From a virus: 32,777 nt of DNA. The stretch's first letter is position 1. Each line of letters starts with the position of its first letter. Under the pieces are notes generated by a model. That model did no database searches. It was given only the letters and a program-made list of their open reading frames with translations, and was not told the origin of the DNA. Of this stretch, positions 1 through 32,777 are shown in pieces. Location: positions 1 through 32,777 of the IMG/VR virus record IMGVR_UViG_3300017743_000058; one strand, given 5' to 3'. A program made the position numbers and the translations under genes.

Positions 1-273
1 GGGAGTGGATGCGTAATTTCTAATAGTATTTCGGAGGGTATCAATACCACCCTCCTCCGAACCATTTATTAGAAGATGATCCATGCCCATTTCTAGACAC
101 AGAGCCTTTGCAACTGTAGTTTTACCTACGCCGGGCCCACCTGTCAATAACAGGTTAGGCAAGTCTTTATTATCCACAAACTCTTTGAATGTATCTTTTA
201 ATTCTTCTGGCAGAATACAATCATCAATAGATTGTGGCCGATATTTCTCGACCCATAGGAATTGTTCTTTCAT
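1..273 (-). CDS. 44: Sliding-clamp loader large subunit gp44, N-terminal part (runs off the window)
   Basis: This AAA+ ATPase loads the gp45 clamp onto primed DNA together with gp62. Only the first 91 codons are inside the window. They begin MKEQFLWVEKYRPQSIDDCI, which matches the 'EKYRP..IDECILP' start of T4 gp44, and contain a Walker A motif TGGPGVGKTT around residues 44-53, followed by VAKALC as in T4 gp44. The start codon at 273 overlaps the gp45 stop by one base (TAATG), so translation is probably coupled. The 45-44 order is that of T4. Identity is firm; the rest of the gene cannot be seen. Confidence 0.95.
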   Translation of the reverse strand, partial: MKEQFLWVEKYRPQSIDDCILPEELKDTFKEFVDNKDLPNLLLTGGPGVGKTTVAKALCLEMGMDHLLINGSEEGGIDTLRNTIRNYASTP

Positions 274-968
274 TACCCATTGTACTCCGAATCCTGTTCA
301 AGAGTTACCCAATATTGCAGGGCCTTTGTTTGATGGCGGAAAGTAGAAATCTTATGGCGTGATACACGTACATTGTAATCACCCTCTACAAGTTTCAAGT
401 TTTCAGCGCGGAAAAACATTTTAAAATCTGCATCAGATTTACCAACAGGTTCTTTCGCAAGATCAGATGTATCAGATTTTTTATCCAGAGCAACAAAGTT
501 AATTACACCATCCTCGGTCATCAATGCATAATCTGGTAAAGAGTTTATTGACGCAACTTTTGCAATAGTTGACAAAGCAGGTCCAGTAAGAGTGACATCA
601 ATATCATACTCTGGGGCCTCTTTTGCATCTGGTGCATTATGTTCTGAATCATCCATCGCAAATGTTGTTGTTGGATGTACAATGATAGATGGATCTGATG
701 CCATAAATTTATATGTTTTTGATCCGTTTGACATAAGTACATACTTATCATTAAATTCCAACTCTGGATATATAGACAAGTTACCCAAGAATCTAGGTAA
801 ATCGTAAATACCAAACTCTACTGGAAACGTTTCTTCTACATCTGCCGATGCAAGAATGTTTCTCATAACAGACATTGTACTAATTCTGTTTCCTGGCTTT
901 AACAAAAGCGATTGATTGATGTTTGCGAAATTTCGCAAAACTAGTTGGGTCGATTCACTGATTTTCAT
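273..968 (-). CDS. 45: DNA polymerase sliding clamp gp45
   Basis: This is the trimeric processivity clamp of the phage replisome. In T4 it is also the activator of late transcription through gp55 and gp33. The sequence aligns along its length with T4 gp45 (228 aa): an MKIS start, then LRNFANINQSLLLKPGN near the N-terminus and YDLPRFLGNLS around residues 55-65. The open frame extends up to 983, but GGAGA at 977-981 lies 8 nt before the ATG at 968 and only 2 nt before the ATG at 974. The start at 968 (231 aa) therefore fits best and gives an N-terminus like T4's. It overlaps the upstream DUF3310 gene by 14 nt and touches gp44. Confidence 0.95.
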   Translation of the reverse strand: MKISESTQLVLRNFANINQSLLLKPGNRISTMSVMRNILASADVEETFPVEFGIYDLPRFLGNLSIYPELEFNDKYVLMSNGSKTYKFMASDPSIIVHPTTTFAMDDSEHNAPDAKEAPEYDIDVTLTGPALSTIAKVASINSLPDYALMTEDGVINFVALDKKSDTSDLAKEPVGKSDADFKMFFRAENLKLVEGDYNVRVSRHKISTFRHQTKALQYWVTLEQDSEYNG

Positions 969-1251
969 TTTCATTGTCTCCATAAGTTATATCGTGATTG
1001 TATAGTGCTAGTATACCATAGTGAACTATTTTAATCAAGTCTTTTCTCCAATCATCTTCATCACCTTTTTTTCCATAACGATTAGAATACTTGTCAATAT
1101 TGCCCATACAAAAACCCTCACCATGGCCTCGACCCATAATAACTTCGGTCGATTGGTAAGTGGTTTTTGAATAGTGGCCTTTATAAGTGTTATCGATATA
1201 CTGCCGGATTTCATCCAGCAGCACATCTTCATTAAATTTGTAGTCTATCAA
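955..1251 (-). CDS. DUF3310-like small protein (TTG start)
   Basis: This is a 98-aa protein with the signature of the DUF3310 (SaV-like) family of phage proteins: HYSKTTYQSTEVI near residues 26-38, then FCMGNIDKYSNRYGKKG near 47-63, then DLIKIVHY. Family members are sometimes annotated as nucleotide kinases, but the function is not established and no P-loop is visible here. The start is TTG at 1251: AAGGAG (1258-1263) lies 6 nt upstream and overlaps the stop codon of the CobS-like gene. No ATG is available before the conserved part. It sits between CobS and gp45 and is probably translated with them. Confidence 0.8.
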   Translation of the reverse strand: MIDYKFNEDVLLDEIRQYIDNTYKGHYSKTTYQSTEVIMGRGHGEGFCMGNIDKYSNRYGKKGDEDDWRKDLIKIVHYGILALYNHDITYGDNENENQ

Positions 1252-1261
1252 TTCTTACTCC

Positions 1262-2410
1262 TTAAAATGGGATTTCTTCACCATCGGCTTTGTCTAGGTC
1301 AACACCAGTAACTTCTTCTGTTGATACACCATCATCAGAAATTTTCTGATAAAGGTCTACGAAAGATGATTTTGTATCATCATCAAAACGATTAGTACAC
1401 AATTCAATTGACTTTACACGGTCTTTAAAAATCGCATATGTTTCAATGATATGAACCAAACGGCGAGTAGAGATAACATCATCAATACCACCATCTTCGA
1501 AAGTTTTCCGAATAGTTTGTGCCCATACGGTCAGGTTCATAATGAATGAATCATCTTCCATTCCGAAAGTATCCAATACTTTAGTCAAGATTTTTTTCTC
1601 GACAGTTTGATTAGGATATTCTTGTTCGAAAGTAATCTTGAAACGTTCCAGAAACGCTTCGTTCATAACGTTAGTACCTACAAAACGTCCATCGTCAGAA
1701 CCTTTACCTTTTGTATTTGCAGTTGCGACAATAGTAAATCCAGGCGCAGGTTCAACAAACCGATTATCTTTCTTGAGGTAAACACCTTTACCATCAACAA
1801 TCGATTGCAAACACATAATTTTGTTGGATGCAAGATCGACTTCATCCAATACCAAAACTGCACCACGTTCCATTGCGCGGATAACAGGTCCGGGCACAAA
1901 AGAAACATTACCATCAATCAGAGTTTTGTCACCTAGAAGGTCCGACTCATCAGTTTCAACAGTAATAGGTACTACAATACATTCACGTTTCAACTGAGCA
2001 CAAGCTTGTTGCGTACCGAATGTTTTGCCGTTACCAGACAAACCAGTAATAAAAACTGGATAAAACATGTTAGATGAAATGATAGTTTTGAGATCTTCAA
2101 AATTACCAAACTTTACAAAACTGGGGTCTTTTGCAGGAACCAAGTTTTCAGTATAAGACAAATCAACTTGCATGTTAACTACATTGTTAGAAGGCGCAGT
2201 TGTCACTGGGGCTGATATGTTAGTTGTTTCATCAGAAGGCATCTGATATTTACCGCGAGCAACACGATACTTATCAGACTTCAACCATGCAGGGTCAGGC
2301 AACTGATGTACCTTAGCGAGATTGTTGATTTGAGTACGTGACAAAGTATCAGTACCATAAGTATCCATTGCAAGTTCACAGAACTGCTTACGGGCTTCTA
2401 AGTTTTTCAT
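1262..2410 (-). CDS. cobS-like: CobS-like MoxR-family AAA+ ATPase
   Basis: This is an AAA+ ATPase of the CobS/MoxR group. Walker A GLSGNGKTF, Walker B VLVLDEVD, a sensor-1-type IVATANT and an arginine-rich LERFK region occur in the expected order. In bacteria CobS works with CobT and CobN in cobaltochelatase. No CobN is seen here, so a role as a partner or remodeller of the CobT-like neighbour is more likely than cobalt insertion. The frame is open up to 2446, but AGGA six nt upstream of the ATG at 2410, and a promoter whose start would fall near 2452, favour the 382-aa form starting MKNLEARKQ. Similar cobS genes are known in marine cyanophages. The N-terminal ~100 residues are not recognised. 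Confidence 0.88.
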   Translation of the reverse strand: MKNLEARKQFCELAMDTYGTDTLSRTQINNLAKVHQLPDPAWLKSDKYRVARGKYQMPSDETTNISAPVTTAPSNNVVNMQVDLSYTENLVPAKDPSFVKFGNFEDLKTIISSNMFYPVFITGLSGNGKTFGTQQACAQLKRECIVVPITVETDESDLLGDKTLIDGNVSFVPGPVIRAMERGAVLVLDEVDLASNKIMCLQSIVDGKGVYLKKDNRFVEPAPGFTIVATANTKGKGSDDGRFVGTNVMNEAFLERFKITFEQEYPNQTVEKKILTKVLDTFGMEDDSFIMNLTVWAQTIRKTFEDGGIDDVISTRRLVHIIETYAIFKDRVKSIELCTNRFDDDTKSSFVDLYQKISDDGVSTEEVTGVDLDKADGEEIPF

Positions 2411-2459
2411 AATATATCCTTTACAGGGTTTCACAGAATCATTCACTTCTTACTTTACT

Positions 2460-2488
2460 ATTGAACCATATTTACATGGCAATGTCAA
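2460..2488 (-). promoter_or_regulatory. Sigma70-like promoter of the CobS-like gene
   Basis: On the minus strand, TTGACA (2483-2488) is followed after exactly 17 bp by TTCAAT (2460-2465), with TGG just before the -10 (extended -10 type). The start would fall near 2452, giving a leader of about 40 nt. The sequence GCTTGACATTGCCAT is almost repeated before the CobT-like gene (GCTTGACATTACCAT), suggesting a shared early-promoter type read by the host polymerase. Confidence 0.65.
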
Positions 2489-2502
2489 GCGTTTTAGGCG
2501 AA

Positions 2503-4737
2503 TTATTTAACTAAATCGACAAATTTATTCAAAAGTTGGCGATTAGATTTCTTTGATGAACTATGGGCGGCGAATGCTTTTGCAATCCGACCTTTTGTCA
2601 TATCTGAATTAACTTCAAGTTCAGTTGATTTTGCATCAACTGCGTTAACAATATAATATTCATTATAACCAGTAGATTTACTAACAAGAAAATTATCCTT
2701 CCGAAGTTGACGAACCAATGGTGTTACATCATTGTAATTTTTTGCAACATAGTTTTGTACTGCATTTCGAGCGTCACTACGGCGAGAACCAACAAGATAA
2801 AACCCAATTGCGTTAATGTTATGTTTTTCACGTAGGAAACGCAGAATGAAATTTGTACTATCTTCGTCATTATTTGTGAAAACTTTATTGGTTTGTTTAT
2901 CGGTCATAACAACTTTAGTACGGCGATATGTCATGAATGATGTTACATGTTTTGCACTACCGTAGTCTTGTACATATTGATCCCAACCACCATTTTCACC
3001 ATCAGTAAGTACAACTAGGTTTACTTTTTGCAAACCATTTTCACGGCGAAAACGATAGATGATTTCGTCTGCACACCATAGTGCGGCATTCAAAGGAGTT
3101 CCAGACAATCCATCTTTTACAAACGTCTGACTCCAGTAGTCGTTATCAATTTTGTGTGCAACATTCAAAATCAAGTTACAGGCAGTTTTGAATTGATTAG
3201 CATTCATACGATGTGAAATATAATTACGAAGATTTAAACTTTTATCAATAATAATATCCCCAACATTGTTATTATCAATTTGGTCTGTGTTACCATTGCG
3301 TCCATTATCATTAAAACCATAAACTTCAAACGGAATACCAACACGGCGACAAAACATTGCAAGTGTCACAGTCTGGCGCACTGTAGAATAAAGACTACCA
3401 TGCATAGAACCCGACCAATCAACAAACATAATCATACCATGATTTTTACCATCAGGTAAAACTGTTTTCTTTTTAAAGATATCTTCATTAATCTGATAAC
3501 TCCACAATTTACTCGCATTAATTTGTCCAGAGTTTGCAGTCATAGACCGAGCATGAGCATCAGCAGACTTCTTCATTTCAAATTCTTTTACTAAGTAAGA
3601 AATTGCATTTTTGTTATCAGAGTTGAAATCCGGCATCATATCAGATACTGTACCTATTTGAGATTCCAATTCACCAACAACAACTGTCCAATCGTTAACA
3701 TGGCGATTGAAAACATCATTGTTAACTTTATTGACATAAGTAATTTCACGAGCATTTCTATCAACTAGGTTTTGCGAATTACGAGACATTGCATCATCAG
3801 TATTTGATTTGAGTTCATCAATCGCAGTACCACCAGTACCACCTTCTTTACCACCTAGTATAGAACCATCTTGTTCACTTTGTGATTGAAGCTTTTCGTC
3901 TACTTCTTTTTGACCAGACTTTTCACTTTTTTCTTCTTCCTCAGATTCATCAGTATCTTCTTTAGATTCAGTTTTTTTGTTACTAGTTTCATCTTCTCCA
4001 TCTTCTTCTGATGCATCATCACTATCTGCATCACCAGAACCGTCAGTATCATTCTGTTGATCTTCACTACCTTGTGAAGGCATAGACTGTTCAGAATTGT
4101 TATCTTGTTCACCATCAGATGAAGATTGACTCTGCTGTTCCTGTTCTTGTTCCTGTTGATTTTCTTGTTTCTCTTTTAGATATGCAAACAAATCTGCAGC
4201 AATATCATCAACTTCTTGAAATGTTTCTGCGGCAGAAATGCGGTCTACCCAAACCATTTCTTCGTCAGAAAACCAATCCCGAGCGAGTAGTTGGTTTGCA
4301 GTTACAGTTTTAAAGAAATAGTTGATACGGTCAATAAAGGCAACTTTATCGGGAGAAACACCATTCATCTCAAAGAAATTACGTTCTTCTAAATCTTGAT
4401 ATCCTTTGATGAAAGAGGTACGCAACCCAGCAAACTTACGTTTCATGAGTTTTTCAATACGAGCATCCTCAATAACATTAACAAATGATTGATTTGAACG
4501 AGCAACTGCCTCCAACAAACCTTCTTCTGGAGTGTATAGAGCGTGTCCTACCTCGTGACCAACCAAAAGGTCGTATAGATCATTACTCATATCTTGCCAG
4601 ATAGGCAATGCGAGTACACGATTTTTGACATCAAAGTATGCAGTCTCGATTTTCTCATGACGAACCGTAATATTTTCTTCGGACATGAGTTTTGCGAGAA
4701 GAGACTTTGACTCTTTTGTATGGAATACCTTAGACAT
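2503..4737 (-). CDS. cobT-like: CobT-like protein: HExxH metallopeptidase-like domain, acidic linker, VWA domain
   Basis: This is a 744-aa three-part protein. Residues 1-185 carry LLVGHEVGHALYTP (HExxH at 61-65) and NVIEDARIE (88-96), which could supply the further zinc ligand of a metallopeptidase-like fold. Residues ~188-290 are a low-complexity Q/E/S/D linker like that of CobT. Residues ~430-744 form a von Willebrand A domain with the MIDAS sequence MFVDWSGSM (437-445) and a later LTDGENGG. MoxR-type ATPases and VWA proteins commonly work in pairs, and the CobS-like gene is directly downstream. Whether the protein cuts a substrate, inserts a metal or assembles a complex is unknown. The start at 4737 has a good GAAGGAG site, and the gene has its own promoter. 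Confidence 0.88.
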   Translation of the reverse strand: MSKVFHTKESKSLLAKLMSEENITVRHEKIETAYFDVKNRVLALPIWQDMSNDLYDLLVGHEVGHALYTPEEGLLEAVARSNQSFVNVIEDARIEKLMKRKFAGLRTSFIKGYQDLEERNFFEMNGVSPDKVAFIDRINYFFKTVTANQLLARDWFSDEEMVWVDRISAAETFQEVDDIAADLFAYLKEKQENQQEQEQEQQSQSSSDGEQDNNSEQSMPSQGSEDQQNDTDGSGDADSDDASEEDGEDETSNKKTESKEDTDESEEEEKSEKSGQKEVDEKLQSQSEQDGSILGGKEGGTGGTAIDELKSNTDDAMSRNSQNLVDRNAREITYVNKVNNDVFNRHVNDWTVVVGELESQIGTVSDMMPDFNSDNKNAISYLVKEFEMKKSADAHARSMTANSGQINASKLWSYQINEDIFKKKTVLPDGKNHGMIMFVDWSGSMHGSLYSTVRQTVTLAMFCRRVGIPFEVYGFNDNGRNGNTDQIDNNNVGDIIIDKSLNLRNYISHRMNANQFKTACNLILNVAHKIDNDYWSQTFVKDGLSGTPLNAALWCADEIIYRFRRENGLQKVNLVVLTDGENGGWDQYVQDYGSAKHVTSFMTYRRTKVVMTDKQTNKVFTNNDEDSTNFILRFLREKHNINAIGFYLVGSRRSDARNAVQNYVAKNYNDVTPLVRQLRKDNFLVSKSTGYNEYYIVNAVDAKSTELEVNSDMTKGRIAKAFAAHSSSKKSNRQLLNKFVDLVK

Positions 4738-4767
4738 TTTTACTCCTTCGAATCAACTTATACTAGA

Positions 4768-4796
4768 AGAATACAGTATTACGATGGTAATGTCAA
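4768..4796 (-). promoter_or_regulatory. Sigma70-like promoter of the CobT-like gene
   Basis: TTGACA (4791-4796) is followed, after a 17-bp spacer, by TATTCT (4768-4773) on the minus strand. The predicted start near 4761 leaves a short leader that contains GAAGGAG before the ATG at 4737. It shares GCTTGACATTRCCAT with the promoter of the CobS-like gene. Confidence 0.65.
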
Positions 4797-4800
4797 GCAA

Positions 4801-6132
4801 TTATGAAAAGAAACTATCCAAACTTACAACTCTCTTGTGTCTAAACAAGTCTAAGTCATTGTTTCCCTTACGAAAAGTCCACACATTTTCCATGTAAAGT
4901 TTATTCATAAAATTATTCATTTTTTCTTTGTCAAAGTCACCATTTTCATCAGAAAAGACAGCTTTACCCTGTGGACGTTGCATGATTCGCATACCAATTT
5001 GTCCTAAAAACGAATCTTTTAATTCGTCGACCAATTCATCACCAGAATAATATCTTTTACCTTTGATTTTCGGATCCATGATATTAACCATCATATGTCC
5101 ACCTTCACGTAATGAATTATATGAATTTGTAGAAACTGGTAAGTAAAATTCATCTCTCCATGCATTGTATTCATTAAACTTAGACCAAGATTGATCTTCG
5201 GAATGTTCACCACCTTCATTATATCTTTCTGTAGAAAAATATGGTGGTGATGTAAATGCACAATCAATATCTGTTATTTCATCCCATGGTAAATTCTCTG
5301 CACCACTACGATAAAATACACATGATTTTTTATCACCATACAATGCAAAATAATCTTCTTTCTCTGTGATGGTATACTTATTACCAATCAATTTAGAATA
5401 TTCTTCTGCCTGTATTTTATAGATTGCAAAAGTATTTGGATTTGGATCACATCCAATATAATGTGTTGCATTAGACCCAAAGAAACCAGCAAGTCTATCT
5501 CCCCAACCCATTGATGTATCAAGAACTCTTTTCGCAGAAGTCATTTCATAAAACACTTTTGCGACCATGGGTTTAAACTGCGTGGCAATGTATGTACCAA
5601 GTCTAAATGCCATTAAGTACTGTTTGGGTGTCAACTCCCAACTATCGTTTACTCCGCGCCAGATGGGGCCTAGCACACCCCAAATGTTGTCTCCACTGTT
5701 CCACCTATCAACTGGAGAAGTAAACCCATACGACCCACAGGCCATACGTCCTTTATTGTGAAAATAATCACTTACTTCATTGAAAGTAGATGGTACATCA
5801 ACCATACCCAAACCATGATCTGCATATGAATACTTATAGTCATCATACTTTTCCATGACTTCTTTTTGTACTTGGTCTTGTGGTTGGATATAATCGGAAT
5901 AATCAGTCTTTTTTAGTTTTCTAAAAGATTTGACCATATCTTCATATTTAAATTCTTTAAACGGAAATGGTGGTTTTTCGGTTGTAATATATTCCGCAAG
6001 TACTTTACGAAACATCTCTCTACCATACTCGCCTGTAAGATGAGAAAACAATGGATTGTCAAAAACTGGTAATCCATCTGAATTCTTACACTGCTCTAAA
6101 TAATTATATAATACTTGTTCTTGCTCATTCAT
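4801..6132 (-). CDS. Class I SAM-dependent methyltransferase-type protein (motif I then SPPYF)
   Basis: This is a 443-aa protein. A SAM-binding motif I is visible as VLDTSMGWGDRLAGF (203-217), followed by YIGCDPNP (motif II-like), and the catalytic motif IV as TSPPYF (294-299). This order and the S/T-P-P-Y motif are those of amino-methylating DNA methyltransferases (N6-adenine or N4-cytosine). About 190 N-terminal residues are of unknown role and could recognise DNA. After motif IV come YNEGGEHSEDQSW and a W..FY.P pattern that also occur in the protein at 8822-10054, so the two are paralogues. The start overlaps the stop of the upstream small gene by 4 nt. DNA modification is likely; the target is unknown. 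Confidence 0.8.
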   Translation of the reverse strand: MNEQEQVLYNYLEQCKNSDGLPVFDNPLFSHLTGEYGREMFRKVLAEYITTEKPPFPFKEFKYEDMVKSFRKLKKTDYSDYIQPQDQVQKEVMEKYDDYKYSYADHGLGMVDVPSTFNEVSDYFHNKGRMACGSYGFTSPVDRWNSGDNIWGVLGPIWRGVNDSWELTPKQYLMAFRLGTYIATQFKPMVAKVFYEMTSAKRVLDTSMGWGDRLAGFFGSNATHYIGCDPNPNTFAIYKIQAEEYSKLIGNKYTITEKEDYFALYGDKKSCVFYRSGAENLPWDEITDIDCAFTSPPYFSTERYNEGGEHSEDQSWSKFNEYNAWRDEFYLPVSTNSYNSLREGGHMMVNIMDPKIKGKRYYSGDELVDELKDSFLGQIGMRIMQRPQGKAVFSDENGDFDKEKMNNFMNKLYMENVWTFRKGNNDLDLFRHKRVVSLDSFFS

Positions 6133-6452
6133 ACACTAATATCCACAACTTGACCTTGATCTATCTTTTCTGATTTAACCTCTATATTACCAGAAACCCG
6201 ATCATATGTCAAGCCATTTTTATTAGTCTGTAATGTTTCTCTCAGTTCATCGACTCTTTCTTGCATATCTTTAAATCTCTGAATACTGATTTCAGTTCTA
6301 GTTGCAGGGTCAACCACTCTCAGTTTTTTCTTTTCTAATGGTGGTTTTATGTATTCAGAATTCGGATAAACGTTTGGATGCCCATATTGTTGAGCTTTCA
6401 ATGCCATATCTACATTAAATGGCATGTTTTGGGATGCACCTGTTAAAGTCAT
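6129..6452 (-). CDS. Small protein of unknown function (107 aa) between two methyltransferase genes
   Basis: I do not recognise this protein. It is hydrophilic. It has a proline-rich early part (NSEYIKPPLEKKKLRVVDP) and then a probable alpha-helical, coiled-coil-like stretch around residues 55-80 (ISIQRFKDMQERVDELRETL). It overlaps its neighbours by ATGA on both sides, so it belongs to the same translated unit as the two methyltransferases. A weak ribosome site suggests coupling to the upstream gene. It could be a partner or structural subunit, but nothing in the sequence shows this. Confidence 0.7.
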   Translation of the reverse strand: MTLTGASQNMPFNVDMALKAQQYGHPNVYPNSEYIKPPLEKKKLRVVDPATRTEISIQRFKDMQERVDELRETLQTNKNGLTYDRVSGNIEVKSEKIDQGQVVDISV

Positions 6453-7096
6453 AGAAATTGATCCATTCTTGTTCCTTCTTCATTAATTCTTTCAATTGAT
6501 AGTTGGTGAAATTCCGAACTCAACTCAGAACCAATATATTGTCTATTTGTCCTATGTGCTGCAACAGCAGTTGTACCACTACCCATAAATGGGTCATATA
6601 CTACATCATTTTCTGCAGTATAATTAAGAATGCATCTTCTGGGTACATTTACGGGCATTCCATATGCAAATTTCTTATATTTATCTGTACCGTCCATCCA
6701 CACATCTGGTTTAAATTCTTTTTCTAAATTCTGTTTTGTTTTACCTTTACCGAATGTAAGTACATTACCGTATGTCAATCTAAACAAATCTACCTTAGTT
6801 GATTTAACCCATATTTTATGTGTTTGCAATTTATATCCAATTGCCATCATAGAATGTTTTAAGATGGATGATTTTGGTACAATAGTTCCTTTGTATTTTC
6901 TGTCTGTAAATGCAACAGTAATTAATCCTTTTTTCGGTGTCGCTTTCGAAAAAACTTCAATAAGGAAATCTTGGTAATCTTCGGGCTTGCCTGGATCAGA
7001 CCCAATTTCCTCAAAATCTGGCGGACTAGTAAAAATGTAATCATATGAATAATCCTCGATTACTTCTCTATAGTCTTTACACATCAAACTGTTCAT
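6449..7096 (-). CDS. Beta-class DNA amino-methyltransferase (N4/N6 type) with a TSPPD motif
   Basis: This is a 215-aa protein with the permuted order of beta-class DNA methyltransferases. Catalytic motif IV comes first (FTSPPDF, 22-28) and SAM motif I last (VYDPFMGSGTTAVAAH, 166-181), followed by QYIGSEL. The length is short for the class, so any recognition domain is small. The usual aromatic residue after SPP is replaced by Asp, which is unusual and could change activity or target base. GAGG five nt before the ATG at 7096 supports the start, which overlaps the gp46 stop by 4 nt. It probably modifies phage DNA. No restriction partner is present. Confidence 0.85.
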   Translation of the reverse strand: MNSLMCKDYREVIEDYSYDYIFTSPPDFEEIGSDPGKPEDYQDFLIEVFSKATPKKGLITVAFTDRKYKGTIVPKSSILKHSMMAIGYKLQTHKIWVKSTKVDLFRLTYGNVLTFGKGKTKQNLEKEFKPDVWMDGTDKYKKFAYGMPVNVPRRCILNYTAENDVVYDPFMGSGTTAVAAHRTNRQYIGSELSSEFHQLSIERINEEGTRMDQFL

Positions 7097-8820
7097 TTTT
7101 CCTCAACAATCTGGCTAAAGTTTTTAACCTTATCAAACTTAATCACACTACGGAATTTATCATAAAGTATTTCGCCTTTATGACTAATAACAAAAACATT
7201 ATTACCACCTAATGTATTTAATAGTTTAAGAAACTCATCTGTACCAGAATTATCTAAACTACTATCAAATACTTCGTCGAGGATTAATAAATTAGTGTTA
7301 ACACTATTTTTCATCTTTGCAATTGCTCTCCAAGTAAAGAGTAGTGCAAGATCAATACGCATCTTTTCACCTTCAGAAAATGATGCATAAGAAAAGTTTT
7401 CTCTACCTCTAGATTTTATGTTTTCACTAAATTTTTCATCCATAGTAAAGTTGACATAAAAATCCATCTCTTGTAAATATTTATTAATCAATTTATTCAT
7501 CTTTGGTAAATAATACTTGATGATAGATGTTTTTACACCAGTATCTTTTAACAAAACAGAAGATACTGTATAATATTCTCTTTTTGTTAAAAGTTCTTCT
7601 CTAATCTTATTGTGTTCACTTAATGTTTTCTTTAAGTCTTTTAATTCTTTATTCAACTTAGTGACCGATGCGGAATCGTCATTTTCCATAACACCTATTT
7701 CATTTGTTAGTTCTGAAACTTGTTTTTGTAACATTCTAACAACTGTATTCTTTTCTGCGATTTGTGAATTTATATTAGATATATTTTCTTGTATAGATGT
7801 AATTTTATTCATGCGGAGATTAACAGACTTAAACTCTGCAGATAGTGCAGTGATTGCATTTTCAATTTCACCAACTTTTTCCTTCTTATCACTAATCATA
7901 TTCTTTTTATGATTTTCTGTGACAGACTGTTTACAAGTTGGACAAGAATCTATACTTTCAAACCACTTAATGTCTTTAGTGTGTTTTTTAGAACTAGACA
8001 TTAACTGACTTTCAATATTGTCCAGTTTAGATTGTTTCTTTTTAATTTTAGAAAAATCACTTATACTTTCATTTAAATCTTCTACCTGTTTTCCAAATAC
8101 CTCTACATCAGATATATGACTATTGATTTCCATAGTCTTTAATGCAATTTTTCCCTTATGTTCTTGAACAGCCTTTTGTTTATTTGCGTCAGCAGATTCA
8201 ATATATCTTTCTTGCATATCTATTTTCTGATCAGTTAATTCTCTATTCTTATCATTCTCAAATAGTTCATCTTTAAGTTCAATCTGTTTTATTTTCAACA
8301 TATCATTCATTGTCGTAAAGATTTTAATATCTAATAAATCTTCAATAATATCTCTACGGTCAGCTGCACTTAGTTGCATAAACGGCACGAATGTTGCACT
8401 ACCCAAAATTACTGTTTGAGTAAATGATTTATAATTCAATTTTAATATATTTTCTTCTAGATATTTCTGATAATCTTTTGCCTTAGAGTCCTGATTAATC
8501 ATAACTCCACTGTAGGTATTCCAAATTTCGAATACATTGGGTTTTATACCACGTTTTACTTTATATGTCTTACTACCAATTTTAAACTCTATTTCAATTA
8601 AACAATCTTTTTCATTTACCGAATTTACCAATTGTGGTTTATTAATTTTTCTAAAAGGCCTACCAAAAAGTCCAAATGTCAATGCATCTAGAATAGTTGA
8701 TTTTCCTGCACCATTCGTTCCAAGAATTAACGTAGTTGGTGATCTATTTAAATCTACTGAAGTAAAGTTGTTTCCTGTAGATAGAAAATTCTTCCATCTA
8801 ATTGTTTGAAATTCAATCAT
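7093..8820 (-). CDS. 46: Recombination nuclease subunit gp46 (Rad50/SbcC-like)
   Basis: This is the ATPase of the gp46/gp47 exonuclease complex, which resects DNA ends for recombination-dependent replication. It has an N-terminal Walker A GTNGAGKS (34-41), a long coiled coil interrupted by a zinc hook CPTC (293-296), the ABC signature FSEGEKMR (482-489) and Walker B LLILDEVFD (512-520). Its 575 aa compare with 560 in T4. AAGGTATAAT before the ATG at 8820 supports the start. A methyltransferase-like gene lies directly upstream, 1 bp away, between this gene and its partner gp47. Confidence 0.97.
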   Translation of the reverse strand: MIEFQTIRWKNFLSTGNNFTSVDLNRSPTTLILGTNGAGKSTILDALTFGLFGRPFRKINKPQLVNSVNEKDCLIEIEFKIGSKTYKVKRGIKPNVFEIWNTYSGVMINQDSKAKDYQKYLEENILKLNYKSFTQTVILGSATFVPFMQLSAADRRDIIEDLLDIKIFTTMNDMLKIKQIELKDELFENDKNRELTDQKIDMQERYIESADANKQKAVQEHKGKIALKTMEINSHISDVEVFGKQVEDLNESISDFSKIKKKQSKLDNIESQLMSSSKKHTKDIKWFESIDSCPTCKQSVTENHKKNMISDKKEKVGEIENAITALSAEFKSVNLRMNKITSIQENISNINSQIAEKNTVVRMLQKQVSELTNEIGVMENDDSASVTKLNKELKDLKKTLSEHNKIREELLTKREYYTVSSVLLKDTGVKTSIIKYYLPKMNKLINKYLQEMDFYVNFTMDEKFSENIKSRGRENFSYASFSEGEKMRIDLALLFTWRAIAKMKNSVNTNLLILDEVFDSSLDNSGTDEFLKLLNTLGGNNVFVISHKGEILYDKFRSVIKFDKVKNFSQIVEEK

Positions 8821-8821
8821 A

Positions 8822-10054
8822 TTATACCTTTTTTAGTATGTGTACATTTTCTAACAAGTTTTTTCTTTTTTCATTAGAATTTTTGGCTGCACTAAAACCC
8901 CCCCACGAAATATGTATCAGTTTATCATAAGTAAAATATTCTGATGCAATTCTTTTCATATCAGCACTAATAGGAATGCGTTTTTTATTCAACTCTGAAT
9001 AATCTTCAACAATTACAAAACTAAAAGTCGCACCATCTTTAAGACAACGATGACATAATTCTACTGTAGGACGCCAGTATCCATCTAACCATTCTTCGTA
9101 GGTTTGCCATGATTCGTGGGATTGTTCTCCTCCAGTATAAACTTCCAAATTATAATATGGGGGCGAAAAAAACACCAAATCAAAATATTCTTTATATGTT
9201 TCACTAAATTTGTACCTCTCATCAAGTTTTTCTGATGGACAACAAAAGAAAGTACCAGATTTTGAATCATCACCAAAAAAGGTATTTCTCATATTTTCAC
9301 TATAAGTGTGTAGTTCTTTAGCCTTATTCACAACATCTGGAATTACATCAATTGCAACTAATTCATCATAATTAGAATTTGCAACACCAATCACTGGAGT
9401 ACACCAACTCATCACTGGAGATAAAAGTTTTTTACCATCTGGAAATACATTTTTTAATATCCACGAATAAGTGTATGGATTAAAAACAGAAGCACGATTA
9501 GCGGTGCCGCGAAGCATTGCAAAAAGACTATCATAATTTCCTGACGAGAGGAAGTCAGAGACTTTCGGTGTAAGTAAAGCAGACACACTAAATTTATTGT
9601 TAATAATATTATCAAAGACACCTAACATCGTATCCTTTTCATTGGAATTAATTTTTCCTGTTTCTTTGTATATACCTTTATATGATATATTTCTTAATAA
9701 TCTACCACTTGTGATTTCTTTTCGTCCATCTATGATAAATCCATCTTCTATATTATATCTGGATGGCTCGACATTGAAACGAAGAAACTTATCTGGATTA
9801 TTACATTCTGCATGTGCAATAAACCATTTCTTCATCATATTTTCAAAATTTGTGATATATGCGTGATGTAGAATTTCTGACCAGTTATCGAAAGAATGTT
9901 TTCTATAATCACTATCATCTAACTTATTAGAAAAATCTCGTAACGTAACTTCTCCAGCATTGTATATCAACCTAGATTCATCTCTAAACTGTTCTATTGT
10001 AGGTTTATCATATTCACCAAAACAGTCCTTCATAAAGGACTCATAACTATACAT
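8822..10054 (-). CDS. Methyltransferase-like protein with SPPY but a broken SAM motif I
   Basis: This ~410-aa protein is related to the one at 4801-6132. Both share the order motif I region, acidic-strand region, SPPY, then an E.Y..G..S...SW..Y..W...Y..P pattern. SPPYYN is intact near residues 298-303. The motif I region reads LLSPVMSWCTPVIGV where the paralogue has VLDTSMGWGDRLAGF, so the Asp and both glycines are lost. The protein may bind a different ligand, be a non-catalytic subunit, or have another activity. The start is ATG at 10054, or TTG at 10057 with GGGGAG nine nt upstream. It lies between genes 47 and 46. A run of seven G (minus strand, near 8898) keeps the frame open. Confidence 0.75.
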   Translation of the reverse strand: MYSYESFMKDCFGEYDKPTIEQFRDESRLIYNAGEVTLRDFSNKLDDSDYRKHSFDNWSEILHHAYITNFENMMKKWFIAHAECNNPDKFLRFNVEPSRYNIEDGFIIDGRKEITSGRLLRNISYKGIYKETGKINSNEKDTMLGVFDNIINNKFSVSALLTPKVSDFLSSGNYDSLFAMLRGTANRASVFNPYTYSWILKNVFPDGKKLLSPVMSWCTPVIGVANSNYDELVAIDVIPDVVNKAKELHTYSENMRNTFFGDDSKSGTFFCCPSEKLDERYKFSETYKEYFDLVFFSPPYYNLEVYTGGEQSHESWQTYEEWLDGYWRPTVELCHRCLKDGATFSFVIVEDYSELNKKRIPISADMKRIASEYFTYDKLIHISWGGFSAAKNSNEKRKNLLENVHILKKV

Positions 10055-10061
10055 CAACGAA

Positions 10062-11114
10062 TCATTCTCCCCTCAGTGCATCAGAATACAGTTCTTGCAT
10101 TATAACCTTTAATTTAGTTTTGTCAACCTCTAATTCATAATTATCGATATATTTTGACAAAAGAGCGATTGTATCTTCTGCATGATCTTCATCGGTAGTA
10201 TCTTCCCAATCAATATCAATCTCATCTTCGACAATCGCAAGGTCTCCGACTCCAACTTGATACATCTGATCTACAAGTTGTTCAAAATGAAATGCGTTAC
10301 TTTTTTCTTTAACTATTATCTTCACATATTTGTCTTTTAAATGCGAAAAATCTTCGGTAACTTTTGTATTATCATCATACCATATTTTATTAAACATTTT
10401 ATATGGATTGATGATATGTTCTAATTCATTGGTTTTTGTATCCCAAATATGAAATCCTTTTCTGTCATTAAAATCACTCCAAAATAACTCATATGCAGTA
10501 CCAAGATAATGTAAGTTTCCCTGATTAGATTTTGTATGAAAGTGACCAGAGCATGTCAAATCAAATTTTTCAAAATGTTTCATGTCCATTCCATCTTCAC
10601 ATTTAAGACCCCTCATCATTTCAAAGCCTGCAAGTTCTAAATGTCCAAAACAAATTTTAGACTTAGTTTTTTTGATTGCAGAAAGAGATGATTTATAGTT
10701 TTCTGAATTGATCCATGGCAACATAAGAATATCAGTACCATCTGATAACTTTATGTTTTCTACTTCTTCATATATGATAGGAGCATTAGGATGTGATGCA
10801 TCAATCAATTCTTTCATTGCATTGACTGAATTTGTATTTTTAAAATATGTATCATGATTTCCTACCAGCATATGGGTAGTTATATTCATTTCTTGCAATC
10901 TTCCAAGAAACTCTTTTTTCATTCTGGTTAAGATATTAAAATTGATAAATTTACGTCTATCAACAACATCTCCAAGATGAATGACTGTATCTATATTTCT
11001 TTTTTCTAATTCTGGAAAAAATACATTATTATAAAATTCCATCATATAATCATAAAATAAAATACTATCACCCCTAGCACCAAAGTGGGTGTCTGTAATC
11101 AAAGCGACTTTCAT
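10062..11114 (-). CDS. 47: Recombination nuclease subunit gp47 (Mre11/SbcD-like)
   Basis: This is the metallophosphoesterase subunit that cuts DNA in complex with gp46. All the usual motifs are seen: ITDTHFG (6-12), HLGDVVDRR (46-54), VGNHDT (84-89), FGHLELAG (157-164) and SGHFHTK (189-195), which supply the two-metal site. Its 350 aa compare with 339 in T4. GGAG precedes the ATG at 11114. The gene starts 5 bp after the gp55 stop, so it probably shares gp55's transcript. The stop is followed almost at once by the methyltransferase-like gene. Confidence 0.97.
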   Translation of the reverse strand: MKVALITDTHFGARGDSILFYDYMMEFYNNVFFPELEKRNIDTVIHLGDVVDRRKFINFNILTRMKKEFLGRLQEMNITTHMLVGNHDTYFKNTNSVNAMKELIDASHPNAPIIYEEVENIKLSDGTDILMLPWINSENYKSSLSAIKKTKSKICFGHLELAGFEMMRGLKCEDGMDMKHFEKFDLTCSGHFHTKSNQGNLHYLGTAYELFWSDFNDRKGFHIWDTKTNELEHIINPYKMFNKIWYDDNTKVTEDFSHLKDKYVKIIVKEKSNAFHFEQLVDQMYQVGVGDLAIVEDEIDIDWEDTTDEDHAEDTIALLSKYIDNYELEVDKTKLKVIMQELYSDALRGE

Positions 11115-11119
11115 ATATA

Positions 11120-11662
11120 CTATTCTCCAGTACTCTCGACCTTTGGTTTTCTACCTCGTTTTTTCTTTTTATTTCTTTGTGTTTCTTCAAAATCTGAAAG
11201 AAAGTCACCAAGATTATTTTGAATAAAATCCAAATAATTATTTTTCATAGGATTACCATCACTAGTTTGCATAATCTCATCAACCACATCAGAATTTTCT
11301 AAAGACTTATACTTAACATACATCTGTTTCTTTTCTTTTTGAATTCTACGGATAAATGCATAGTATATAATTTGAGTGAAATACGCGAAAGGATTTTTAC
11401 TTTTCTCTGGGTCGAAATTGTCAATATATAAAAGACAATTTTCAATACCATCACAAATCATATCTTCTTTATATGTGTAATTGATAAAATTGGGTCTATA
11501 TGATAGATGTTCTGCAATTTTCATTATACTTTCACCAATGTATGGCGGTACTCTAGGCCTAGGTGTCTCATTGAGTTTTGCAGATTCTACTGATTCTTTG
11601 AACTCAGTCATAGCTACCAGAAGCTTCTTGTTGTCTACGTAATGTTGTTTTTTCTTTTTCAT
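11120..11662 (-). CDS. 55: Late-transcription sigma factor gp55
   Basis: This 180-aa protein (185 in T4) is the phage sigma factor that directs host RNA polymerase to TATAAATA late promoters, with the gp45 clamp as coactivator. It shows the short sigma-2-like helical region of the family: EDMICDGIENCLLYIDNFDP, then NPFAYFTQIIYYAFIRRIQK, about residues 66-112. A basic C-terminal tail KKKKRGRKPK follows. Both gp45 and several late boxes occur in this window, so the circuit is complete except for a gp33-type coactivator, which I did not see. AAGGTG (11671-11676) serves as ribosome site. The gene has its own early-type promoter. Confidence 0.95.
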   Translation of the reverse strand: MKKKKQHYVDNKKLLVAMTEFKESVESAKLNETPRPRVPPYIGESIMKIAEHLSYRPNFINYTYKEDMICDGIENCLLYIDNFDPEKSKNPFAYFTQIIYYAFIRRIQKEKKQMYVKYKSLENSDVVDEIMQTSDGNPMKNNYLDFIQNNLGDFLSDFEETQRNKKKKRGRKPKVESTGE

Positions 11663-11689
11663 AATTAATTCACCTTAAAAAGTTAATAC

Positions 11690-11718
11690 ACTATACCATA
11701 AAATTTTTTTGTTGTCAA
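11690..11718 (-). promoter_or_regulatory. Sigma70-like promoter of gene 55
   Basis: On the minus strand TTGACA (11713-11718) and TATAGT (11690-11695) are separated by exactly 17 bp, with TGG just before the -10. The start would fall near 11683, about 20 nt before the ATG at 11662. This is the best host-type promoter in the window and would supply the late sigma factor before late transcription begins. Confidence 0.8.
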
Positions 11719-11749
11719 GTCAAAAAAAGTATTGACTTTATCTTGACAA
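11712..11749. repeat. Inverted repeat TTGTCAAG / CTTGACAA between the two promoters
   Basis: Perfect 8-bp arms (11712-11719 and 11742-11749) flank a 22-bp spacer. An inner pair, GTCAA (11719-11723) and TTGAC (11732-11736), is nested inside. The symmetry partly reflects back-to-back -35 boxes, but an extra TTGACA at 11743-11748 is not explained by that. Confidence 0.5.
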
Positions 11750-11759
11750 GGTGTATAAT
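11732..11759 (+). promoter_or_regulatory. Plus-strand sigma70-like promoter, back-to-back with the gene 55 promoter
   Basis: TTGACT (11732-11737), a 16-bp spacer and a perfect TATAAT (11754-11759) lie on the plus strand, pointing right into the 3' end of the minus-strand gene at 11810-12238. No convincing plus-strand gene follows, so a transcript would be antisense or a small RNA. Its -35 is 13 bp from the -35 of the gene 55 promoter. Confidence 0.5.
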
Positions 11760-11773
11760 GGTCAGTGACCATT
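11757..11773. repeat. 17-bp palindrome overlapping the plus-strand -10 (operator-like)
   Basis: AATGGTCA-G-TGACCATT is a perfect inverted repeat with one central base. It overlaps the end of the plus-strand TATAAT and its likely start point. No run of T follows on either strand, so it is not an intrinsic terminator. It looks like the site of a dimeric DNA-binding protein. Confidence 0.55.
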
Positions 11774-11809
11774 GATAATAAGGATATTAATATAGTTCAT
11801 TTAGATACA

Positions 11810-12238
11810 TTAATGAACTGTACTTTTCCTTGCCTTCAACATCTCTATCAATGTATCTTGAGTTAGAGAATCCGTTTCTTCCGCATCTACTAGTTCTTGT
11901 ACTCCACACTCCTCGATATCGTCCATGAACGGTTCACCAGAATCACGTTGTTGTTCGGCAATATTGATGTAGTATTGTAGTAGATCGTTTTTTACACTTG
12001 AGATAGAAATAACATTTCTTAAACTAACAGGTACAGTGATATCGTCTGTGTATGGAGCCCACTTTCTTAGTGCGACTGTTTGGGTTTCGGATGTAGGTAC
12101 TTGAAACGTTTGGATTTGATATGCATCTACCAAAAAGATAACATCATTTGTTGTATCTTCAAGGCCTCTAATTTCAGAAATAACATCATCTCCGTTGACA
12201 AATTTTACAATTCTGTATTCGGCTTCAATTTCTGACAT
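11810..12238 (-). CDS. Conserved-looking small protein between uvsW and 55 (142 aa)
   Basis: The function is unknown. The N-terminal part reads YRIVKFVNGDDVISEIRGLE and then alternates predicted beta strands (DVIFLVDAYQIQTF, ALRKWAPYTDDITVPVSLRNVISIS), so a small beta-barrel, perhaps Sm-like, is possible. The C-terminal third is acidic and probably helical (EECGVQELVDAEETDSL). Marine T4-like phages often carry a gene of this size at this place, which supports it being real. It starts directly after the uvsW stop, with GGAAG as ribosome site inside uvsW. The Sm-like reading rests on strand pattern only and is weak. Confidence 0.75.
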   Translation of the reverse strand: MSEIEAEYRIVKFVNGDDVISEIRGLEDTTNDVIFLVDAYQIQTFQVPTSETQTVALRKWAPYTDDITVPVSLRNVISISSVKNDLLQYYINIAEQQRDSGEPFMDDIEECGVQELVDAEETDSLTQDTLIEMLKARKSTVH

Positions 12239-13768
12239 TTAATCTTCCTTATACATATTTATTTCATGGATGGAAAAGTCAAAGTTTTCCTCATTGTATA
12301 TATTTATGCGTTCATAAAAGTGTCTCATGGCAAAATTAAGATATGTCTTATATTTTAAATCATCTACAACATCATATAGAACTGCAGAAGTTTTCCCATT
12401 TCCTTTTCTAAGGGCCCTACCAATCGATTGTAAATTTCTAACTCTACTTTTTGATGGTGATGCAAAAACAACGTTGTGAAGTTTTTTAATATTAATGCCA
12501 GTAGAGAATGTACCATAAGATGCAACAATAATTGCGTTGTCAGAAATTTCTGTAATTTTTCTAACTTCTTCTCTTTCTATGGTTTTAACTTCCCCCGATA
12601 CATAGAAAACAGGTCTTCCATCTGCCACCTTTTTTTGTATTGACTCATGTAACGGTTTACCCTGTTTTATTACCTGATTAAATAAAACTAGAGTGTTGCC
12701 ATCCAATGATTCTGCAAGATTGGTGATAAACCTTTGTCTTTGTTGATTTGTAATTAACCAATCTATTTCATCTGAATATTTCATTGGGCCCGCATTAGGT
12801 TCCGAACTCCAATGTTTTTTACAAAACTTTCTATCTTCGTCACTATATTTTAAAACAAGACATTTAATTTTAAAATCAGAAAGTGTTTTATTGTCAATCA
12901 ATTTTTTAGTTGTTGTTACTTGTTCTACATCACCAAATAATCCATTTAAAACTAACTTATGAGTTTTAGTGCCGTCTAGTGTACCTGTCGTACCGACTCT
13001 ATATCTACAGTTAACCATTTTTTCCATAATTTTATTTAAAGAATTTGCCTTAAATAAATGACATTCATCGCCTATAACTACACCAAATTGGTCAAAATAT
13101 TCTCTACCCATTTTATATATTGATTGCCAAGTAGATATAACTACTTTTTTATTAGTTCTCTTATCTTGTCCTTGATATATTTTATGACAATATCTTTCAA
13201 CATCCCAGCCATAATCTTTGAAATCCCCATACATTTGTTCAACAAGAGATGTTGTTGGTACAATAATTAAAATTTGTTTACCCTTTACATTTGGATGCAT
13301 GTTGTAAAATCTAACTAGTGAATAGATTATGAGAGATTTGCCAGATGCAGTTGGAGATACTAACAATATTCTCTCTTTGTTTATAGATGATTTAATTGCA
13401 TCAATCTGGTAATCTCTGTATCCAATCGGTTTACCTCCAGAATGTGGATTTACTAGTTTTGTAAATGATTCTAATTCTTTAGATGATATGGGTATTTTTG
13501 GGTATGAATTTGGATATTCGAATTTATAATTGTTTGAAGAACAGAATTTTTCCACCAATGGTACAAGACCAAGATAAAGTTTTCTTGAGTTAGGATTAAG
13601 TAGACGAATTTTCCCATCCCATACTTTATTTCTATATGTCGGCATAAATTCTGCGCCTGGTACTTTAAAAGTAAAATACTCTACCAGTTCTTTGAGTGCA
13701 AAAAATTCGTTTGAATCTATTTCTGCGTAAACATCATTTAATCTATTTACTGATACTACTGTATCCAT
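12239..13768 (-). CDS. uvsW: UvsW-type recombination/replication helicase
   Basis: This is a superfamily-2 helicase that unwinds D-loops, R-loops and stalled forks. In T4 it switches replication from origin-dependent to recombination-dependent. The N-terminal part has the UvsW-type PTYRNKVWDGKIRLLN (43-58). Helicase motifs follow: Q-like YRDYQIDAI, Walker A VSPTASGKS (137-145), DECH (234-237), TTGTLDGT, and motif VI QSIGRALRKG near residue 450. Its 509 aa compare with about 500 in T4. The start overlaps the uvsY stop by one base (TAATG). Confidence 0.96.
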   Translation of the reverse strand: MDTVVSVNRLNDVYAEIDSNEFFALKELVEYFTFKVPGAEFMPTYRNKVWDGKIRLLNPNSRKLYLGLVPLVEKFCSSNNYKFEYPNSYPKIPISSKELESFTKLVNPHSGGKPIGYRDYQIDAIKSSINKERILLVSPTASGKSLIIYSLVRFYNMHPNVKGKQILIIVPTTSLVEQMYGDFKDYGWDVERYCHKIYQGQDKRTNKKVVISTWQSIYKMGREYFDQFGVVIGDECHLFKANSLNKIMEKMVNCRYRVGTTGTLDGTKTHKLVLNGLFGDVEQVTTTKKLIDNKTLSDFKIKCLVLKYSDEDRKFCKKHWSSEPNAGPMKYSDEIDWLITNQQRQRFITNLAESLDGNTLVLFNQVIKQGKPLHESIQKKVADGRPVFYVSGEVKTIEREEVRKITEISDNAIIVASYGTFSTGINIKKLHNVVFASPSKSRVRNLQSIGRALRKGNGKTSAVLYDVVDDLKYKTYLNFAMRHFYERINIYNEENFDFSIHEINMYKED

Positions 13769-14208
13769 TACCCACCTTCAGTCCACTTTTTCCATTCAAT
13801 ATAATTTTTTATAGACCATTTTTTATCTTGAATACTATTAATAGTAGTTTCTATAAAAGATACTATTTGTTCTTGCATTTTATATTTGTGTTTTTCTTTA
13901 ATTAATTCGTCATCAGAATCTAACCACATATGCAAATCTGTCTTGAGAACTTTTGTGCCCTCTAATGGCCATCCATATTTCTCTCTTTCATCATCATCCA
14001 TTTTACCCATATAGAATTTGGTTTTAAGTGCAACCATTTTTTTATAATCTGTTTCGATTAAGATCATTTTTTGTCTCTGCACTTGATGATATGTTAACCA
14101 CTTACCAACCTGTGTAGGAATTCTGTTTAATTCGTTAATGAGTTCAAGGAAATTGATTTGGATATCTTCTTTTGATTCTTCAATCAAGTCTTTTAATTTA
14201 TCTGTCAT
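13768..14208 (-). CDS. uvsY: UvsY-type recombination mediator
   Basis: This 146-aa protein (137 in T4) loads UvsX recombinase onto gp32-covered single-stranded DNA. The recognisable block is GKWLTYHQVQRQKMILIETDYKKMVALKTKFYMGK (about 37-71), given here as GKWLTYHQVQRQ plus KKMVALKTKFYMGK, which corresponds to the SKWLNKHS..KKEMLRIE..KKVALKARL block of T4 UvsY. The rest is helical and charged. GGAG 5 nt before the ATG at 14208 supports the start. Identity is supported by sequence and by the uvsY-uvsW order. Confidence 0.92.
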   Translation of the reverse strand: MTDKLKDLIEESKEDIQINFLELINELNRIPTQVGKWLTYHQVQRQKMILIETDYKKMVALKTKFYMGKMDDDEREKYGWPLEGTKVLKTDLHMWLDSDDELIKEKHKYKMQEQIVSFIETTINSIQDKKWSIKNYIEWKKWTEGG

Positions 14209-14222
14209 TACAACTCCATAAT

Positions 14223-14741
14223 TTAAATAATAATATCGACCTCATAACTCCTGTATTGTAAGTCGATGACAAAAGATGTTGATTCATCTCCACTATCATT
14301 TGTTGCAAGGTTTATTTCACTTACTGCGATTGGAAACATATCTCTTATATTTATACGCAAAATTGGTGATTGTTGGTTGTTATATATTGTGAGTACACCA
14401 TCACAGAAGGCATCTTCTCCAGAAACAATAGTATTACCTTGCGAAAGTCTGCCGTATTGAGAATAACTTTCTGGAAAACCAAGAGATGATATCCAATCAA
14501 AACATTCTTTCCATAACTTTAGTTCTTCATCTGCAACACATGTGATGGATAAAACAGAAAATATAATTTTATCGCCAGGCTCTTTTCTGTCTACAAAAGG
14601 TGTGCCGGTAAGTGCTTCACCTAAAGTCATGCCTGGGATTGCAGTAGATTGTGCATAATCCGTTACAGATGGTAATTTCGGAATTGTTAAACTAAATGAA
14701 TGTTGATTAAATCTGTTAAAATTATCTGATGTAGTTAACAT
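14223..14741 (-). CDS. 3: Tail-tube-fold protein at the gp3 (tail completion) position
   Basis: This 172-aa structural protein resembles the tail-tube/baseplate fold family: FSLTIPKLPSVTDYAQST, then IPGMTLGEA, then GDKIIFSVLSITCVADEELK.W..CFDWISSLGFPES, then DMFPIAVSEINL. In marine T4-like genomes a protein of this kind directly after gene 23 is usually called gp3, the tail completion and sheath-stabilising protein. Sequence likeness to T4 gp3 itself is not evident to me, so the name rests on position and fold pattern. It has its own late promoter and terminator upstream. A TATAAATA inside the gene (14348-14355) is probably chance. Confidence 0.7.
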   Translation of the reverse strand: MLTTSDNFNRFNQHSFSLTIPKLPSVTDYAQSTAIPGMTLGEALTGTPFVDRKEPGDKIIFSVLSITCVADEELKLWKECFDWISSLGFPESYSQYGRLSQGNTIVSGEDAFCDGVLTIYNNQQSPILRINIRDMFPIAVSEINLATNDSGDESTSFVIDLQYRSYEVDIII

Positions 14742-14760
14742 ATCACATCTCCTTTCATTA

Positions 14761-14768
14761 TATTTATA
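14761..14768 (-). promoter_or_regulatory. T4-type late promoter for the gp3-like gene
   Basis: TATAAATA on the minus strand lies directly after the gene 23 terminator. With T4 spacing the start is near 14755, giving a very short leader, AAAGGAGATGTGAT, before the ATG at 14741. Confidence 0.8.
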
Positions 14769-14769
14769 T

Positions 14770-14797
14770 AAAAAAAGAGGGGGTCGAAACCCCCTCT
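14770..14797 (-). terminator. Intrinsic terminator after gene 23
   Basis: The minus strand reads AGAGGGGGT-TTCG-ACCCCCTCT followed by six T: a perfect 9-bp stem with a UUCG loop and a U run. It lies 29 bp past the gene 23 stop and directly before the next late promoter, so it separates heavy capsid transcription from the genes beyond. Confidence 0.95.
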
Positions 14798-14825
14798 AAT
14801 AGTATAATGTCTATTATAATTATTA

Positions 14826-16181
14826 TTATGACATTAAGTTGTCGATACGGAAGATACGGTAGTACTGGTTTGTACGGGCAGTTATAGCACCGTTACCAGC
14901 AGTTGCACCTTCAGCAAATGGGTTCGCAACAATACCGTAGCGTGTTTTGAAACCGATTTTTGGTTGGAAGGTATTTTCACCTACTGCACGAACCATTTGT
15001 AATGGTACGTATGGGCAATAGAAAAGACCCGCATCATATGGTGAAGTACCTTTGTAACCCACACATGCAACTTCATATGCACCAGCAGCATCGAAATATG
15101 GATCGATGTACACGCGCATTTTACCGTTAAGTACACCGGCAAAAGTTTGTCCAGTGTCATCAGCAGTGATGTTGTTTTGTAGTGCAGGGTTGTAATCAAG
15201 TACACCAGCCATTGCAAGAGCAGATGCAACGTCAGATGAACAGATTAACATGTTACCTTTACCACGGCGAGTAGCTTTTGCGATTGCATTAGACTCACGT
15301 TCGATTTGGAAAAGAAGTCCTTTAAACTTCTCAACAGACCAACGTCCATCGGCATCTGCATCTAAGTCAAAAATACCTGTGGTTGTTTGATTCTGGGCAC
15401 CAAGTACAGCAGAAGCATAAACTGTGCGGATAACCTCGCGGTTAATCTCAGTCATGATTTCTGTTGACAAGATGTTTGAGAGTTCGGACTCTGCATCAAG
15501 ACCGTGTACTGCTTTTAAGTCTTGTGCAAGTTCCATTGTGTATTCTGCTTTGAGGGCACGTGACTTTGCGGTCACAGTGATTCTCTCAATTGAGAATGCC
15601 ATTTGGTTGAAATGTCCACCAGTACCCATTGGGTTTGATGCACCTGAACCTAATGTTTCAAGATTGGCAGTTGAACCACCAGCACCTGATGCAAAAGTTC
15701 CACCAGTTTCGTCAAGAGCGCCAGAGGCGATGACTGCACCAGCAAATGGGTCAGTGTCTGCATGTGAACCTGTTGCAGAATGGGCGGTATCAGCTTCATT
15801 GAAAAATGATTCTGTACCAGATTGGTTGTCATAACGTGAACGCATCGCAAAGATAAGTCCAGTTGGTCCTGACATTGGTTGTACTCCAAGTACATCGTAG
15901 GCCATTAAATTCGGCATTGCACGGCGAACTAGCGAGATAAGAACTGGGTCCATACCTGCAATTTCACCTTCTCCCGCTGTTGGTGACATTCCTGCACCAA
16001 CAACATTAACCTCGTTCAGCATGGCATGCTCTTCACGTGCCGCTTTCTCTTGGTTTTCAAGGAGCATAGCAGTTACCGCTTTTTTGTAAGAGTCCTTGAT
16101 CTCTGGAAGATCTGGGTGCTCAATCACTGGCTTCCACTTCTCCTGTAATTGATCTGACAAATGCATTTCTGTATACATCAT
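14826..16181 (-). CDS. 23: Major capsid protein gp23
   Basis: This 451-aa protein builds the icosahedral head; T4's has 521. It shares with T4 gp23 the block LVRRAMPNLMAYDVLGVQPM.GPTGLIFAMRS, the stretch AKSRALKAEYTMELAQDLKAVHG, and the C-terminal FQPKIGFKTRYGIVANPFAEG. An LNE|V sequence at residues 55-57 fits the (L/I)xE cleavage rule of the gp21 protease and would remove the N-terminal ~57 residues. GGAG lies 3 nt before the first ATG (16181) and 6 nt before the second (16178), so the second may be the true start. A late promoter precedes it and a strong terminator follows. Confidence 0.98.
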   Translation of the reverse strand: MMYTEMHLSDQLQEKWKPVIEHPDLPEIKDSYKKAVTAMLLENQEKAAREEHAMLNEVNVVGAGMSPTAGEGEIAGMDPVLISLVRRAMPNLMAYDVLGVQPMSGPTGLIFAMRSRYDNQSGTESFFNEADTAHSATGSHADTDPFAGAVIASGALDETGGTFASGAGGSTANLETLGSGASNPMGTGGHFNQMAFSIERITVTAKSRALKAEYTMELAQDLKAVHGLDAESELSNILSTEIMTEINREVIRTVYASAVLGAQNQTTTGIFDLDADADGRWSVEKFKGLLFQIERESNAIAKATRRGKGNMLICSSDVASALAMAGVLDYNPALQNNITADDTGQTFAGVLNGKMRVYIDPYFDAAGAYEVACVGYKGTSPYDAGLFYCPYVPLQMVRAVGENTFQPKIGFKTRYGIVANPFAEGATAGNGAITARTNQYYRIFRIDNLMS

Positions 16182-16236
16182 AGTCTCCTTTTAAGTTTAC
16201 TTTCTGATTTAATTTAAGTTAGATAACTTCAATATT

Positions 16237-16244
16237 TATTTATA
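16237..16244 (-). promoter_or_regulatory. T4-type late promoter of gene 23
   Basis: TATAAATA on the minus strand lies between gene 22 and gene 23. A leader of about 50 nt follows, with AAGGAG before the start codon. AAGTT-ATCT-AACTT in the leader could form a weak hairpin. Confidence 0.85.
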
Positions 16245-16249
16245 ATATT

Positions 16250-17308
16250 TTATTTTTTAGCAAATCGTGACAATGTGTTTGCATAGAAATCCATCGCACT
16301 AGTTACAGTTTGTTTGGAAGCTTCCTCTTGAATAACAACAGGAGAATCTTCTACCGCAGTTTCAGTTTCACTTTCATCAAGAATTTCACTTGCAACTTCT
16401 GCACCATCTTGTGGGAAATAGTTTTCCCTAATGATGTTTAGTTTGTCAGTATAATCCTCAGTAGAAACAAACTCTACACCTTCACTCAACGAACGAACTT
16501 TTTCCTTTTGGGTTAAAGTTAATTCTTCAGTTACTGAATTAAGTGCAATCTCTTTCGTAGATTCTTCGAGTCTACGAGAAAGTTTTACATTCTTTTCAAT
16601 TTCTTCATTAAGTTTAGATTGTGTATCATCCAAATTCTTTACTGACTCAGCATAAAGGTCAACCTTTTCCTCTGGAATGTCAATATAGTTTTCGGTGAAT
16701 ACTGTTTTAAGACCTTTAATGAAACCTTCCATAATTTCAAGTCTTAAACCGTTCTCAACGGCTAGTTTATTTTCTTCTAACCATTCTTTAGCAACATAAG
16801 TCAAGTACTCATCAACTTTTTCTGAAATCTCTGAACGAATTTCAACAAGGTTTTCTTCAAGTGTTTCCGCATATTGATCTTCCATGCGGTCTACTTCCTC
16901 ATTGATTTTGTCAAGAACTGCGGCTTCAAAAATTGTTTGAGCCTTATCTTTGAAGTCTTCTGTTAAATCTTGACCAGAAAGCATCGCATCAATGTGTTCT
17001 TTTACATCAATATCTTCCTTTGCCACTTTCTTACCTTTTTTCCAGCCTTCTTTTTTGGGTGGGAATGGTTTATCATCCTCATCCTCATCTTCCTCGTCAT
17101 CGGCATCATCATCTTCGTCATCATCTGATTCAGATTTTGATTTTGCCTCTTCGAGATCGTCTTCGGCTAGAACTTCTTCAGTTGTAACACTGTCAGTTTC
17201 TGTAATTTCTTCAACTGCCTCTTCGACCACATCGTTAGTAGTTTCTTCAGCGACAGTTTCTTCAACAACAGATTCTGTTTCTTGAATTTCTAAATCTTTA
17301 TCTGCCAT
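16250..17308 (-). CDS. 22: Prohead scaffold protein gp22
   Basis: This 352-aa protein forms the inner scaffold on which gp23 assembles and which gp21 later digests. It is very acidic, with an unbroken D/E-rich tract near residues 60-80 followed by a short basic piece (KKEGWKKGKK). The remainder is alpha-helical and coiled-coil-like (DRMEDQYAETLEENLVEI). It is longer than T4 gp22 (269 aa), mostly by the acidic N-terminal region. The end (MDFYANTLSRFAKK) resembles the conserved gp22 C-terminus. AGGAGACC precedes the ATG at 17308, and position between 21 and 23 supports the call. Confidence 0.93.
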   Translation of the reverse strand: MADKDLEIQETESVVEETVAEETTNDVVEEAVEEITETDSVTTEEVLAEDDLEEAKSKSESDDDEDDDADDEEDEDEDDKPFPPKKEGWKKGKKVAKEDIDVKEHIDAMLSGQDLTEDFKDKAQTIFEAAVLDKINEEVDRMEDQYAETLEENLVEIRSEISEKVDEYLTYVAKEWLEENKLAVENGLRLEIMEGFIKGLKTVFTENYIDIPEEKVDLYAESVKNLDDTQSKLNEEIEKNVKLSRRLEESTKEIALNSVTEELTLTQKEKVRSLSEGVEFVSTEDYTDKLNIIRENYFPQDGAEVASEILDESETETAVEDSPVVIQEEASKQTVTSAMDFYANTLSRFAKK

Positions 17309-17363
17309 TTTTGGTCTCCTATAAGGTTACTTATTTTTACCTGTAATCTGGTATAATCATATT

Positions 17364-17371
17364 TATTTATA
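17364..17371 (-). promoter_or_regulatory. T4-type late promoter of gene 22
   Basis: TATAAATA on the minus strand lies between gene 21 and gene 22, about 55 nt before the gene 22 start codon. Confidence 0.85.
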
Positions 17372-17374
17372 ATA

Positions 17375-18016
17375 TTATAAACTTGACAAGAAATTTTTAA
17401 ATAAATTAATCTTTACTTCTTCAAGTTGTTTACTTTTCGCTTCTTTCAATTCCTTCGCATAGGAGTCGATAGCAGCTTCACGAATAATACCGTTATCCCA
17501 AATCCATTCTTTATTTTCCATAATACCATTTACAAAGGCATCTGGTGCAGATGGATCTGCAACGATATCCGCTGCGGTTGCAAGATAAAAATCACCCTGT
17601 ACCACATTTGCATCACCTGTTTTTTTCACTGTACCCATTCCGCGAGATGATACACCAAGTTGTGCCCCTTCACTAATAAGGTTTTTAACAATCGCACCAT
17701 ATGGTGTCTCAGTCATAATTTTTGCCTTACCAATGAAATTATCACCTTCTAGTTTGAGATCCTTAATCATATGGGATACTCTTTCTAGGTTGATTGTTGG
17801 TCCGTCTGGATGTCCTAATTCACCAAACGCTCGGTTCTTATTAATATAACTCTCTGTATATCTGTTTACTTCTTGTTGTAAAACTTCTGTTGGATATACT
17901 CTATTATTTCTATTTTTAACATTGGATTGTAAAAAAACGCCTTCAATGTAAAGACCTTTTCCATTTTTTTCTTCTACAATGTTAATATCTTCTACGATTT
18001 CGGTAATGAGTTTCAT
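17375..18016 (-). CDS. 21: Prohead protease gp21
   Basis: This 213-aa serine protease (212 in T4) matures the head by cutting scaffold and capsid proteins after (L/I)xE. It shows FGELGHPDGPTINLERVSH near residues 64-82, with the catalytic His, and LGVSSRGMG near 117-125, with the catalytic Ser, as in T4 gp21 and herpes-type proteases. Its start overlaps the upstream small gene by 4 nt (ATGA). Likely self-cleavage sites are not obvious. Confidence 0.96.
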   Translation of the reverse strand: MKLITEIVEDINIVEEKNGKGLYIEGVFLQSNVKNRNNRVYPTEVLQQEVNRYTESYINKNRAFGELGHPDGPTINLERVSHMIKDLKLEGDNFIGKAKIMTETPYGAIVKNLISEGAQLGVSSRGMGTVKKTGDANVVQGDFYLATAADIVADPSAPDAFVNGIMENKEWIWDNGIIREAAIDSYAKELKEAKSKQLEEVKINLFKNFLSSL

Positions 18017-18279
18017 AGTCCTGTCCTCTTTACGTTAGAGCGTGCTCTTTTTGTATTTGCAATAGATACTTTTCCGGCACGTTTTCTAGCTGATTTTTTA
18101 TTCCTGATACTCATCTTAACTGCATCACCAGCACCAATTTTAACTTCGCGTTTATCTTTTACCGTATATCCCGGCCTGTCAGAGACATATTTAATTTTTC
18201 GCTTGCCGTTGCGGATCACAACCTTGCGTTTGATTGCTTCGTCTAAGTCGTTTTCTAAATAGTCTCCAAAAGATAACAT
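18013..18279 (-). CDS. 68: Small basic prohead core protein (gp68 position)
   Basis: This 88-aa protein has an acidic helical start (MLSFGDYLENDLDEAIKRK) and then a very basic part (RKRAGKVSIANTKRARSNVK). T4 gp68 is longer (141 aa), so identification relies on location between 67 and 21 and on the basic character. Such proteins are prohead core components that are cut by gp21. It overlaps gene 21 by 4 nt. Confidence 0.7.
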   Translation of the reverse strand: MLSFGDYLENDLDEAIKRKVVIRNGKRKIKYVSDRPGYTVKDKREVKIGAGDAVKMSIRNKKSARKRAGKVSIANTKRARSNVKRTGL

Positions 18280-18280
18280 A

Positions 18281-18484
18281 TTACTCTTCCGTTTCTAAAG
18301 TTTCTGGTTCAACATCTTGAAAAATCGATGCAGCAAAAATTCTTTTATGATCTTCAATTTCAGCTGCAATCTTTTGATTTAACATTGATGTAATATCATC
18401 CTTAGCATCTGATACGTTGCCTAATACAATGTTATCAACGATATCTGTATTAGTAGTATTTATATTTTCTTCCTGTTCACTCAT
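18281..18484 (-). CDS. 67: Small acidic prohead core protein (gp67 position)
   Basis: This 67-aa protein is acidic at both ends, with a middle helix ITSMLNQKIAAEIEDHKRIFAASIF that resembles the core of gp67-like proteins. T4 gp67 has 80 aa and a longer acidic tail. The call is based on position between 20 and 68, size and charge. AGGAG precedes the ATG. Confidence 0.7.
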   Translation of the reverse strand: MSEQEENINTTNTDIVDNIVLGNVSDAKDDITSMLNQKIAAEIEDHKRIFAASIFQDVEPETLETEE

Positions 18485-18493
18485 AATTCACTC

Positions 18494-20050
18494 CTAAAAT
18501 TCAAATTGACTCTGAGAATTGTCTTGTTCTCCACCGTCATCACTATCATCCCCATCAGTTTCTTGTGGTTCAGGTTCGGCAGTCTCTGCCTCTTTCTTTA
18601 ATTGTTTTTCCATGTCATTGATTTCTTCGTCATTCATTTTTAGTATGTTTCGTTTAACCCATTCTTCCGAATAGTATTTGCCAATCATACCTTCCATTTC
18701 GCCAATCAATGTAATTTTATCTCTTAACATTTCAGTATTTTTAACATCTGTATAATAAGAATCTTGAGTGTAATCTAAGATTAAATCTTCACTCATATTT
18801 TCCCATTCATCTGGTGTTATAACACCTTTCAAAATAAGTTGTTTTCTCATCAAGTCTAAAAATAGATTACTGAATGTATTTCTTAGTCTTACGATAAACC
18901 TATTAAATTTATATTCATCTCTAGATATTTCTGTCGCTCTACCAAGTTGAATACTATTTTCTGGTTCAAGTCTTGATATAGGCACATTGAGTGACTTGTA
19001 TAATTTCTTTTGGAAATATATTACATCATCCATCTCACCAAGATTAGACCCGCCTGGCAGTGTCTCAATCTCTGTGCCGCGTCCACCTTCTCTACGTGGG
19101 AACCAAAAATCTTCTAACATAGAAAGATGTTTTCTGTCATCTCTCACTTCACCAGTACTACCGTCATAAACGATTTTGTTTTTATACTTAGTCATAATAT
19201 CAGAGAGATATTGTTCTGCTTTTTGTTTTGGTAAGTTTCCTACGTCAATATAGAAAACTCTACGTTCTGGAGCTCTTGTCCAACGATAAATAACAACCGA
19301 ATCCTCTACCAATCTCAATTGGTTTAGTGGTTTAATTACTTTATGTAGGTGTCCAATAGAATGTTGTCTTTTTGCATCCTTTAAACCAGATGAAACATAA
19401 CAGATTGAGTCTACTGTAATTGGAATACCAGATGCTTGGTCTCCAGAAACAACACCTTTGTCATTAAAGATGTAATATTCTTTCATACCAGATACTAATG
19501 GTACTTCAGTTCCATTTACGGACTTCTCTTTCTTTTCTACTTCACGAATTTTTTTAATTTTTCGTGGGTCTACCCTACGTAGTTCTTTGATACCTTCTTT
19601 TGGTTTTGAATTATCGATAATAATATGATAGTAAATTCTACCATCAACATACCAACTCTTGAAAATATCATAACCATTTTCTTTAAATTTAAGTAGTTTT
19701 AAAATAGATTTGAATTCATCTTCAATCTTTTTCTTTACTGTTACAGTAACATCTAGATTTTTTGTATCAATTTTAATTGGATAATCGTCTGAATCGTTTA
19801 CGATAGATTCTGCTACAATATCATCGATTGCAGAATCTACTTCTGGATGAATAGACATATCTCTATATCTATCTATTAATTCTGCATCAGACTTTGCAGT
19901 ATTTTCCAGATTTAAATATGTTCCATAGAAACCAGATTGAACAGTAAGAGAGCCGTCATCTGTTGTACTATCTTTCGGTACAAAAGATTTCAGCTCTCTT
20001 TTTTGTTCTGCAGGGGTTCTTAATTCGAACCCAAATAATTTAACAGCCAT
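18494..20050 (-). CDS. 20: Portal vertex protein gp20
   Basis: This is the 518-aa (524 in T4) subunit of the dodecameric portal through which DNA enters and leaves the head. Family-typical blocks are seen: YRDMSIHPEVDSAIDDIVAE near residues 62-81, RAPERRVFYIDVGNLPK near 260, EDFWFPRREGGRGTEIETLP near 310-330, and LYKSLNVPISRLEPE. The acidic C-terminal tail (EPEPQETDGDDSDDGGEQ) is disordered-looking. GAGGTGA precedes the start at 20050. Confidence 0.97.
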   Translation of the reverse strand: MAVKLFGFELRTPAEQKRELKSFVPKDSTTDDGSLTVQSGFYGTYLNLENTAKSDAELIDRYRDMSIHPEVDSAIDDIVAESIVNDSDDYPIKIDTKNLDVTVTVKKKIEDEFKSILKLLKFKENGYDIFKSWYVDGRIYYHIIIDNSKPKEGIKELRRVDPRKIKKIREVEKKEKSVNGTEVPLVSGMKEYYIFNDKGVVSGDQASGIPITVDSICYVSSGLKDAKRQHSIGHLHKVIKPLNQLRLVEDSVVIYRWTRAPERRVFYIDVGNLPKQKAEQYLSDIMTKYKNKIVYDGSTGEVRDDRKHLSMLEDFWFPRREGGRGTEIETLPGGSNLGEMDDVIYFQKKLYKSLNVPISRLEPENSIQLGRATEISRDEYKFNRFIVRLRNTFSNLFLDLMRKQLILKGVITPDEWENMSEDLILDYTQDSYYTDVKNTEMLRDKITLIGEMEGMIGKYYSEEWVKRNILKMNDEEINDMEKQLKKEAETAEPEPQETDGDDSDDGGEQDNSQSQFEF

Positions 20051-20078
20051 GTATATTTCACCTCACTCAATAGCTAGA

Positions 20079-20603
20079 TTAAGTAGTCACACCATCGTGA
20101 TTCCAATAATCATATGCAAATGTCACAGTATATTCTTCAATCTGATCGTTTGCATCCCAAGATAATTCAATTGCACCCAATTCGGTTGGGAATAAACCAT
20201 AAAAGCGGTATGTTGCAATTGTAGAACCATCTTTAGCATAATGTTTTACTTCTGAATCTGACTTATAAGCGGTTTGAGCTGCGAGTTGAATATTAGCCTC
20301 ATGTGAATTAATATTCGCCATCCACTGTTCCAAAGTATTTCTGACTGAAAAATTCTCGTCATTAATAATTGTTACAGTCCATGGTTCAAATGTTCTGTTT
20401 CCGGCAATTCTTACTTGACGACCAAAGTATGGTACATCGATAGCAGGAATTGTGGATCCAGGCAATTGAGCTGCGCGACAAACAAATCTAAATGTTGAAT
20501 CGGCAGCTGCGTTAATTGGATTATTCACAACTGCCTCAAATAGATTCGGTCTTGCACCTCCAGCGGTTAAGTTGGACTTAAATGCAGAGATATCGAATGC
20601 CAT
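20079..20603 (-). CDS. 19: Tail tube protein gp19
   Basis: This 174-aa protein (163 in T4) polymerises into the inner tail tube. Typical features are RPNLFEAVVNNP at the start, FVCRAAQLPGSTIPAIDVPYFGR near residues 40-62, and an FEPWTVTIINDENFSVRNTLEQWM block. It ends with QIEEYTVTFAYDYW. It lies directly after the sheath gene, as in T4, and has its own late promoter and AAGGAG ribosome site. Confidence 0.96.
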   Translation of the reverse strand: MAFDISAFKSNLTAGGARPNLFEAVVNNPINAAADSTFRFVCRAAQLPGSTIPAIDVPYFGRQVRIAGNRTFEPWTVTIINDENFSVRNTLEQWMANINSHEANIQLAAQTAYKSDSEVKHYAKDGSTIATYRFYGLFPTELGAIELSWDANDQIEEYTVTFAYDYWNHDGVTT

Positions 20604-20634
20604 TTTGTTTTCTCCTTGTTAATCTATTTACTTT

Positions 20635-20642
20635 TATTTATA
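20635..20642 (-). promoter_or_regulatory. T4-type late promoter of gene 19
   Basis: TATAAATA on the minus strand in the gap between genes 18 and 19, about 30 nt before the gene 19 start codon. Confidence 0.85.
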
Positions 20643-20650
20643 ATACTTTT

Positions 20651-22948
20651 TTAAGCTTGACCAACAACTTCTTCAAAACTCACTCCTGTGCGTACTGCAA
20701 CAAAGTTAAGTTGAATGTAGTTGATTGAACGTGCTGGTTTAATATAGATGTCTCCGATAAATTCATTTCTATCAACAACTTCGGAAGTGTTGTTAGTTTC
20801 ATCACAGACAACTAAGAAGTCATAGATACCTCTTCTACCCTTAACATCTCTAAGGAAAGGTTCTACCAAGGATACAAACTGTGATCTTGTGAATTCATCG
20901 TTAAATTCAAACAATGTAAACTTAGATGCAGTTGCGATAGATTTTTCAAGTACGATAAACAATCTACGTACATTAATTCTGTCAAATGCACTTGGTTTAT
21001 TAGTGAATGTTTTATCACCATAAAGAATTGTGCCTTGGCCAGGGAATGTAACAACAGGGTTAATCGATGCTTTATATAAATCATCTCTATCCGTCTTATT
21101 CTGATTCCATGCAACTTTGATAACATTTTTGATGACACCACGATTAAATCCAGCAGGAGAGAACCATGTGTCTCTTTCTGCGTCTGTACGTGCCATTAAA
21201 CCAGCAATATCACCGTTAAATGGAACCCAACGATATACATCATTATATTTATCGTATTGATACTTGAAGTTTGAGTCAACAAATGCATAGTTACTATAAG
21301 CACCAACAGTTGTGTTAAAGAATGAAATTACATTTTGTGCAGAACCAGACTTAACATCCACATAACGTGGTGATAATAGTGCAACACAATCTTTTCTTAC
21401 CTCACAAATATTTTGTACGATATGTTGTAATACAGTGTTACCATTTGCAGCATCTGCCCATTCTCCACTCATTACTAGTGAAACGTCAACTAACTCAGGG
21501 TCAGCAAACAAATCATATCCAGCAATCGCTTCGGCGGCAGTAGGTGCAACACCGTTATTACCACCACTAAATGTTGAAACTTCTGCAGCTGCAAGTGAAG
21601 TAAACGAAGAAAGTGGTTTAGATATTGTTTCCTCTGAACCCCAATCTGTACCATCTGCAGGGTGGTTAATTACCCATACATATTCAGATGAAAGGTTAAT
21701 TACTTCTTTATAGTACATGTTTTTACCATCTTCGGCTTTACCGTTAGATGCTTTTGACAAATACTCATATCTTTCAAGTACTGTTTCTGAACCATTTGTG
21801 TTTCTTTGTACAACTAATACATGAACTTCACCAGTATCTGGTGCAGTATTAAACAATGATTTTAGATTTGCCGGTAATTCTGAAAATGTTGCGGCATCAA
21901 CCATGTAAGTCTTAAATTTATCCCCATCTGAACCGGCACAACGCGCAGCAAATACTGCACCATTACCTTGACCGCTATCAAATGTGATATCATCTTCTGA
22001 CTTAATTAATACTGGTGTATATGTATAGTTAACAGTTGGTGTACCGAATACTTTAATTTGTACCGCTGCACCATCTGCAGGCGCAGTAACGAAAGTTACT
22101 ACTTGACCACTTACAGAATAATCTGTTGTTACTGTTTTGTCTGCTGCATCTACTGTTACTCCAACGGTATCAGTTGAATCAACTGTCTCTGCAATTTCAA
22201 ATTTTGTTCTTGCAGGGATAGTTGCAACGATTGCTGCACCATCAGCAGGCGCAGATGTAAATGTAAGTGATGTACCATCAACAGAAATATTTGTATCTGC
22301 TGCACCAGCTACAGTTACTGCAACTGTTTCACCAAATGCATCTCTAGAAAGTGTAAATACAGTTTTTGCTGTAACAGTAATTACAATAGCATCTGCATTG
22401 GCAGGAGCACCATATGGCGCAGTACCAGCTGCAAAATCTAATGTTGTACCACTAATAGTATATTGTACATCGGGTGTTAAAGTTACACCATCAACAGATA
22501 CTGATACAGTACCGGCTGGTGTTGCACTTAACGTAATTGATGCAGTTGTACCGTCACCAGTTTCATTTTGGGTTGTAGCACCGACACCTACAAGGTTATC
22601 GGTTGCTTCCGCGACTCCGACGAAATCTTCCGTAGCATCAACAGGAGTAGATGATCCTGCAATACCAGCAACAGAGTTTAATGCACCGGCACCAATTACT
22701 CTATTTACTCTAAGAGAACTTGCATATGCAAGAAAATTCGCGGCAGTAAACCAAGACTGATAATTTTCAGATGTTGGTTTGCCGAAATACTTAACTAATT
22801 CTGTTTCAGTACTGATATTCACAATTTCGCCCACGGGCCCCCATGAGAATTTTCCTACCAATGCACCAATTGACGTTGCAACTGATGGAGTAGAAGTAGT
22901 GAGATCAATTTCTGAAACATTAACGCCTGGACTTACTTGGAATGGCAT
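20651..22948 (-). CDS. 18: Tail sheath protein gp18 with a repeated beta-rich insertion
   Basis: This 765-aa subunit of the contractile sheath is about 100 residues longer than T4's (659). The N-terminus (SPGVNVSEIDLTTSTPSVATSIGALVG) and C-terminus (GDIYIKPARSINYIQLNFVAVRTG) are the conserved sheath parts. Residues ~136-303 consist of three imperfect Val/Thr/Ala-rich repeats ending in patterns such as TFTSAPADGAAI, which are probably surface-exposed beta domains. GAGGAGATGAAAA precedes the start at 22948. The 207-aa open frame opposite this insertion is a shadow. Confidence 0.96.
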   Translation of the reverse strand: MPFQVSPGVNVSEIDLTTSTPSVATSIGALVGKFSWGPVGEIVNISTETELVKYFGKPTSENYQSWFTAANFLAYASSLRVNRVIGAGALNSVAGIAGSSTPVDATEDFVGVAEATDNLVGVGATTQNETGDGTTASITLSATPAGTVSVSVDGVTLTPDVQYTISGTTLDFAAGTAPYGAPANADAIVITVTAKTVFTLSRDAFGETVAVTVAGAADTNISVDGTSLTFTSAPADGAAIVATIPARTKFEIAETVDSTDTVGVTVDAADKTVTTDYSVSGQVVTFVTAPADGAAVQIKVFGTPTVNYTYTPVLIKSEDDITFDSGQGNGAVFAARCAGSDGDKFKTYMVDAATFSELPANLKSLFNTAPDTGEVHVLVVQRNTNGSETVLERYEYLSKASNGKAEDGKNMYYKEVINLSSEYVWVINHPADGTDWGSEETISKPLSSFTSLAAAEVSTFSGGNNGVAPTAAEAIAGYDLFADPELVDVSLVMSGEWADAANGNTVLQHIVQNICEVRKDCVALLSPRYVDVKSGSAQNVISFFNTTVGAYSNYAFVDSNFKYQYDKYNDVYRWVPFNGDIAGLMARTDAERDTWFSPAGFNRGVIKNVIKVAWNQNKTDRDDLYKASINPVVTFPGQGTILYGDKTFTNKPSAFDRINVRRLFIVLEKSIATASKFTLFEFNDEFTRSQFVSLVEPFLRDVKGRRGIYDFLVVCDETNNTSEVVDRNEFIGDIYIKPARSINYIQLNFVAVRTGVSFEEVVGQA
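22040..22543 (-). repeat. Three tandem repeats inside the gp18 coding sequence
   Basis: The repeats cover residues 136-196, 197-248 and 249-303. Shared pattern: V.V.DG...T...Y..SG..L.F..APADGA.I. At DNA level, the 22-mers at 22065-22086 and 22233-22254 (plus-strand gctgcaccatcwgcaggcgcag) differ at one base and are 168 nt apart, so the duplication looks fairly recent or the codons are constrained. Confidence 0.75.
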
Positions 22949-23016
22949 TTTTCATCTCCTCTATATTAATAGTTTTAGTTTTGTTAAAATCAACTCTTTT
23001 TGTATGTTTCATAATT

Positions 23017-23024
23017 TATTTATA
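23017..23024 (-). promoter_or_regulatory. T4-type late promoter of gene 18
   Basis: TATAAATA on the minus strand between genes 17 and 18. It gives a leader of about 60 nt before the gene 18 start codon. Confidence 0.85.
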
Positions 23025-23035
23025 AAAAATATGAT

Positions 23036-24646
23036 TTAATGATCGTTACCAAACCATCTATCGCCATCTGAGTCTACAAAAGTCTCAATCTCTGCGCCAG
23101 AATGGACAAAACCAAAAGGCAACATATTTTCTTCCAACATACGTAGTCTTTCTTCGTATATTTCTTGTCTTGTATCCTTATCACATAAATCCTTAAAATA
23201 AACTTCTGTAGTCATCCACGAAAATAATATCAAAGTATCTACCATGTCATCTGTCCTATCGGCTTCTGCCTCAAACTTATGTCCTTTAGAGACAAATGAT
23301 GAAAGTTCATTTATAGTTTCAAAATCTGCAATTAATAGTTTATCTTCTTCTATTAAACTTTTTAGGTTAAAACAACCTGTTTTCTTCGTTGCCTTTGTTG
23401 TTCTAATTCCTATTGTATAAGACTTACCAAACCCACCAGATATACTTTGTCCTTTTCTTGGGTCTGTTTGTACAGTAATCATATTCTCATACTCATGTTC
23501 ATGATAAAGAATGTCACTGACTTGTTGTCCGACATCATTTATTTCAACCAAAATATATGCATCATTATATAGTCTAGCAACATTTTTAATAATATTTGGA
23601 AAAACTAGGGGCGGAATTTCATTGTTTCTAAATGTTGCAACTTGTTTAAACGGCATTTCTGATGCATCAAATACTGAAAATGCAGAATAATCACCCCCAC
23701 GACCTCTTGCAACATCAACAGTTAAAAAATATTGATGTTGTTCTCTTGGTAAGTCGTAGTATAAAACTCCATTATTCTTTTTCTTAGGATTTTTAAATAC
23801 TAGATTTTTTAATTTTGCAGTATTAATAAGTGTGTTGGTTGAACCAAGGAACTCTGTATCAAACTCTTGTTTAAACTGTTGTTCACTTGTATTCTTTATT
23901 GTCATTGCCTTCCAGTTTTCATCTCTGCCCGGCACTTCTGACCAATGTACTTCTATAGGTACATACGTATTTCTACCTTCCGTTGCATCACTCCATAGTT
24001 TATAAAAATGATTCATACCTTGTGGAGTAGATACAATAATAACTTTTGTAGATTGTCCAGATGAAATTGTAGGATAAACTGAGTTAAAAAATTCTTCTGC
24101 AAGTTCGTTCGGAACAAATGCAAATTCGTCTAGGAAAAGAATGTTAAAAGAACCACCACGAATTGCACTAGATGATGTCGCGGCGGCCATAACTTTTGCA
24201 CCATTTTCTAATTCTATATTACCTTTATTCCAAACAACAACCCCTTGCTGTAACCATTTAGGTAGATGTTCATATGCCATCTGTAATCTACCCAATAATT
24301 CTCTCGCGGTTGCAAGTTTGTTTGCAAGTAGTGCAACAGAAACATCTTTATTAAATAATATGTAGTGTAAAAAGAATGCAATACATGTAATTGACTTACC
24401 AGACTGTCTACCGATTTTACAAATAGTAAATCTATTATCGTAAAAGTTTTGAACCATATTTTCTTGAAAAGGATAAAGATCAAAATTTACAAGTCCAGTA
24501 TCAACATTAACAATTTTCATATATGTTTTAATAAAGTAAACAGGATCATCCATACACTTTACATATTCTTTGGCCTGCTCTTCTGTCCATTCTATATTAA
24601 TTCCAGCAGCTTTTAAATTCGGATTGTTGTTATAGAATTCACTCAT
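23036..24646 (-). CDS. 17: Terminase large subunit gp17
   Basis: This 536-aa (610 in T4) packaging motor and headful nuclease has a Walker A CKIGRQSGKSIT (76-87) of the T4 'GRQxGKT' type and a Walker B ILFLDEFAFV (169-178), with the motif III STPQG near 206-210. The C-terminal RNase H-like nuclease shows FLTVDVARGRGGDYSAF (307-323), ILVEIND and DDMVDTLILF, which supply the acidic metal ligands. The start overlaps gene 16 by 4 nt (ATGA). It is shorter than T4's, mainly at the ends. Confidence 0.98.
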   Translation of the reverse strand: MSEFYNNNPNLKAAGINIEWTEEQAKEYVKCMDDPVYFIKTYMKIVNVDTGLVNFDLYPFQENMVQNFYDNRFTICKIGRQSGKSITCIAFFLHYILFNKDVSVALLANKLATARELLGRLQMAYEHLPKWLQQGVVVWNKGNIELENGAKVMAAATSSSAIRGGSFNILFLDEFAFVPNELAEEFFNSVYPTISSGQSTKVIIVSTPQGMNHFYKLWSDATEGRNTYVPIEVHWSEVPGRDENWKAMTIKNTSEQQFKQEFDTEFLGSTNTLINTAKLKNLVFKNPKKKNNGVLYYDLPREQHQYFLTVDVARGRGGDYSAFSVFDASEMPFKQVATFRNNEIPPLVFPNIIKNVARLYNDAYILVEINDVGQQVSDILYHEHEYENMITVQTDPRKGQSISGGFGKSYTIGIRTTKATKKTGCFNLKSLIEEDKLLIADFETINELSSFVSKGHKFEAEADRTDDMVDTLILFSWMTTEVYFKDLCDKDTRQEIYEERLRMLEENMLPFGFVHSGAEIETFVDSDGDRWFGNDH

Positions 24647-25083
24647 TCTCTATTTTTACCCTTTAACATCTCTAACAACTCATTGGTATTACCTACGAAT
24701 ACTGAATTATTATTAACAACTTTATTCGGGCCTTTGCCACCTTTTTCATTTTCTATTTTATTCATATCTTTTTGCAGATCCGTTAAATCCTTAACAGCAT
24801 CCATATTTGCTTTCATGAGTTGTCCAAAAACTTCATATGCTCTTGGGTGATCTGATTCTTTTGCAAGTACTAAAAGATTTTCTAATGCATCTTCGCCTTT
24901 TGAAACTAATTGATATAATTTTTCTCTACGAAATTCGTAATCATTCTTAATATCATGATTTCTTTCTTCTGACGTGTCTATATATTCCAGTTCTGTATTA
25001 GACTGAATTTCTATGGGATGATAATCATCATCTTTCACTTCTAAAACTTCATTTAATTTTGAATCTATTTCTTTATCACTCAT
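24643..25083 (-). CDS. 16: Terminase small subunit gp16
   Basis: This 146-aa protein (164 in T4) recognises DNA for packaging and stimulates gp17. It has an acidic N-terminus, a helical middle (RREKLYQLVSKGEDALENLL...EVFGQLMKANMDAVKDLTDLQKD, in two blocks near residues 50-110) and an NNNSVFVGNTNELLEML end typical of marine T4-like gp16. The frame is open to an ATG at 25095, but GGAG at 25090-25093 lies 6 nt before the ATG at 25083, which is preferred. Confidence 0.9.
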   Translation of the reverse strand: MSDKEIDSKLNEVLEVKDDDYHPIEIQSNTELEYIDTSEERNHDIKNDYEFRREKLYQLVSKGEDALENLLVLAKESDHPRAYEVFGQLMKANMDAVKDLTDLQKDMNKIENEKGGKGPNKVVNNNSVFVGNTNELLEMLKGKNRE

Positions 25084-25094
25084 ATCATTCTCCA

Positions 25095-25820
25095 TTATTC
25101 TGGAAGGTCTGCTCCGAAACCAAAATCATTAGGTACTGTTGCAGTACTCAACTGTCGAGTTTCATTACCATCTATTTCAGAAATATTAGTAATTGCGGTA
25201 TTGATAACATCCTTAGAACCCGAACCACCCCAAATGTGTCCTTTGACTGTAAATCCTAAACTCCAAATTAAAGATCTTCTAGTAAGATAATCTCCCTCAT
25301 AATCATCTTGCACATCTACTGAATTTAATATGAATGGTGTGTCATTGACAACATCAAATTCAGCAACTTCTTTTATTGGTACGTTAAAAGATGGTGTAAA
25401 AAATGGAAGTATTTGTTCTAAAATTTGTGTTCCATCTTCTGCATTTTTAACCATTAACGATAATGTAAAATCTATATCATATGGTACAGGGTTATAAATA
25501 AAATCACTAGATGTACTTCCTAACTCTTTTGGTTTTCTTACACCACGAAGTTTATTTCTTTTTCTAGTAGGATCGTATGAAATCCCCGCTATTTCAAATG
25601 ACATTCTAGGCAATACTATTGCGACTTCATTATTGGATGAATTTGCCTCTAATCTACTTAAAAATTTCTCTGTAGGCCCATATGACAAAGGAACTTTAAT
25701 ATATTTTTCTACAGCTCCAGTAGAATCTTTTCTTTCAATGGTGATATCATTAAATATTTCACCAAATGCAATTACATAATTTCTAATGGTACTTCTATAC
25801 TGTGGTACTTTACCTAACAT
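25095..25820 (-). CDS. 15: Tail terminator / proximal sheath stabiliser gp15
   Basis: This 241-aa protein (272 in T4) caps the tail tube and joins it to the neck. The N-terminal RNYVIAFGEIFNDITIER, then KVPLSYGPTEKFLSRLE, VLPRMSFEI, and then LEQILPFFTPSFNVPIKE and RRSLIWSLGFTVKGHIWG all match T4 gp15 blocks in order. It lacks the last ~30 residues of the T4 protein. The start overlaps the gp14 stop by one base. Confidence 0.95.
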   Translation of the reverse strand: MLGKVPQYRSTIRNYVIAFGEIFNDITIERKDSTGAVEKYIKVPLSYGPTEKFLSRLEANSSNNEVAIVLPRMSFEIAGISYDPTRKRNKLRGVRKPKELGSTSSDFIYNPVPYDIDFTLSLMVKNAEDGTQILEQILPFFTPSFNVPIKEVAEFDVVNDTPFILNSVDVQDDYEGDYLTRRSLIWSLGFTVKGHIWGGSGSKDVINTAITNISEIDGNETRQLSTATVPNDFGFGADLPE

Positions 25821-26677
25821 TAATAACCCTCACTAAATGGATTTGTTACTGAAAAGTCAATAATATCATCTGCCTGTGCTGATGTAGTAAATATATCATT
25901 ATCCACAGTTCTATCTTGTGTATATATCAACTCCTGTGTTGCACCCAATAAATAAGAAGTATTAGACTGAGCTCCTATAACGTTGACATTACTTGTAAAG
26001 TCGCCAGTGAGATGATTTACCTTTAAAACTTTAGTGCCGGCATTCCATGTAACAACCTGTCCTTTTGCATCTGCAGTTTCTAATGTACTTCCTTGATATA
26101 CTTGTTCACCAACTGTGTAATCCCCAGCACCTGTACCCAACGTCATATCAACAGAGAACATATGAGTATCTACAATATCATCAATTTCATCAATTCCAGT
26201 GTTTATAGATTCGTGCGAATATTCCCAGACTTCTGTTTGTAATCTATATACATAAATTTTACCTAATTGATAAAACGAGGCCTCATCTTCTACAAATTGA
26301 ATCTCAAATATTTTATCTACTAATGGCCAGTATATTAAATCACCTTCTCTGGGAGTATCATAATCTGGTTTTTCTTCTGCAAATCTTTTTTTGGATACGA
26401 CAACATTAAGTTGATCTCTAACTTCAAGTCCAAATTTGGAAAGGAAATCACCTTCTCCTTGAAATCCATCAGTATCTTCTATATACATTTCAATTTGCCA
26501 TGCAGTTTCATATTTTGATAATGTATCTTCGTTAAACACTGTGTCTGCATTAACCAAATCTCTTTTAATATAGTAAAAATCTTGCCCATGAATTTGAATG
26601 GACTCTACTACAAGATTTTCCACCAAACTCTGTTCAGAAGTAACAGATGTTGTATTAAAATATTGGTTAGTCGCCAT
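25820..26677 (-). CDS. 14: Neck protein gp14
   Basis: This 285-aa (256 in T4) protein of the head-tail connector is recognised by its N-terminal half: NQYFNTTSVTSEQSLVENLV, then IQIHGQDFYYIKRD, then FGLEVRDQLNVVVSKKRF and REGDLIYWPLVDKIFEIQFV. Between about residues 195 and 260 there is an extra beta-rich stretch (YTVGEQVYQGSTLETADAKG...VVTWNAGTKVLKVN), probably a small surface domain. The ribosome site is weak (CGGATAAT), so coupling to gp13, 4 bp upstream, is likely. Confidence 0.94.
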   Translation of the reverse strand: MATNQYFNTTSVTSEQSLVENLVVESIQIHGQDFYYIKRDLVNADTVFNEDTLSKYETAWQIEMYIEDTDGFQGEGDFLSKFGLEVRDQLNVVVSKKRFAEEKPDYDTPREGDLIYWPLVDKIFEIQFVEDEASFYQLGKIYVYRLQTEVWEYSHESINTGIDEIDDIVDTHMFSVDMTLGTGAGDYTVGEQVYQGSTLETADAKGQVVTWNAGTKVLKVNHLTGDFTSNVNVIGAQSNTSYLLGATQELIYTQDRTVDNDIFTTSAQADDIIDFSVTNPFSEGY

Positions 26678-26681
26678 AATA

Positions 26682-27428
26682 TTATCCGATCATTATATCG
26701 ACTGGAAGTTCATAACTTAAACTCATTTCTTCTTCAAGTCTAGTGATTTCCTCTGATGCTTCATCGATAATTCTTTGTCCATTAAAAGTAACTCCACCAG
26801 GCATTGTAACGCCTTCATACTTGGAAAGATTTTCCCCCCATTGTTTTTTAATAAGTGCTGTTGCATATCTTTTTAACCACCTATCGTTCCAAACATCTGG
26901 ATATGTGTCTGGGTCAATAACTTTTGTCGCTTCTACAATAATATATTCACCTTCAGAAATTGCATCTGACCAATCAATATCTATATTCAACTTATTTAGA
27001 TGTCGATTATATCTAATTTGTGGACGACCATCTAACATATCATTAACCATTTGAATGTGAGATTGTGTTAATTCATATGTTAACATTTCTGTACTTGAAA
27101 GATTATAGATATCATTTAAAAACATTTGATATCTAACATCAAACATATTCATAGCAGTTTTACCATTTTCGTATAATGGTAAAACTTGTTTAACTCCAAT
27201 AATAGTGTTTGGAATAGGAATCCATTTATTTGTAATATCATCTGCAGTAATTTGATGCTTTAAAAAAACATCCTCTACTGCGTCATAATGATAATCTCTA
27301 TAATATTCAAAGGCATCATCAATTCTATCTTCGACCTGTTCATCAGCAACATTAACTTGTATTACTGGTGAGCCTAGTTTTCTTAGACAATAATTTTTGA
27401 ATTCAGTCCTAGTTGTAACAATTGCCAT
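26682..27428 (-). CDS. 13: Neck protein gp13
   Basis: This 248-aa (309 in T4) connector protein is packed with gp14 between the portal and the tail. The family start is clear: FKNYCLRKLGSPVIQVNVAD, then VEDRIDDAFEYYRDYHYDAV, then the C-terminal LKRYATALIKKQWGENLSKYEGVTMPGGV and FNGQRIIDEA. Compared with T4 it is shorter at the C-terminus. AAGAGG precedes the ATG at 27428 and lies in the loop of a possible hairpin described separately. Confidence 0.95.
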   Translation of the reverse strand: MAIVTTRTEFKNYCLRKLGSPVIQVNVADEQVEDRIDDAFEYYRDYHYDAVEDVFLKHQITADDITNKWIPIPNTIIGVKQVLPLYENGKTAMNMFDVRYQMFLNDIYNLSSTEMLTYELTQSHIQMVNDMLDGRPQIRYNRHLNKLNIDIDWSDAISEGEYIIVEATKVIDPDTYPDVWNDRWLKRYATALIKKQWGENLSKYEGVTMPGGVTFNGQRIIDEASEEITRLEEEMSLSYELPVDIMIG

Positions 27429-27456
27429 AGTCGTACCTCTTGGTTTATACGACTAT
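27427..27456 (-). promoter_or_regulatory. Leader hairpin over the gp13 start codon and ribosome site
   Basis: On the minus strand, ATAGTCGTA (27456-27448) and TACGACTAT (27435-27427) form a perfect 9-bp stem around a 12-nt loop TAAACCAAGAGG that holds the ribosome-binding sequence. The 3' arm includes the first two bases of the gp13 ATG. The late -10 box overlaps the 5' arm, and late transcripts would begin near 27448, after most of that arm. Confidence 0.65.
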
Positions 27457-27461
27457 TTATA
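27454..27461 (-). promoter_or_regulatory. T4-type late promoter of gene 13
   Basis: TATAAATA on the minus strand. With the usual T4 spacing (box at -13 to -6) the start is an A at 27448, about 20 nt before the gp13 ATG. Confidence 0.85.
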
Positions 27462-27483
27462 TGTTTTTAAGTTTGTTGTTTTC

Positions 27484-28587
27484 TTAATACCAAGTTTGAA
27501 TTTCAGAAGTTCCACTAGAACCGCCTCCATCGCCGCTTCCACTCACATCACTTTGGATAGCTCTTGCGATTTTATACTGTCTTCGTGTTCCATCCAATTC
27601 TCTCAACTCTGCAAGATTATAAGGAACTGTATTATTTATAGATGTAATTGTTTTTCTGAAATGTTTCGGGGTGTGTGTTATGGTATTTTTAGAAGATACT
27701 TGTACTCTTTGTCTGTCATAAAAAGACAAATCTGGGGTAGTATAAGAAGATGGTTGTGTGTTTGTATAAATAAAATTATCCTTCCAACCTACACTGCCAG
27801 AGATACCCGCCAATCCAAGAGAAAGCGATTCATGAAGTTCTTGAACTTCAGTTGCAGAAAATGCCTGATTACAAAATCCAAATTCTGTAAAATATCCTGG
27901 CGCCTGGCCAGAATAACCAAAAGATGATGCATTTGTTCCAGAGACTACTCTATCTGTAGTTCCAACTAACTGCCCATCTATATAATAATATTGAGTTCCC
28001 GTTGATGCTGTAGAACTATCGCCTTGTCCAACAACAATAAGTGTCTGCCATGTTATTGAAATATTATATCCAGTATCTCTCCAATTACCATTACGATTTG
28101 AATACATTCCAAGGTCTTTGGCCCCATTATTTACAATAATATTATGGTCATTATCCCCACGCCATAATGTTCTCCATCCGCTATCTGATACTCTAGGATA
28201 CCATCCAGCAAACATAGTATAGTATTGGCCAAATACCGGCGCAGTTCCTGACATACTAATAACATGAGTTGTATCTAGATCAAGACAAGGTTTTCCATCT
28301 ATTGTTGTTGTATTTACAGCAGTGCTCCAGTTAGGAGAATAAGAATCTGATAAAGCATTTCCAGAAGTATGTCCAGCTATAGTTGCATATTGTTCTGGTG
28401 TTCTTGTAGATATATACTGCGATGTTGGTACAGTAGTCGAACTATTAATTGTATATGCGCCAAATGATACATCCAAGGATACTGCGCTTGGCCAAGAAAC
28501 ATTAGAACTAGAACTACTTACAGGAAATTTTCCATAAGTAGGTCTAATATTTGGTATCCCGCTTGTATTTACAGTAAGGGTTGTCAT
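27484..28587 (-). CDS. LamG/concanavalin-like virion surface protein
   Basis: This 367-aa probable structural protein has a predicted LamG-like beta-sandwich at residues ~95-255. The clues are FAGWYPRVSDSGWRTLWRGD, then TWQTLIVVGQGD, YYIDGQLVGTTDRV, and the closing pattern GYFTEFGFCNQAFSATEVQELHESLS, which is typical of LamG_3 domains. These usually bind carbohydrate or decorate capsids and fibres. The C-terminal region is separate and ends in a Gly/Ser stretch (GSGDGGGSSG). AAGGGGGG precedes the start. It lies between a fibre-like gene and the neck genes, so tail fibre tip or neck whisker-like roles are both possible. Confidence 0.7.
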   Translation of the reverse strand: MTTLTVNTSGIPNIRPTYGKFPVSSSSSNVSWPSAVSLDVSFGAYTINSSTTVPTSQYISTRTPEQYATIAGHTSGNALSDSYSPNWSTAVNTTTIDGKPCLDLDTTHVISMSGTAPVFGQYYTMFAGWYPRVSDSGWRTLWRGDNDHNIIVNNGAKDLGMYSNRNGNWRDTGYNISITWQTLIVVGQGDSSTASTGTQYYYIDGQLVGTTDRVVSGTNASSFGYSGQAPGYFTEFGFCNQAFSATEVQELHESLSLGLAGISGSVGWKDNFIYTNTQPSSYTTPDLSFYDRQRVQVSSKNTITHTPKHFRKTITSINNTVPYNLAELRELDGTRRQYKIARAIQSDVSGSGDGGGSSGTSEIQTWY

Positions 28588-28596
28588 GTACCCCCC

Positions 28597-30426
28597 TTAG
28601 ATTGATACATTTGCTACAATATCACTCAATCCAGCACCAGTAACAATAATATTTACAGATGTCTCTGCTGATGTTGATGTGGTAGCAGTTGTTGTAGTCG
28701 CACCACCTGAGAAAGTCATTGTACTACCATCGATAGACAATTCAACATCAGTTGCAATCCTTTCCCCTGCAATATTATATGCGCTCACATCAACCGTACT
28801 GTTAATATCGGAACCAGTATGATTATAAGATGCTTGAGCAGGAGTGATTGTAATTCTTACAGGAATTGTTGGTGTAATAACATGAATATCTGCATATCCC
28901 AAATTTTTACCACCAGCAACCATCCAAATTCTATCTGTGGAGTCTCTGCCTACTGCAAATGCTTTTTCTGCAATAGTTGTTGTGAGTGTCCAACCATTTA
29001 CATTATCCCAATTATAGATATAAAACGCATCTACACCAAAAACACCCAAAAGAGTTTTTGCATCATTTAGAAAAACAGATTGTTTTGCAGTTTCTGGAAT
29101 AGTTACTGTTGAATGATGTGTTAGGGCCGTAGGGTCTGCTGGATCGACTGAATATGTAACAAAAGTTCTTGCAAGTGAATCAGAATCTACTCTTCTATGT
29201 TCTCCACAAAGATACATAGCAGTTAGGTATCTATTACCACCATTTACAAATGTTTCATTCCATACGACACCTAAGAAACCATATGCATCTGAGGATGTGC
29301 CAGGCAAGTTTAACATATGTGTAGAACTTAAATCTCCAGTGATGTTTGTTGCCTGATCTCTTGTGAAAGTATCGGTTGACTGATCCCATCTAAATACAAA
29401 TGGATGATAGTTATAACTTGTATCAAAGTATGGCACATACCAACACTTATCAGCAGCGCCTGGATCATCAAAATGTTTTGATGAAATTTTTTGCATCTGA
29501 CCCATTGTAGTATTCATTGTTCTTGCACCACCATATGAAGTGCCCGAAGCGCCTGGCGCAGCTGTGCTCGAAAACATATCAGTTGTATTATCAGTTGAAA
29601 TATTATGTCTGCGAATGTAATGGGTGTAGTCTGTATCGGAATGAGTTGCAAGGTATAATGGTTGTCCGTCTTGCGTAGACTGTCCGATATACATGTACCA
29701 ATAAGGATTTGCAAGACTAATATCATATTTGTCATTGGTACTATCGAATGATGAAAATGAGTTTCTTGCAATACCCATCCAAGGTCTGAAAATATAGCTA
29801 TACCTAAATTTACCACCAATTCCTGAAATTCTGTCGCTGTTTGGGTCTTTCACAGTCCAAAATACAGGTTCTTGGTGATCAGTAGAGTTGGTTGACCCCC
29901 CATATCCAAAAACTGTGTTTGGATTTGTTTCATATAATTCTCTGTTAGGCGAAGGATTGAACCAAGAATGTTGATAGTACCAGTTATAGTGTGATGGTTT
30001 GTTATTATATAGCAGTAGTTCATCATTTGTATTTGAATCTACAATTCTTCTAAGCGGCGCAGATTGGATTGTGGGATCAATTGAAAAAAAGTTCCAGTAA
30101 TCTACATTATTCAAATGATTTGCTCCATGAGCTCCTTCATAATGCCAACAATATGCAGTTTCTTTAGTTAGTGCCATTGTAGTTGGAGCTCCAGCGCGTA
30201 ATGAATGTGCGTCAGTTACTGTTAATTCAATATAATTACCAGAGGTGTATGCATTAAAATCGTCAGATTCACTAGACGATTTTAATCTTAAAGTTCCACC
30301 AAACTTTGTTGCCAATGTTGTCTTGTCGTGTGCCTGATGATCTAAATATATTGTATTTTTTGAAGGCCTTGGATCCTCAAATACTGAGACTGCCGACGTG
30401 CGCGATGCTCTTTTAATTTTTGCCAT
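28597..30426 (-). CDS. Large virion protein with propeller-like region and C-terminal Ig-like domain
   Basis: This 609-aa protein is not recognised by overall sequence. Residues ~330-515 contain repeated strand-rich units (FVFRWDQSTDTFTRDQA, then YIYNWDNVNGWTLTTTIAEK, then AVGRDSTDRIWMVAGG) that look like beta-propeller blades. Residues ~520-609 resemble a bacterial Ig-like domain (PVRITITPAQASYNHTG... DVELSIDGSTMTFSGG). The N-terminal part has many Trp/Tyr/Asn. AAGGAG precedes the ATG at 30426. Its neighbours are fibre-type genes, so a distal fibre or receptor-binding role is plausible but not shown. Confidence 0.65.
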   Translation of the reverse strand: MAKIKRASRTSAVSVFEDPRPSKNTIYLDHQAHDKTTLATKFGGTLRLKSSSESDDFNAYTSGNYIELTVTDAHSLRAGAPTTMALTKETAYCWHYEGAHGANHLNNVDYWNFFSIDPTIQSAPLRRIVDSNTNDELLLYNNKPSHYNWYYQHSWFNPSPNRELYETNPNTVFGYGGSTNSTDHQEPVFWTVKDPNSDRISGIGGKFRYSYIFRPWMGIARNSFSSFDSTNDKYDISLANPYWYMYIGQSTQDGQPLYLATHSDTDYTHYIRRHNISTDNTTDMFSSTAAPGASGTSYGGARTMNTTMGQMQKISSKHFDDPGAADKCWYVPYFDTSYNYHPFVFRWDQSTDTFTRDQATNITGDLSSTHMLNLPGTSSDAYGFLGVVWNETFVNGGNRYLTAMYLCGEHRRVDSDSLARTFVTYSVDPADPTALTHHSTVTIPETAKQSVFLNDAKTLLGVFGVDAFYIYNWDNVNGWTLTTTIAEKAFAVGRDSTDRIWMVAGGKNLGYADIHVITPTIPVRITITPAQASYNHTGSDINSTVDVSAYNIAGERIATDVELSIDGSTMTFSGGATTTTATTSTSAETSVNIIVTGAGLSDIVANVSI

Positions 30427-30437
30427 TTTTTTTCTCC

Positions 30438-30677
30438 TTAGAATGATACATCTAAATCATGATACCAATCAACAACTTCATCAAGGTCTACCCAATCACT
30501 TCTTGTTCCATCTGAATTGGTTTTCCAAGGTTGTAAAACTAAACTTGTTTTATTTCCATCTGCATCTACTGCAAAAATTTCTGCCACACCATCTACAAGT
30601 GATGCTTGAAAATTGAATGTGACCGTTGCAGTTTCATCATTCTCATCCACAACACTCATTTCTTTGGTAAAATCCAT
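30438..30677 (-). CDS. Small acidic protein in the fibre cluster (79 aa)
   Basis: This 79-aa acidic protein is not recognised. It is beta-rich in pattern (TATVTFNFQASLVDGVAEIFAV) and has a Trp-containing acidic end (DWVDLDEVVDWYHDLDVSF). GGAG lies 7 nt before the ATG and a late promoter stands directly upstream, so it is a real, late-expressed gene. A fibre chaperone or small virion protein is possible. Confidence 0.6.
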   Translation of the reverse strand: MDFTKEMSVVDENDETATVTFNFQASLVDGVAEIFAVDADGNKTSLVLQPWKTNSDGTRSDWVDLDEVVDWYHDLDVSF

Positions 30678-30698
30678 TATAATTCTCCATTTGTCTAT

Positions 30699-30706
30699 TA
30701 TTTATA
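30699..30706 (-). promoter_or_regulatory. T4-type late promoter for the 79-aa gene
   Basis: TATAAATA on the minus strand overlaps the stop codon of the fibre gene and lies about 25 nt before the start of the 79-aa gene. Confidence 0.8.
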
Positions 30707-32777
30707 CTTTTTTATATGTAAACTGGACGTAAAGATCTTCTCCAGTATTTGTTGTTCCAATACTCGTAACATCAACGGTTAAATAGTCATTTGCATTCAT
30801 ATTAATTGTCTGATCAGCAATTGTTGTAGTTGTTACATTTGTACCAAAAGAGTATGTTTCTTCTGAAACTCCATTCTTTTTGATATCAACACCAACAGTT
30901 GCATCTGCAGCAGTTCCAAGTCTTGAAGTAATTCCTGTTACCTGTAAATTATATGGTGCATACCATCTCTTAGTACCAGTGTGTACTTGCAGAGCACCCC
31001 CTTGATGTAGGTTTATATTGAATATTGTTTCGTCTTTAATTTTTGTGGAAACTTCTGTATCATTTAAACCAGTTTCAACTACAGTAGATTCGTTAATAAC
31101 CTTTTCTAACTTAGACTGAAATTGGACTGTATCATCCATATATTCGCCCATGTCTTTTGCTTTAAATTTACTTGTTGTTCCATCCCATACAAGTGTTAGA
31201 TTATCTACATCTTCTATTACTGGCACTGGTTTTATTTCTACTGGAGTTTTATGACCTTGTTGGTCGTGTTGAAAATATAGAATATAGTTATTATCTACAT
31301 TTGTTTCCACCACAAGGTCTTTTATTGTAATTGTACCTCTCATTGCGCCATGAATGCCGCATTGATAATATAATGTATCCGGCGCATTAGCTGGAACAGT
31401 AAACACAAGAGTGCCACTTTCATTCCTAGAACCAGTGACGCCATCTGTATATTCTCCGACATATGTACCAGAAACATAGTTTGTACCATCATCTGTGGTA
31501 AGATAGAAAGGATGTCCAGTAAGACTAGCATCTAGATTGAAAGTATATGTACCGCCGCGATATAAAGGATTTAATGCTGGATTATCTCCATGCGCCGAGC
31601 CACCAAATGTATATGCGCCAGCATTTGCGAAAGAAATATTATATGAAATTGCAGGGTTATTAAGTGTTGGTGGTGTGATTGTAGAGGGAACATTAATATT
31701 CAATCTCTGCACTTCTGTGGATTGTCCACCATTGATATCTGGATGAGTTACACCAGTTATATTCAAAGTAGAAGTTGTCCAAGAAACAAGATTATCTGTG
31801 CCTGGCCCGTCTACCCACTTTAGGTATATTTTATGTGTTTGCGTCATTCCACCGTGCAAATCATGTGCTGCGAAGTTATTTACAATATATGTACCATCAT
31901 TATAAAGTGGGATATTTGACTGTAATGCATTAGTAATTTTAAGTCTTGTATATGCAACCTTACCAGCATCCCAAGTCCATTTCCAATCCATTCCACCACC
32001 GGCGTCTGGTGCATCAACATTGATTGTGAAAGTTTCTGGATCAATTGTAAGGTCAAAATCTAAAATATCAGTTTGAGAAAATGTTTTATCTCCAAGATAT
32101 AAAGTGCCTGCAGACAAATATAAATCTCTAAACTTATTGGTAGAACTACCTAAATCATATGTTTCGTTTGCATCTGGAATTATATGTCCTGTAATAACTC
32201 TTGGATCAATCCACTCGTAATCGCCCGTACCTTGCGCTCCACCTGTAGAATCCCAACCTAGTACTTGCCCATCTGATATAATAGTTGAACCACCCGCATT
32301 ATTTTTATTCAGATGAAAATCTACCTCATCTTGAATGGTATCACCAAGTCCACCTACGTTTGCACCACTAAAATTTACTGTAGTATGAGTAAAGTCTAAT
32401 GTTCCAAGTTGCGCGTTGATAGAACCGCCTGTACCTAATTCTAAACTACCAGCAGCAACCCGGCCGGTGACAACTACGCCCTGAGCATTATCTGCAATAT
32501 TTGCCAAACCAACATCGGAATTACTAAGTCCAGCTATAGATGCACCACTAAAATTTACCGTAGTATTAGTAAAGTCCAATGTCGCAAGTGATGCGCTGAT
32601 AGACCCACCAGTACCTACATTCACTGTGGTAGTTTGAATAGGCCCTGTAATCCAAGTATCTGATGTGATACGTTCAACAAACAATTCTTTACCAACACTG
32701 ACCTTGCCACCCATGCCTGTGTGATTCGCACAGTAATAGTACAACCTTGGCGTAGCATTCGTATCTACAATCTCCAC
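30702..32777 (-). CDS. Tail fibre protein with cupredoxin-like domains (5' end outside the window)
   Basis: This partial protein has 691 codons in the window. The first codon seen is GTG and is probably internal. It carries fibre features: two 60-residue repeats GTGGSI.A.L.TLDFT near residues 52-84 and 112-144, and the fibre motif ETYDLGSSTNKFRDLYLS near 205-222. A cupredoxin-like domain (~375-487) has His in LTGHPFYLT (422) and CGIHGAM (C473, H476, M479). A second, cut domain at the window edge has YYYCANHTGMGG (C16, H19, M22). The C-terminal part is a beta-rich trimer-like region. Late-expressed and probably virion-exposed; receptor binding is inferred. Confidence 0.8.
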   Translation of the reverse strand: MEIVDTNATPRLYYYCANHTGMGGKVSVGKELFVERITSDTWITGPIQTTTVNVGTGGSISASLATLDFTNTTVNFSGASIAGLSNSDVGLANIADNAQGVVVTGRVAAGSLELGTGGSINAQLGTLDFTHTTVNFSGANVGGLGDTIQDEVDFHLNKNNAGGSTIISDGQVLGWDSTGGAQGTGDYEWIDPRVITGHIIPDANETYDLGSSTNKFRDLYLSAGTLYLGDKTFSQTDILDFDLTIDPETFTINVDAPDAGGGMDWKWTWDAGKVAYTRLKITNALQSNIPLYNDGTYIVNNFAAHDLHGGMTQTHKIYLKWVDGPGTDNLVSWTTSTLNITGVTHPDINGGQSTEVQRLNINVPSTITPPTLNNPAISYNISFANAGAYTFGGSAHGDNPALNPLYRGGTYTFNLDASLTGHPFYLTTDDGTNYVSGTYVGEYTDGVTGSRNESGTLVFTVPANAPDTLYYQCGIHGAMRGTITIKDLVVETNVDNNYILYFQHDQQGHKTPVEIKPVPVIEDVDNLTLVWDGTTSKFKAKDMGEYMDDTVQFQSKLEKVINESTVVETGLNDTEVSTKIKDETIFNINLHQGGALQVHTGTKRWYAPYNLQVTGITSRLGTAADATVGVDIKKNGVSEETYSFGTNVTTTTIADQTINMNANDYLTVDVTSIGTTNTGEDLYVQFTYKKV
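31317..31655 (-). other. Cupredoxin-like domain coding segment in the fibre gene
   Basis: The segment encodes residues ~375-487: strands YRGGTYTFNLDASLTGHPFYL, then GTLVFTVPANAPDTLYYQC, then the ligand loop CGIHGAM followed by RGTITI. H422, C473, H476 and M479 correspond to the type 1 copper ligands of plastocyanin. The C-x2-H-x2-M spacing and following MRG are as in amicyanin. Confidence 0.65.
32346..32624 (-). repeat. Two 180-nt-spaced repeats in the fibre gene
   Basis: Copies at 32526-32624 and 32346-32444 encode related segments (GTGGSISASLATLDFTNTT and GTGGSINAQLGTLDFTHTT). They are typical of fibre shaft repeats that grow or shrink by recombination. Confidence 0.7.

Follow-up and report, generated by a model that had tools for sequence, protein, structure and literature searches.

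A cupredoxin domain with a complete type-1 copper ligand set in baseplate and fibre proteins of marine phages

INTRODUCTION

Does a phage tail protein that shows the four copper-binding residues of a cupredoxin hold a type-1 copper site, and what might such a site do on a virus particle? The question arises from an open reading frame (ORF) at the edge of a 32,777-nucleotide stretch of DNA, an IMG/VR virus record (IMGVR_UViG_3300017743_000058, positions 1 to 32,777), hereafter the window. A sequence-only reading of this DNA had proposed an amicyanin-like copper ligand set in a tail fibre. The cupredoxin fold and the type-1 site type are themselves already known. Within the available texts of the open-licence PMC literature on copper, cupredoxins and virion proteomics in phages and on Marine Group II cupredoxins, no description of a cupredoxin domain in a phage virion was found; PMC8115048 deals with viral nirK genes and not with structural proteins.

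THE FIBRE ORF AND ITS LIGAND RESIDUES

The window comes from an uncultured marine T4-like virus. On the strand of the fibre ORF it holds T4-type genes for a head-tail adaptor, head closure protein, sheath stabiliser, terminase, sheath, tube, portal, protease and major capsid protein. Upstream of these genes come two ORFs (609 and 367 residues; 27484-30426) whose only matches are to uncharacterised phage families, and beyond them the fibre. The nearest relatives of the capsid protein are those of the OM43 phage Melnitz (65 %), of cyanophage S-SKS1 and of pelagiphage Mosig. A tie between amicyanin and the methylotroph host of Melnitz, the nearest isolate, was considered and dropped as coincidence.

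Table 1. Features of the fibre ORF, with positions in the window
Feature	Position	Strand	Basis and remarks
Fibre/baseplate ORF, 691 residues	30702..32777	(-)	Open at window edge, where the N-terminus is cut
Residues 377-489: cupredoxin domain with all four type-1 copper ligands	31311..31649	(-)	AlphaFold2 model, Foldseek, VIA, phrog_677
His422 codon, first ligand, loop ahead of strand (GHPF)	31512..31514	(-)	ORF reading; covarying pairs
Cys473 codon, thiolate ligand, end of penultimate strand	31359..31361	(-)	Model; ORF reading; conservation
His476 codon, second His ligand	31350..31352	(-)	ORF reading; conservation; covariation
Met479 codon, axial ligand	31341..31343	(-)	ORF reading; Met in 124 of 125 copies with both His
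C-terminal end of second cupredoxin domain, residues 1-28 (Cys16, His19, Met22)	32694..32777	(-)	HMM match 2.5e-7; cut by window edge
Junction in ORF: upstream part resembles a 2,300-2,937-residue fibre, downstream part a separate 541-residue fibre of relatives	32200..32207	(-)	Comparison with relatives

Translation of the ORF (Table 1) bears out the four ligands that had been read from it, in the same order, with His422 in the LTGHPF context (LTGHPFYL) and Cys473, His476 and Met479 within YYQCGIHGAMRG. Only two of the 691 residues are Cys, and both sit inside C-x2-H-x2-M loops; the other is Cys16, in YYYCANHTGMGG, at the very start of the ORF. This Cys16 loop was absent from the sequence-only reading. 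The ligand set is not a chance one: the pattern H(25-70)C-x2-H-x2-M arises in 4 of 20,000 shuffles of the ORF residues, and the full set is present in all 28 cellular copies of the domain and in 18 of 19 copies from phage isolates or single-cell records, the exception being RB11-B, with FAVM. Beyond the cupredoxin domain there is an FQHxQxxH motif that is invariant in close relatives (residues 352-359 of the L003 protein, about 501-508 of the window ORF) and could serve as another metal site or as a contact site.

The ORF reads as described, but comparison with relatives calls for a correction. Residues 1-190 have 84-88 % identity to part of a giant fibre (at least 2,273 residues in contig L141, at least 2,937 in L142; also in L143), while residues 195-690 have 93 % identity to a separate 541-residue fibre that follows the giant one in L142. 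The window ORF thus unites two genes that are separate in relatives, with the N-terminus of the first cut by the window edge. The joint falls at a sequence repeated in the fibres of the relatives; it could reflect a true deletion-fusion or have arisen in assembly. The cupredoxin domain is well clear of the joint, within the second part, and is not affected by it; an identical domain is encoded by contig L002.

Of the domain that contains Cys16 the window has the end only, and the complete form (SHPLRF..CANHSGM) is present in L141-L143. This second cupredoxin domain, in the giant fibre, is of a different subfamily, SHPLRFSEVSDGTH..YYYCANHSGMGG, and has the full ligand set (residues 1599-1694 of ORF 1 in L142).

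FOLD OF THE DOMAIN

An AlphaFold2 model of residues 370-493, built on an alignment of 38 relatives from virus contigs, has eight strands, a mean pLDDT of 86.7 and a pTM of 0.83. His422 (model residue 53) is placed just ahead of the strand at 55-58, Cys473 (model residue 104) terminates the strand at 99-104, and His476 and Met479 lie in the loop that precedes the last strand, 111-117. As modelled, this layout of strands and ligands is the cupredoxin arrangement, an eight-stranded Greek-key beta sandwich like those of solved cupredoxins, with one His followed by Cys, His and Met on the loop before the last strand. A model of the complete 541-residue relative was unusable (pLDDT 48).

Comparison with solved structures gives the same answer. 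All of the 50 best Foldseek matches listed from the PDB are cupredoxins or multicopper proteins, headed by rusticyanin (5e-5) and including azurins with engineered short loops, pseudoazurin and amicyanin. By VIA the highest scores are to the three-domain nitrite reductase of Hyphomicrobium, in its N-terminal domain (Z 11.1), and to rusticyanin (Z 10.7, over 103 residues), both at 2.4 A over 98-103 residues. The predicted fold is thus that of a cupredoxin. Among BFVD models, fold matches include "beta-sandwich proteins" that stand alone and come from metagenome genomes of Pithovirus and Marseillevirus (A0A481Z6J5, A0A481Z7Q7, A0A481YVH3).

PLACE AMONG CUPREDOXINS

The C-x2-H-x2-M spacing, which had been likened to that of amicyanin, is found in 122 of the 124 full-set copies. 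The MRG that ends the loop in the window, also offered as an amicyanin match, is not a feature of the family: M-x-G occurs in 113 of the 124 copies, and the residue after Met is Arg in 14. After the first His stands Pro in 118 of the 124. Small cupredoxins have Asn at this place and multicopper oxidases have His-Pro; Pro in place of Asn removes one hydrogen-bond donor to the Cys.

None of the sequence-family libraries searched gives an above-cut-off copper-protein match for the domain. The best NCBIfam match is amicyanin (TIGR02657), at 14.3 bits (E 0.042) against a cut-off of 110.2 bits. To the Pfam family Copper-bind (PF00127) the window domain has no match and 11 of 39 relatives have weak ones, the best at 0.016, the gathering threshold not being reached; the best Pfam match is PF25489, At5g54830-like, with a top value of 1.8e-6 among the relatives. 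Searches of PDB sequences with the domain or its profile returned only weak matches, to nitrite reductase, laccase and auracyanin, at E 0.1 or worse. What survives of the amicyanin kinship is the length of the loop; an exclusive kinship is not supported. To judge from sequence, the domain is a branch of its own among cupredoxins and not an amicyanin.

Several known systems resemble it in part. Rusticyanin and the N-terminal domain of the Hyphomicrobium nitrite reductase are the closest folds in the PDB, yet their identity to the domain is only about 19-24 %. The ligand loop of rusticyanin is longer, C-x4-H-x4-M. Amicyanin has in common with the domain both the cupredoxin fold and the loop length (CTPHPFM, in the title of PDB 2fta), but is a free periplasmic electron carrier, whereas the window's is a domain of a putative virion protein. 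The match to phrog_677, a family of cyanophage baseplate wedge tail fiber connector proteins (gp9/gp10-like), is strong (8.9e-25 with the domain; 1.7e-17 with the ORF, residues 323-488) and confined to the C-terminal part of that family, which is matched by the domain and about 60-80 preceding residues; the remainder of the window protein has no match there, and the family record is silent on copper.

CONSERVATION AND LOSS OF THE LIGAND SET

The sequence-only reading would have been undermined by homologues in which the four residues vary freely. Free variation can be rejected: relatives either keep all four or drop both His, and usually the Cys, together. The 204 unique copies divide into 125 with both His, 77 with neither and two mixed ones, one of which is without the region around the first His. 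Where both His are present, Cys follows in 125 of 125 copies and Met in 124 of 125; where neither is, Cys is found in 12 of 77 and Met in 50 of 77. Corrected mutual information over 3,828 column pairs ranks His422-His476 first, Cys473-His476 second and His422-Cys473 third, and with the 68 rows of the large metal-less group removed these pairs rank fifth, first and fourth, respectively. From this joint conservation and top-three covariation we conclude that the four ligands act together, as a single metal site would. The covariation also speaks indirectly for side chains that would lie within bonding distance of one metal.

One of the baits used to collect the copies was a consensus that included the ligand residues, so some copies were found with ligand-bearing baits, and for this reason two further samples were drawn with a ligand-free pattern. 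The scan of genomes yielded the 28 cellular copies. The scan of viruses yielded 76 unique rows, about 30 of them with all four ligands (in one row the Met is displaced by one position) and the rest mostly with neither His; L161 and L164 retain the first His alone.

A large viral group, spread over many loci (L048-L109, L151-L230), has lost both His and mostly the Cys (FCQM, YSQM, YSQL and others) and keeps the rest of the domain; it is possibly freshwater. On a weakly resolved tree of 204 rows and 88 columns there are 12 changes between full and metal-less states on the best tree, of which at least two are forced by well-supported branches, too few for a sign test of independent losses. As far as sequence similarity tells, the fold outlives the loss of the site.

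These metal-less relatives bear on whether any metal is bound at all. The set could have been inherited from a cellular cupredoxin and retained for packing or for a role specific to the Cys, the domain serving as an Ig-like spacer or adhesin that holds no metal in vivo. That many relatives without the set retain the fold fits such a history. The cytoplasm, in which phage proteins fold, offers hardly any free copper, which also counts in its favour. The sets that are kept are nevertheless entire across viruses, archaea and bacteria, and unused inherited ligands should decay singly, which the His pair does not do; we think this reading doubtful. Nor is another metal, such as zinc, iron or nickel bound in seawater, at all probable. 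Type-1 sites can take zinc on overexpression, but two His, a Cys and a Met on a C-x2-H-x2-M cupredoxin loop are the typical copper set, and the Met is all but constant where both His occur.

DISTRIBUTION AND PHAGE SETTING

By tblastn the domain is found in 314 phage records, almost all of Synechococcus and Prochlorococcus phages, in which it is annotated mostly as baseplate wedge tail fiber connector (gp9/gp10) and in some cases as tail fibre. A profile search found at least one copy, and up to five, in 17 of 17 phage or virus records, Melnitz and Mosig included; 15 of the 17 had been reached via this domain, and only Melnitz and Mosig were chosen independently of it. The Autographiviridae phages P-SCSP2 and P-GSP1 have it too. 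The domain is thus recurrent in marine phage baseplates and fibres and not peculiar to the virus of the window. Its recurrence in gp9/gp10-type proteins of marine myophages is, like the fold, the ligand set and the joint conservation and loss of that set, shown by computation.

In phage Syn9 the domain occupies residues 311-404 of a 406-residue protein whose N-terminus matches T4 gp10 (1.6e-7) and gp9 (4.7e-5) in a PDB search; in that phage, then, a baseplate protein has it as C-terminal domain. The likeness to gp10 and gp9 is limited to the N-terminus of this Syn9 protein. A profile of the relatives of the window protein found no gp10 or gp9 chain in the PDB; the true N-terminus of the window protein lies beyond the edge. 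The presumed virion location of the domain rests on gp9/gp10 homology, annotations and the PHROG category.

Cellular relatives occur in Flavobacteriaceae, Marine Group II archaea, Halobellus and Myxococcales, and several start with what look by eye like lipoprotein signal sequences. In Flavobacteriaceae the cupredoxin domain accompanies two CHRD-like domains, and in Marine Group II archaea collagen-like repeats. Exported-looking proteins that have two CHRD-like domains or collagen-like repeats and end in the cupredoxin domain were seen in L113, L137 and L128, from Flavobacteriaceae and one further Bacteroidetes MAG, and in L120-L136, most of which are Marine Group II archaea.

DISCUSSION

That the domain binds copper is very plausible, and the sequences suggest that marine virus particles with the domain may carry copper. 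As to what the metal would do, we hold with moderate confidence that an intact type-1 site on a baseplate or fibre protein serves to stabilise a display or adhesion module rather than to carry electrons. Each domain would bind one copper ion; given the scarcity of copper in the cytoplasm, loading would probably take place late in assembly or outside the cell. By bridging the loop of the first His and the Cys-His-Met loop, the metal would lend stability to the module, at the baseplate protein's tip. Since the fold is retained in metal-less relatives, copper would not be required for folding and would instead adjust stability or binding. Against this explanation we count the absence of the site from a large group of viral relatives (77 of the 204 copies), which makes the site dispensable for the domain. 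The lack of an above-cut-off copper-protein match in the sequence-family libraries and the Pro after the first His count against it too. The structural role is one we infer from context.

The same type of site serves electron transfer in rusticyanin and amicyanin, and a redox-active fibre might exchange electrons with components of the host surface or sense oxidants, for example as a trigger of baseplate change. The ORF has no partner domain or second redox centre, however, and the same site occurs in structural-looking proteins, so that we regard this role as very improbable.

A copper Trojan horse has more to recommend it, and is still unlikely. Here the copper-loaded fibre tip would be recognised by, or compete at, a host surface protein for copper acquisition or handling, and the site would take part in receptor binding. 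The position of the domain at the C-terminus of baseplate proteins agrees with this, as does the retention of the set in all but one of the 19 copies from marine phage isolates and single-cell records. An iron parallel has been proposed: PMC11705849 describes iron-binding HxH motifs in phage tail fibres (T4 gp37; alterophage R22Y), likewise transition-metal sites, and proposes a role in adsorption and metal cycling. These fibres differ from the present domain in fold and ligands, and there the metal was seen in a crystal structure of gp37, whereas here it is predicted. Against recognition by a copper-handling receptor are the cellular homologues, which have the same set on exported-looking proteins with no obvious uptake partners, the presence of the same domain in phages of very different hosts, and the want of any known receptor.

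More broadly still, marine T4-like phages might carry virion-borne type-1 copper in their baseplates and fibres, in most cyanomyophages, where it would act in attachment or in copper exchange with the host, as a copper counterpart of the iron Trojan horse, the particles themselves forming a colloidal copper ligand. We offer this only tentatively and think that, taken as a whole, it is unlikely.

If the site does bind copper, many of the phages that are most abundant in the sea, a large share of them, have a blue-copper domain where the tail does its work. Current annotation is silent on it, the proteins being named as baseplate wedge or hypothetical and the domain of the window having no Pfam match. 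Whether tails use trace metals in attachment, and whether phages act as metal ligands in seawater, are parts of a long-running question that now becomes directly testable in cultured cyanophages, with natural metal-less relatives as ready-made controls.
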